From Fragilaria crotonensis (taxonomy: Eukaryota > Bacillariophyta > Fragilariophyceae > Fragilariales > Fragilariaceae): DNA of 64,000 nucleotides. A model generated the notes under the pieces. It ran no database searches. It worked only from the letters and a program-made list of their open reading frames with translations, and had not been told where the DNA came from. Where the stretch lies: positions 88,203 to 152,202 of the forward strand of contig JAKSYS010000059.1 in the NCBI GenBank assembly GCA_022925895.1, read 5' to 3'. Positions 1 through 64,000 of this stretch are shown piece after piece (positions within the stretch are counted from its first letter, which is position 1; each line of letters begins with the position of its first letter). Position numbers and translations under genes: made by a program.

Positions 1-1
1 T

Positions 2-2992
2 CCTGAGATAGGAAGCGATGGGCTCCCGCGAGACGTGCAAAGCCGCAAGGCTCTCGCCCGAGAGCAAACGCTGGCCATGGCACTCATACGAAGTTCGGAC
101 CGCTCCAGGTACGGCACGCTCATTACCGACCTCGGGAATCAGTACGCTTCAGGGGGAGATGAATACCCCACCGACGTCGTGACCGCAAAGAGCCTGCTCG
201 TGACATACAAGACCCCCATCAATGCCCCGGCGACGAACAGGAACGCGAACACGCGAGGAGTACAGCAAGCGGCTTCCCCCGAAGCCAGTGCAATGACATT
301 CGCTCAGCGCAGCACTAGCAGCGTTACTGTCCCCGGAACGAACGGTTTGACGCACGAGGACATTCAGTGTTGGACATGTCAACAGCATGGACACTACGCT
401 GGAAACTGCCCAACTGGCGAAGCAACATCTGGGACCACATTGACCCAATACGCGTTCATGTTGGCCCAGTCGGCACCACCACCACCTGAGTGCGAACATG
501 TAATCAACCCGGATTGGATACTTCTCGACTCCCAATCCACCATGTCTGTGTTCAGGAATGCAAGAATGCTCCGAAACATCCGGAACAGCGGCCGTGTGTT
601 GCGGGCCCTCACAAACGGGGGCTATCAGGACTCTACAATGGTCGGCAATTTTCCAAACCTCGGAGAGGTGTGGTTCAATAAGAACTCCATCGCTAACATC
701 TTGTCCCTTGCAGAGGTTCGAAAGGTCTGTCGCGTCACGATGGACACGGCCAGCGAACCCGCTCTGCACGTACACCGACTTGACGGTTCGGTCATGAAGT
801 TTGTTGAGCACCCCTCGGGCCTTTACGTCTACAAAAGTAACGATACTAGCGATCGTGTTACAGGCTACACCATGGTAAATACTGTAGCTAAACAAAGGAA
901 ACTATTCTCCCGCAGGGAAGTGAAAGCCGCCGACGAAGCATGCGAATTGTATCGCAAGATCGGACGCCCCGCCGAAACAGAATTCGTCGAGTTGCTAAAG
1001 AGCAACGCCATCCGGAACTGCCCAGTCAGCACACCGAGCGACGCACAGCGAGCTCTCATCATCTATGGTCCAGACATTGCTACATTGAAGGGCAAGACAA
1101 CGCATTCCCACGCCGCGCCGCGTGCGCCCACGTTTATTGCAGAAAACATCCCCGCATCCATTCTTGAACATCACCGCAACGTTACCCTATGCGTCGATTT
1201 CTTTTTCGTCCAGGGTCTCCCGTTTTTCCACACCATCTCCCGCGGTATTGGCTACCGCACAGCGCACCCAGTCCCCGACCGAAGCAAACATACGATCATG
1301 AGGCGCCTGCGGAGCGTGATTAAGCTGTACCAAGCGCGTGGCCTCACCGTATGTGACGTGCACAGCGACCACGAATTTGGCTGCATCCGCGAATCTTTGC
1401 GCCCCATCGAACTAAACGTTGTACCTGCCGATAGCCACGTCGGCGAAATTGAACGGTCCATCCGTACCGTCAAAGAACGGCTGCGCTCCTGCGCACATGG
1501 CCTACCTTTTAAACGGCTCCCTCGCCTTCTGGTTCAATCCATGGTCTCCAACACCATCCGCTGTTTGAACCAATTCCCATGGCCGAACGGCGTCTCCGCC
1601 ACCATGAGCCCCGCGAGTATCGTCACCGGCGTGGGCACTCCCGACTACAACTGCATGCGCATCGAGTTCGGTGCATACGCTCAAGTGTTCGAGGACAACT
1701 CCCCGTCCAACACCTTACGAGCGCGTTCGCTGGGAGCCATCGCGCTCACGCCCACCGGCAACGCACAGGGTGATTATTTCTTTCTCTCGCTCGCCACCGG
1801 CAGCAGGCTTTCGCGCCACCAGTGGACGGAGCTCCCGATGACAGATACCGCCATCGCCCGAACCGAAGCTCTGGCCCTGCACGAGAAACAGCCCCTGCTC
1901 CAAAACTCCGGTCTCGTCGTCGAGTGGCGCCCTGATCAACCCATTGACGACTCCGAATACGACCTCGACTATGCCCCACCGGCGGCGGACGCCGCCGCCC
2001 CGCACATTTTTGACGCCGACGACTACGACGCCATCGACAACGACGAAGTTACAGACCTCCTCGCCGACAACCCATATGCCCCGCTGGCCGACGCCGCGGA
2101 CCAAGGAGCGGAGGACGACGACGACGAGTCTGACGACGACTCTGACGATGACCATAACCACGGACACGAAGGAGCGGGAGGAGCGGGACATGACTACGAG
2201 TCTGAAGATGAAGGAGCGCAAGACGAAGACGTTATCGATCACGTTGTTGCTGCTGGCGATGACACTGGCGATCACGCAGCAGACGATGGAGAAGCAGAAG
2301 ACGAACACGAAGAAGACGAAGGAGCGCAACGCGCAGAGGAGGATGACGAAGGAGCGCAACGCGCAGAGGAGGATGCCGTTCTGAATGACGCCACCGAAGG
2401 CGGCGCGGCGACAGAACGACCATACAATCTCCGCCAACGCCTTCCCGCGGCCAGCACTTTCAAGCAAACCATGGACACGCCACACGACGGCAAATCCTAT
2501 TTTCCCCCGACCCAACTGCTGCAGCAAGATGGCCACAGTTTCGCCCAACTCATGAACCAACTCGCCGGGTCTGGGAACATACGTGAACAAATCAAGCGAC
2601 ACGGAAAAACAGCCGAGACGACCCTCATGAAGCACGTTTTTGGTTTCATCATGAACCAAATGAGCGCAAAGGCTGGCATCCGAAAGCACGGGAAGGCCGC
2701 CGAGGCTGCCCTAATGAACGAGTTCGCACAACTCGAGGACCTCAGCGCATACGAATCCATTGATCCGACAACACTTACAAAGAAGCAACGCAAAGAGGCC
2801 CTCCGAGCCATCAACCTACTCAAGGAGAAGCGCGACGGCTCACTGAGCGAGGGCACGCACCGTCGCAGATGGCAGACCACAGCGCAGCATGTACGACAAG
2901 TCACAGACGGCATCACCCACGGTGTCTACGGATGCACTGATGCTATCCATCATGATAGATGCAAAGGAAGCCCGCGACGTTGCCACAGCTGA
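2..2992 (+). pseudogene. Copia gag (C-terminal), protease and integrase segment of pol
   Basis: Open from the window edge; the first Met is at 35. A CCHC zinc knuckle (CWTCQQHGHYAGNCP) lies near residue 110 and marks the end of gag. The protease active site reads WILLDSQS near residue 160. The integrase core runs from about residue 385 to 560, with CVDFFF (first Asp), CDVHSDHEFG (second Asp) and EIERSIRTVKER (the Glu). Between integrase and RT there is a long acidic linker (about residues 640-800), rich in Asp/Glu, with two copies of DDEGAQRAEED-like sequence, followed by the YNLRQR motif typical of Copia pol just before RT. The last 40 or so codons are out of frame relative to the RT domain. 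The family assignment is firm; non-functionality is inferred from the breaks. Confidence 0.88.
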
Positions 2993-3533
2993 CGTTGTTG
3001 CAGCCTATCTGAAGGCATTCATGGACGATTTTGTCATAATGAAGTTCACTGGGGAGTCCGTCGATATTCTATGCAAAATGAACCCGGACCACATCAAACA
3101 CGTCACCATCGAGGGAGGAACGAAGGTGCTCTACGTAAGATTAGTGAAGACACTCTACGGGTGCGTAAAATCTGCCCTGCTGTGGTACGAACTGTTCAGT
3201 GGCACACTGAAGAAAATGGGTTTCGAACTGAACCCATACGACTCATGCATCGCGAACAGCACCATCAACGGCAAGCAATGTACCATTGCGTGGTACGTTG
3301 ATGACACGAAGATATCGCATGCCGACCCGGATGTGGTGACATCAATCATCGAAAAAATTGAGGCTACGTTCGGAAAGATGACCGTGAAGAGGGGCATGGA
3401 ACATGCGTTCCTAGGCATGCTCATCAAATACACAGGAAAGGGTACCGCCGTCATCACTATGAAAGAATACTTGAAGGAGGCGCTGACCGAGTCGGGAATG
3501 AATATCACGCGATCAGTCGCAACGCCCGCTTAA
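2847..3533 (+). pseudogene. Copia reverse transcriptase segment (shifted frame)
   Basis: This continues pol in another frame: the upstream frame runs on to 2992, but RT homology (TVADGRPQR, then SPTVSTDAL) is in the frame used here from about 2847. The catalytic block AWYVDDTKISH (YVDD) is at about 3289-3320, and the DVVAAYLKA motif containing the first catalytic Asp is near 2994. The segment ends at a TAA at 3531-3533. The same frame resumes immediately after the stop with connection and RNase H sequence, so the stop is a point lesion, not the natural end. Confidence 0.85.
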
Positions 3534-4580
3534 AGAGACCTGTTTGAAGTTGACGAGAACTCACCACCGCTCGAACGAGGCGAAGCCGAGTCCTTCCACA
3601 GCGTCACGGCCAAGCTGCTGTATGTGTCCACCAGGGCGCGTGTGGACCTACTACTAGCGATCGCGTTCCTCTGCACCCGGGTGTCAAAAAGCACGACGCA
3701 GGACCGAGAGAAACTTAAGCGAGTACTTGAATACATCCATGGCAGCATGGATCGCGAGTACACAATCGGCGCAGACGACATGGGTAGAATGATGACCTGG
3801 GTCGACGCCGCTTTCGCCGTGCACCCGGATATGAAAAGTCATTCAGGCGGTGTCATCTCGTTCGGACGGGGTGGAATCGTATGCAAGTCCACGAAACAGA
3901 AACTGAACACGAAGAGTTCAACGGAGGCCGAGTTCGTTGGCGCCAGCGATTACCTACCGAACACGGTTTGGGTAAAGTTTTCCTTGGAGGCCCAAGGTTA
4001 CACCATGGAGTCCAATGTTCTGGCGCAAGATAACGAAAGCGCCATCAAGCTTGAAAGGAACGGACGCATGTCGGCAGGACCGAAGTCCCGCCACATTGAC
4101 ATCCGATACTTTTGGATCAAGGATCGTTTGAAGACGGGTGCCGTTACCGTGGAACATTGCCCTACTCTGGAAATGCTCGCGGATTTTTTTACTAAGCCAC
4201 TACATGGTCGCCTTTTCAAAAGATTCAGAGATGTACTACTCGGTAATCTAGTACATGTTAACGCCCTTGCCGCTCCCTTATCGGACCCCATCGAGGAGCA
4301 TGTTGGAGAAATACGAATGGACCCACTTAATGGCGCGACTACGGGCGTCATAAGCACTGGCACTGGTCCACTGAAGAGTCAAGACACGGGCATCAAGACC
4401 ACGGTGCGAGCAGAGCCACAGAAGTTAGAACGTCAAGAAACGCAGAATGCCACATGGGCCGACGTTGTGCGCCGTGTACCAGAGTCCACGACAACGACGC
4501 AGAGAAGGGTCTCTAGAGCCCAGTTTAATAAGATTGTTTTGGGATCATTATCTCGAAACAATCCCGTTAGTAAAGTCTAA
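3534..4580 (+). pseudogene. Copia RNase H segment and C-terminal tail
   Basis: Same frame as the preceding RT block. RNase H motifs are visible: WVDAAFAV (first Asp), SSTEAEFVG (catalytic Glu), AQDNESAIK (third Asp) and SRHIDIRYFWIKD, followed by LADFFTKPL, the usual end of Copia pol. About 120 residues after that are not typical of the family: a Thr/Ser/Gln-rich tail ending at 4580. The tail has no domain I recognise and may be read-through into the 3' untranslated part of the element. Confidence 0.85.
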
Positions 4581-4693
4581 GTTTAATTGACCGCGACGCT
4601 ATCAATTTGGTTCAAGTATACACAACAAGAAAAGTACTCGGTTCATTGCCTACAGTATAGTTGCGCTATATTGATCCTTACAACACTGTAGAG

Positions 4694-5278
4694 CAGGGAT
4701 TGGAAAAATAATACTGCAGGACTCGGATTTCAGTATTTAGAGCGTCTGGTAAATATTTGGTATACCCCGTCGTAAATTTGAAAGAACGGATAGTTATGCA
4801 AATAATATGAAGTCCAAGTGGTTGGTATAAAATATATTTCCCATTTATTTCGAGCTTGGGTAAATGACCGGTATCTTTCATTCCAGTCTGGTAGGTATCG
4901 GTACTACTGCAACGTACTGTAGGGTGCATTACAGTACTGTAACGTCTAACGGAACTGGCTTTTACTTAGATATTTGCTGCTAAAATTAAGAATGTACCGT
5001 CATACGTGTTTAAAAATGCATTGCTGAATGTACATATATACGTCGGTATGTCCTAATACCGCCTTTCGAGATACCAACGCCCTTCCTTGGTAAATTATAA
5101 CCAAGGGGTACGGGTTACTGGTTGGTATACTCGAAAGCAGCCTGGTAGGTAGAACCAGTACCGATATGAATTCAGTTATCGGATACCAGGCCGTGGGAAA
5201 ATCTCAGTTTTGGCGGGGGTATATACCATCGGTATTTGGTATCCGGTACCAGTAATGACTAGTATTTTCCAATCCCTG
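4694..5278. mobile_element. hAT-like MITE, family 1, copy A
   Basis: This is a 585-bp non-coding element with terminal inverted repeats: CAGGGATTGGAAAAATA at the left, and TATTTTCCAATCCCTG at the right. A near-identical copy is at 30949-31533 and a disrupted one starts at 29464. The flanks are CTGTAGAG (left) and CTGTATGATAGAG (right), which look like an 8-bp target duplication with a 4-bp insertion; this copy alone would not prove the duplication length, but copy C does. The TIR begins CAGGG as in many hAT elements. It encodes nothing; the short minus-strand ORF inside it is not conserved between copies as protein. Confidence 0.85.
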
Positions 5279-5581
5279 CTGTATGATAGAGTGTTGACCA
5301 GAGACGGGAATTTCTAAAGGTATCCCAATCCCATGGGTGCCAACGTAAACCTACGCTCATGGAAGTACCAGCCCAAACCCACCTAGAACCCAGAACCCAC
5401 ACGCTCTACCAAAACCCAAAACCTACCCAAACCCCAATCCCACCCAAACCCAGTTGTCAGTACTGGTGTACATGGTTGTACTACTACCGGTACTAAACGT
5501 CTACTGTCATTTTTCCCACCCAGACCTACAGATACGAAGTATACCATGCCATGAAACAGTAAGCAAGATGTTGGTCATGAG
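5279..5581. other. intergenic, C/A-rich tract, no gene seen
   Basis: Non-coding. A stretch at about 5355-5455 is a loose repeat of CCCAAACCC/CCCACC-like words. No ORF of interest and no recognisable promoter. Confidence 0.5.
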
Positions 5582-5935
5582 CAGGGGTGGGTTTTTTAGG
5601 CGGCCGCCTACAAAATGGGGCATGGGCGCCTAAATTCGACTTCGACGAAGCGCCTAAATTATTGCACATATTCATCATCGTGCTGTATATATATATAAGT
5701 ATACAGTAGACAGTACTACGATAAGCAGTAATGGGTACCAGTAGCTCACTGTATTTCAACTACTGTATTACGGTTGTGATTTCTAAACCCAATTATGTAC
5801 TGGCACAGAGGCACTGTACCGTACCCCTAACCCCTAACCCCTGCGCCTAAACCAAAGTCTGACAAAGCGCCTAAATTAACCTATTTTAGGCGCTGGTAGG
5901 CGCGCCGGCCGGATCGCCTAAATTGCCCACCCCTG
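5582..5935. mobile_element. hAT-like MITE, family 2 (354 bp)
   Basis: Terminal inverted repeats CAGGGGTGGG...CCCACCCCTG with subterminal matches (TTAGGCG / CGCCTAA). It is flanked on both sides by a perfect 8-bp duplication, GTCATGAG (5574-5581 and 5936-5943), which also fits the hAT target preference nTnnnnAn. The interior is GC-rich, with several CGCCTAAATT repeats and a CCCCTAACCCCTAACCCC word. It has no coding capacity. It shares a subterminal block (GCGCGCCGGCCGGATCGCC) with the neighbouring element at 5965-6298, so the two families are related. Confidence 0.9.
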
Positions 5936-6384
5936 GTCATGAGTGATGAGTGATGAGTGATGAGCAGGCATGGCAAAAATAGGCGGGCGCCTGCCGCTAC
6001 GGGCCTACCCGCCTAAAATCGAACTTGGCATGCCGCCTAAAGTTAACCTAAATATAGGTATACGTGCCAGATAATCCGGAATACAGCAGACTCGGGTCAG
6101 ATACGTGTCGTCGCGTACTATGCTGGGCCTATCGGCATGCTACTACTCGCTACTGGCACGACTTGCACTACTGGTACTGTACCGTACCCCTAACCCCTAA
6201 CCCCACCGCCTATACATGAAGTCGGCATGCCGCCTAAATTTACCATTTTTAGGCGGGTGTAGGCGCGCCGGCCGGATCGCCTATTTTTGCCATGCCTGGT
6301 GATGAGTGATGAGTGATGAGTGATGAGTGATGAGTGATGAGTGATGAGTGATGAGTGATGAGTGATGAGTGATGAGTGATGAGG
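5936..6384. repeat. 7-bp satellite (GATGAGT)n split by a MITE
   Basis: About 12 head-to-tail GATGAGT units run from 6301 to 6384. Another 3 to 4 units sit at 5936-5964, on the other side of the MITE at 5965-6298. The simplest reading is one array that received two hAT-like insertions, one at its left edge and one inside it. Confidence 0.85.
5965..6298. mobile_element. hAT-like MITE, family 3 (334 bp)
   Basis: Terminal inverted repeats CAGGCATGGCAAAAATAGGC...GCCTATTTTTGCCATGCCTG (about 20 bp). It is flanked by GTGATGAG on both sides (5957-5964 and 6299-6306). Because the flanks belong to a 7-bp tandem repeat, this duplication alone is weak evidence, but with the TIRs and the sister element at 5582-5935 it supports hAT-type insertion. 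Non-coding. Confidence 0.85.
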
Positions 6385-6899
6385 GATGGACCGTGACGAA
6401 TGCGGGCAAACGGCAAACGTTACAAAGGACATCATAGAGATGTCCTCATATCGAATATACTCTAGACTACTATAACAAAACAAATTAACAAAGCTTGTGG
6501 CCTCGGACTTGGGACCGGTTCTGGGTTCTTGACATGTCGTTAATTCACCTTGGGAGTCTCCATCAAAGAAGGGAAGAGGATATTTGGCACCTATCGTAAA
6601 TTCGACGACACACAAACAAGGGGAAATTGCAATATCACCTAATAAAGGTTTGCTCACTTTACAATAATGACCAATGTACTGAAGTATTACGATTGTAGAA
6701 TGTCCATTTTTTCTATTTCACCCCATTAAAAATGCGAAAAATCACCCAAATTGTTGACACAATCTCGCTGTTTGCGGTGCTGCAAGTGTCCATGGAAAAG
6801 AAGTTTGAACAGGCATCACAGGATTCAGGAGCGCAAAGATAGAGAGACACACCTGTCAACAGATGAGCGACATCTGCGAGATGGAAGCAGAGCCAGGAA
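6385..6899. other. unassigned sequence before the Copia LTR
   Basis: No gene that I can support. ORFs here are short and the one at 6190-6657 on the minus strand translates the satellite. The last bases (6894-6899) form the left target duplication of the Copia element. Confidence 0.4.
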
Positions 6900-7184
6900 T
6901 GTAATGATACTGGTACCTGCGTACCGTCACAAGCGCAGAACCAACAGAATGGATGCGCCGAGTCGTACATTCGCAACTGCGCAAGAGACGTACATTCGTA
7001 CTCAGTCGTGGATGTATTCTCGCGTGGAGTTTAAGGTAGTTCCACGTATGAAAACACGTGAACACGACTGCCGATTCTACAATCGCTCGAAATAATCATA
7101 ACACCGATAAACCTACTTTTGCAAAGCCCCTTACTTCGTAGTTTTGTTCGCACTAGTTGCCAGCACGACACCAAGTAAATCACA
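6900..7184 (+). repeat. 5' LTR of the Copia element
   Basis: 285 bp, TG...CA. The matching copy at 10861-11145 differs by T/G in the GTATTC(T/G)CGCG stretch and A/T in AAGGT(A/T)GTTCC. I could not match the bases after the LTR to a tRNA 3' end, so the primer-binding site is unassigned. Confidence 0.95.
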
Positions 7185-7241
7185 CGCTACACCTTCACAA
7201 TTCCGAACTCATACTACGTTCCCGACGGACGAGTTCGACTA

Positions 7242-10200
7242 TTGAGTCCGCAACACTGGTCCCAGACCCAGACAACAGGTCCCGAACGTGACAAGTGTGG
7301 TGAATACACCAACGGACGGGAGTGCGTGTTGTTTTGGGGAGGTGGAAAGTACAAAGTAAGAATTCCACTTGGTAAGAACGACAATGTTGCAACCTTCACG
7401 ATGGCATCAGGCTTCGAGAAATTTCGAGCCTTCTGTTGTGAAGCCGAACTGGATGAATCGACACGGGACGTCATCGCGATGCCTTCGGGTCTCGTATCAG
7501 ACGACGAGGAGGACGACGAAGTCGAGACAGGAAACGATGAAATGCTATCGAACGCTTGGAAGCACTCGAACGAAACCAATCCAACGCCGACAACTCACAC
7601 CCTCGACGGACCATCCAGTACCCCTTCAAAGGGGGAAACAAGCAAGGCAGCAACAAACAAACCGCCGCAAACGGGCGAGCAACCCACAACGACCGACATG
7701 GAACTGCCGCGAACGACGAACGTGAACATCATCCTTGACGAGGAGGACCGACAGCCAGCCAATGACCTGGCAGAGCTGTTGGCGATCCACCATCAATTCG
7801 GACACATCTCCATGAGAAAACTCCAAGAGATGGCCAAGCAGGGAATCTTGCCGCGACGTCTTTCGAAGTGCAGAGTTCCAACATGTTCGGCATGCCTCTA
7901 CGCGAAGGCGACGAAACGACCTTGGCGGAACAAACCAAGGAAGGACGGCGACGACGAGGATTCCAAGCCGACGAAACCAGGACAAGTGGTATCGGTGGAT
8001 CAACTCGTCTCACCCACGCCAGGGTTGATTGCCCAGATGACTGGCTTCCTGACCACGAAACGATACCGCTACGCGACTGTCTACGTTGATCAATTCAGTC
8101 GACTGGGGTTTATCTACCTCAAAGACAGCGTCAGCGGAGGAGACAGTGGAAGGAAGCGAGCGTTTGAGGCATACTCCCACCGGCACGGGTGAAAGTGGAA
8201 GACTACCACGCCGACAACGGAATCTTCAAGGCGTACAAGTGGGTGGACGCATGCAAGCTGGACGGACAAGGGATGACGTTCGCAGCTGTAAACGCGCACC
8301 ACCAGAACGGTATCGCGGAAAGAAGAATTCGCGAACTCAAGAACTGGCACGCGCGATGTTGACACACGCGAATGCAAGATGGAGCGATACGATAACTGCG
8401 AACTTATGGCCATACGCCATTCGGAACGCAAATGACGCGGTCAACCATACTCCAAGCATGCAAGACGCAGCCAGAAGGAGCCCCATCGAGATATTCTCCA
8501 ATTCGAAGGTGGCGACCAATCCCAAACATTGGAAGCCATTCGGGTGCCCGACCTATGTGCTCACAAGCGAACTCCAGAGCAACCGACCTTTCCACAAATG
8601 GTCGCAACGGTCGAGAGCCGGAGTCTACCTGGGAGATCACCGCAACACGGACGAAACGTCGCACTCGTGATGGACAGGGACACAGCCTTGGTGAGCCCTC
8701 AATTTCACGTCGCTTACGATGCAACATTCGATACCGTGAAGAACGTCAAGACGAAATCGTCGTGGCAACTGAGAGCGGGATTTGTCACGTCTCAGAAGGA
8801 GCTAACGACGAAGGGCGCAACGTCACCGTCGAGTCAAACGACGAGCATGACATCGTCCAGCAGAAAACGAAAACGCCACACACCAAACGAGAGAGCAAGG
8901 GCAGGCGAACCGGTGCCTTCAAGTCAGAAGGAGCCAGCTGCAGCAAACGTCGGGGACGACGGTCCACCGATACCCATCGATGCAACAGAAACGGGCGACC
9001 GCACGATGGGTGATGCGAACCGAGTTCAAAGGCGAGATTCGGGCGCACGATCAAGCCACCTCAGAAATATCTCGCGGCGATGTGCACGGAGATCAGCGAC
9101 GCCACTCGGAACGATGTCGAAGGAGAAATATTTTGCTACGTGGCAATGTTCCCAGACGACGACCGATGGGCTTATCGCAACCCGTTGATGGCATACAAGG
9201 CAGTGTCGGACCCGGACACGTTATACTACCACCAGGCGATGAAGGAGGAGGACAGGGCGATGTTCAAGGAGAGCATGACAAAGGAGGTGACAGACCAATT
9301 CAACAATGGCAACTTCACCATCATTCCAAAGTCTGAGGTTCCCAAAGGACAAACCATCCTACCCGCCGTCTGGCAGATGAAACGAAAACGCGACGCGAAG
9401 GATGGTTCAATCAAAAGTACAAAGCACGATTGAACATCGACGGCTCACGGATGAAAAGAGGTGAGCACTATGATGAGACGTACGCGCCGGTCGCTTCTTG
9501 GAACTCGGTAAGAATGCTCCTGACAATGACAGTCGCGCACGGGTGGCACACGAAGCAGATTGACTTTGTTCAAGCATTCGCTCAAGCTCCCGTGGAGAAG
9601 ACGCTGTACATGAAGGTCCCAGCAGGGATGGAACTTGAGGATGGTTCGAATCCAAACGACTTTGTCCTCAAGATCCACAGGAACATCTACGGCCAGAAGC
9701 AAGCGGGACGCGTATGGAACCAATATCTTGTGCGAAAACTGGTGAAAGACTTGGGTTTCCAACAATCGGCGGTGGACGAATGCGTTTTCTACAGAGGGTC
9801 AACGTTGTACGTCCTATACACCGATGATACTTTATTGGCTGGCCCTGACAAGAAAGAGATTGACAAGATAATTGACGAGCTTCAAAAGAAGGCCAAGTTG
9901 TCCATAACAGTTGAAGGCGACCTTGCCGACTTCCTTGGCGTCAGCATCGATCGGAGGACGGATGGCACGATACATTTGTCACAACCACATCTCATCGACC
10001 AGATTCTGGAAGATCTGAGATTGAATGGCACGAATGTTAAATCGCGTTCGACTCCGGCGGCGTCATCGAAACTACTGACAAGACATTCGGACTCTGAAGC
10101 ATTTGGCAACTCGTTCAATTACAGATCGGTCATTGGGAAGCTGAACTATCTCGAGAAGGCGACACGAAGCGACATCGCGTACGCCGTCCACCAATGCGCC

Positions 10201-10827
10201 AGATTCGTATCCGACCCCAAGAAAGAACACGGGGACGCAGTGCGATGGCTGGGACGCTATCTGTTGGGAACCAGAGACAAAGGTACGATTATGCAACCGA
10301 TGACGAACAAGGACTTAGAGGTCTTCGTGGATGCGAGCTTCTGTGGCGACTGGGATCCAAAGGAGGCGGCGAATGATCGTGATACGGCGAGATCACGTCA
10401 TGGCTACATCATCAAATATGCCAACTGCCCCCTTTTATGGAAGTCCCAGTTGCAAACGGAGGTCGCTCTATCGTCGACGGAGAGCGAATACACAGGTCTG
10501 AGTTACGCGTTGAGAGACGCGATCCCTATAATGGAGTTGTTGAAGGAGATGAAGGAACGAGGATATCCGGTATCGACGACGCAGGCTCGGGTGCACTGTC
10601 GTGTATTCGAAGACAACAGCGGAGCCTTGGAAATGGCTCGTGTCCACAAGTATCGACCTCGGACGAAGCATCTAAACGTCAAGCTTCACCATTTCAGGGA
10701 CTACGTTGAGCAAAAGGAAATCAGCATCCATCACATCCGAACAAATGATCAACCAGCGGACTTCCTTACGAAGCCGTTGAATGAAGAGTCACATTGCCTC
10801 CATCGTAAGACAGTGATGGGATGGTAG
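7242..10827 (+). pseudogene. Copia pol remnant: integrase, reverse transcriptase, RNase H
   Basis: Six homologous blocks in changing frames. 7242-8192: post-protease region, His/Cys GAG-pre-integrase domain (HHQFGHISMRK...CSACLYAKA) and integrase start (VSVDQL, TVYVDQFSR). 8189-8335: YHADNG and HHQNGIAERRIRELK (catalytic Asp and Glu). 8335-8635: rest of integrase. 8635 to about 9030: linker with HGRNVALV and SPQFHVAYD. 9049-9415: start of RT. 9415-10827: RT and RNase H, with DFVQAFAQAP, LYTDDTLLAG (YTDD instead of the usual YVDD), DASFCGDWD, SSTESEYTG and DQPADFLTKPL. No gag is present. The first frame change sits in a GGG run at 8187-8189. Confidence 0.88.
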
Positions 10828-10860
10828 GGGCTCAACATTCTGGTTGGAAGCGAGAAGGAG

Positions 10861-11145
10861 TGTAATGATACTGGTACCTGCGTACCGTCACAAGCGCAGA
10901 ACCAACAGAATGGATGCGCCGAGTCGTACATTCGCAACTGCGCAAGAGACGTACATTCGTACTCAGTCGTGGATGTATTCGCGCGTGGAGTTTAAGGTTG
11001 TTCCACGTATGAAAACACGTGAACACGACTGCCGATTCTACAATCGCTCGAAATAATCATAACACCGATAAACCTACTTTTGCAAAGCCCCTTACTTCGT
11101 AGTTTTGTTCGCACTAGTTGCCAGCACGACACCAAGTAAATCACA
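10861..11145 (+). repeat. 3' LTR of the Copia element
   Basis: Same 285-bp unit as 6900-7184. It is preceded by a purine-rich run (GAAGCGAGAAGGAG, 10847-10860) that fits a polypurine tract. Confidence 0.95.
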
Positions 11146-11243
11146 CAGGAAGCTGTCCCGGCACCTACTTTACTATGCGAGGTCTACTTGCACTACTAAA
11201 AAGTATACACATTTCTTGCTGACTGTTCATTGTAGCCCTGGAT

Positions 11244-11872
11244 TTGCCCACCTGGCAGAAGTATAGTGGGTCTACCAGATATTGTTGCAAAGTCTGCCAT
11301 CTACAAGACGATGACAGCAGAATTGGTCACGGAGACCCTTTGGCGTGTCTTCAACAATGTACAAAATTGTTTGCCCTGCGCGACTGTCTCAGGACGAGCT
11401 GCTCGTTGAAGGCAACGCTTCACTGCCTGGTCTACATGCTCTTGGGACCACGGTCAGCCCCATCAGTGGCAGCCGTTGTGTCTCAAACAGGCTGCGCTGG
11501 CGGCGGCAATTGCGGTGGAAGTCACGGGAGTGGCGTTGCCACATCGACGATGTCAACGCTCACCGGTTTGGCAGCAGCGTCGCAAGTGGCGCCAGATGGT
11601 TGGAGGAATGTGAACCCGACTCCGATCCCGGATATTGTATCCATCATGACACCCCTCCGAGCTCAGGAGCCCGGAGTGGACATGTACACCATCATGCGGT
11701 CCCAAAACCTACTCATTTCCGATGTCGGCATTGGAGGCCGCGGGCAGCGCATGGACTTACATACTTTGGCGAGTGCGACAAGACGGGATGCACGTACTCC
11801 CACATCGCCGGAGCTGTGTCGGCTGGAAAAAGACGCCACGTGATCAAGACGATGACAAAAGCGGTCGCCTAA
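11244..11872 (+). pseudogene. gag-like fragment of the DIRS-like relic
   Basis: Two overlapping frames share the signal. The second frame ends with YFGECDKTGCTYSHIAG followed by a basic helix, resembling the C-x-C-x-H (CTYSH) zinc motif seen in gag proteins of these algal elements. The earlier part is Cys- and Gly-rich and shows no clear domain. It is called only because RT and recombinase follow on the same strand. Confidence 0.4.
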
Positions 11873-12689
11873 TGCCAGCAGCTGACGAGCAGGGGAAAGC
11901 ATGACTGCCGGAGGATTACGGACGAGACGCGTACTTAGTAGGGACAACAGTACATTGAATACAACAGTCGACTTTACATCCGTTAATTCCACCATTACCC
12001 AGCACGTCGTGTTTGTTCCCCCAAAGACTACACCCCCCCCCCCCCCCACCTACACGCAATGTAGACGCGAACTCCCGATCTGCCTGTGTTAATATCGGGC
12101 ACAGGGATGACAGCACCCCACCCAGCCAGTAGCTGAACTCGTGGCAGCCGGTGAGCGATCACGGGTAAGTTTCGCGTCGTCCGGCGTGCTCCAGAAGTCG
12201 GCCACGGCAGCGATCGGTGGACAGACCATCCAGCAATCTGCCAGCGCACCAGTGTCGCACTGGTACTGACCCAGTCACTACGGACGTAACCCGGCACTCG
12301 AGGCCAGTATGACGGCCGCCAGACATACCAACGGAGTTTTCGTCCGGCGTGCGAACACCCGCGGAAGATCCAGGTCGTCGCCCAAGTCGGATCCCTGAGC
12401 CACCCGGCGGACCACCCCACAAAATTGCACAAAGTAAGCTTAGAAAATGAATGAACCCGGAACCCTGGATGCGATTCCACCCATTTGTAGCAACATTGGT
12501 GAAGTGGTTTGATGGAGTACCAGTTGTTTGTAGTTGCCCTGGACCCCGGACCCCAGACCCCAGTAGCAATGATAACCGCAGTCGCGAGGGGTCCGCATAC
12601 AAGTGCACTTATGCCAGAGGCGCGCCAACTTGTAACAGAGGAACAATGAAACACCAAGATGCAGCAGGTTTCTCTGTGATGAGGATGCC

Positions 12690-13240
12690 ATGGTCAGACG
12701 TGCAAGCGTTGCAACCACAGCACCTCAAGGTATCCCCGCTTGCAGCAGTGATACCACAAGTAGGCCGTTGTGGCCGGTTGGTGTTGGATTTATCATTTGC
12801 TATGATTCAGGCCCCCACATCTGGAGGGAAACGCGCCCAACGAGCGGGTGGGACCACGGACCCCCTTGCACCGTCCGTGAACCATACGACAACTATGCTG
12901 TTGCCAGTGCATCCCGTTAAAGAAGTAAGCCGAGTCCTCGACCCATTACTCCGGTTTATGGCCGATGGCCGCGGTGTCGGCAGAGGAAGCAATCAGTTTT
13001 CCTAATATTGACCTGTCCGATGGCTTCTGGCATATCATCTTAGTTGCTGACAACTTAAAATGGAACTTTGCGTACGCATGGCCTGCTGGTGAGCGAGGTT
13101 GATGTCCCCGTGCAAGTCGTCATCTGGCATGCCCTTTAAATGGATAGGACAGAAAGCCCGGGTTACTTCTGCGCCGTAACCGAGACCTGGCGGGACATTA
13201 TGCAAGCATTCATTGATGCCAGGGCTGTATGCCGCCCGCA
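12690..13240 (+). pseudogene. reverse transcriptase fragment of the DIRS-like relic
   Basis: VSPLAAVIPQ followed by RLVLDLSFAM (about 12738-12810) matches the fingers region of this RT group. SVNHTT follows. In another frame, from about 12970, IDLSDGFWHI and WNFAYAW contain the first catalytic Asp region. Around 13140 MDRTESPGYFCAVTETWRD matches the block after the palm (canonical GWxESPxxFCAxTE). At least two frame changes and several stops separate the blocks, so it is non-functional. Confidence 0.6.
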
Positions 13241-13479
13241 CACCTTACTGCTTGATGACTTTATGACACCACAAACCCCTGCATGCCGCCAGACAAGTCC
13301 GGAGACGGCGATGCGCAAATGGCAAATGTCGGCCATGTATGTCAACGACTACTTTCTAGCTGCCGTGGAAGACCGGACCGGCACACTATTGCAACCCATC
13401 GGACGGGCGACCCTACACACCATTCACGGACTTTCCCGCCTCCGGCCTGCTCTGGCCACCTAGGCGGTAAGGACCCGAT

Positions 13480-13990
13480 CTCAGCTAAGAAGCTTGAGGC
13501 CGGCAATACCCAATGGGGCCACACCAAAGAACTCCTCGGCTTCATCTTCAACGGGAAGGTCCACACCGTGCACCTTACTCAGGGAAAAGCGGCAGAGATT
13601 GCCGACGACACCGCCAAACTCCTTAAGAGAAAAGAGTGGCACTTCACAGATATCAGTCAATCCTTGGAAAAATGCGTCACGTCACCAAAATACTGGTCGT
13701 GCCTGCGGCGATGGTGGTCTCTTTACCCTGCTCAACTGCACCCTGGGAGGTAACTCCAAGGTCATCTCGTTGAGTGCCCACGAGGAAGTTTGCGCTGCGA
13801 CAACAGTGGGTGGTCGCGGGAAATGGTCACCGCGGCCGAAGTTTCTGATAGCAACCCGACCAGAAAGCTGACTAACTCACACCTCGAGATGGCAGCAGTT
13901 GTCTTGCATTTAAGCGTTTTAGAAATTTTGTGCTGTCCCATAGGCACCACCACATCCACCACATTTTTGTCCATAGTGAATAAAAAATTA
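13480..13990 (+). pseudogene. RNase H-like fragment of the DIRS-like relic
   Basis: ISAKKLEAGNTQWGHTKELLGFIFNG, then a segment resembling the RT thumb/connection region, continues the RT. Downstream, in a different frame, LTNSHLEMAAVVLHLSVLEI (about 13870-13925) resembles the RNase H stretch containing a catalytic Asp/Glu (canonical NSDLELA). It is separated by frame changes. Confidence 0.5.
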
Positions 13991-15559
13991 AACATCAAGT
14001 TGACGGGCTGCAAGCGAAGCTCTGGTAGAAGACATTCGACCCGCACAGCCCACTATCAATTCCAAATAAATGACGGTAGACATATAAATGATACAATGAT
14101 ACCCAGGTATTTCACCCAGTCACCTCAGCCTGGAAACCAGCAAAATAGGAACGGATAGAGCGCATACCCGATATCACTGTCCTTGTAGCCCGAGGAGTCA
14201 CACTATCCATCACCATAGGTTCGTACATTGTAAGCCAATTCTGTAAATGCATGAGGCCTCTTTGTGCATGTGGTTCTTCAGGAAAAGCAGCAAAGACCTC
14301 TACAAGGCTTGGCTCAACCTGACGCCGTCGTCAATAAAGTTCGCTCAGCCTTTGTAAGAGCTGAGTGCGTTGTATAGCATGTTGTGAGGCTACATCCGTG
14401 CCATGTCCGTTAGAATTGCAGGTTTTCCACAGGTTATACCACTCTTCCCAGATTGTGCTAATGCTTTCTGCTGTCCATTGCGTACTTTGGATGAAGTGAG
14501 TTGACCATAGTTATCACCATAGTGGATGCCCTGAAGAATAGCCCAGCAGTCATTACAAGATCCTCTGCCATTGAAGACATGTTGCCAACAAATATTGGAA
14601 TGATATTCCATCATCTTAACTAGCTCGTCATCCTCGGTAGAAATTTCTAAAGGTGTTGTCGCCTGAGAAAACCAGTGAGAAATGCCGAGAAGAAGTACAC
14701 GTACACCATGGACCAGGTGTCAACAGCCCCGGACTTGCAAAAGGTGAACCTGGAAACGAGAGACTGACAGCATACCCATGGCCTCGGCTCGATACGATAT
14801 CAGTTTACTTTACCGACTGACGGGACCAGAAGAACAGTCTTGTTGCTCATCATCCATCCAAAGGTACAGTACCTGCATGACGCGGTTAAACCGAGCCATC
14901 GCATGCCGCGTAGAATGATCTCGACTGTAATTCCGTTGCAATGGTGAAGGGGTGAGACGATAGAGATACATCATTGAGGATTTCACGCTCCCATGTGTCA
15001 CGAAGTAAAAGGTGATGGTGGAAATCACTGTCCATAGTGATAATACTCCAAGTGGTATAGCAGGGGTGACTGAGATGGCAACCAAAACTGCGCAATCCGA
15101 TGCTCCAGACCGAGTCGTCCGAGGCTTGGCATTGGGTCAACATATGCCGGAAGCTGCCCTTGTGAGCATTAGCTAGTCACTTTGCGGGGACCAACAATGT
15201 ATTAGCCAATATCGCATCACGCCGCATTCCTACCATTGCTTGATGACTGTGAGTTCCTCACGCACTTTGATTCTGTGTTTCCCTTACAGAACAGATACTG
15301 GCATTGTGCCAGCCCGCTACCCGTGCTGCTTTTCAATGTGATTTTGACGCTGCGTGGGCAGCGCTTGACAATGCAATGGTGGACAGTGGACACTAAAGTC
15401 CAGGCCAGCACCAACTTGCGGTGGTGGAGACAATACTGCACTGAGTGTGGAGTTGATCTTTCTTGGCTCTGAGACATTGCCCCGCCCACCCGACTCCAAT
15501 TACTGTTTGGGCTTTGCCGCTCAGACTTGAACTGAAAAATTTGGGAACAGAAGGCAAGA

Positions 15560-16285
15560 CTTCCCAATCTTTTGAAAAAACCATTCTTCACGTGGCACCA
15601 CAAGCCTTCATGCTGGAGGGATACCCTGACCCCCAATGTCCATCTGGATCCAGCGGAACCGACCTGGCTGTGCCCGTTACCCATCTAATTAAAACCTATA
15701 AAGACCGAGATCTAGTCCCCCGTCCGCAAGTTGCCCTTCCCATTGGTGCCATCCAAATGGCCGCCACCGCCAGCTGCCACCCCCGGGAGCAGACAACTAC
15801 CTACCTAATCATCATGGCGTTTAATTTTCTCCTCCTGTGGATTGGTGAATATAAACTACTACCCCCAACTCACGTCACCACCCGCACTAGAAGTTTCAAG
15901 GCCAGCAGACAATATAACCGCCCACCAGCAAGTCAGCCACCCTTGCAGCGACCACATCTGTGATGCTGGTGATGGACAATCAAAAGAACGGGCACTGCGG
16001 CAACACCATCCATCAGGAAGCATGCGACTCGGATTCTTGCCCAGTCTGCTCAGTCGCGGCTCTTGTGAGTGCCGGTGTCTACCCCACTGAGTTTTGTACA
16101 ACCAGACATGCATCTGCAGTCTGCAGCCTGACCATATTGTCCATGCTGTCCGGCGGGGAGTCCGATTAGCTCAGCTCGAGGCAAGCGGCTACCAGTTAAC
16201 CCGGATTGGCACACACTCGCTGTGCGCCTCGGGTTCCATGGCCTTGTGGTTATCCAATCATGGCCCGGAAGCAATTATGTAACTG
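15560..16285 (+). pseudogene. tyrosine recombinase fragment
   Basis: Several blocks match the tyrosine recombinases of algal DIRS/Crypton-like elements: RDLVPRPQVALPIGAIQMA (about 15704-15760), YLIIMAFNFLLLWIGEY (core helix with the position of the first catalytic Arg, canonical FLLRVGEY; here Arg is replaced by Trp), LVMDNQKNG...GNTIHQEAC (about 15960-16025), and LTRIGTHSLCASGSMAL (about 16195-16250; canonical HSLRASGAMAL, so the second Arg is replaced by Cys). Loss of both Arg residues and the frame changes indicate inactivity. Confidence 0.6.
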
Positions 16286-16289
16286 GGAC

Positions 16290-18110
16290 GCTGGTGGTGC
16301 ACCCAAACATTCCTTACCTGTATCCACTCCCAAATTGCTGCCCTCACCACAGGCACCTCTTATAAGATAAGGCATTCCGTCAACTTCCACAATGTAGGCA
16401 GGAAAAATTCTTGCCCTAGGCAGGACTGTACAATCGAACAACATCGGACCCTGCTTTAGTTCCTCATTGCTTGCAGTAAGTGCAATTCCCTCTCCAGGTT
16501 TCTTCAGGTTCCCTTGTTGGTGGCCATCCGGTGGTGCCCGAATTTATCCGAACTCTTTGATCGGCGGGACCGCAGTGCTCCGGAACCTGTGCACTTGAAG
16601 TTTTGTCAAGGGACCCCTCTCAGTGGGGTTGTTGGGTGTGTTCTTGGCACTGATTACAAGACCAAATTAGCTGGCACAAATACGACACCACAAAGCAAAT
16701 GGCATCAAGTGGGGGATGCTGATCCGGGGGAGGGAATAAACCCAAAGAAGCTAGCATTCTGTGGAAATTCCTATTCCTATAGATTCCTTTCTATGGCCAA
16801 CAATTTGCTATTGTGGTAGGACTGTAGTTGCTAGCACTGGTGCCACGCGACCACTAGCTAGTGATGACGAAGGATTCTAGTGGAGAAATGACATACTGTA
16901 CACTAGGGGGAGTTACTCCCCCAGGATATTTGAAGACCGAGCGCACAGCCCCCTATCTCAGGTAGGTTTAGCATGCACCACAGTTGACGAAAAGACACAC
17001 CCTACCGATTACCAGCTACTGATGACGCCGCCATTTGAAGCCATTTGAACTGCTTAGCAGTTGAGCGTAGAATGTCTTCTTGCCTCTAAGTCAGATAGTC
17101 AATCTCTGCAGCTGTTTTTAGCTCGTCAGAGCAGAGAGAAAACTCCACCAAAAAACTTCATATTTTGTACGACTATTCGCGAGAGATGCGAATCGACAGG
17201 AAAAGGGATATCCACCCCCCCCCCACTTGTGCGACTAGCTAGCACACCCCCCACTCCCCGGGGGATGATCTGGGGGAAGAAACATTCCTTTCTACGGCCA
17301 ATATGCTATTGTGGTAGTACTGTAGTTGCTAGCAATGGTGCAACACGACCACTTTCTTGATGACGAAGGATTCTACTGGAGGAAATTACTCCCCCAGGAG
17401 ATTCGAAGACCGAGCGCAGCCCCCTATCTCTGATAGGTACATCATACGCCACGAAGAAACTCCGCCATGCCGTTTTCCATTCAACCGAAACGTCACGTCC
17501 CATTCAAATAGAGCTAAATGAGAGGTTTTTGTGATTCAATAACATCATAAACAGGAAGATGAGTTTGAATGTTCATTTTTTAGTTTTTCCAGACAAAATA
17601 GGTACGAAATCTGGGAAGATAAGCTCGATTTTGGAAATTTCATGACAATTCCCGTCGCTTAAGTATCGCAATTTACGGTAATATAGTAAAGTAGCTGTGG
17701 GTGCCTGGTACATAATCTCAGCTTTTTACACACTATTTGTACCGGTTCCACAGTACTAAATCACTTCACCCTGAAGCCGGAAGACGGAACTGCTTGCCTT
17801 TCCCTCTCTAGATTTTATGTTGTTGGGAACAAGCGATGTCTTGATGCTGAAAGTTGACATATACCCGTACAGTACGACAGTGCTGTGGTACATGGTAGAG
17901 TAGATGTCAACCGTGTCAAAACCTCTTCATGCATACGTGCATCCTCGGCTGGTAGGTGAGTGGTAGGCACAAGTACAAGTAGTGTCTACATTCTACATAG
18001 TACTCATCGTCCTCGTTCTCGACTACCAGGTACTGGTACCGTACGACTGGTATCATACCCCGTATAATTTAAGCCCAAGTTCATTATTGCCCTCCGCGCA
18101 AAGAGCAAGA
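16290..18110. other. intergenic with a diverged direct duplication
   Basis: No gene seen. A block at about 16780-16975 (CTATGGCCAACAATTTGCTA ... CCCCCTATCTCAGGTAGG) recurs in direct orientation at about 17284-17455, with the 3' half best conserved (ACTCCCCCAGGA, GAAGACCGAGCGCA, CCCCCTATCTC). The distance between copies is about 500 bp. Poly-C runs occur at 17211-17224. The sequence just upstream of 18415 should contain the nitrate transporter promoter, but I see no recognisable element. Confidence 0.5.
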
Positions 18111-18414
18111 AGTTTCAACCAATATGTCTGGAAGGTCCGCTAAAGAACGGTTTTTATATCAAAGGAAACTGGCTAAAAATCTCGATTGCCGGACCTTGCT
18201 GATCGCCTCTATGATTTTTTGTGTGGAACGGGATCAGGCCCACAAACTCCTTCCTATCTACTTATCAGAATCAAAGAAAAGGTCGACACAGACACCTATC
18301 TCTTTTGTTGGCTCTCCCGCAACCTTATCGCACAACATACGATTTTCCCTATCGAGAAGCTTCCAGACTTGATATCACACCCTCTATCTAAACTACCAAG
18401 TACAAACGAGCATC

Positions 18415-20033
18415 ATGAGCGAAATTGATAGCGGAGCTGTAAGTCTGATGTTGAATAGTCGTCTCCTTCCATGTCGTATATCATTGTTGATTCTTTGTTC
18501 AAACATCATTTCTGATTATCTTTGATCCTCGCGTACAGCCCAAGGAGATGAAGAAATACCAGACCTATTACATTAATGTCGATCCCGACCAAGATGACAA
18601 AGCCACTGAACTCAAGCTGTGCAGCTTTGCCCGGCCACACATGAGAGCCTTCCACTGCGCATGGTGGGCTTTCTTCATCGCTTTCTGTATTTGGTTCGCC
18701 ATTGCCCCTCTGCTCACAGAAGTAAAGACATCACTCAATCTCACCAAGGAAGAAATCTGGACTTCGAACATTATCGGCGTTGGAGGTACTATCTTCATGC
18801 GTTTTATCCTGGGACCTGGGTGCGATAAATTTGGAGCACGTATTCTCTTCGCCGCCCTCCTGTGTACGGCATCTATTCCAACTGCCTGCACCGGTCTCGT
18901 CAACAGTGCTGCGGGACTTTACGTCCTTCGTCTATTCATTGGTATTGCTGGAGGTACCTTCGTCACCACTCAGTTCTGGTGAGTGTAGGGATTTCCTCTT
19001 CAAGCGTTGTTGCCATGTTCTTGTTCTGTTCTAACCGCTCCACTCGTTGGATCGTTTTTCTAGGACCTCACGCATGTTTACCAAGGAGGTTGTCGGTACT
19101 GCCAATGCTCTTGCCGCAGGCTGGGGAAATCTTGGAGCCGGAGCTATTTCGCTTATTATGGGAGCAGGAATCTTTCCTCTTTTTAAGCTCTTTTTCAACG
19201 GTAATGCGGACTTGGCCTGGCGTTGGGCGTCCGTTGTTCCCGCCGTTGTTGGTTTCGCAACTGGAGTAATCATTTACTTCATATCCGATGATGCGCCTAA
19301 AGGAAACTACGCCGAGATGAAGAAGCATGGAATTATGCCTGAAATCTCTGCAGCTGTCTCATTCCGCTCCGGAGCTGTCAATATCAACACATGGATTCTG
19401 TTTATCCAATATGCTGCTTGCTTCGGAGTCGAGTTGACGATGAACAACGCTGCGGCCCTGTACTTCAAGGAACAATTTAGTCTGACCACTGAATCCGCTG
19501 CTGCCATTGCTTCCATCTTCGGCTGGATGAATCTGTTTGCACGTGGTCTTGGAGGGTACATTTGCGACAAGAGCAACCAATACATGGGCATGAAGGGTCG
19601 CATCATCAGTAACTCTGCGTTCCTTTTCTTTGAGGGTCTGTTTGTGCTTGTCTTTGCCAACAGTACCAGTCTTGCCTCCGCTATTGTTGTCATGGTTTTC
19701 TTCTCGTTGTTTGTGCAAGCCGCCGAGGGATCAACCTTTGGCATCGTCCCTTACATTAACCCTGCAGCTACCGGATCAGTTTCGGGTATCGTTGGTGCGG
19801 GAGGAAATGTCGGTGCGGTTCTCTTTGGACTTTGCTTTCGACAGATGGACTACAAGTCTGCCTTTTACGTTGTCGGCGGCTGTGTCTTGGCATCTTCGCT
19901 CATGGGTCTCTTTATTGTCATCAAGGGCCAGTCCTCGTTCATTTGCGGTGGCACCGACTCCGTGGACGAGAAGGACCCTTCAACTACACTTGCCGTGCCT
20001 GAAGTTGACGACAATGACCAAGATAACGAGTGA
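18415..20033 (+). CDS. NRT2: high-affinity nitrate/nitrite transporter (NRT2, MFS/NNP family), 3 exons
   Basis: Imports nitrate (or nitrite) across the plasma membrane with protons; the family is MFS, NNP subgroup. Exons: 18415-18438, 18539-18978, 19064-20033, giving 477 residues. Introns begin GTAAGT and GTGAGT and end CAG and TAG. Exon 1 encodes only MSEIDSGA. Both NNP signatures are present: AAGWGNLGAG (early in exon 3) and SGIVGAGGNVGAVLFG (near the end of exon 3). Repeated hydrophobic segments fit 12 membrane helices; the WWAFFIAFCIWFAIAPL segment matches helix 1 of the family. The cytoplasmic C-terminus is acidic. The reading is intact and the length is usual for algae. Nitrate-transporter expression in diatoms is nitrogen-regulated, but no regulatory element is visible here. 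Confidence 0.95.
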
Positions 20034-21412
20034 TGCTGAGGCCTAAGTGAATCTCGCACGCTTCGCTTTCATTTTTGCCGAATCCAAACAGCCCGTCTCT
20101 GCTTGAGACTGGGAATACAGAAGTTTTGCTCAGACCATCATGACCTTGCGTATGAAGACATGGTGTTCATCAGTCTGCATTCCCTTTATTCTATGTTAAT
20201 CACATCATGATACTTTTTCCCACATCACCACTTCTGTGTTTTGCCACGTACAACTAAGTTAGCTACCTCTACATTGATTTCTTCTTGTAGTCCTCCAACT
20301 CACGTGTTAGTTGCCGTTCGAGAATGACTGTCGCGACTCCCGCGCTCCAGAATGTAGATATTGAATTACCACCAATTTCAGAAAGGTTATGGTAACGATG
20401 TGAGGAATCAGAAATCGTAGGTTTATTTAGCAAATCAGAAACGTGTGATTAAGGGATTATGCTACCTGAACTTGGTGCTACTTGTTTCAGAGGCGTATCG
20501 GAGTGGGGCTTCTACCTTCCAATTTGGGAGCTTATCTGCGATTGTCGACAGGGTTCCAATTCTAAATCGAAGCGATCTTTTCGATCGTCAGCAGGCTGAT
20601 GACGCCCATTCGTGTGCAGAAAGTTGTTCATTGCAGTCACATTCACAACAACAACGCTGCCAGTTCCGGCTAATGACGTATCATCACAACTGTTAGAACG
20701 AAGTCTCACCCTGACGAGCTTGATCTTCACGGTGGCGCGCACCTTGCCAGAGCCAGCCTGAATTTCAACTGTCGTGGCGACGAAGCGCAGAACCGGGAAT
20801 CTAGTGGCTTTTCGCCGACAACGAAGTTTACGGGTCCCCTCAGTAGACATGCGAGCGCGAGTCAGACCCACATTGTATGGACAACGTGCCTCAGGGCTTA
20901 TTGCACATGCAACGATTGTGACGGTGGGAATCACGACCATTCTTGAAGAAAGGCGGCTTGTCCTCCAAGGTAAGATTCCCCTTGAATTCCAATGTGAGTT
21001 GCTTTCCCACCCAACCAACCCTAAGGAAAGCATCCCACCCCCTTTCATTTTGTGTTTCTATCTATCATTTGAAAGCGTCCTCCCACGCCGTACCTGTGCA
21101 GTTCGAGCCAAATCATGTTTCGATTTCCACCACACCAACGACGGTTCGCTCTCCCGATCCTCTTCGTCAATGGCTACCAAGGGGACATGCCGCCTAATGC
21201 TACGAAGATGAAACGAGAAGGATTGACGTGGCTGACGAACGCGTGCAGAGGTCTCCACCATCTTTTCTTTTTCCCGCAATCGTAAGTCCTTTGAGGAATG
21301 TGAGGCGCCACCACGAGTGCAACTGACAACCACTTCGTGGAACGTAGAAGGTCAAAATACAAAGAAAGCATGCGCAAGAGGAACATTCTCAATAAGCGTC
21401 CGCTAGGTCCTC
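20034..21412. other. intergenic between two convergent genes, no gene supported
   Basis: The nitrate transporter (plus) and the G-patch gene (minus) converge on this 1.4-kb stretch. ORFs of 80-178 codons occur on both strands, but none shows a recognisable domain, start context or amino-acid composition typical of a protein. Confidence 0.45.
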
Positions 21413-22111
21413 TCATTCGTCACCTTTGGACCGCTTTGTTTTCGCCTTCTTCGACGCCTTCGTTTCTTTTTTGTCCTTCTTGCTACTTTTCGACATGGTT
21501 TCCATTTCGACATCCTTCGTGCGCTTCCCTTTCTTCTTCTTTGATAAATCCTCCGATACGTCATCAACAAACTTACGTTTCTTTTTCTTCTCTTTTTCCA
21601 CCTTCAGAACAATCTTGGCCTGTCCTTGGCCATTCCATTCAACCTTGCTCCTGGCCTCGTCCTCCTCCTCTTTTGACATCGATTCGGCTCGAGCCCACTT
21701 TCCCGTCTGCTTGCGTTGTGCCCTCATACCGAAACGCGCTCCACCCGTCGCTGTGAACAATTCCTCATCTGTGTACTCCTTCACTGCAACTGTTGCATTC
21801 TTCTTGCCACCATTGAGTTTCGCAAATACATTGCCCATACTCTCGCTCCACCATTGCGATTGCTGCTCTAATTCTGGTTTGACATGGCCGATGCCCACAT
21901 CATCTTCCCGCTTCTTCACCTTGATATGTGTCGCCATTCCCTGAAGATTCTTTCCTAGACCGCGTCCTGCTTTCCAACCCATCTTGGCGAGCTGCTTCGC
22001 TGCAAAGCCGTCCGTGTTGTTGGCCAAGGGATCTGAGACTGCAGCTTCATTGAGTGCGGAGCCTAGTTTGGAGCGCAATTTCGAACCCGACAATTCATGG
22101 ACGTACGCCAT
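21413..22111 (-). CDS. G-patch domain protein, GPATCH4/PINX1-like, probably nucleolar
   Basis: 232 residues starting at MAYVHELSG (ATG 22109-22111); the frame is open 15 codons further, but that leader is not family-like. The G-patch is at residues 33-77: DGFAAKQLAKMGWKAGRGLG, then KNLQGMATHIKVKKREDDVG. After it, WWSESMGNVFAKLNGG and a region ending in FGMRAQRKQTGKWARAE match GPATCH4-type proteins. The C-terminal 80 residues are a Lys-rich tail (KKKKRK, KKKKGKR, KAKTKRSK) that should act as nucleolar targeting and RNA-binding sequence. G-patch proteins commonly activate DEAH-box helicases in ribosome biogenesis or splicing; that role is inferred from the family. Single exon. A GPATCH4-like assignment is favoured over PINX1. 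Confidence 0.85.
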   Translation of the reverse strand: MAYVHELSGSKLRSKLGSALNEAAVSDPLANNTDGFAAKQLAKMGWKAGRGLGKNLQGMATHIKVKKREDDVGIGHVKPELEQQSQWWSESMGNVFAKLNGGKKNATVAVKEYTDEELFTATGGARFGMRAQRKQTGKWARAESMSKEEEDEARSKVEWNGQGQAKIVLKVEKEKKKKRKFVDDVSEDLSKKKKGKRTKDVEMETMSKSSKKDKKETKASKKAKTKRSKGDE

Positions 22112-22897
22112 TTTTCTAACAATCGTTGTGTAAGTGTATTGTAAGACGGTAGACACAGAGAGTCAAAAAGGCACGACAATGAGACAATCGATCCAATGGT
22201 GGTGAATGTGCAATGACGTTGAAAAATCTGCGGGGAGTCGAGTAAAACATGGGAATGGAAAAATCGGTTCCTTTGCGAAACACGTAGGATGAATGGCTCT
22301 GATGAGCTTTGATAAGGGCGCAACTCATAACCTTTCATAATTCGTACCTCACCGGTTAAATTGCCTGTAATCTTTGTCTCCACTACAAATCTCCACACCA
22401 ACTCCATACAATTCTACAAGAAAAGTACTCCTTACCATAGAATAAGTGAGCACGTGTCTAGTTCTGCGCGCAGGCGTAGTTATCACCACAAGAATTACTG
22501 AACGGAAAGTGTGCAGGAGGAGATACGTAAATGTTCGGCACATAGTGGAGAGTCTGTAACACACGGTTAAAATGGCACGCGCTTGTGAGCGTTTCGGGTA
22601 CAGTATGATGAGTGTCACGCTATGCTCCCTGGTAGTATCATACATACATACTACATACAGTACTTGCGGTAGTAGCAGCAGACAAGCACGCAAAATGCGA
22701 CCGCGATCCATTGCCTTCCAACTTCCAACGTCGAATTCTGGATCCAATCTTTTGAAGTCTGTTCGTAATTGCTTTGCTCCCAAATCAACCGGTAGATCGT
22801 ACGTGTAGATTTAGCCTTGCCGGCAGATTGAATTGCTATCAAGTACTTTTGTCGCGCTTTACTCCTTTCTCCCACCTTACCTTCCTGTTGTAGAATT
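22112..22897. other. shared divergent promoter region
   Basis: Between the start codons of the minus-strand G-patch gene and the plus-strand SET gene (786 bp). No gene. The region presumably carries both promoters, but no TATA box or initiator could be assigned. Confidence 0.45.
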
Positions 22898-23803
22898 ATG
22901 GTGGCTATCCGTTCCGAAGGCAGTCGGAATCTTGGTTCGGACGCACGCACCAGAGGCGTTGTTGCCGCTATCATTCTGACTCTTGTCGTGGGAGGATGGT
23001 GGTGGTGGTGGACGGCACCTATTCTTGTGACTGGGCTTTCGTATGACTCATCGATACGGCCGGTGGATTACCCTGCGAAATCTTCCGAAACTCTACGAAG
23101 TAACAAGGGCAAAAGCGGGAATTTGCGTACTGCGAAGCCTGCTCTTCCAATATACGATCACAAATGGTTAACGGATGATAAGACCATCAGTGAACTGTGG
23201 TACGATTCGGAATGCGAATCGTTTCGTAAAAAGGAACAGCCCATTCCGTCGGAAGAATTGTGGAGAATGCTGCGCGAGAGGTATGTGTCAGTGGTGGGAC
23301 CGAAGGAATCGAGAATCGCAGACCCAAGTTCAACACCATGGCACGGATTCGGTGTTCCGTTCGAGGCGAAACAAGCAGGAGAAAAAGGACGAGGAGTCTT
23401 TGCGACTGCCAATGTTTCCAAGGGACAATTGGTCTGGTCGGCGACGCGATTTACAGCAGTCTTCAAGACAGCGGATTTGTATCGGACCTTCTTGCGGTCG
23501 TTGCCCTACTACGAGAGCTGCCAGGCCATGGGATATACATGGCCCGCAAAAACGAAATCAGAGGGGAAGAAACCGTGGATAGCAGTGGATTTGGACCCTG
23601 GTGCCTTAATGAACAGTGGGTCACATGGATACGGGAAAAAGGAGTATCAGGAAGATGTAAGCAATGTGCAGTGTGTGGGTGAAACCAAGGATCATCCAAA
23701 GGGAGCATGCTTTGCACTGCGAGACATTGCTTCTGGCGAAGAATTCTTGTGCGACTACAGCGGCTTTTCCGATTCAAGCTGGTTCAGAAAGCTCGGACTT
23801 TAA
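22898..23803 (+). CDS. membrane-anchored SET-domain protein
   Basis: 301 residues, single exon. Residues 21-45 form one hydrophobic segment with a run of five Trp (GGWWWWWTAPILV), so the protein is probably a type II membrane protein or carries an uncleaved signal anchor. The SET domain covers about residues 150-290: GRGVFATANVSKGQLVW (N-terminal SET strand), ALMNSGSHGYG (position of the usual NHS motif; here NSGSH), and ARG-free end GEEFLCDYSGF (canonical G-E-x-x-x-D-Y). SET enzymes methylate lysines from S-adenosylmethionine. The altered NHS motif and membrane anchor make a histone role unlikely; substrate unknown. The start is chosen because a short upstream frame lacks another ATG. Confidence 0.8.
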   Translation: MVAIRSEGSRNLGSDARTRGVVAAIILTLVVGGWWWWWTAPILVTGLSYDSSIRPVDYPAKSSETLRSNKGKSGNLRTAKPALPIYDHKWLTDDKTISELWYDSECESFRKKEQPIPSEELWRMLRERYVSVVGPKESRIADPSSTPWHGFGVPFEAKQAGEKGRGVFATANVSKGQLVWSATRFTAVFKTADLYRTFLRSLPYYESCQAMGYTWPAKTKSEGKKPWIAVDLDPGALMNSGSHGYGKKEYQEDVSNVQCVGETKDHPKGACFALRDIASGEEFLCDYSGFSDSSWFRKLGL

Positions 23804-25220
23804 CTTAGTCCTGGTTGGGTTCATAAGGAATGTGATGAACTACGGTCGAATTTGCGCATCTCTGTGACCATGCAATTAAGCCGGACTCCAGTCGACAACC
23901 GAACCCCGAAATTCCAAATACACACTGTTGTCGAAATGCCAAAACTTGTCTTCAAAGGAATGTCTGCAATCATTATGTGCCTGCGATAGGACTCCACAAA
24001 AGGAACGCACGAGTAATCCAAACAAAGGCGACGCTCGAAACAAAGGTTGTGTGTTATAATTTTGTTTAGATCTATTATATAGATCTGACAAACCAAAACC
24101 TTGACCTATTTCACGCTTCCTTACTCGAACAAGTAAAGCAGCGCAACCATTAGTGAGATTTACAAGTACCTGGTAGTTCCGAGAGAGCTGGATTCTTATT
24201 CTTGGCATCAATCAACAGCTCCATGTCAACCAGAAGGGACACGCTTGTCGGCATAGCACCCACGAACAGCTCACCTGAGATCATTGGTCACCTGTGCGCG
24301 CTGCTGGCTGCCTGCATCGTTCGGCTTGTCGGTTGTGAGACCGACGGCGATTTCCGTGAAGACGACACACAACAACAAATGGCTAAATACGTAGCCTGGC
24401 ACGGTCACGCGAAACTGTGGGAACCTCGTTTGGGATTCCACTATGCCACTCGTCGAGATCATGCTGATGGAGTGTACAATGTCACAGGACTCCCGGTTTA
24501 GATTGTAGATTACCTCTCGAACCCAAAATGCCATTAAAGTCAGGCATTACCGTCTTCACACCATTTGAGGAGTTCGCGTGGTGTAGCAGGCAAGGACTCA
24601 TCTCTGATAGGACAGGAACCAGTCGGGTGTACTATGAAGGACGCAATCATTCTTTTTGGCGGAGAGAGCCTATTCATCGGGTGCAAACCGGAATGGCCAC
24701 ACCATGTACCTTGAACTCGGAACACAGTCGTCGTCGCGACAAACGAAAACAATCCAGAATGAGGACACCACTTTTGCGGTTTGGATGACTTGGAAAGCAT
24801 CATGCGATACAGTAAGTTGTGTTGCGGCATATCTAGGGGTTAGCTCAGCACTAACAAAATGACAGTCTCGCGAACCACCCTATCAGCATAGCTACTATTG
24901 AAAAAGTGGCGTGATCGAATGAGGAGTCGAGATGGCAAGAGATAGTATTTTTTGATCAACAATAGCCAAGTCCAACTATTAACGACAGTACTGTTACGTC
25001 GGATCGATTAAGAAAGTTCTATGCATGCATCGCATTGTAAGGATATACGATATACAGGAACGTGATAGTGACCATCCTCAGTGGTCTACGGTACTTGTAG
25101 TTTCCCCCATAAAACCGAAAGCATTGGGGCTCTCTTCTTTCTTCCGAACGCGGGCAAGGCACTGGATCTACCGTAGTAGCCGTCGTACTTGGCCATCAAG
25201 GCGCTGTCATCACTTTCTGA
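23804..25220. other. intergenic, no gene supported
   Basis: An ORF of 99 codons at 24202-24501 (plus) opens with ATG but shows no domain and overlaps an 87-codon ORF on the other strand. I see nothing that decides between them, and call neither. Confidence 0.4.
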
Positions 25221-25883
25221 CAGGGATGGCACCGAGTGGTTTTTGCTAAAAGTAGTTTTTGGGTTTAAACCAGGTTTAAACCCAAAAACCACTTTTGCAA
25301 ATATTTCTGGTGGTTTTTCCTTTTCGAGCTAAAAAGTGGTTTTTGCTAAATAAATAGCAGACCTCGTACCTTTAGTGAGGCCTGCACCGTCTTGTACCCA
25401 CCACCAACACACCATCCCAGTACAACGTCTGGGTCTAAACTCTTGAATTGCAAATCGCTCATTCGATCACCTTAATAGGTCTTGTATACAGGTTTTGGTT
25501 CAGTTCATGAAACAAGATGCCAAGCAATGGGGTGTATCTCAGCTTGTTTTGTTGATGAAGATGACTACAACTAAATTGAAAGTGATGGTGATTGCCAATC
25601 CTCTAATTTCGGTTCCTACTCTACGGTAGTACATTCTTTATTGTATGTATAGTTACTACTGGTAGACCTACTAGTAGTATTCCAGTACTCCGTTTTACGA
25701 GGATCGACACAGTAGCGTATCTACGTGTACTATGGTACAAATTCTACGTGGAAAAGTTTACTAGGGGTTTTAACACGGAGTGGTTTTTCAAAGTGGTTTT
25801 TCGGTGGTTTTTGGTGGTTTTTCGGTGGTTTTTGGTCAGACCAAAAACCACTTTGTAATCAAAAGTGGTTTTTGCCATCCCTG
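25221..25883. mobile_element. hAT-like MITE, family 4 (663 bp)
   Basis: Begins CAGGGATGGCACCGAGTGG and ends CCACTTTTGCCATCCCTG in reverse sense, i.e. CAGGGATGGC is the shared terminus. A perfect 8-bp duplication CTTTCTGA flanks it (25213-25220 and 25884-25891). Subterminal regions are full of AGTGGTTTTTG repeats in both orientations (25236-25350 and 25780-25875), and GGGTTTAAACC/CCAGGTTTAAACCC near the left end forms a short palindrome. No coding capacity. Confidence 0.9.
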
Positions 25884-26353
25884 CTTTCTGAGCTCCCAGT
25901 AGGTGCAGTCGTGCATAATTTTCTACTCCGGTGCTCCGGTGGTAGCGAGCATTCGAGGTACCGGTACCGGCATCGCAGTACTCGGAGTACTGGTACGCCT
26001 TTTACTGCGGAGTACTAACGTAGACGTCGAATAAATGGTTCGGTACTCGGTACTGCCTGGCACTTACAGTATGTGAGTGTTTTCTGATGAAGACACAATT
26101 GAATCCCGAGTCCCGACCTGGTTAAACAATTTTTCCTATGCGGGATGGTCATATTGTCATCTTCATAGGACATGTATTATGTATAATCACTTATTACTCA
26201 TAGTACGTAACGTGAAAACCATTTTTGATTTCTTAAAACACAATTGAATCCCGAGTCCCGAGCTGTACAGTACGTAATGTACACATATTTCCACTTTTCA
26301 CTTTTCAAAACCCCATCAATTGATTGATCAACAAATCGGCCACCAATACAACG

Positions 26354-26806
26354 ATGAAGTTGCACATCGCATGTCTATTCTCCATTCTCTCGCTTGCCAA
26401 ATCGAATTTGGAAGGCATGGAGATCGAACTCGGTAGTAGATTCCTGGCAGACCGGGCAGTGACAATGTCGGAGCTTGCAACTCACACCACGTATGAAGCT
26501 GGATTATGGACGTCGCTCGAGGGTATTGTCTACGACATAACCGATTTCACACATCCCGGTGGTTCAAGGATCTTGCGAGTAGGAGGAATCCAGGGCGATT
26601 CACTCTACATGGAAGCATACAACGACGGAGACCATCCTTTTACACTCGCGGAGGTAGTCTCGCAACCTGGTATCGTACGGATCGGTCCGTTGCAGAGTGA
26701 TGATGCCCCCACCACAGCACCGACCGGTGACCCAACCGAACTTCCAACCAGTGGCACCACGACCAATGCACCAAGCAGCAGTAGCACCACGAATGAACCA
26801 ACCTAA
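26354..26806 (+). CDS. secreted cytochrome b5-like protein with Thr/Pro-rich tail (paralog 1)
   Basis: 150 residues from MKLHIACLFS; the start is fixed by comparison with the paralog at 36570, which has the same MKL start in the same context. Residues 1-17 form a signal peptide. Residues 33-115 are a cytochrome b5-like haem/steroid-binding domain: VTMSELATHTTYEAGLWTSL, IVYDITDFTHPGGSRIL (first haem His in HPGG) and NDGDHPF (second His position). The tail (from about residue 117) is Thr/Pro/Ser-rich, with low-complexity PT repeats, and likely O-glycosylated; such tails are common in secreted diatom proteins. No membrane anchor is visible. The acceptor of electrons, if any, is unknown. Single exon. 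Confidence 0.82.
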   Translation: MKLHIACLFSILSLAKSNLEGMEIELGSRFLADRAVTMSELATHTTYEAGLWTSLEGIVYDITDFTHPGGSRILRVGGIQGDSLYMEAYNDGDHPFTLAEVVSQPGIVRIGPLQSDDAPTTAPTGDPTELPTSGTTTNAPSSSSTTNEPT

Positions 26807-29463
26807 GTATTCAAATCTGTTGTCTTGTCAATTTTATTGACAAGACAACTTTTACTATTGGATCCATAACTCAAACAGCACTCAAGAACAAGTGGGATTA
26901 AAGCAACATAACTTTTGTGAGACAACTCCAACTAATATTGGAGATCTCACATTCATTTTTCATCTCCCTTTTAACTTATAATATTCCCAACCAAAAACAG
27001 TAAAGGCCTTTACTACTTAGTTCTACATCTTCTACATATTTGTAACAACAAATCTGCCATCATGGTCCATATCTTCAGGACTCCTTTGCCCAAGGCTGGA
27101 CGATCCATCACGTTCGCTTCCTCTCCCGTCAAGTCCGATGACAGACTTTTAAGTCCTACTAACCTTAAGTCTACCATCGGCCAAAACTCACATACTGCCG
27201 ATCACACAAATACTGTCAATATGATCAACCAGCCATGTGGTGAAATTCCACCTACTGTAGTGCTGTACTACAGCAGTTGTTGTACTGTATCAAACTTGAG
27301 CTCATAACCTGTCAGCCCGTCTACACACTTCCAGTACAATAATACTCTACTCTCTACTGTAGTGATCTAAAAAGTATGAGCGCAGCATTGTATTGTAGAA
27401 CACCAGGATGTTTCCCCTTTGAGTTTCCAGGTACTGATTCTATGTTAAAGCTACAGAGCTACAGCCAGAGGCATTCCACCGTAGAGCTTGTTGATATGTT
27501 TCCCTCGTGATTTTGCTGGTACTGATGCCATGTTGAAGGTTGAAGCTACTGAGGAATTGACTGAGAGTAACTTTCGCTAACTGCCATGACAGAAATTTTG
27601 TTGCTCAAATCCCAAATTCTCAAACCAAATTTTACTTTAGCCTAAGTCGCCCAGAAATGCAATAAAAATTAGTGTTGTGCAAAAAGTCACATCTTGGGCC
27701 ATCAGTAAGCCTTAGAAAAATAAATTCTGAAAATTTGTAGGCCGATAACTTGTACAGTATAATGAGATGGCAAACATCACACTTCTCGGTTCACATTTTG
27801 AATACTAAATTCCCAAATCAGGAAGAAATAGAATACATTTTTTCTCTATTATAGGCTTCCTGCACTGTAGCTACTAGTACATCTCGAATGTCAAACCTGA
27901 ACACATCGCATGTTTAGAACTATAAACTGTTAATATGTCATAGTACATGAATCCTCCACAATGCGTGTCTTGCTCCTTTCAGTTGGTTGTTGTAATGCAC
28001 CCCTCACATGGTGGTACAATACACGATGATCGTGACCATTGCTTGTCTTTGAAGGCTGCAATAAGTTTGTCAACAGTGCTTAGGTCAGCATCCAAATTGT
28101 TGATCCCAGCCCTTCCATCTCCATTATGAAACCCACCAATGTATTGAACGTGACTTGTGGCATCACAAAGCTGCCACATCAAACAAAATCAAGGTTTCAC
28201 CCCATGCCATGATTGGCCTTGGCACTTACAAGCAACCAAAACAATCAGATCTTTTTCAGTTACAGTGATGAGCCCCCTTGTTGGAATTGCAACGTTGTCA
28301 CTCTGCGTCAACTATGCGTAGCTAGTGCTCATGATTGGCACAATCAATTCCACCAACAAAGATCATGATATCCAACATCATCATCAACTGCAATGGTGAA
28401 ATGAAAGGGACACTTTCAATCCATATCCAATGCCAAACCTGTTTTCATCTTCCGTGGCATAGCCTTGCTTCCCCGTACTGCCACATGAGTTCATACAATC
28501 AAAATGGAGGGTTTCCCTCCTGTATTCTTGCTTACTTGGACTCTGCCGGTCCTGCTTTGAGCCGCCTTGATAGTACATACAACTTTCTTGACAGATAAAA
28601 TGACGTTTTTGGCCACCACCATTTCCAACAAGTTCAAGGTTCATCATGAGTTTCCACCAACATGTTGCCTCCTTGCCAAACAATGATCCCATCCCGCCAT
28701 TGCAAACTGCTGACTCCATACTGTACTTTCCAGCAAACTAAACCTTTCAACCCCAGTACAAAGACTTGATGAACTCAAAGAGGTCTGGAATTTGACTTTC
28801 CACAAATGCACCACTGTTATCTGACAACAAATGACAAAGCAAGAAAGGCAGGATGGCAGTCCATTGCTTCAGGTTGAACAATGATGAGGCAGCATCCAAG
28901 GCCCCCTGGATCATGGTTCTGGTCAATGTGGACATGAGAGCTATTACTACTATGATATCGTTTGTCACAATTATTATCAACACCAGACACCAACAGCAAA
29001 ACGTTTACACGCGTGTACGAGTCCGCCATTTAGGGAGCCATCAAGAATCTGTTTCATTTAGGAGAGGGGGGGGGCTCAAACCATATGAATTGGGAGGCGT
29101 GCGCATGCTCTGGGTCCGGCCAGCATTGTCTGCAAGCATGCCAGCAATGATGAAAACAATGCAGATGAATATTGGCTTTGCAGGATCCTATGATGTCACG
29201 CCTTGAAAAAATGATGCCATTTAATCGGTTTCGAATCATGGAGTATTCTCATGTCTCGAGTATCGTATCTACAACACTCCTCGGAGTATGACGAGGGTAG
29301 TGATCATCCGAAACTACCAGGTACTTGAACTTCAACTACATTCAAGCTACAATTACCAGGTAGGTTCGAAAGGGGGGTAAATGTCTGTCTGTCTGTCTGT
29401 CTGTTTGCCTCTGTACTCTGTATGCGTACTTCTGAGCTTGGTACTGTACTACATAGTACATAG
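26807..29463. other. large intergenic region, mostly featureless
   Basis: No supported gene. ORFs at 27062-27307 and 27947-28129 are short and unremarkable. On the minus strand, 27979-28983 holds several consecutive short frames with protein-like composition (for example NLKQWTAILPFLLCHLLSD at about 28830-28890), broken by stops; it may be a decayed gene or transposase of unknown family. A TCTG microsatellite is at 29382-29403. Confidence 0.35.
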
Positions 29464-29737
29464 TAAGGATTGGAAAAATAATACTGCAGGACTCGGATTT
29501 CAGTATCGAGAGCGTCTGGTAAATATTTGGTATACCCCGTCGTAAATTTGAACAAAAGGATAGTTATTCAATAATATGAAGTCCTAGTGGTAGGTATAAA
29601 ATATATTGCCCATTTATTTTGAGCTCGGGTAAATGACCGGTATCTTTTATTCCAGTCTGGTAGGTATCGGTACTACTGCGGCGTACTGTAGGGTGCATTA
29701 CAGTACTGTAACTTCTAACGGAACTGGCTTTTACTTA

Positions 29738-30264
29738 GACTAGTGGGTTCCTCACAACTGATCGGAGTACCAGGGTACAGTAGTATGATACATACCACAG
29801 GATACAGGATAGAGGACGCGCAGTACATTGTACCCCAAACCCCAAACTGGTCAATACTCCGTAGGAACAGACCTACTACAGTAGCATACTTTTTTTGTTC
29901 TACAGTATGCAGTACCCTGGTACCAACGTAAGCTACTACATGACGTACAGTACACAGTACCCCAGTGTTGTGCTCATGCCCCAGTATTGCAGTTCATCGC
30001 ACGGTATGATGTTTTACGGTAGCATCTGTGAAGCAACCTGTTTCTACAACTAATTCAAATGACTATTTAATACGTACAGTACTGTACTTCAGTAAGGTAA
30101 GTCACTGTCGTTTCAACATAAATTACTGTCAATTTATGTAGTACTACTGTAGACCTGTAGTACATGTAATCCACATAACAGTGCAACAGTACCCCAGAGT
30201 GGTCATACTCCGTAACAGACAGACACACACACACACGCACAAAGCAAATTTAAAAAGGATTAGG
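29738..30264. repeat. dispersed repeat R3, copy a
   Basis: Matches 59327-60536 (after removing a nested element there) from GGGTTCCTCACA to AAAAAGG(A/G)(T/G)TAGGA. Contains ACAGGATACAGGATAGAGGA, an AC-rich microsatellite at 30222-30240 and many GTACTG words. No coding capacity. The terminal structure and class are unknown; it sits inside MITE copy B, so it is mobile or was. Confidence 0.7.
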
Positions 30265-30526
30265 ATATTGACTGCAAAAATTAAAAAAATGTGCCATCAT
30301 ACGTGTTTGAAAATGCATTGCTGAATCTTTACGTCCGTATGTCTTTGTACTTTGTACCGCCTTTGGACATAACAACGCCCTTCCTTGGTAAATAATAACC
30401 AAGGGGTACGGGTTACTGCTTGGTATACTCGAAAGCACCCTGGTAGGTAGAACCAGTTCCGATGTGAATTCAGTTATCGGATGCTCTAGGCCGTGGGAAA
30501 ATCTCAGTTTTGGTGGGGGTATATAG

Positions 30527-31788
30527 CAGGGGTCGGAATAGTTATACCAAATACTAACCGGGACAAAAATGTAGCAGCGGTTGGTGCGTGGCCATTTTTT
30601 GGTTAAATGCATCGCTGACTTTATCACGGTTTAGTATTAGTATAACCATAGCCTTCTTTCACCTGCGGTCAGTCAACCGGTACTGCAATGGTCATACCGG
30701 TTAAAACCGGTTCATAAACTGTTGCGTGAGTTCAGAGAGTACTGGATGATTTGGTACTGTAGCCCTGTAAAGTACTATCAAAGAGGTGACTTTGGGTCGT
30801 AAGAATCAACAAATGACAGGATGACAACAAATTCTTGCGCTGCAATTTATACATGTGCAAGTGTATTAGAGGTTGCTAAGCTGGAAACTCCATTACATAT
30901 AAGAAAATTGTGCTCTCAAGTCATTCACATGAAATTCGTACCACCCAGCAGGGATTGGAAAAATAATACTGCAGGACTCGGATTTCAGTATTGAGAGCGT
31001 CTGGTAAATATTTGGTATACCCCGTCGTAAATTTGAACGAACGGATAGTTATGCAATAATATGAAGTCCAAGTGGTTGGTACAAAATATATTTCCCATTT
31101 ATTTCGAGCTTGGGTAAATGACTGGTATCTTTCATTCCAGTCTGGTAGGTATCGGTACTACTGCAACGTACTGGAGAGTGAATTACAGTACTGTAACGTC
31201 TAACGGAACTGGCTTTTACTTAGATGTTTGCTGCTAAAATTAAGAATGTACCGTCATACGTGTTTTAGAATGTATTGCTGAATGTACGTATATACATCGG
31301 CATGTGCTCTTAATACCGCCTTTCGAGATACCAACGCCCTTCCTTGGTAAATAATAACCAAGGGGTACGGGTTACTGGTTGGTATACTCAAAAGCACCCT
31401 GGTAGGTAGAACCAGTACCGATATGAATTCAGTTATCGGATACCAGGCCGTGGGAAAATCTCAGTTTTGGTGGGGGTTATATACCATGGGTATTTGGTAT
31501 CCGGTACCAGTAATAACTATTTTCCAATCCCTGCCACCCAGTATCCTTGATAACCAGGAGGTTCTTCAGAATACCACAATGTGGTAGTATACTGTGCCGC
31601 AGCAGTAGTTAGTTACGATTGGGCCCGGTATCAGGTCAGTCATAACCGGGGTGGCGTGGTAGTATTTGGTTAAATGACCACCAATGCACCACCGGTTTCC
31701 TGGTTTTTTTTAAATGCCAGTTTTGGTACGGTTAAAAACCGGGAAACCGGGTATACCAGAACCGGTAGTATAACTATTCCAACCCCTG
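30527..31788. mobile_element. hAT-like MITE family 5, copy 1 (empty-site copy)
   Basis: Terminal repeats CAGGGGTCGGAATAGTTA ... TAACTATTCCAACCCCTG. It is flanked by a perfect 8-bp duplication, GTATATAG (30519-30526 and 31789-31796), which fits the hAT preference nTnnnnAn. Without the MITE nested in it (30949-31533 plus one 8-bp duplication) it is about 670 bp. It is the sister of 31804-35962 and at the matching place reads TACTGTAGCCCTGTAAAG, where the sister carries a 3.5-kb TA-flanked insertion: it is thus the empty site for that transposon. Confidence 0.9.
30949..31533. mobile_element. hAT-like MITE, family 1, copy C (585 bp)
   Basis: Complete copy with CAGGGATTGGAAAAATA ... TATTTTCCAATCCCTG ends and a perfect 8-bp duplication CCACCCAG on both sides (30941-30948 and 31534-31541). 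Same length as copy A. It lies inside MITE family 5 copy 1, so family 1 was active after family 5 inserted. Confidence 0.93.
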
Positions 31789-32045
31789 GTATATAGTATA
31801 TACCAGGGGTCGGAATAGTTACACCAAATACCAACCGGGACAAAAATGTAGCAGCGGTTGGTGTACCGGTTGTTGTGGTGGCAATTTTGAATGCATCGCT
31901 GACTTTACCACGGTTTAGTATTAGTATAACCATAGCCTTTTTTCACCTCCGGTCGGTCAACCGGTACAACAATCGTCATACCGGTTAAAGCCGGTTCATA
32001 TACTGTCGCGCGAGTACGGAGAGTACTGGATGATTTGGTACTGTA

Positions 32046-35000
32046 TGGCTGGTTTTTTTGTGAACCTTCCTGCCGTACTCCCTCATACAAAATCTACTAC
32101 GGTACACAAAACTCCATACTAAAAACGACAGATGCCGAATTCATGATCGAGAACAAACACACTTGACACCAACACACCACGATCTTTGAAGTCAAGTTCA
32201 TTCATTCCATTCGCACACCCACTTCAGTCTCTTCCCCTGTTATCTATGCATGATCATCCTCTCTTTTGCTGCTGCTTCATGCTTCAATTCTGAATTCACG
32301 AACCCTCGGTCAAAATCAAGAGCACAGCGGTGCACCTTGAAGTCCTTCATCAGTCGCTCAATTTCAGTGAACAGCAATTCCTGCTTCTGTGACAGGGCAC
32401 TGCCATCAAGAATGTCCGCTGATCGTTGGTCCAAGTAGTAGTAAGTGCAGATGTATGCACGTGCCCTGGCAGCAAACTTCTGAACCCTTTCTCTCGTCAA
32501 AATTTCAGCAGGACATGTGCAATCTTTCACAAGTATCTTGAAATTCTCACGACCTCGCTTCGATGAGACTGGCTTTCGGCGATAATACGACTTCGCATGG
32601 GCCCAACAGTACTCCACTCCCTCACCCGCCAGCTCAGCATGGAATTTAGGGGTGAGGAGGACCGTCACACCAAGTTGAGCACCGAGGTGCTGAAGTGCTG
32701 TCTCCTCCTCTCGGAAGTCAACACATTTTGCAAGTAGATGTCGGAGCGAGGAGTTTGTATCGACAACTCCTGTTATTGGATCTTTCCGGCCATCAATAGT
32801 GTAAGACGCTAGCTGCTCTTTGGAATCACTTATCAAGCCTCGTTCCCAAAGAACTTGGAGGAGTCCTTTCGGCTGCCCTTCCCAGCCATGAATTATCTCG
32901 GTCCTCTCATAGTGAAGGTCGACTCCATTATTCCGAGCGAATTCTTGAAGTTCTTTTTTTGTGTGGTTCCTCTGTTTCTGAAGTATTACTCCAGAGGATT
33001 CGAGTGCATCAACAAGGAGCTTTTTGGTCCTCTCAATTCGTTTGCTTCGTCCTGTTGATTGATTATATCGTCGTGTTTCTCTTTCCTCACTTGAAAGGTA
33101 CCATGGTCCAACATCGGTTGGCCTGTCAAACACCATGGATTGGATATCACCGACTTCAAGTTTTGAAGCAAATGGACCGAGAAAGCCTTCCGATGCAAGT
33201 ATAGTTGTTTCTCGCATCGGCAATTGAGCACCACCAAAATGCTTTGACATTTGCTTTGCGTCAAGAGCACCATTTCGTTTCCGAGCATGGCCTTGGCTAT
33301 GATCGAAGAGGAATACAAACTCGTATCGTGGATAAAGCACCTTCAAACAGTCAACCACATCCTCAAACTGGAGAGCCATGTGAAAGCTATTCCAGTATCC
33401 CTCGTTGTTGGCTCCAATGAAGAGGTACTTTACGAATGGGGAGTGAGTCAAAGGTGGCTTGTCAAATGTCTTCGTTACTTCACTTGCGGCATGTGTATCA
33501 AGGTACTGCCTTCCTAACCTTGTCGCATTTATTGCCATTAGTTCATCGGTTGTCAATGGCCTTCCAAAGCCAAATTCCCGTGACACAAATGCTGAAAGCA
33601 TGTATCCATCGCCTTCAGATTTTGGCAGGAGTGGGCGCTGACCTTTAGGTCCAACCCAGGTCTTGGACCCGAGGAGATATTGGGCAAAGACACTTTCGTC
33701 TTGACCAACAATCATTATTGGTCGTGCACCCGGAGGTGCTCGAACACTCATGCTTGCAATCTTGTTAGGAAGTACTAAGGATCCTGTCTGCCTTGCCATC
33801 CAATAGTCGACATGAAACTCTACCCATGGTTCCTCAGTGTTAGAATGTATATAGTGGTAACCGAATTTCGATGTCAATATTGCTGATTGATTTTGCTTCT
33901 GCCTGTGGGAGTTGTATCCATCGCTCACATCGTGGCTCGTACTCAGTCAGATATCTTCTACAAAAAATACTGCGATAGGCCACCACATCGTCTCTCTCGT
34001 GTCCATCGACATAGAAACTCTTTTTTTCGTGCATCATAGCTAAAACCGAGTAGATGCATCCACCTCCAGACAGTTGTCATACTCAATGTTGCAAGCCCAT
34101 GTGCATTAAGAAACAATGCAACAATTTTATCGTTCTCCTCGTTCTCTAGCAGTCCATCGTCAACTGGTGTTTGTGTTTCCTCACTGGCACAAGACTCCTT
34201 CGTGTCCTTGTCATCCTTCCATTCGATGATCAACTTTGGAAGAAGTACCGTAGAGATAAATTCATGAACTTCTTCTATAGTTAACGTGGCTAGCTTTCGT
34301 ACTGCAAATGAAGTAATGTCGTCTTTCGCACTTGGGAACGCTTCGAAGAGTCTTGGCGATGGGCGTTTACCACATTGGACGTAGGGATTAGGATGTGGAA
34401 AGTTGTCGAGGGAACGATATAGTATGTTCCAATTTGCTACCGTCTTGTAACTTGTCGCTTGTGTGAGACCAACACTATTTAAACGTGTACAAGCCTGCTG
34501 GCAACATTCATGCCATGTCCATTTGTTCATGTGCTTGAGTGCGAGCTGGTATGCACAACACAGGAAGAGGGCTCGCTGTCGAACCTCAAAGATTTCTGAC
34601 TTTGAGCAGAAGTTATTAGGGTCCCTTCCATCAACAATGTTACGCCAGGAATCTTCACTTTGATTTGCCGATTTTAAAACTTCGATACGTCGCTCAACTA
34701 CCTCCTGAGGACTCTCAGTGCAGTTGGTTGCATCTCCTCCGGCTGCTAAGATTTGACGTGGCATGAAAAGCTGATACGCCTCAGGACTATCCGGCCAATA
34801 AGAAATTGTTGCTCTCGTGGGGCATTCTTGAATTAGCTCCTCGCTTCGTTGCCGTTTTGAAGGATGATCCTCAACGCTTTGTTTGCCCTCCTCGGGTTCT
34901 TTATCAGAGTGAGCCTCCAAAGGTCTCGATCTTGTTGCTGGGATAAGAAGAACATTCTTGCCCATGGCATTGACTCTGTCTCTCCATTCATCATTCAAAG

Positions 35001-35570
35001 GAAACGGATATGAAACTTGCTTATTCCTATCGGTGAAAAAATAGAAATACTTTTTTTGGTACTTGACTCGGAAGACTCCAGTTGTGTTTGACCCGTCGAA
35101 GTGTGTCATCGACTCATACCACGCTGAGTGCCAACTTGACATAGATCTATTGAACTTTCGAACATCCACCTTGATTAAATCATTGTCAACGATTCCACTC
35201 TTTGCCAAAGCGTCAACCCAAGTTGTGGCTGGTAGCCATCTGTTGCATAGTCTGGGACCGAGCCTTGGATCTTCACGCAGCATCAACACGGTCCTTGACA
35301 AAATTGCCGAAATTCCTGTTGCAGCCTCCATTCTGACTGTCCTGGCTTTAACACCTTGGTTCCTGACGTGATAAGGTACAGATTGGTATGGGCTAGGCAC
35401 TTGCCAAGTAGTGCAAGTGTTGTGATGAGAGCGGTGAAATCCCATTGTGAAACGCTTGCTTTCGTCGCGACAACAAATTCCATCCATGACGTCACAACCA
35501 TAATATTTGTTGTCTCGTGTACATTTCATACCAGGCCGTGCGCCAGGGATGTTGCACGTGAAACCAGCCA
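32046..35570 (-). mobile_element. IS630/Tc1-mariner-type DNA transposon with a giant DDE transposase
   Basis: 3,525 bp flanked by TA on both sides (32044-32045 and 35571-35572). The ends share a short inverted repeat, TGGCTGGTTT. The empty site is visible in the sister MITE (30527-31788), which proves both boundaries and the TA duplication. Nearly the whole element is occupied by one transposase gene on the minus strand, now in three frames. TA targets and the DDE signature place it in the IS630/Tc1/mariner superfamily, but the protein (about 1,100 residues) is roughly three times the usual 340-350, resembling the long DDE proteins known from fungi and algae. TIRs are unusually short. Confidence 0.88.
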
Positions 35571-35571
35571 T
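32240..35571 (-). pseudogene. long IS630/Tc1-mariner-type DDE transposase, two frame breaks
   Basis: Read from 35571 downwards. N-terminal part, 35571-34023 (about 515 residues): Cys-rich start, a region with RWLPATTWVDALA, an RQRALFLCCAYQLALKHM helix, and LSMTTVWRWMHLLGFSYDARKK. Frame 2, about 34020-33905: SFYVDGHERDDVVAYRSIF and YEPRCERWIQL. Frame 3, about 33900-32240: the catalytic domain with IVGQDESVF (first Asp), FLFDHSQGHA (second Asp), QPKGLLQVLWERGL, and PKFHAELAGEGVEYCWAHAK (acidic third residue). These blocks occur in the same order in fungal long DDE proteins. The first break lies in an A7 run (34021-34027), the second within about 35 bp of a run of A. The start ATG is formed by the A of the target TA plus the terminal TG of the element. 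Real decay or assembly errors are both possible. Confidence 0.85.
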
Positions 35572-35991
35572 ACCCACTGTAAACTACTATCAACGAAGTG
35601 ACTTGGCACCAAAAATTCTTGCACTGCAGTTTCTAGTTTTTACAGTATATGTGCAAGTATTTAGAGATTGACAAGCCGGAAAATGTCATTCACATGAAAT
35701 TCGTACGACCTAGTATCCTCGATAACCAGGAGGCTTTCCAGAATACCGCAATAGTATACTGTGCCACACCAGTAGTTAGTTATGATTGGGGCCGGTATCA
35801 GGTCAGTCATAACCGTGGTGGCACGTGGCACAGTTGTATTTGGTTAAATGACCACCAATGCACCACCGGTTTCCCCGTTTTTAAAAAATGCCAGTTTTGG
35901 TACGGTTTAAAACCGGGAAACCGGGTATACCAGAACCGGTAGTATAACTATTCCAACCCCTGGTGTATACCATCGGCCATCGGTATTTGGT

Positions 35992-36569
35992 CTCTGAGTA
36001 TGGTTGTCTATGTATAGTCAATGATACGAGGAGTTTTAATGCGAGATTGACACGATTCCACAAGTTCCAAAAGGAATGACTCGCACCCATTGAGATTTAA
36101 CATATTGACATCGAGTGTCTCATGTTTGCGAACATTCTTTTCTTTTATGTTTAAAGAACCACGTTAAAAGAGATTGAAAAGTTTTCCACAACTTCCGAAC
36201 GTACTCCGAGTACAAGTACCAGGTACCTGGTACTCTATGTCATGTGTGCCTTGATGAATCAAACAGTCCCGTTATGTATGTAAGTGTATTTTTCACTGGT
36301 TGTGTAATCCTACTTCACTGGTTCTCTAATCCTACGTATGCACGTCATGATGTCACATGACACGAGAGACTGTCACACCCCTACGCCCCTTGCAACACTA
36401 CAAATACTACGGTACAACATGTGCGTATGCATAAATGTCAGAATCTACGTGACCGTGTTTCCCCGAATGACCCTTACTGGATTATGCATAGGATGTTTAC
36501 ACCTCACAGAGAATCATTTGCTTTTAGTCATAAAATCTTCGATTGTGCAATTCACAAACGTACACCACA
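35992..36569. other. upstream region of cytochrome b5-like paralog 2
   Basis: No gene seen. Palindromic GTACTCCGAGTAC and GTACCAGGTACCTGGTAC words lie at 36203-36234. Presumed promoter of the gene at 36570. Confidence 0.4.
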
Positions 36570-37418
36570 ATGAAGTTGATCGTCGCATGCCTTATCTCCA
36601 TTCTCGCGTTTGCCCACTCCCATGTGGAAGAACTGGAGATGGGCAAAGGGAATAGATTCCTCGCCGATCGTACTGTGACCGTGTCGGAGCTTGCGACTCA
36701 CAAGACATATGCTGCTGGATTATGGACGTCCCTAGGGGGGATTGTCTATGACGTGACAAATTTCAGTCATCCAGGTGGTACGAAAATCTTACAGGTCGGA
36801 GGGATTGAGGGCGATACGCTTTACAACAAGGCATACAACGACAGAGTCCATCCGTACACTATCGCACAGGTAGTTACCCAACCTGGCATCGTACGTATTG
36901 GCCCATTGCAGAGGAATCCTGTCCCTACTAGAGCACCAACCCGCGCCCCCACCAAACGGCCAACCTCTGGTTCCACAACCAAGGCACCGACTCGCCGCCC
37001 TACGAAAAAGCCAACCGCTGGTTCCACAACCAAGGCACCAACCCGCCTTCCTACTAAACGACCAACCCTCCCCCCTACGAAACCACCAACCCTCCCCCCT
37101 ACGAAACGACCAACCCCTGTTCCTACGAAACCACCAACACCTGTCCCTACAACGAAATCACCAACCCTCGGCGCCGTCAGAGGGCCAACATCACCCCCTA
37201 ATGCCCGTGATTCAACTCCTTCGACCGAAAGCCCTGTGACCGAAAGCCCTGTGAACGAAAGCCCTGTCGACGGCGATGATGACGATGACAATGATGAGGA
37301 TGAGGACGAAGATGAGGACGAAGATGAGGACGAAGATGAGGACGAAGATGAGGACGAAGATGAGGATGAAGATGAGGACGAAGATGAAGACGAAGATAAC
37401 GACAATATCTTCAATTGA
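36570..37418 (+). CDS. secreted cytochrome b5-like protein with P/T repeats and acidic tail (paralog 2)
   Basis: 282 residues from MKLIVACLIS. Signal peptide 1-17; cytochrome b5-like domain at about 33-115 with VTVSELATHKTYAAGLWTSL, IVYDVTNFSHPGGTKIL (haem His in HPGG) and NDRVHPY (second His). About 70% of the domain is identical to the paralog at 26354. Residues 118-215 are proline/threonine repeats (APTRRPTKKPT, LPPTKPPTLPPTK), positively charged and likely glycosylated. Residues 233-278 are almost pure Asp/Glu, encoded by a GAGGACGAAGAT-type tandem repeat (37276-37400). Basic PT repeats followed by a polyacidic end are suggestive of a cell-wall or silica/Ca-binding extracellular protein; that is inference. 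Single exon. Confidence 0.85.
   Translation: MKLIVACLISILAFAHSHVEELEMGKGNRFLADRTVTVSELATHKTYAAGLWTSLGGIVYDVTNFSHPGGTKILQVGGIEGDTLYNKAYNDRVHPYTIAQVVTQPGIVRIGPLQRNPVPTRAPTRAPTKRPTSGSTTKAPTRRPTKKPTAGSTTKAPTRLPTKRPTLPPTKPPTLPPTKRPTPVPTKPPTPVPTTKSPTLGAVRGPTSPPNARDSTPSTESPVTESPVNESPVDGDDDDDNDEDEDEDEDEDEDEDEDEDEDEDEDEDEDEDEDEDNDNIFN
37276..37400 (+). repeat. in-frame (GAGGACGAAGAT)n repeat coding Asp/Glu
   Basis: About ten imperfect 12-bp units of GAGGACGAAGAT-type. It encodes the acidic tail of paralog 2; the paralog at 26354 has none, so this is a recent expansion. Confidence 0.85.
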
Positions 37419-38229
37419 ACGTAGCATCCCATGCCCTATGCAAAAAGATTGTGATCTATAACTTTATCAATAGAGTCCTGAGATTACTGCCACATGTTAT
37501 GAACGCATAGATGTAGCAATGGCTGTCCGATGCCAAAGAAAGATGGAATGGGGACTACTGTGTATTTTTGTTGTTGATAGAGTATTTGACCTGCTGGTAT
37601 AGGTACGGTACATGGGAATACGAGACGGGAGGGGAGTCGAAATAGTTGGAGTGTCAAGGCCAACGGGAGCACGTCCAGAAAGAAGAAGGTAAAGTGGGAT
37701 GGCCAGAAGGAGTTGCCACGATTGCAAAAGTGAGGTCTAGTGATAGGCTAAATCTATCAACTAACAATGTAGAACCAGACAATCAGAAGGGTTTCCAAAC
37801 ACATTCGAAGCACACGGTGGAGGCCTAGGAGCGATGCCTCCAGGTTGTCGAACTCGACAAAGCAAAGGTATCGAGAGCGCAGGTGAAGCGCGTGGCACAT
37901 CGGTAGAGTGCAGGCGCCGTACACTGCTGTAGAACGATAGAACGGGTGGTGCACAAGTGGCACTGTCGCATCGAAACCGCGGTGAGCGATTTGGCGAGTG
38001 AGAAAGGTGTGAAGCTGCCCACCTTGGAGAAGAAGTTCCAGGTGTGGTGGACACGTTTCTGTGCTTATGCCTCAGTGTATACGCACGCACGTAACGAGAC
38101 ATGAGATGACGTGTTATCAGAGAGCGAAGCAGAGAGTTTGATTTAAGCTCTGCTCTAGGAACGACGATGACAGCGGCGCTGAAGCGGAACGAAGTTTCAA
38201 GTGCAAGCCTCACCATGACCTTTTGAGTC
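37419..38229. other. intergenic, no gene seen
   Basis: ORFs on both strands are below 75 codons up to 37760, and the 151-codon minus ORF (37761-38216) has no recognisable domain. Nothing else noted. Confidence 0.4.
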
Positions 38230-39712
38230 CGAGGGAGTCAAGGGAGTTATCACCAAGGCGTCTACGGCAGAGTGGCCAAGCGGGCTAGCTTCGGTGGTCG
38301 TAAAGGGGTCATGGAAGAAGTATCGCGCTCTCGATGCTGTCTCCTTGGTTGAGGTTCGCCACAGACTCAACATAGTATCCACGAAGATGGGAGCTGATCC
38401 TTCGACACTGTTCGAACAATAGAGAGCGATCTCCAAAAAGATTCACAGAGCCGGGAAAGCCGCTCAATAGACGTATAGCATTGCCTCCATTCTGGTCACA
38501 GCAGCCATTTCTACGGAAAGGAGCAACACGAACTCATCATTTCTGATTGGAAGTGGCAATGAGTGAGCATTATCGTGGCTGTCCCGACCATCAGGCCGAA
38601 ACGAATGATCTCACGCTGGCGACACTGAACATGACGTCGTGCTGTCTAAGAAGCCTGGGCACAAAGCAAACAAGTGCCCAAATAAAGCAAAAGGAGATAA
38701 GGGAACATCACGCTTCCAAAAGGCAAAGTGCAATACCTGTGGCAAGGGTCGGCAATCGCGAAGTTGATTGTAGGGGGTGAAAAAGAGCAGCAAAGCCAAG
38801 CGACCGACTGGATACAAGACTTCGAAGGAGGGAGAGAACGGCATTGGCTGTTGACAACGGCAGCAGCTGTTCAAGAGTCCGAAATTCTCGAATGTGCCCT
38901 CAGCTTCCCAGAAGTTGTGGCATTGATTTATAATCCTCACGCATGGATCGTGGCCACTGCCGCCACTGTTCACAGATTGCATCACCATGGGAAATGGAAA
39001 TCAAGTGCAGGCGACCGAGGTTGCTGATATCGTCGGCAGCATAGGGGACAAGAACGACAACGAATTGGAATGGCAAAGGTGTCTGCTGTTATAATCTTGC
39101 CGACAGGCAAGTACAACCTCTTCAGCGTCACGCAGTTAATCAGACGAGTGTGGAACCTGAAGAGGGATAAGCAAGCATTGGTACAATTGGTGTTGGGCAA
39201 GTATGGCAAGCAAATCATGTTCCAACGCTGAAGGCATGTTGGTTGCGATGTACGTCAAACGCACAAACACACGAACGCCACAAACGAAAATAGGAAACGC
39301 AGGGGCAAGACGGGCAGGGAGTGGAGCTCTCGTGTAGTCAGGCGCACGAACGCTTGGGACACATGTCGAGTGCACACACCAAAGCGATAGCAAAGCGAAA
39401 TTGGGATGGACTCTGACGGGGACCTGTCGTACAACACTACCCTGCGAGCCACGTGCCATGGCGAAAGCAAAACAGGAGAATGTCACGAAGGAGAGTGAAC
39501 ACAAACCAACCACTGGAAATGGTCAGCGAGTGTTCATGGACACACAGTTCGTCTGTGAAGGTATTGGTCGATCTGGTCAAGGACGCTTGTACCACAACAA
39601 CAAATGTAATACAAGCCAGAACCCAGCCTTCAATTGTGGAGAAACATTGTCGATGAAAGCACCGACACTCGACACTGATGATTTTCGGTACAGTAGTAGT
39701 CGCTACCGGTAG
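38230..39712 (+). pseudogene. decayed Copia gag/protease/pre-integrase relic
   Basis: Order and motifs of a Copia 5' half. About 38640-38760: KKPGHKANKCPNKAKG and AKCNTCGKGRQSRS, two damaged zinc knuckles. About 38990-39240: NQVQATEVADIVGS and ILPTGKYNLFSVTQLIRR, the post-active-site protease region, then the segment ending in PTLKGM-like sequence. About 39340-39530: LGWTLTGTCRTTLPCEPRAMAKAKQENV (GAG-pre-integrase; canonical CxxCAxAKAKQ). About 39530: VFMDTQF, where integrase would begin; homology stops near 39600. Stops and frame changes between all blocks. No LTRs found. It belongs to a different Copia lineage from the two elements at the start of the window, judged by the zinc knuckles and pre-integrase motif. 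Confidence 0.65.
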
Positions 39713-40027
39713 TTCATTACCGTATGGTGTATTCAACATGTAGCACAGCACATAGTACTGGGTCCTGGGTCTACTGTACGATAATAACGAGTGTACCTGA
39801 TCAAATCCGTCCGGATCCGGACTCGGAGGGCTTCCGTGTTCCCTTTGAAATACATCACAGAACAAAACTCCTACGACTGCAACAAGTTGTTCGGTGTTGA
39901 AGAAGTCGGACAACGCTGCACTGGCAAAAATCACATCGCTAGAGTAATCTGTGTTCATAATTATTGCCTTGTTAATCACAAATACGTTCCAAGCATCGAG
40001 AAGCTCAAAGCTCCTACCTCATGGGCG

Positions 40028-40696
40028 CTAGCTAAACGATGATGGCACTAATCTTCCGACCCACTTTTGAATTTCCTCCTCATCCATGTACCCAAATCGA
40101 ACATCCAGAACCTCTCCATTGTTTTTGTGAACCACCCAAGTCGGTGATCCCTCCGCCTTGACACTCCAAAAGAGTTCCGCCAGCTTTTCGGGTAATGCAT
40201 TGTAGCTGACCCCATCGAGCTTCCTCTCAATCCGATCTTCGCTGTACTGTAAGTTTCGTAGTTGTTGCCTTGCAGATTCGAGCAAGGTATAAAGCGCCCA
40301 TTGCTTCAAGTCTTCGTCTGCTTCATCTCGATTCACGAGGTAATCATGAGCAAAGGGCATTCGAGGTATGTAGGAATCCAAAATGGTGCTGGCCTGGAGT
40401 GTCTCGGCAGCTGTCCCGACGACGGTGCCGCGTAGCAGTGCTCGTGCGGAGTCCACCTTGTTGTATTCAAAGTCTTCAAAAGCAGTGGAAACACAGTATG
40501 TGTCAAAGTCATCAGCCGACTCGGCAATGGCATTGGCCACTGGTATGGAGTTGACCAAGCATCCGGGACAGTTGGGCTGGATTAAGAGCAGCAATTGATA
40601 GTCCCTCGTTAGGTCTTGGTGACTTCCAGAAAGCCAATGCAATCGATTGGCTCGAAACGATGGGGTCAGGCGGGGGTTGTCGGAGGCGTTCGTCAT
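40028..40696 (-). CDS. thioredoxin-fold protein with CPGC motif
   Basis: 222 residues from the ATG at 40694-40696 (MTNASDNPRL). At residues 35-60 the stretch YQLLLLIQPNCPGCLVNSIP is a thioredoxin-like first strand followed by the redox motif CPGC. The rest is mostly helical with DSYIPRMPFAHDYLVNRDEA and a C-terminal WVVHKNNGEVLDVRFGYMDE that resembles the last strands of a thioredoxin fold. A helical insertion between them resembles DsbA-type proteins. No signal peptide, so probably cytosolic unless an upstream exon exists. The frame is open 9 codons upstream without another ATG. Substrate and partner unknown. Transcribed divergently or alone; no operon-like neighbours. Confidence 0.65.
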   Translation of the reverse strand: MTNASDNPRLTPSFRANRLHWLSGSHQDLTRDYQLLLLIQPNCPGCLVNSIPVANAIAESADDFDTYCVSTAFEDFEYNKVDSARALLRGTVVGTAAETLQASTILDSYIPRMPFAHDYLVNRDEADEDLKQWALYTLLESARQQLRNLQYSEDRIERKLDGVSYNALPEKLAELFWSVKAEGSPTWVVHKNNGEVLDVRFGYMDEEEIQKWVGRLVPSSFS

Positions 40697-41603
40697 TCTT
40701 GTCTGCAAACTTGGTGATGTCAAGATGAGTCTGAGAGTAACGACGTTGCAGTGAAGGTGTTCGAAGAAAAAAGTGGCAAAATTTCACGCCTCATCACACG
40801 CATGGCCTTGATTTGATCGTCGTTCCATTGTGTTCCCAGTCTCCCCGTCGCCTCGGAGTTCCACTTGAATGACATCAACACACGCAAGCTCACACGTAGT
40901 ACGACAGCAATACGTCGTATGTGCGATCCGAGATATAACGTTTTCTCCGGGGTACTCGTACAAGTTCCTGGTGTTTCGTTTGCGGTTTAAATAATTTGTC
41001 CGATTTCTGACGAACGGCACCAGATCCATCAAACCGTCACAAAATGTGATATTCTGCTGGCATAATGATAATCCCTAGGAACATCGAGGAAACTCCAATG
41101 AATCTTTCATCAGTGTCAACGCTTCGACTGAATTCGCAGCTGAGGTATCGATAGCAAAAAGATACATTGCTACAACTTTAGGCCGTCGACTCCTGATCAG
41201 CGCCGGTGGAGTTCCTCAGTATAGCAGGATTCCTGCCATCGGAACATGATACCTACGAAAATTCCTTCTATAATGCGTGCAGCACAAACGCTTTCCGTCT
41301 GGATACATATCTTCGCGCGATTTCGATTGAATTCGCCGGTAGTAGCCGTGGGCACGAACTAGGGGTTTAAGCCCGTCGTTCCTATTCTGCGAGTCACAAC
41401 TTGGTCCACAATTGGAGGAGAAAAAATCGATCTCCTTACACATCATGGCCACACCGTATTGAGCTCTTCTTTTTTGCTGATCATTCGCAGGAGATCAAAT
41501 GAGGTTTCTCTTAGTCCATCGACCAGGGGCACGTAGGCATTGCGTCAGGGTACCATGATTATGTCTGTATGGTTCAATCGACGCCACTACCTCGTCTCAA
41601 CAT
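40697..41603. other. intergenic, no gene seen
   Basis: About 0.9 kb with no supported ORF on either strand. It holds the upstream region of the thioredoxin-fold gene and the 3' end of the coiled-coil gene. Confidence 0.45.
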
Positions 41604-42917
41604 CTACGATCGCAAACGTAGCCAGAGTTGTCGCAGTCGACCACTTATAACCGCAACAGGAGCATCACCACGTTGTTGATTGAGCCTAGTCCGTAGTCGC
41701 TTCAGCTCTTCTTCATAGAACTCTCGTTCAGTTTGTTGTCGCATTTCAAATTGCTCTTGTTCTACCTTCCGCCTGATATCATTGGCAAGCCTTTCTCCAA
41801 TCATTGCCTTTTCCAATTTGGATATCTTCTCCTGTAAATACGAATCGGCACGCCCGTCGTCGAGCTGCGATTGTAACACTTCCTTTTCTACCTGCAGTGT
41901 CGAGACGTTTGCTTTGAGAACCTCGAGTTCGTTCTTGAGAGCAATTTCCCTTTGAGTTGCAGCTTCGACGGCAGCAGTAGCAATCTGGATCGATTCCTGT
42001 CTCAACTCCTCTGCCTTAGTCGCATTCGCCACGGCAGTTTGTCGTTCCCTTTCCAATTCCTGCAGCTTTGATTCCAATGTCTTGCTCTTACGCTCTTGAG
42101 TTTCTGCTTGGGTCCTGATCTCGTCTTCGCGAGCAGCCAATCGTCTTTGCATCTTTTGCAGTTCTCCTTGTGTGGTTTCTAGAGCTTGGTCCATGTCCAA
42201 AACTTCCTTTTGCAAGGCCTTGATTTGATCACCAAGTTTTCGGTTTTTTGTTCTTTCGACGTCCACTTTGGCTAAAAGTTCAAGTTTTTGCTGAGCCAAA
42301 TCAGCTTCGAGCGTTTGGATAACCTTGGTCTGCTGTTTTGCCTGCTCCTCCAGCAACTGCTTCGTCTTGTTGAATTCACCGCGCAAGGATTCCAACACCT
42401 CCGCATTCGCATTCAACTTTTCTTTTGCATTCGACTTTTCCTTCTCAAGTTCTCGTTCCGATTCGGTTCGCAACCGCTGCACGACGTTCTGAAGAACCAT
42501 AACTTTGCTCTTCAACAACTTGACTTCTTCCACCTTTTCTTTCAAGACACTTTGAGTCAGCACGGCGCGATTTCGAAAGCGTTCCACGTCGTACTTGTCT
42601 TGGAGCTGTTCCTGAGTATCGATGGATTCAACTTTGTTTCCCTTACTACTGCTGTTGTTGTTGCTTTTCTTATTCGACTCGCCATCGTCACCTTCCAAGT
42701 TGTTCTTGTACGTTGGCCACATGTTGTACCGTCGAGGAGTACGAGTACCTGAAACCACAACTTCTTCGACATGATGGAGGTTGTCGGAATACCGTGATAG
42801 ATGTCGCCATGCCACTGGAGAACTAAAGGCAAACACAGTGGCATCCGAGAAAATGGACGCCAGGGAGATAATTACCAATGTGGTACAGAGACGGGAGCAA
42901 CGAACGGCACTTGCCAT
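41604..42917 (-). CDS. coiled-coil protein with plastid-type targeting leader
   Basis: 437 residues, single exon. Residues 1-30 form a signal peptide (CTTLVIISLASIFSDATVFA) followed by AFSSPV; Phe after the predicted cleavage site is the ASAFAP-type signal for import into the diatom plastid. Residues 105-415 are a long Glu/Lys/Gln-rich coiled coil with leucine heptads (about 300 residues, about 45 nm if continuous), and the C-terminus is basic (ISGRLRQLWLRLRS). No catalytic domain. It could be a structural or membrane-tethering protein in the plastid; I do not recognise an orthologue. Apparent plus-strand ORF at 42288-42752 is its shadow. Confidence 0.75.
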   Translation of the reverse strand: MASAVRCSRLCTTLVIISLASIFSDATVFAFSSPVAWRHLSRYSDNLHHVEEVVVSGTRTPRRYNMWPTYKNNLEGDDGESNKKSNNNSSSKGNKVESIDTQEQLQDKYDVERFRNRAVLTQSVLKEKVEEVKLLKSKVMVLQNVVQRLRTESERELEKEKSNAKEKLNANAEVLESLRGEFNKTKQLLEEQAKQQTKVIQTLEADLAQQKLELLAKVDVERTKNRKLGDQIKALQKEVLDMDQALETTQGELQKMQRRLAAREDEIRTQAETQERKSKTLESKLQELERERQTAVANATKAEELRQESIQIATAAVEAATQREIALKNELEVLKANVSTLQVEKEVLQSQLDDGRADSYLQEKISKLEKAMIGERLANDIRRKVEQEQFEMRQQTEREFYEEELKRLRTRLNQQRGDAPVAVISGRLRQLWLRLRS

Positions 42918-43393
42918 TGTTGGAAAAAAAGGTCCTCACACAAAGTGATGGTCTGATTGATGACTACGGGAGATACAGGATCGCATCGCAGACTTCCATC
43001 GCGGTACAATATTTAAGGGTGTCACGGTTTTGTGGAGTCGGTCGCCGTTCGTCAATAATCGTACTCGGAGTATGCAGTACTCGGAGTACATTGTATCTCA
43101 GTATGAGTGGATGAGTACCCAGTACCCAGTACCCATGGCACCAGTTATGAACTTGAATACGACGTACAGTACTGGAGTACGTGACATGCTGTCGGTTCTG
43201 CTTCCAGCTGTACGTCTATGCCGGTATTCACTCTTCACAAAAACGTATCGTTTGTATGGTACTTGTAGCTGGTACTCTACGTATGCATAGAGTTCAGAGT
43301 CCAGCAGATTTGGAGTCGATAAAGCCGTGCATGTGGGCAAATTAAAAGGAGGGACGGAAAAAGGACTGGTTGAGGAACAAAAATAGTTTGGAT
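42918..43393. other. upstream region of the coiled-coil gene
   Basis: No gene. Contains several GTACTCGGAGTA/AGTACTGGAGTAC palindromic words at 43062-43085 and 43168-43182. Function unknown. Confidence 0.4.
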
Positions 43394-43465
43394 GAGGGCA
43401 ACCGGATTTGAACCGATGACCTTTGGGACTGGAATCCAATGCTCTGCCAACTGAGCTATACCCCC
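43394..43465 (-). tRNA. trnW: tRNA-Trp (anticodon CCA), copy 1
   Basis: 72-nt cloverleaf on the minus strand. Acceptor GGGGGTA pairs with TGCCCTC (two G-T pairs). D arm GCTCAGTTGGCAGAGC, anticodon loop TTCCAGT (CCA), T arm with TTCAAAT loop (B box GGTTCAAATCC). A31-C39 in the anticodon stem is a mismatch. No intron. The CCA end is not encoded, as expected for a nuclear gene. Confidence 0.9.
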
Positions 43466-43539
43466 TTTGATACCCAAACCATGGCAATTTCGATGAACCT
43501 GGCAATAAAAAATTTACAAAAAGATGTTGCACTGCACAT

Positions 43540-43611
43540 GAGAGTAACCGGATTTGAACCGATGGCCTTTGGGTCTGGAATCCAATGCTCTACCAACTGA
43601 GCTATACCCCC
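43540..43611 (-). tRNA. trnW: tRNA-Trp (anticodon CCA), copy 2
   Basis: Near-identical to copy 1, 74 bp away and in the same orientation. Acceptor GGGGGTA pairs with TACTCTC (two G-T pairs). D arm GCTCAGTTGGTAGAGC, anticodon loop TTCCAGA (CCA), same A31-C39 mismatch. Substitutions relative to copy 1 fall mainly in the variable loop and acceptor. Confidence 0.9.
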
Positions 43612-44012
43612 ATAGCATACTTAATGGTGCGTTAGATCGGTTTGTAATGGCGACAGGAATGTGACGAGGAGGCTCAATCAAGATTTAAGGGGTGGATCGG
43701 TAATTTTCATGTGAAATATGGACCGCTAATTCAGATTTAGGAAGTGAAGAGAACCTATTATAATAGGGATGAACGAACTGGTCGTAGATAAGTTTTCTAG
43801 CTCGTCGATGACCCTTGAAGCAACATGGCGATGGTTACGGACGTCATCAGATGTGCCGGTGAAGGATAACGTCGATTGCTTCCGGGAGTGCACAAGCCTA
43901 CAACAGCAGTAGAAGTAACTGGTTGGAACTATGTCCGCTTCCAAGCTTCCAAGCCGTTAAGCGTCATTTTTTGGCTCAGATGCTAAAAGTTTAATCAGCT
44001 GGCTGATCATGC

Positions 44013-44808
44013 TCACTTTGCTTTCTTTCCATCATCATGATTGTCTCCGTCACTATCATCCTCGTCCGACAACAACATTGAATCATCAGCACCAACGCTT
44101 CCTTTTTCATCTTCTTCCATTTGGGCGCGACGCAATGCCACGGCCGCCAGCTTTTCTTGCTTTCGTTCACCCAGTACATGCCGGATGGCTCCCATGCTTT
44201 TCTTGACTTTTTGGAGTCGTTCCGGTTGGGGCATGATAAGTTGACTTCGGGACGATAATTTCAATTCCGTCAAGAGCATGTTGCGTTCCTTGTAGAGAAC
44301 GTACCTGAGAAACGATGGCACACAAATCGAAAGAGTAAGTAATATAATATGGAGTGACATGCAACGGGACGTATCAATCATGAAGTGTAAACATGTCTAG
44401 TACAAGACCACATTGTCATGTCCCATCGTCGCGAGATCGATCTCGCCGCGCTCGTGTCGTTTCTTGTGGTTTCGTGGAGTGCAATGTGCAATGGCAGGAC
44501 GGCGGTATCAGTAAGTTCGCATCAATTCCTCGTCCTGCGCGCACGCACACACGAAGTTGTTGTTTGTACCAACGTGTCCAACAACAATACAACAAAACAC
44601 CACACGTCCCTTGCACGTCCCTTGCCATAAAAAAAACCTAGTGACGAACGTACCACAACTTATGACAATCCACAAACGATTTGCGTCGAAGTTCCGCCAC
44701 GGACCACGAGCGTCCCACGGGTTCCCTCATTCGCTTTTCCCGGGGTACCGAATCTCGGAAATCGTTCAACGAGGGCTTCGGTTTGTCGGTGTTTGTCGCA
44801 GATGACAT
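44013..44808 (-). CDS. MRPL47: mitochondrial large-subunit ribosomal protein uL29m (MRPL47), 2 exons
   Basis: Component of the mitochondrial ribosome near the tunnel exit. Exons: 44654-44808 and 44013-44304 (minus), with a 348-nt GT...AG intron (splice GTACGT ... TCTCAG) cutting the Trp codon of CHKLWYVLYKERN. Product 148 residues starting MSSATNTDKP. GRSWSVAELRRKSFVDCHKL then YVLYKERNMLLTELK and MPQPERLQKVKKSMGAIRHVLGER are the signature blocks of uL29m. The last 30 residues are acidic and low-complexity. The in-frame sequence before this ATG stays open for about 40 codons without an ATG, and includes RTKSLHVVLST, so a further 5' exon or a different start might supply a longer presequence. 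Confidence 0.88.
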
Positions 44809-45478
44809 GCCACGACGGATGAAACAACATTGTTGTTGTTGTTGTACAGTTCTTGTTGTATTTGCTGCTGCTGTGGATAGTACTACATGAAGTGATTTTG
44901 TTCGAGCAAAAGAGATAACATGGTGGGACTGTTGATGGAATCAATGGCTTGTGATGAAACAACAATGACGTGTTTTGGAAGCGGCTAATGGCGAAAGGTC
45001 GTGAGGTTGTTCCAAGTTCCAACGATGGCAGTGACAGCCGGTCTCTCGTCGGAAGACTCGTTTGGCAAAACAAGCCACCAGCTCCGTCCAAAATTCCTCG
45101 ATTCTACCTCTGCGCTCAGTACGAAGTGTTATACGATTCTCGGAACTTGGAACTCGGAATCCATTCCATGCCCTACTTCAGATCTGGAGCGGAAGAATGC
45201 AAACAAGATTCCATTGTACGGATGATACTCCGAGTACAAGTAATCCGAATTCAGAGTACGCTACTGGTACTTGATACTGTAACTGTGGTGCGTGATACGT
45301 CATATGGAGATGATATGATGCACGATGCACGTGATGTGCGTGATGTGTGTTGAAATATCTTTGACGCGATGCATATCCTTTTGTAAAGCAATCCATACTA
45401 CCGGTAGTTCATAGTTCATATCATATAATTGGATTCATGTTGCTTGATAGCTGATAGCATGCCAACAACAAAAACGCA

Positions 45479-46666
45479 ATGAAGAACTGCAATCGTGCGG
45501 CATCAACTTTGCTGCTGCTACTACTACTGCTATCATTGTCATTACGACGCATTTCAGCTCTTAGTCATCTCCAAAATAAGCACAAATGGTGTTTTGCTCC
45601 GTCTCCCATCCCGTCAATTACGCCAATGCCATGTCATCAACGACGATTTTTTTTGGCGACATTGGTTGGCGGTACAGCAATGGGGGTGTCACTGTACCCA
45701 TCTACAGCGGAAGATGCAACATCAAGTCTTGTTGCTGACAATTGTCAAATGGGACGATTGGTTCCCGAATTGGCCATTCCTGGTGCGTATCAAAACATTT
45801 GCATGTCCCGTCCCGAACGCACTATTCCATTGGGCAACAACAATCAAGATATAGTTATACAACAAGGCATTGTCAATGGCGATAATACAGCAACGACGTC
45901 TGGTAACAATGACAGTGGAGTCGGACCCGGTCGCACTGGAGTTGCCGTTTGGAACTCGGCACTTCTCTTGACGAGACTGTTGGTTCTGTTGTCCCAACAC
46001 GACAAGGATGATTGTGACTTCAATACCAATGATACTGATACCAACAGCAATAATAATCATCCTTCTTCGTCTTCTTCTTCTTGTTGGATTCGCAATCGCA
46101 CCATTTTGGAATTGGGGTGCGGGACGGGCCTGGTCAGTCTTGCCTGCGCGCGATTGGGAGCCGCTCGGGTGGTGGCGACAGATGGGAATCCAAGCGTGGT
46201 GGCATTGGCCGCCGAAAATGTCAAACGGAATGCAAAGAATGCTCCTGATACTGCCACTACGACAACTATGAAGACGAATGACCATGATTTCGCAACAGTC
46301 GAAACGACAACACTGTCTTGGGGATTGTTGAATGCCATGGAGTATTCGGATTGTGCCGATCTGGTCTTGGGGAGTGACTTGACGTACAATTCTGGAACTT
46401 GGAGAGTTCTGGGGGAAACGATTGGTACAGTTCTAAAGCCTGGAGGTCGATTTTTGTATCTAACCTGTGGCCATTCCGGATTCGGCGTCAAGGGAGAATT
46501 GGACGGATTCACTCAAGTTGTATCGTCATCCTTTTCGTTGGTCGTGGACACGGCCATGGGGACCATGTTGGAACGAGAACTGGCAGCAACGCTGTCGGAG
46601 GATGAAAAAAGCGTCGTGGAGTCCACGGGTGGTGTTCGTGTTTTGGTATTGCGGCGCAAGGTATGA
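45479..46666 (+). CDS. class I methyltransferase (METTL/FAM86-like, MTF16) with signal peptide and Tat-like leader
   Basis: 395 residues, single exon. Residues 1-28 form a strong signal peptide (poly-Leu core), then CFAPSP resembling an ASAFAP-like plastid signal, and then QRRFFLATLVGGTAMG, a twin-arginine-like thylakoid leader followed by a plausible cleavage at STA-ED. The methyltransferase domain (about residues 150-390) begins GVAVWNSALLLTRLL and contains motif I, ILELGCGTGLVSLACARLGA, and the acidic loop VVATDGNP (SAM-binding Asp). Family 16 enzymes methylate protein lysines. The late motif LVLGSDLTY (canonical D-x-x-Y) fits this family. The domain contains an Asn/Asp/Thr-rich insertion (about 175-195) and a Thr-rich one. 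Location in or at the thylakoid is inferred. Confidence 0.78.
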   Translation: MKNCNRAASTLLLLLLLLSLSLRRISALSHLQNKHKWCFAPSPIPSITPMPCHQRRFFLATLVGGTAMGVSLYPSTAEDATSSLVADNCQMGRLVPELAIPGAYQNICMSRPERTIPLGNNNQDIVIQQGIVNGDNTATTSGNNDSGVGPGRTGVAVWNSALLLTRLLVLLSQHDKDDCDFNTNDTDTNSNNNHPSSSSSSCWIRNRTILELGCGTGLVSLACARLGAARVVATDGNPSVVALAAENVKRNAKNAPDTATTTTMKTNDHDFATVETTTLSWGLLNAMEYSDCADLVLGSDLTYNSGTWRVLGETIGTVLKPGGRFLYLTCGHSGFGVKGELDGFTQVVSSSFSLVVDTAMGTMLERELAATLSEDEKSVVESTGGVRVLVLRRKV

Positions 46667-47131
46667 CAACTGTACATGTGCCACCGTGTCTTGGCACGAT
46701 GACAACGCTCCATTTTGTTGTTTGGAATGTTACTGGAAGGAAAATCCCATCCATCGAATGGTTTTCCGTGAGAATTTTTTGTAGGAGTGGTAGGTGTTCC
46801 GTATCGGTAGTGGTGTGCTCCCAATGTGTTTAAACGTTAATGTGTGGCGACGGGAATGGTGCCAGATCTTTGAATCCTCCGAAGTACTGGGAGTGCTGTC
46901 CAAGTACTATGAGAAGGGTTGGAAGTTAGAGATAGAAGGATGTGGAATGTCATCAGTTCGGAAAATATGCTGATAATTGTGCTGGACCGACCATATTGAT
47001 TCCAGCAAATGGATACAAATACTAGTATAGGATTAGACCAAGCGATACGTGATTATCACAGAATAAGAATTGTATACATACTCCTATGAATATCTCACAA
47101 TTTGTTCGCTTCTTTAACAAGTAGTATAAGT
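46667..47131. other. intergenic, no gene seen
   Basis: Short ORFs only. Convergent 3' ends of the methyltransferase (plus) and uS15 (minus) genes meet here. Confidence 0.5.
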
Positions 47132-48319
47132 TTATTTCTTCTTGATCAAATGCTTCTTGACAGCCTTTTGGCTTGGGAAGCGATTGAATTTTTCATTCCT
47201 GTCCTCAACTTGTCCAGGAACCTTGTGGCGGATTCCAAGAGACGCGATGACTGCCTTGTAGCCATCCGCATTCTGTTTGTAGAGGTAGTTCAAGAGACGA
47301 CGGCGCTTGTTGACCAGGGCGACAAGGCCGCGTCGGGTCGAAAAATCCTTGGGATGGAGCTTCAAGTGGGAAGTCAAATAGTTGATGCGCTCGGTCATGC
47401 CGGCAATCTGGTATTCTGGACTGCCAGTGTCTCCCTCGTGTCGTCGATGTTCGAGGCGAAGGGCAGCAATACGTTCCGCAGATGCGTACCAAGATGGAGG
47501 CTCGCCATCGTCGGAGATACCGTCCTCGTCGTCTTCGGATTCCAGGTCGCCGACGTTAACAATATAGTCTTCAGGAGGGATGGAATCATCCTCAGCCGAT
47601 ACTTCGTCAATGTCGAGGGCGACGGGCAGAGGGGCCTGTTGTCTAGACAGCTGAGTGGCCTAACGGACAAGTGGGGCAGCAAACGATGAGTAAGCAAGAT
47701 ATGACACGTGAGGGGAGTGTATGCGTATGTACACTTCGAATTTACGCGTCAGGAACAAGAAGAAACAAAGGTACGCGGTCACCATCGGAAGAAATTGATG
47801 TGTGTAGAGCACAGTATTTGGTCTACGACAGTGTCAGTACACTGACGTATCCAACCAGCGGGGCATCCATCCGTGTGACGACCCATGGAACATCGGGATT
47901 TTCATCAGTCGGAATTCAAACCATGCTGGTGGAACAACTCGAGCAAACTCCAAAACGTATGATGCCTAGTCTTCATTAGCATGGGTGGAACGGAGGCGAA
48001 AAAGACAGAATCGTTGTCAAGTTCGTTGATGAAAGACTGAAGTACACTTGCACCGAAGAACAAGTAGAAAAAATACCCTCATATCCCATTTCGTCTGTCT
48101 GTCGACATGTCTGGTATTAATTTCTCGTAGCTTCAACGAGAGGTGAGCAGCGACGATCACCTCACTGGACGCTCTTCGATACAGCCACCATCAACACTTG
48201 TAACGCTTTCGCACAGCCGAAAGAACACTCACCCTTGGTGTTACCGGCACAAACGCGGCAACATTATTGTTCAGAGCTAACAACAGTACAGCGAGAAGAG
48301 TATTTTTGGAAACAGCCAT
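47132..48319 (-). CDS. RPS15: plastid-targeted 30S ribosomal protein uS15, 2 exons
   Basis: Component of the plastid small ribosomal subunit, binding 16S rRNA. Exon 1: 48233-48319; exon 2: 47132-47659; intron 573 nt starting GTGAGT and ending GTTAG, phase 0. About 204 residues. Exon 1 encodes MAVSKNTLLAVLLLALNNNV then AAFVP, a signal peptide plus ASAFAP-type motif: targeting to a four-membrane plastid. Exon 2 starts ATQLSRQQAP, an acidic linker (residues 45-75), then the S15 domain at the C-terminus: MTERINYLTSHLKLHPKDFS, TRRGLVALVNKRRRLLNYL and YKAVIASLGIRHK. The N-terminal extension of about 115 residues is unusually long and acidic. Exon 1 is inferred from splice sites and frame, not from a transcript. 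Confidence 0.85.
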
Positions 48320-49124
48320 TGTCAACTGTTGTTTTTTGATCTAATCTCGCGTTAATGGTCGATGCCGCTGATTTTGCGATTCTTTGGATTGATTTTTCTG
48401 TGGCTCGCTGTGATGTGTAGGATGTGTCGCATCCTTCCGGAAACCAGGTGTTCTGGCTGCCACAGAAAAAACATACTGCGCTCTACTGTAGCGTATGCTA
48501 CCAGGTACCGGAGTACTCCGAGGCAGCGAGTATCATTCTCCAATATTCATACACGGTAATCGTATAAGCATTGTACAGTTAGAGTGCTTGTACGATTCTG
48601 TACACAGTACATGGTACTCTGGAGTCGCTTACAGCTTACAGTACATGCTACAGTCCCACATACCAAAACCTTGACATTGAACACGTCACACCAAAAGAGG
48701 GTCTGGGGTCAGGGGGATGGACTGAAGGAATACAGAATCGTAGTAAATGAGTGAATGTGATTGTCTTTTGATTATGCGTTTGCTATCCAACGACGTCCAA
48801 TGGAATTTCCGACCAGTGAAAAGAGTTCGATCGAATTCCCGATGTTGAACTGATCTCCAGCCATGCGACATGCGACATATGCTAACATGTCTGATGGCTC
48901 TGGCCTCATGTCTTACATATGTCCAGGTCTCAAGAGATTCCTCGTTGAGAGCTCTGAGTTGAAGGAAAAGGCAAGACTTCGCAACGACCATACGCCGAGC
49001 AGAATCATCCGCTCGTACTCCGAGTACTCAGTAGTCAGTATTAGAGTAGTACTCAGTACACGTACTACTACTCTGAAGTCTGTACAGTACAAGTAATACC
49101 GGTAGTACAGTCACACATAAGCTA
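48320..49124. other. intergenic, no gene seen
   Basis: No gene. A 100-codon minus ORF (48686-48991) has no recognisable domain. Palindromic GTACTCCGAGTAC-like words occur at 48511-48521 and 49014-49030. Confidence 0.4.
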
Positions 49125-49276
49125 GATTAGGTTTCACCAATTTGACGTCAGCGCCCACGTCACAGTACTGATATCTTCACGTTCAACGTACTGACATACA
49201 GTACTACAGTAAGACAGTAACATACTGAGAGCATCCTGATTGGTACGTGCTGACGTCAAATTGGTGAAACCTAATC
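49125..49276. repeat. 28-bp perfect inverted repeat with two CRE palindromes, directly upstream of the NDUFAF6-like gene
   Basis: Left arm 49125-49152 and right arm 49249-49276 are perfect reverse complements, with a 96-bp spacer. Each arm contains TGACGTCA (49143-49150 and 49251-49258), the full palindromic cAMP-response/bZIP site, and the spacer side of the left arm adds a half site (CACGTCAC). The right arm ends 7 bp before the first ATG of the gene. It could be a tiny MITE or a regulatory palindrome. CO2/cAMP-responsive TGACGT elements are known in diatom promoters; that it works so here is inference. Confidence 0.8.
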
Positions 49277-49340
49277 GGACCCTATGCTATGTGCCAGCTT
49301 CCTTGTGAAAGTAACGGTGACGCCAAACTCAAACACAACC

Positions 49341-50536
49341 ATGGCAGTGGCAGCAACACCAACGGCAATGCTTATCCGATCAAGGTCATCTCTAGCACGT
49401 CGACCTTTGATTTTTCATTGTCGTCATGACAATTGTTATCATGCTTCACGAGCATTCGCTTCGTCTTCATCGTCGTCGTCAGTGACAGTCTCAAAATCCG
49501 ATCTCCGACATGCTATTCGAATGGTACGATCACACGATGCTGCAGGATACCTGCCAGGTCAATTCTTGCCAAATCGTCATATTGGGGAGACTTATTACGG
49601 TGTTCGTTCATTTTGGGTGGAATCTGGACTCCGATTTGGGTCAACGGCACTCGTGCCGTCCCATTCACCTCCGGAGGTCCATCTAGAGTGGTGGGAGCGA
49701 GCGATTCAAGCGCTGTACGATGATCTTGATTCAGAGTCTGGAGCACAAGATACGGGAGCACAATATGAGAATGATAAATTCAATCAACATCCGACCTTAC
49801 GATTGTTGAAACAATTGATTCAACGACATGAGTTATCTAAGTCATATTTTGACGACATTTTGCTCGGCCGCCGCAAGGATTTGGACACCAAACAATACGA
49901 AACATTGCAAGAATTGATCGACCATGCCAGTCTTTCCTGCGGAAGTCTATTTTCCCTCGTCTTGGAAAGCGCCTCCTTGACCACATCCAATCATCCACCC
50001 GCCCATGCTGCCGCACAGCTCCTGGGAAAGGCCCACGGCCTCACCAATGCACTTCGATTCTCGATACCCCTGGTTTCAAGCACCGGCAGGCTAATCCTTC
50101 CCAAGGACTTATGCGTCAAGTACGGTGTCTCAAGCCCGCGATACCTCTTGTCCGCACTAGGACAGGGAGACGCCGAATGCCAACAAGCACTCCGACTCGT
50201 CGTCCGTGATATTTGTACCGAAGCTCGTCACGATTTGCAACTGGCCCGTGACATGCGAACCACCATTCTGGAATACGACAAAACGACAGCGTCCCAAAGG
50301 GGCAGCTGCGTTTGCCATCTTTGCCTGCGGTGGCGTCGGAAACCTTTCTCAATCGCTTGGAGAGCAAGCAATTTGATTTGACAGACAAGAATTTGCGCAG
50401 CGTGGGACTTTTGAACAGGGCGTTGGCATTGCCCACATGGTGGCTGCGTTTTATCAAGATCGATATTAATGCTAATGTAATGATTGCATGGTGCTGCTTT
50501 ACGACATGGATTTATATAGCCGCGTCGACTCTCTGA
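49341..50536 (+). CDS. NDUFAF6: NDUFAF6-like complex I assembly factor (squalene/phytoene synthase fold), one frame break
   Basis: Assists assembly of mitochondrial complex I. The fold is the trans-isoprenyl diphosphate synthase fold, without usual catalytic function. Start is taken as ATG 49341 (context AACCATGGCA), giving a basic, Ser/Arg-rich mitochondrial presequence (LIRSRSSLARRPLIF); an earlier ATG at 49284 is in the same frame. Motifs: VTVSKSDLRHAIRMVRSHD, YYGVRSFWVESGLRFG, DLDTKQYETLQELIDHA, LGKAHGLTNALRFSIPL, RLILPKDLCVKYGV. The last part, PKGQLRLPSLPAVASETFLN and RALALPTWWLRF, is in another frame (from about 50285). One base missing in an AAAA run at 50280-50283 would restore the frame. 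A pseudogene is unlikely; sequencing error or polymorphism is more likely. Confidence 0.82.
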
Positions 50537-50775
50537 CAACAAGGTTGAACAATTTTCGGATTGAAACTGCTAACCTAACGCATACTAGAGCACAGACACT
50601 TCCCAATTTACTCATGTTCACATTGGTAACAATGATGTTTTTCTACACCAGTTCATACTTTTAAAATTCACGGAATTCTCATCGTGTGCACATCAATCTA
50701 ACTCCCTTCCCTTGCAACCCCTCACACGCACAAGGCGCCCGTCTTCCGCAGCACCACCGACACGCGCCGGAACAA
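50537..50775. other. short convergent intergenic region
   Basis: Between the 3' ends of the NDUFAF6-like gene (plus) and HSF-1 (minus); nothing else. Confidence 0.5.
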
Positions 50776-52826
50776 TTAAGCAGCAGAGGCTCCTCTCTTT
50801 TTAATATTGCCCCCACTGTCGGAGGACGATGCTGCTCCTTGTTGTCCATCCATCGCACCCCCACTTGTATCGCCAGATAGACCACCTCCTAGGAGCGCAT
50901 TATTCCACATGCCAGCGCCCTGCACTCCAGTGGAACCAAGGACCTGTCCTAACGTACCTGGAGGAACTGGTAGACACGATGCGTCAAGTTGTTGCAGTTG
51001 TTGCTGTTGTTGTTGTTGCTGCTGCAAGGCTTGCAACATTCGTTGTTGATTAAACTGATCCAGCTGTTGCTGTTGTTGCTGAATCAAATTTGCCTGTTGT
51101 CGTTGGAAATCCATGGAGGTAAACGACGTCGCAGCAGGTGACGCTGGAGCACCAACAGATCCAACGTTATTACCGAAGGATGACATTTGTGCTTCCAACT
51201 TTTCTTGTGCCATGAGCATAGCCAAGTAGGCATTGGTGTTGCTGCGCTGGAGAGCCCCCAAACTCATTTCAGAATGATTCGCATTACCAGTACCTGGTAT
51301 GATATCATTATTTCCGCCTGAAAGTCCAAGGGCTGCCAACTGCTGCTGTTGTTGTTGCTGCTGCAGCTGCTGTTGTTGTTGCTGCTGAAGCTGTTGTTGC
51401 AGCTGCTGTTGTTGCAATTGTTGTTGCTGTTGCTGCATTCGTTGTAATTGTAATTGTTGTTGTTGCTGTTGTAGGAGTAACTCGCGTTGATGTTCCAATT
51501 GCCGAATTTGAAACAAGGTATCTTCATTACTGTTGCCAATGTTGTTGTTGTTGCTGTTATTGCTGTTTCCAAAAGCAGCAAGTTGAGAGTTAAGTTGATT
51601 TTGCAACATCCCCATTGTCGTCGCGGACAAGTCCACACCGCCAAAACCCCCTCCTCCTACCATATCGTTTTCCCCCAATCGCAATCGCGTCATGGCATCG
51701 CCCATGGAACGCTGTCCCATCATCATGGACTGTCCAAGAGCAGCACCAGCACCGGCACCGGCACCGGCACCGGCACCCATCATCATCATGGGTGGTATCT
51801 GTTGTGACAGATTTTGTTGTTGTGCCAACTGCGCTAATTGTTGTTGTTGCGGAAGTGGCGATGCCGTCATGCTAGTTGCACTAGTCGAGGTTGGATTTTT
51901 GGAGCTCTGACAACACATTTGCATGCACAGGCGCAAATTGTCACGTTGGAAGTAGTCATGATAGTAGGCTCCCGTCTCGGGCCCGCGTGTGACACGAGCA
52001 AAGTTCCAACGGTTGAGCTTCCGGGTGAAGGAAGTGAATTTTGACTTCTTAAAGTATTTCGGCATGAGTTCCGCCGAGAAGCGCTTCTTATTGTGAATCA
52101 CAAAGCCACGGCCATTAGGTAACCAGGAGATGATATCGGAGTTTTCTTCGTTGGAAAGAATCTCCATTAACTGTGAAACATGATGGAGAAGGAAAATGAG
52201 GTGAAGAAGTTGTGAAATCGCATTTCACAGGTCCCGCTGGAATTAGGACAGTGACATTCCCAATCAAAGCGAGAGTACAGTACCGAGTGGTTTTCCACAT
52301 TGATTGACAGACACCAGTACCTGGTAGACAGTAGAGTAACATGTGGTCGGCAAAGCACAGTAACGGTGCTTGCACTCCGAGTACCACATTCAGTACGCAC
52401 CTTTTGAGGGAATGTCATGGGGACATATTCGTCGACGTCCGTTTTGCTTCGTCGGCGTTTCGTGGGGTTGTGTTGAAGTCGTTCCCTTGCGTTCCTACTG
52501 CTAGTCTCGTCGTCCTCGTCGTCATCATTACCTTGAAAGTCGTCGTTATCGTCATCGCTCGCGTCTTGTTTTATATTTGAATCGATTCCTTCGTTCTCGC
52601 CACTGCTAGGCTTGACATTTGTGCCAGCATTTGCCTCCGCCATATCCTTGAAACTGGTTTGTGTTGCAGCCAACCTGTTATGCTTCCTGATTTGAGCTCG
52701 TTCCTCGTTCACAGATATGGTTGTTTCTGTAGCTGCTGCAGTTGCATCGTCGGTCGGAGTTGCGGTGTTCATCATGTGATCGTAATACAACAATTGGCTG
52801 AGGCATTCAGTTTGCTGTTCGCACAT
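50776..52826 (-). CDS. HSF: heat shock factor-type transcription factor HSF-1, 2 exons, poly-Gln
   Basis: Exon 1: 52401-52826; exon 2: 50776-52170; intron 230 nt (GTGCGT ... CACAG), phase 0. 606 residues. Exon 1 (142 codons from MCEQQTECLSQ) is an acidic, disordered region with a bipartite basic motif (PTKRRRSK), ending VPMTFPQK. Exon 2 completes the HSF DNA-binding domain: LMEILSNEENSDIISWLPNG, KYFKKSKFTSFTRKLNRWNFA, RVTRGPETGAYYHDYFQRD. Then follows a region extremely rich in Gln (tracts at about 51020-51110 and 51330-51480), Gly/Ala and Asn. There is no clear heptad-repeat trimerisation domain, so this is a diatom-type HSF; such factors are greatly expanded in diatoms. C-terminus is KKRGASAA. 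An earlier non-ATG start is not used. Confidence 0.9.
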
Positions 52827-53680
52827 ATTATTAGGGCCGAGGACAGAGGAAATCCCCCGGTAGACACGCGCAGTCAAGGAAGTAATGGAATTGCAGCCAG
52901 AGATCGTGTCACAACTCCGACACTCTTCTGCTTGGTACGATTACGATCAGGTGTCGTTACCGTGTCACTTCTATAAATGTTCGTTTTTATGAGACACCAA
53001 TACACTAGTCCCTTCCAGATTTCTGATCTCTAGCATCTCAAAGGAACACTATCTTCTCTCTCTTCTTCAAGGACATTCTATCTGTCGTTTGAGAACGAAT
53101 TCGGGACTACAACGACACGAAAGTCATAATTATTTGACAAGTCGATAAGTCTTCTTGAAGTAGCAATTTCTCGAACTTGTCGACCCTTCGTTCACTGTAA
53201 CAATACTGGGGTTCAGAACTTGAACCTCATCCTGGTACTGAATTTAATGTGGAGTATATTGATAGCTAACCCGGAAGTTGATGAACACTACTTGAATGCG
53301 AACTTGAATAAAGTTTGGTGTTATGACCGGGACCTTCAACACGCTGCCATCAACTTGTACAGCACCAGGATCGAATACCGGAAACAGGAAAGTGAAGAAA
53401 GCTCCCGAACGAACCCTCATCAACACAGAGGAAAGTGCAAGAAGTCTATCCAACCCAAAACCACTGATTGTCTTCGAATGTGCAATAACTCGGGAATGAG
53501 TGCAGAAGTGAGTTCTCCGAGTTCGTCGAGAATTCCCATTTGTTTCTAAGGTTTTAACACTCGAATGCTACTCTAGCTACTAGTAGTACCTACTACCGGT
53601 AGTACTCGGGTTGGAGTGTACTTTGATGACTTGTGTACCAGTATCGTATAGTCGTACTGCAGTACTCGAGTACTGAGTAC
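52827..53680. other. HSF-1 upstream region, no gene seen
   Basis: No gene. The 109-codon plus-strand ORF at 53220-53549 has no recognisable domain. Repeats of GTACT/AGTAC words increase toward 53570-53680. Confidence 0.4.
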
Positions 53681-53954
53681 CAGAGTCCTGCACTGGGTAC
53701 CCATACCCAGTACCCACCCATACCCATGGATAATGGGTGGGTATGGGCACGGCCCAACCAGTGGGTGGGTGGGTATGGGTGGTCCAAACTCCAAACTCCA
53801 AACTCCACTGCGCAAATCGTGGGTGGGTAATGGGTGGTCTAACCTGCCCACACGAATCGATCATTGCACTCTATTTCTCCAAGTATCCTGTATCCTGTAG
53901 CTAGTAGCCATAGGGCACTCCAGTACCATTTCCTAGTGTGGTGCGAGGCGCAAA

Positions 53955-55800
53955 TCAATGTTGATTGTCACAATCCCCAATTTAATTCATATTCTGTGTT
54001 CAGACTTGGAGTTGCAGAAAATAGTCCTATCAATGCTTCATTGGTGATATTGATGGCACCTGTGGATTGTATGCACTAAGCTTACTCATAGACTAGTACA
54101 CAAATCAATGTGCCTCAATCCCAAAGAACATGTCCTGGGTGCCAAATTCCTTTGTAAATGCAAAATGTGAGGGCTGAAATGGAGATGCAAAAAATGCAAC
54201 TGTCAGGAATTATGAAGATTTTTTGGTCGTAGTACTGACGGCAGCCATTGATTGCAATGGATATGCAAACTGATTGACTAGTGGGCAATTCAATGAGCAA
54301 TTTGCAACTATAGCACATTTGATGCTTTCCACGTAAATGGATGATATTCAGTAGGCAGACAGTGAGATAAAACAAAATTGTACTGGTGTGGGTTGCTTGG
54401 TGTGCATTGATTGTATTGCTTGATGGCATCCTTGGAAGCGCTTCACTTTCCAAGCTCATCGACTTCTTGAACAAGATTCAATGCATGGTCCCAGAATGCA
54501 ATTAAAATACTATGCAGAAATTCTCATTTTGGAAATGAAAAACAAGCTGTCATCATGATGGTTTCTTAAGTGTGTACTGGGTGTATTGACAGCACCCTTT
54601 GATTGTCAGTACTATCCATGCCCATCAACACTTGTTGAATTCAATGCACAAATCAACACTTTGGGTGTGGGATCCTAGTTAAAGAGGTGCAAAATCTGTG
54701 GTCAACCTGGAAATTGGAAAGTTTTGGTCAATATTTGTTGAGTTTTTATTGGTTGTGGTATTGATGACACCCATTGATGGTAACTGACTTCTGGTAAACT
54801 CAGTGCACAAGCAAATCCACACTTGTTTACTTGGTGTAGGATCCGTGCTCAAATGCAAAAACTGCGGTCAGCTATGGGCATGGAGAAATGATTCTGTCAG
54901 TGTTTGTTGTATTTTCTTCGGTTGTTTTGTTGACCCTTCTTGATTCTAACAACTTTCAATACAAACTGACTGTTGTGCAAACAAGTATGCAAAACCCCGG
55001 AGTACACAACTTTTTCAGATTGGGGGTTCCCACTTCAATTCATATTCTGTGGTCAGACTTGGAGATGCAGAAGATGGTCCTGTCAAAGTCTCTTTCAGTT
55101 GCATTGGTGATAATCATGACACCCTTGGATTTTTTGTAGTGAGCTTACTTATTGGTTGAATCACAAGGCAATGCACAGCCAAGCCCCAAATATACAGGGT
55201 GCAGAGTCCCCATTGTAATGAAACATCTGAGGGCTGCATTGGAGATGCAGAACAAATCTTCTGTCAAGGATTGTTGAGGGTGTATCAGAAGTGTTTTTGA
55301 CACCCTAGGATTTTTGTAGTGAGCTTACTTATTGGTTGAAAGGCAAGTCAGTGCACAAGCCCCAAATATACAGGGTGCAGGGTCCCCATTGTAATGAAAA
55401 ATCTGAGGGCTGCATTGGAGATGCAGAACAAATCTTCTGTCAAGGATTGTTAAGGGTGTATCAGAAATGTTTTTTTTGTAGTGAGCTTACTTATTGGTTG
55501 AAACAAGTTAGTGCACAAGCCCCAAATATACAGGGTGCGGGGATCCCTTTGTAATGCAAAATCTGAGGGCTGAATTAAAGATGCAGAAAAAATTTTCCGC
55601 CAGAGTTTGTCAAGTTTGCATTGATGATACCGACGGCATCCTTTGATTGGAGCGGGTATATACACCCATTGACTAGTGTGCAATTCAGTGGGTAATTTGC
55701 CACAATTGCCAATACAGGGTTTTTGATTAATGAATATTCTGCAGTCAGACATTAATATTCCGCAGAATTGTACTGTTGTATTTTGTTGAGTGTGTATGGA
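53955..55800. repeat. diverged tandem array, about 160-215-bp units, inside the hAT element
   Basis: Recurring words are CAAGCCCCAAATATACAGGG, TGAGGGCTG(C/A)ATTGGAGATG, CTGTCAAGGATTGTT and TATTG-ATGACACCC. Three units near 55141, 55321 and 55483 are very close to each other; their spacings are 180 and 162 bp (18-bp deletion). Older units extend to about 53960 upstream and 55790 downstream with much divergence. Non-coding. Confidence 0.75.
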
Positions 55801-56218
55801 TTGTAATGATGGCTGCCTGAGATCCTTTCAACCTTTTTTGCTCATTGACTTCTTGAAGATTCAATTATGATGCCAAAATGCGAACAAAAAAATACACAAA
55901 AATGATCAATACTCAATGGATTTTGGATTTTAAAAAAAATCAAAAACTGGCATTTACTCCATCATCAAAAGCCTGAGACTCATTTACAGAAGCTTCTGCA
56001 ACAATATTTGCTTTGGGAGTTAGTGTTGGTGTTAGCGACATAAGTTAATGTGAAATTTAGGATGCGATCACATGTTATCTACTAGCTAGTGTTGTAGTTA
56101 CACAAATCAGAAGTACTTTATGTTCTGAGCTAGTCAGTTGCACTATAACAACCCTAGCATTGACTTTTGTTGCTGGAGCTTCTGTAAATGAGTCAGGTTC
56201 TGGCATGCAAGATTGTCT

Positions 56219-56830
56219 TCAGCAGCAGCCAGCAAGAAATGGAGATCCAAGATGTTGCAGCCACCACTTGCAGAATTGAGAACTTCTTGTTGTGTCCATT
56301 TTGCGGAGAAGAAGAAGGTGCTTTGCATTAAAATGTATCGCAGTCCCTGTCTCAACCTTTGCAGCACCTAACCGGGCATACAAGCAACTGTGCACATGTT
56401 TTGGCGACTTGTGGTTTCTCTCTCCCCCACTTGCTCCAGCAGCTACATTGCGGTGTACTGCAGACAGCAGGTGTTTCATTGAACTGTAGTCAGAGTTGTC
56501 GGACAACATCCGCAGCTCTGACGGTTTCATCATTGTATCCTTGAAGTTGCGAAACATCTCTTCATTTGAATTGTCGTGCTTGGACCTTGTAATGCAAGTG
56601 GCGAACTCACCGAACATTTTCTGATGACGGTCATCATTGCCATTTGCAAGACAAGCGAGAGCAATCTTGGCTTGTTGATTAATTGACGGCTTCCCCAGTT
56701 GAAGGAACTCTTCTCCGAATTCACCTGCAGTCCTTGTCCGCCTCTCAGTATACATTGGATGAGTTGAAAAGGCAAGTGCATGTGCTTCTGTGTAGATGGT
56801 TGCAAGACAATGGTCTGTTAGTATTGTCAT
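56219..56830 (-). pseudogene. hAT-type transposase C-terminal fragment
   Basis: About 200 residues of protein-like sequence: RRTRTAGEFGEEFLQLGKPS, INQQAKIALACLANGNDDRH, then SAVHRNVAAGASGGERNHK followed by HVHSCLYARLGAAKVETGTA. The GERN...H...L..RLG.....K block resembles the hAT dimerisation domain (ERN-W-S-x-F-x-H-x-K-x-R-N-R-L), and the upstream stretch resembles a C-terminal region found in stramenopile transposases. The catalytic part and N-terminal zinc finger are missing. Position inside an element with hAT-type ends strengthens the call, but the family match is by eye only. Confidence 0.55.
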
Positions 56831-57495
56831 TCAAAACAATATCATCATTACTCAGGTTCAAGCCTTACTTGACAGCACCATCAAGCTTCTTCAGGTGATA
56901 TTTTATTGCAACAAAGCAAGCATAAACAGACAGACAGAAGGTAGCATTCTTGCCTTCAAAATAGGTGGGACAGGAACTGATTGTTCAAAAAAGGACTTCA
57001 AAAGCGGCGACGCCCTTCCAATACGCCGGATCTGCGACAAGCTGCTTCAGCTTGTGCAGCTTGTCACACATGTCGATGTCAAGAGAGGGGAGTAAGGGGT
57101 TGCTGTTTGATGGACAGCACGTGCAAAAAGCATGTTTAACTTCTGCATTTCGTCTGCCTTGAGAGAATCAACTGCCAGAAAAGAATGATGAAATATTATA
57201 CAGGTGTTGTAGACAGCATGTATTAAACAGCAATTAAACAAACACATAGTTATAGTTTGCGGAGTGCGTACTACAGTGTGCTCTTGTGTTGTGTCGAACA
57301 GGGACTTTTACGCGCGGACAACGGGTAATGGGTAATGGGTGGGTATGGGTACGACCTAGTGGGCGTGGGTGGGTAATGGGTGGTCCGAGCTCGACCGTGC
57401 AAAGAGTGGGTGGGTCATGGGTGGTCCAAGCCTGCGTACCGGCTGCCTTGGATACCCATCATGGGCACAGGCGTCATACCCAGTGCAGGACTCTG

Positions 57496-59326
57496 CTGAG
57501 CACTCCTTACTAATGCAGATTGGACCTTCAGAGCTTCTTGACCATCACATTTCAAACACACCACATCTTCCCACCACTCTCTGGTCTCGACCCAAGGTGT
57601 CCTCTAGCAATCCCAAAGTATTGTCCAAAAAAGCCAGACTCAATTTTTTTGTGACAAACTGCACATGCTGTAGGTTATACATGTGGTGGGTATTGTTTGT
57701 ACATGCTAACATAACAACAAGGTGCATGTGACCTGCAAAGTGCTGAACAATAACCAACAAGCCAACATCTGTCAATTATACTGTTTGTCGTTCGAGAAAA
57801 TTAATGTTTGCAATCCAAGTATACGTTGTACGACCAGAGCTGGTCGGACATCACATGGGACTCCTTCACGTGTGTGCCTGTCATGTGCATACATCTGAAA
57901 AAGCCACCTTCCAATCCAACATGCAAGTCCATTACTGGGTTATTCTTGCCATCCAAAATCAGCTCTGCACCCTTCACCTCCTTCCACTGGCCTGTGTCTC
58001 CTGAACACAACCACGTCCCGCAATGACAAAATTCATCTACTGTCATGCACCTTGCCTTGAGCCAGAAACATTTCTTGGATGTGATGGCAAAGTTCCAGAA
58101 TTCTCTCAGCAGCATGAGCTCTCCAGGATACTTGGTGATTCTCCAAGCCATCGTCAAACAATGCAGCACACTTGATCCAGACAATATTGCCCAACAAGAA
58201 GGCTTCTCCTTCATCTTCTTCTATGATTCTGCTGCTGATGATGATAGTCATTGCCAGCCGAAGCTTGGGTGAACCAATCTGTTTCTTTTCAGGTTTGCTA
58301 GTTTCTTCTGCTGGGGCTTGATATATGCATTGGAGGATGAGATGACCTCACAGATTAAAAACCAATTTTCAGACTTGTTCTTGCTCTCAAGAGCTCCATC
58401 CTTATCATTGTTTAGAAATAAAGGTGTACACCGCTTTCTTTCTTTATGAGAGCACATCAAGATGCTGACATTGCAGCAAGGGGATAGTATGCTTTGGTGT
58501 TGTTGTATTGTGAGCAGCATTATCACCATTTCTTCGGAATTAAGAAATTTTTCCTCGCTTTTTGCTGCCAGCATTTGAACAATTGTACGCATAAAAAATT
58601 GTATTCAAGTACACTTGGGAAGGCTCCAACAGTAGTGGAGTACATAGTATCATACTTGGAATACCTGGTAAGACCATGAATCTCCTGGATGGTGGGAACA
58701 TATCTTTCCAGGAAGATTTTGTGATAACCGAAGTAATACTATTGTGCAAGTTGAGATCACCATCCACAAGGCTCTACATGAGTGACAGGGGATCAATGGC
58801 AATCCCTCATGATTGAGGCAATCTGGGTACTTTTGTTTGAATTATGGAAAACCAGGAATCAAGATCTCAATGGCAATGATGCGGCCTCATGAGCAAGCGC
58901 AGAAAGGCAGGAAGTCGACCGTGAGTTGGCGGACATGTGCTCTTATTTTGAGCCAAGTGTACAATCCTCATTGTGTCGTCAAGACTGATCTCATCACATT
59001 AATTGGTTGGCAATAGATGGTCCCTTGGCTGCTGGCCTGAGTACCTGGTAGTATTGCGCGTGCCAAAGATCGTCCTAGGCGGGGCGTTCTCCCTACAGAC
59101 GAAGTCATCATCCTCAAGAAGAGTGTGCATGTGTATGCCTCAAGTCTGGTACTAGTAGTACTCCAGTACAGCCCGTTTTTCGTTATTCCTCAACCTCAAC
59201 CTGTATGTAGACATTATCGGATCACGGTACCGTAATGTCTCGTCCTTAACTGCGGGAGTCCGCTGAACTCGAATACTGTATCACATAGATCTGATGAGTC
59301 TTCTTCAGATACTCGAGTATACTACA
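57496..59326. other. intergenic, decayed sequence, no gene supported
   Basis: Minus-strand ORFs at 57801-58214 (137 codons) and 58248-58592 (114 codons) have protein-like composition (for example WRITKYPGELMLLREFWNFA) but no domain I recognise; they may be parts of another dead mobile element. Confidence 0.35.
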
Positions 59327-60536
59327 AGTAGTGTGTTCCTCACAGCTGATCAGAGTACCACTTAAAAATGACTTTGGCCCAATAAAATGGCTTTGAACCA
59401 ATCTCTTGTGAAATTCAACGACCTCTACACAAAAAGACTCCATTTTTCAGTGTTTCACACCGTGATCTATTGTAAAGCTCTCCTTAATGAACAAATAGAC
59501 AAATAGACTCAGTTCTCTCAAATACGCATACTGTACATGAGACGTCAAAACATTGTTGCACGACCATTTTTCACATGTCAAGGATGCCCTCCCAATTTCT
59601 ACAAGCTACAGTTCTGAATATTTTCATGCGTTTGAGAGAATTCCACTTGGCGTTTGTTCTACACTGTGTGGTACAAACAGCTCATAGAAAACCCTGTACC
59701 AATACGAATTTTGATTGATGATTTACACACATCAAACTCTTGTGAAAAAAACAAAGAACGGAACATAAAATATTATTTATATATGTATACATATTTATAC
59801 GCAACTTTGAACCAGTAGATGAAAAAGGAAGACTTCTATATCATCAATAGGCAATTCGGATCTTGCTCCAGTACTTTGATCATTCTTCATTGCTGTTGAC
59901 AAGCAGATGAAGGATCAATGATACAAGAACTGTTCGTTCAACATTTATGTTTCTACGGAGATATAGTAATTTGAAACTCTTGTGAAACTATTGGTTCCAA
60001 GCCATTTTTATGTGGTAGTATGATACCCATACCACAGGATACAGGATAGAGGACGCGCAGTAGTAGTACCCAAACCCCAAACCCCAAACTGGTCATACTC
60101 CGTGGGAACAGACCTACTACAGTAGCATACATTTTTCGTGCCACAGTATGCAGTACCCTTGCACCAACGTAAGCTTCTACATGAGTGCACAGTACCCCCG
60201 TGTTGTGTTCTACTCATGCCCCAGTATTGCAGTTCATCGCATGGTATCATATGCTCAGTATGGCGTTTGTGAAGCAACCTGTGCTTTACCGGAATTCAAT
60301 GACAATTCAATCCAGTAACGTTGAATACGTACAGCACAGTAATACAGTAAGGTAAGACACAGTCGTTTCAATATAAATTACTGTCGATTTATGTACTGTA
60401 GACCTGTGGTACATGTAATCCACGTAACAGTGCAACAGTAGTACCCCAGAGTGGTCATTGGTCATACTCCGTAACACACACACACACGCACACCACACAC
60501 ACACGCACAAACCAAATAATATAAAAAGGGGTAGGA
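59327..60536. repeat. dispersed repeat R3, copy b, with nested TA-flanked MITE
   Basis: Matches 29738-30264. The first 35 bp (TGTTCCTCACAGCTGATCAG) and the last 520 bp (from GTAGTATGATACC, 60013) correspond; the interruption is the MITE at 59365-60008. AC/CA microsatellites at 60473-60510 occupy the same place as in copy a. Confidence 0.7.
59365..60008. mobile_element. TA-flanked MITE (about 644 bp) nested in repeat R3
   Basis: Ends AAAATG(A/G)CTT(T/G)G, with TA on either side (59363-59364 and 60009-60010). An additional internal copy of the terminus AAAATGGCTTTGAACCAAT lies at 59384-59402, and its reverse complement, ATTGGTTCCAAGCCATTTT, at the right end. Interrupts R3, whose uninterrupted form is at 29738. 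Non-coding. A TA target suggests a Tc1/mariner-related family, but the ends do not match the transposon at 32046-35570 (TGGCTGG). Confidence 0.7.
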
Positions 60537-60606
60537 TACGGTACAAGTACAGTACTGGTACATGTATATTTTTCAGCAAGCATCAACATTTATTCGGATA
60601 TTGGAC

Positions 60607-61903
60607 CACCCTACTGAATTCAGTTGAAATTAACTGAATTCAGTTTCCAACTCAAAAATAGGATATCTTTTGAACCAGTGCAAGTATGCGAATGTGTCCA
60701 CGTGAACAAATACAGAAGGAATCTCGTAGAATTCACGATATCAAGATGCGCTTTATTGGACCGGTAGTTGTTGAGATACGAAATTTTGAAGTTGCGTTGA
60801 AGCACGAAATTTTTCATCGTTAAGAATTAAAAAAAACGGCCTCGCAATGGCGACGGTGCCAACATCTCGGTGTACACGACGTTTCTACAACCCCAGACAC
60901 TTGCAGCTGCAAGGCACGTAAATGAAAGGCAATATAGATGTGCTCCATGAGCTTTTGCGGTGTGACAGAAGCAGAAAACGGCTTTGACGACTAGGCAGTC
61001 GTGTATAATTAGGCGTCATGATGATTTTAACGATGGGCACCTCCTCCATACCATCACACTCATGTGGCGGAAGAAGGGCGCTTGAACACGTCGTCAAGAT
61101 AATCGACAAGACTATCTTGAAGGTGGGAGCTGTGGCTGTGGAGGAACAAGCAAACAAGCTCTTGAAATCCCGACAGTTTTGAACGATGGAGATGCGTCAA
61201 AATTCTGAGCTCTGGGTTTCTGTTTTGACGATGATAATGACCCATCCCAGAGAATGTTGCATCTCTTACAAGAAGAAATCCCAATGAATGCATAAACCAG
61301 TTGTGGAATTCTGTTCCATACTGTGATCGTGGTTTTTGTGGTGGTAATGATGTCCAACCGACACTGATTAGAGCTGATGGCAAGCGACGCATCACCCAAA
61401 TCGAATTCAGACCGTTTCTCACAACAGCACTTGTTTACATTTCATTTGAGGCACAAGAGAAAATGTAGGCCTGAAAACTTCATCAGTTGATCGCTCTGTG
61501 GTGAGAAATGGCACTAAAGTCTGCAGTGCACGCGACTTTTGCAGATTGGACACATCATACCCACAACTCATCTGTACGACATTGAATTGCAAAAGACATC
61601 AAAACGTATTGCAGCTGCAAGGCAGGGTATTGGAAGTGCCTGGTATTTATCAGAAGACGCATTACATCGAGAGATAACGACATTGTAGTTGAGGACTGAA
61701 TTCAGCGAAATAGAAAATGTCGATTTTTGCTCGAGTTACAACAGTCAATAACTCAGCACCCACACAAGTAACATCCATTTTTCTTGTTACCTGATTTAAA
61801 AGCATGTAACAATGCACAAAATGAGCCCTCGATCACCTCCAGAGTGTGTTTAGTAGTTGCGATAGCGACGTTCTTGCAACTACTGAATTCAGTAGTTAGG
61901 GTG
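60607..61903. repeat. candidate inverted-repeat element with CACCCTA...TAGGGTG ends
   Basis: CACCCTACTGAATTCAGTTG at 60607 is matched by the reverse complement of CAACTACTGAATTCAGTAGTTAGGGTG (ending 61903). CTGAATTCAG recurs at 60641 and 61700. I see no clear target duplication and no coding sequence; two minus ORFs (61060-61422) look random. It might be a MITE or just a palindromic repeat. Confidence 0.4.
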
Positions 61904-62516
61904 ATTTTTAAGCCGATTTTGATTTGCTTCCAGTACTTTTATTACAGAATGCACATGTCCTTGAACTTAGTAGCTTGTGCTACTACAGTATCTCGTGGAC
62001 GGTAAGTGACAAAAGCTCAAAAGGCGAATTCTCGTCACGTCGACGTTGAACGGTCGTCAGACTACAGCCTACAGTACTGTACACGTCACATTGCAACATG
62101 ACGCATGTTCGAATGTTTCGAACAAATGGCGAATGGTTTTAGCTAAATATATAGCAACCTCCTAACTGAAAATAACCACAGAGTACGCCATCGTCTAATA
62201 AGTGCGCATAGTCATTTTGAAGTTTGCGCTCCCGTACTACGGGTGCATGTTCTATTTTTGCATCAATCGCACATTTCGAAAAAAGTTGCTAAGGGGCAAT
62301 ATCGTTTTCCTCACTTAACACCACCCATGCGTTTGCCACGATCCGTGGACGACAGAAGTGACTTTTTCGCGTCTGCGTGCGAATGCTCGAGGCTTTTTAA
62401 AGCGTTCAGCTTTCAAATCGGCCGCGACACCTCTACTACTAGTGTTGATTTGTTTACCTTCGAGCTGTTCAATTGAATCTGATTCCTCAGCTTGACGCCT
62501 GATATAGAGGTGAACA
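61904..62516. other. upstream region of HSF-2
   Basis: No gene; the 77-codon ORF at 62243-62476 has no recognisable domain. Presumed promoter of HSF-2. I did not find a clear nGAAnnTTCn array. Confidence 0.4.
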
Positions 62517-63707
62517 ATGAGCGTCGTGAATGCAGAAACAGCCAACGCCAGCGATGAAATTCCAATGACTTTTCCCCAAAGAGTACGTTTCTCTCCCCTT
62601 CTAGCTTTCCTGTACAGTCTACGTTGAGTGGCTTTCATTCAGTCACATCCCTTAAGGGCTTGGTTGTGCGAAACTCCCCAACGGGGTGATTCGTTGAGGT
62701 GTGCTTCAATGGCGTGTTCAGGGTCAGGTTTGTTCTTATAAGTATAACATCATCATGGTTTCAAGGGGTTTGAAAAATTCTGACGCTCGGCGTGTCGTAT
62801 GTGAAGTCTCACAACTCGTTTCGGTATACGCCTGAGTACCTGTCAATAAAATGTCAAATGCTGTCTCGCTCGCTTACCCACATTTTCTTTTTATGCATAC
62901 CTCCTCTACTACTAGTTGATGGAGATACTCTCCAGCGATGAACATTCTGATGTGTTGTCTTGGGTCCCACATGGGAAGGGATTCATAATCTATAAGAAGA
63001 AGAAATTCTCAGCAGAAGTGTTGCCACGATACTTCAAGCAATCCAAGTTCACATCCTTCACTCGCAAATTGAACCGATGGGGCTTCGCTCGAGTTACTCG
63101 TGGTCCAGAAACTGGTTCCTACTTTCACAAATTCTTCCTGCGAGACCAACCTCGGCTCTGTTTGCAGATGAGTTGCCAGAATGCCCGTATTCATGGCGGC
63201 GAATCGCCAGGCGCACCAGGTCCTCTCACCACGGTGGACGCGCAACATCACCAACAACAACTGCTGTCCAACATGATGCCGTATGGTCTAGGCGTAGGAA
63301 ACGGCAACTCCATCATGTCCAATCCCAATGCATTCATCCACATGCAATTTCAACAGCAGCTGCAGCAACAGCAACAACAACTTCAGAATGAGCTTCTACG
63401 ACGAGCCATGGCATCCCAAGCCAGTGCAAGTGCTACACAAGCTCAGTTGCTTAATGGTGTGAACGGCTCCACGAACTCTGCTTTGGGCGCTGATGGAAAG
63501 AACAACGACGAGCTGCTCTACATGCAAATGTTGGCTCAAACCAAAGCGTCCAGTATGTCTGCCCAGCCGCTGATGCGAGCGATGCAGAATTCGCTCTTTC
63601 CACTCCAGCCAAACAATCTTGGTGGGGACAATGGCGGCATGTCGAACAAAAACCAAGGGCAACAGGAATCTGCACGTGTGATTCCCAGGACACCATCTGC
63701 AGCATGA
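62517..63707 (+). CDS. HSF: heat shock factor-type transcription factor HSF-2, 2 exons
   Basis: Exon 1: 62517-62582, encoding MSVVNAETANASDEIPMTFP and QR; exon 2: 62916-63707; intron 333 nt (GTACGT ... ACTAG), phase 0. 285 residues. The HSF DNA-binding domain crosses the intron: FPQR | LMEILSSDEHSDVLSWVPHG, then YFKQSKFTSFTRKLNRWGFA and RVTRGPETGSYFHKFFLRD. The intron is at exactly the same codon as in HSF-1. A Gln-rich tract is at about residues 163-178. C-terminus ends TPSAA, similar to SAA of HSF-1. The N-terminal arm is only about 17 residues compared with about 137 in HSF-1. Exon 1 is inferred from frame, splice signals and the paralog. Confidence 0.9.
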
Positions 63708-64000
63708 CATGAGGAGGTGGGAGCAACGGAAGCCGTGTAGGTTGGGGGCCTTGCCGGGCGTTGCAGGCAAGTGCACAAATTCCACGCTCTCACCAATCGA
63801 ACTCATCTAAACGTTCTTTCATTCAAGAAAGAATTAATTAAAGTGCTAGATTTAAGTTATTCCAGTGGTAGTGGGGTATCAGTTAGCTCATTAGTCATCG
63901 ATGCTTTTTGTTGCCATCGATCCCTAGTCCGACGCCAACTGTATATTACAAGCGTGCACCTAATCCACATTTCAAAGTACTCCAGCAGCTTCAATCTATT
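63708..64000. other. downstream of HSF-2, nothing seen
   Basis: No gene. Contains the 3' untranslated region of HSF-2. Confidence 0.5.

Follow-up and report, generated by a model that had tools for sequence, protein, structure and literature searches.

The window analysed here, a 64,000-nucleotide stretch of contig C560, contains two adjacent copies of a host repeat that differ at this place exactly by an insert. The locus raises the question of whether this insert is a complete DNA transposon, and to which kind of transposon its very long gene belongs. A sequence-only reading had described it as a TA-flanked IS630/Tc1-mariner-type element with a natural empty site next door that fixes both of its ends to the base. 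Here, we trace the element through the assembly (62.1 Mb, 881 contigs), whose silicon transporter genes (Pfam Silic_transp, best E 4e-193) point to a diatom host. The window element is very probably a copy, now inactive, of an autonomous DNA transposon of cut-and-paste type that falls within the IS630-Tc1-mariner (ITm) group, in a divergent lineage that has expanded in this diatom.

Ends and empty sites of the window element

The body of the transposon measures 3,525 bp (window 32046-35570) and is bordered by TA dinucleotides, so that the full span of 32044-35572 reads TA, TGGCTGGTTT...AAACCAGCCA, TA. The perfect inverted termini of the window element, TGGCTGGTTT, are 10 bp long. The joined flanks of the filled host repeat align through the junction with the sister copy, which has one TA there. 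Homology between the two repeats stops on the left at 30761/32045 and restarts on the right at 30765/35577. The empty site next door was thus read correctly, and so was the completeness of the element, which has TA at both ends and relatives with the same termini. The features of the locus are collected in Table 1.

Table 1. Features of the transposon locus in window coordinates
Feature	Position	Strand	Evidence
Left copy of TA target-site duplication	32044..32045		one TA at the empty site in the sister repeat
Right copy of TA target-site duplication	35571..35572		window sequence and sister-repeat alignment
Transposon body, 3,525 bp, gene on minus strand	32046..35570	-	TA flanks, termini, empty site, relatives
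Composite left end (3' end of gene), TGGCTGGTTT and blocks at end positions 25-34, 42-46 and 52-54	32044..32097	+	conservation in 15 elements
Composite right end (5' end of gene), left-end blocks in inverted orientation	35519..35572	-	conservation in 15 elements
Sister repeat without insert, natural empty site, TA at 30760-30761	30527..31788		alignment
Host repeat copy containing the insert, limits approximate	31796..35970		inverted ends; direct repeats shared with the sister copy
TGACGTCA (CRE/bZIP-type palindrome), 79 bp from gene-side end	35487..35494		recurrence in relatives
Transposase gene, broken: two frameshifts, three frames	32240..35331	-	homology and open frames of relatives
Frame 1: N-terminal region (WLPAETW block), linker, WTWxxCC block, HTH-like segment up to VDGHER block	34015..35325	-	tblastn with P0001; alignment
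Frame 2: VDGHERDDVV block	33870..34025	-	tblastn with P0001
Frame 3: catalytic region, 568-codon open frame	32240..33946	-	list of open reading frames and tblastn with P0001
First catalytic Asp codon (GQDES)	33698..33700	-	residue 83 of the 568-codon frame
Second catalytic Asp codon (FLFDHSQGH)	33302..33304	-	residue 215 of the 568-codon frame
Catalytic Glu codon (AGEGVEYCW)	32612..32614	-	residue 445 of the 568-codon frame
SAP-like segment between second Asp and Glu, approximate	32891..32965	-	transferred by alignment from P0001 residues 825-849

A second base-exact empty site belongs to the relative L012, whose 42-nt joined flank with a single TA was found once, at C175:100772-100813, with 0 mismatches; five diverged matches (73-76%) also cross this junction. 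The junction of L021 is crossed by one 89% match, and its joined pattern was not found in the genome with up to three mismatches. For L025, the junction is crossed by a single weak match on C394 (74% over 103 query bases). The only match to the L009 flank, at C459, is broken and does not extend across the junction, and no match crosses those of L013 and L023. The flank search covered loci other than L015, L016, L018, L029, L031, L039, and L045.

The sister repeat contains another nested stretch of about 590 bp (window 30948-31534) with the inverted ends GCAGGGATTGGAAAA and TTTTCCAATCCCTGC. Two similar open reading frames, at window positions 26324-26806 and 36534-37418, flank the region. They share a VSELATHxTYxAGLWTS...HPGG-type region of cytochrome b5-like look, followed by threonine/proline-rich stretches, and the frame at 36534-37418 ends in a long acidic run.

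A transposon family with composite ends

Searches of the genome returned 63 matches at the DNA level and 67 at the protein level, the latter being the number scored among 964 first-look candidates. The back-translated catalytic motif GEG(x)EYxW matches the genome 208 times, against 0 for its reversed control. The terminal motif TGGCWGGTTTC occurs 367 times when TA is not required (54 for the control), and in 255 of these places it follows TA, forming TATGGCWGGTTTC (3 of the 54 for the reversed control). Among the first 100 places listed, 37 of 38 TATGGCWGGTTTC neighbors less than 5 kb apart are convergent.

TA-flanked TGGCWGG-type termini delimit 17 of the 39 loci cut out, at lengths of 2.9-3.6 kb, in a count that requires TA and allows up to 2 mismatches. 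Eight further loci end in TA and CAGCAGGTTT (12 loci viewed, chosen from near-identical pairs). The proposed extraction of full-length TA-flanked copies therefore yielded both ends in 25 of the 39 loci; among the later-cut loci L048-L052, both were present in two of five (L049 and L052). Sixteen of 18 relatives with the same type of termini are 3.50-3.69 kb long. The other two, L026 and L030, measure 2.9 kb and have common flanks, and represent one insertion in a duplicated stretch.

Near-identical copies share their end points and sit in different flanks. This holds for the pairs L015/L017 (99.7%), L029/L031 (99.7%), and L014/L032 (99.2%), and for L034-L037 and L040, which are 98.8-99.4% alike. 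A comparison of copies had been proposed as a check for differing ends; it found the same ends throughout these copies. Because they lie in different flanks, the family appears to have been mobile recently, and its open-framed, nearly identical members make mobility testable. For 19 insertions, each selected because it has TA at both ends, 24 of the 38 bases next to the target fit G-TA-C; local TA sites would lead one to expect 33% (P 1.7e-4).

Taken by itself, the window copy, broken as it is and with a perfect inverted repeat of no more than 10 bp, could be read as repeats paired by chance on both sides of a host gene, with no transposon involved. Two empty sites, the loci with both TA-flanked ends (25/39), and the 99%-identical copies in different flanks speak against such a pairing, which we regard as next to impossible; the comparison of copies refutes it. 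The elements form a real family of DNA transposons that target TA and encode a DDE transposase, and the window copy is a dead member of it.

Size classes are apparent among the 37 convergent TATGGCWGGTTTC pairs from the first 100 places listed. Fifteen pairs are 3.4-3.8 kb long and three about 1.5 kb. A second size class of 1.83-1.90 kb has the same TATGGCWGGTTTC ends and comprises 15 pairs (for example, C218:425406-427284 and C2:105330-107209); its members are either non-autonomous derivatives or a shorter autonomous relative.

The ends had been read as short, simple inverted repeats, which proved incorrect: they are composite and about 54 bp long. In 15 elements chosen to stand for different subfamilies, the two ends have matching blocks at equal distances from the tip, at positions 1-14, 25-34, 42-46, and 52-54. 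Within one element, both ends carry the outer block (1-14), TCCTnGCGTA (25-34), GTA (42-44), and TAC (52-54). TA dinucleotides spaced about 10 bp apart are found at position 33 in 22 of the 30 ends, at 43 in 29, and at 52 in 27. When compared in register, the ends are 52% identical over positions 15-46, whereas other offsets give 21-33%; positions 50-100 as a whole have 30%, similar to other offsets.

The palindrome TGACGTCA is present on the gene side only, at position 79 in six of the 15 elements, at 81 in one, and at 56 in L052. It occurs nowhere else in these elements. The other seven lack the full palindrome, and L012 and L025 retain its TGACGT half at position 79. The background frequency is about one per 13 kb of all sequence examined, elements and repeated copies included. 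Sites of this type bind bZIP factors, and in diatoms bZIP/aureochrome proteins act through them in responding to light and CO2. The palindrome near the gene-side end is a possible built-in bZIP-type promoter site, and its fixed position beside the gene in about half of the elements offers a concrete hypothesis on what switches the gene on.

The transposase and its domains

The homology of the window gene to protein P0001 runs along the minus strand in three frames (35325-34015, 34025-33870, and 33865-32282; tblastn). A gene of about 1,100 codons had been proposed that reaches the terminus in three frames. The gene is indeed long, about 1,030 codons split over three frames, and extends from a likely start ATG at 35331, about 240 bp inside the element, to a stop codon at 32240-32242. 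Homology of the relatives begins at 35325-35355, and the frame that reaches the terminus is unmatched in them. Since relatives read the same region in one frame, the window gene contains two frameshifts, which make the copy dead. Programmed frameshifting is ruled out as the cause of the three frames by the single frame of the relatives, as is a start codon within the terminal repeat by homology that begins about 240 bp inside.

Open frames, counted stop to stop, comprise 1,077 codons in L015, 1,072 in L014, 1,055 in L047, 1,160 in L048, 1,108 in L049, 1,072 in L051, and 1,064 in L052. The open-framed members encode one protein of up to about 1,050-1,160 residues by the same count. In six of six pairs, the third codon position is the most variable, two to four times more so than the second. 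Because third positions differ most, the frames have been under coding constraint.

Thirteen diatom sequences, several of them partial, have GQDE/GHDE, FDHS, and GEG(I/V)EY blocks in common. The first Asp and the Glu are present in 13 of 13 and the second Asp in 12 of 13. Spacers of 131-134 residues separate the two Asp residues, and 222-240 residues separate the second Asp from the Glu. The conserved triad and the relatives' frames of 1,055-1,160 codons bear out the very long DDE transposase of the sequence-only reading. L052 (878-4069) is a 1,064-codon copy, otherwise open, in which Glu replaces the second catalytic Asp.

Between the second Asp and the Glu, P0001 has a weak match to the Pfam model SAP_new25 (E 0.0021, 18.1 bits against a cut-off of 26.3), and a SAP-like match is found in four of 19 members at E up to 1. 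The first approximately 240 residues and the WTWxxCC region are conserved among eight sequences, with 23-60% identity to the first, in agreement with the proposed conserved N-terminal region ahead of the VDGHER block. Profile and Pfam searches gave these parts no convincing match except for an HTH-like segment at their end. Weak HTH_33 matches were obtained for three of 19 members when E up to 1 was allowed (best 0.0016) and for two of eight at E up to 10 (best 0.00082), with a score, where printed, of 15.4 bits against a cut-off of 25.

Pfam DDE_3 matched none of the diatom members scanned, nor anything in the whole genome at E 0.001. NCBIfam had no match for four proteins, and profile searches of the PDB found no transposase and nothing relevant. 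Two AlphaFold models, in which the RNase H-like catalytic fold of ITm transposases would be expected, are both of low confidence (mean pLDDT 34.8 and 42.4). Annotation may be incomplete in genomes with many such proteins, given that the Pfam and NCBIfam models used here do not recognize them.

We hypothesize that the N-terminal and HTH-like parts of the protein bind the outer TGGCWGGTTT block and the inner TA-containing blocks spaced about 10 bp apart. The transposase would then bring both ends together, its DDE domain would cut the element out, and the excised element would be joined to TA, preferably within GTAC. More tentatively, we speculate that the family could be a separate ITm lineage of superfamily rank, "DD226E". 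Such a lineage would combine a SAP-like module inserted into the catalytic domain, a new N-terminal domain that binds DNA at composite ends whose TA-containing blocks recur at intervals of about 10 bp, and a CRE/bZIP promoter of its own, which could link transposition to light or CO2 signaling in diatoms.

Shorter relatives and comparison with known systems

Three transposase sequences of eukaryotic look, L053, L055, and the fragment L054, are filed under archaeal or bacterial MAGs. They were found using a DNA pattern derived from a motif of fungal proteins (three in genome contigs, 0 in viral contigs). Proteins similar to L053 occur in fungi. The filing of the three sequences under prokaryotic MAGs is probably binning contamination, and the L053 contig, assigned to an archaeal MAG, is likely eukaryotic.

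The shorter relative L053 has 709 codons from stop to stop and spacers of 105 and 129 residues, and lacks the segment around the SAP-like match. Its alignment with the diatom profile (hhalign, E 9e-31, probability 99.9%) spans 371 columns and takes in the two D blocks as well as the E block; BLASTP supports the relationship at E 4e-12. The N-terminal comparison aligned 33 columns, covering the HTH-like segment only, at 34.6% probability. DDE_3 is the sole Pfam match of L053 below E 0.1 (27.0 bits, just below the cut-off of 28.6); a PaREP1 match (0.13) is taken as chance. L055 matches HTH_33 with 24.1 bits against a cut-off of 25. The plasmid matches of L053 are weak (E 0.2 to 10), and all 14 are annotated as transposases, 11 of them of the IS630 family; they are not independent, because 12 come from Piscirickettsia. 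L053 has candidate TA-flanked inverted ends that begin with TGG and match in 18 of 21 letters, picked among several inverted matches.

Tblastn searches of plasmids with P0001 (E 0.01) and its catalytic part (E 10) gave no match, and the link to IS630 is therefore a two-step one. The phage tblastn search found no relatives. Profile scans, each using two short peptide patterns, confirmed none of 11 and none of 36 candidates in two scans of viral contigs, and none of 31 in genome contigs. The proposed IS630/Tc1-mariner type is supported indirectly, by L053 and L055, through which the placement is likely, and finds no direct counterpart in the diatom members themselves, given their lack of a DDE_3 match, the weak HTH_33 match, and PDB profile searches without a transposase. 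These absences, together with the large insert and an N-terminal region without known relatives, would also suit a TA-specific DDE transposon outside ITm, with an IS630 likeness that is convergent or confined to the E block. We consider this unlikely, as the L053 alignment takes in both D blocks as well as the E block, DDE_3 is the one Pfam model that L053 matches below E 0.1, its plasmid matches are transposases, and the TA target and putative HTH_33-like segment fit ITm.

Loci of the short-spacer type, 40-49% identical to L053, are present on the diatom contigs C548, C131, C395, and C265 (63 of 674 candidates scored), so short- and long-spacer types coexist in the diatom genome. On C548, the match to residues 242-705 of L053 takes up 457 codons, interrupted by one stop, and the locus therefore lacks the long insert. 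This short-spacer member (C548:204324-205694, 44% identical to L053) has a long-spacer neighbor about 1.7 kb away (C548:207404-209293). The proposed DDE phylogeny could be built from 15 catalytic regions, with no named Tc1/mariner sequences included, and sets the diatom proteins apart from L053/L055 with full support; it gives no placement among named families because the L053/L055 branches are very long.

The diatom family resembles ITm in its TA duplication, inverted ends, DDE triad with an IE..W..(A)K block, and putative HTH-like segment before the catalytic domain. L053 shares with it the VDGHE-type block, the D, D, and E blocks, a KPKG..Q.L.ERG block, and candidate TA-flanked TGG ends, and differs in its DD129E spacing, 709 codons, and absence of the segment with the SAP-like match. 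Zator elements have a three-base target duplication, whereas the duplication here is the two-base TA. Tc1/mariner proteins have about 340 residues; the diatom protein is about three times longer, with frames of 1,055-1,160 codons, and its members have no listed DDE_3 match and only a weak HTH_33 match. The D-to-E spacer of 222-240 residues compares with about 34-41 in Tc1/mariner in the narrow sense, according to the accessible part of PMC8533490. The pogo superfamily, an ITm relative, is present in stramenopiles (PMC7386202, in part), and its triad is described as DDxD (PMC8533490, in part), in contrast to the Glu found as third residue in 13 of 13 diatom proteins.

A described ITm superfamily with an unusually long protein would most plausibly be Sailor (DD82E). 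Sailor belongs to the ITm lineage, has an enlarged spacer and a CEL.(P)IE block, and is reported in stramenopiles, and the L053 E block FHCELNFIE resembles its consensus HCELNPIEL (PMC8533490, in part). The same part of that source gives Sailor DD78-111E, predominantly TATA duplications, termini that usually start with GT or CC, and proteins of 323-676 residues. The diatom elements have DD222-240E, TA duplications only, TGG or CAG termini, and frames of 1,055-1,160 codons, which makes membership in Sailor quite improbable.

Our literature search, outside which most subscription papers lie, found no description of the long-spacer lineage; this is weak evidence of absence, and agrees with the earlier impression of a poorly described lineage. 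Set against the descriptions in the accessible parts of PMC8533490, PMC7325037, and PMC7386202, the diatom family fits none of the named superfamilies in spacer, size, termini, and target. Its D-to-E spacer is at least twice the longest Sailor value and holds a possible extra domain.
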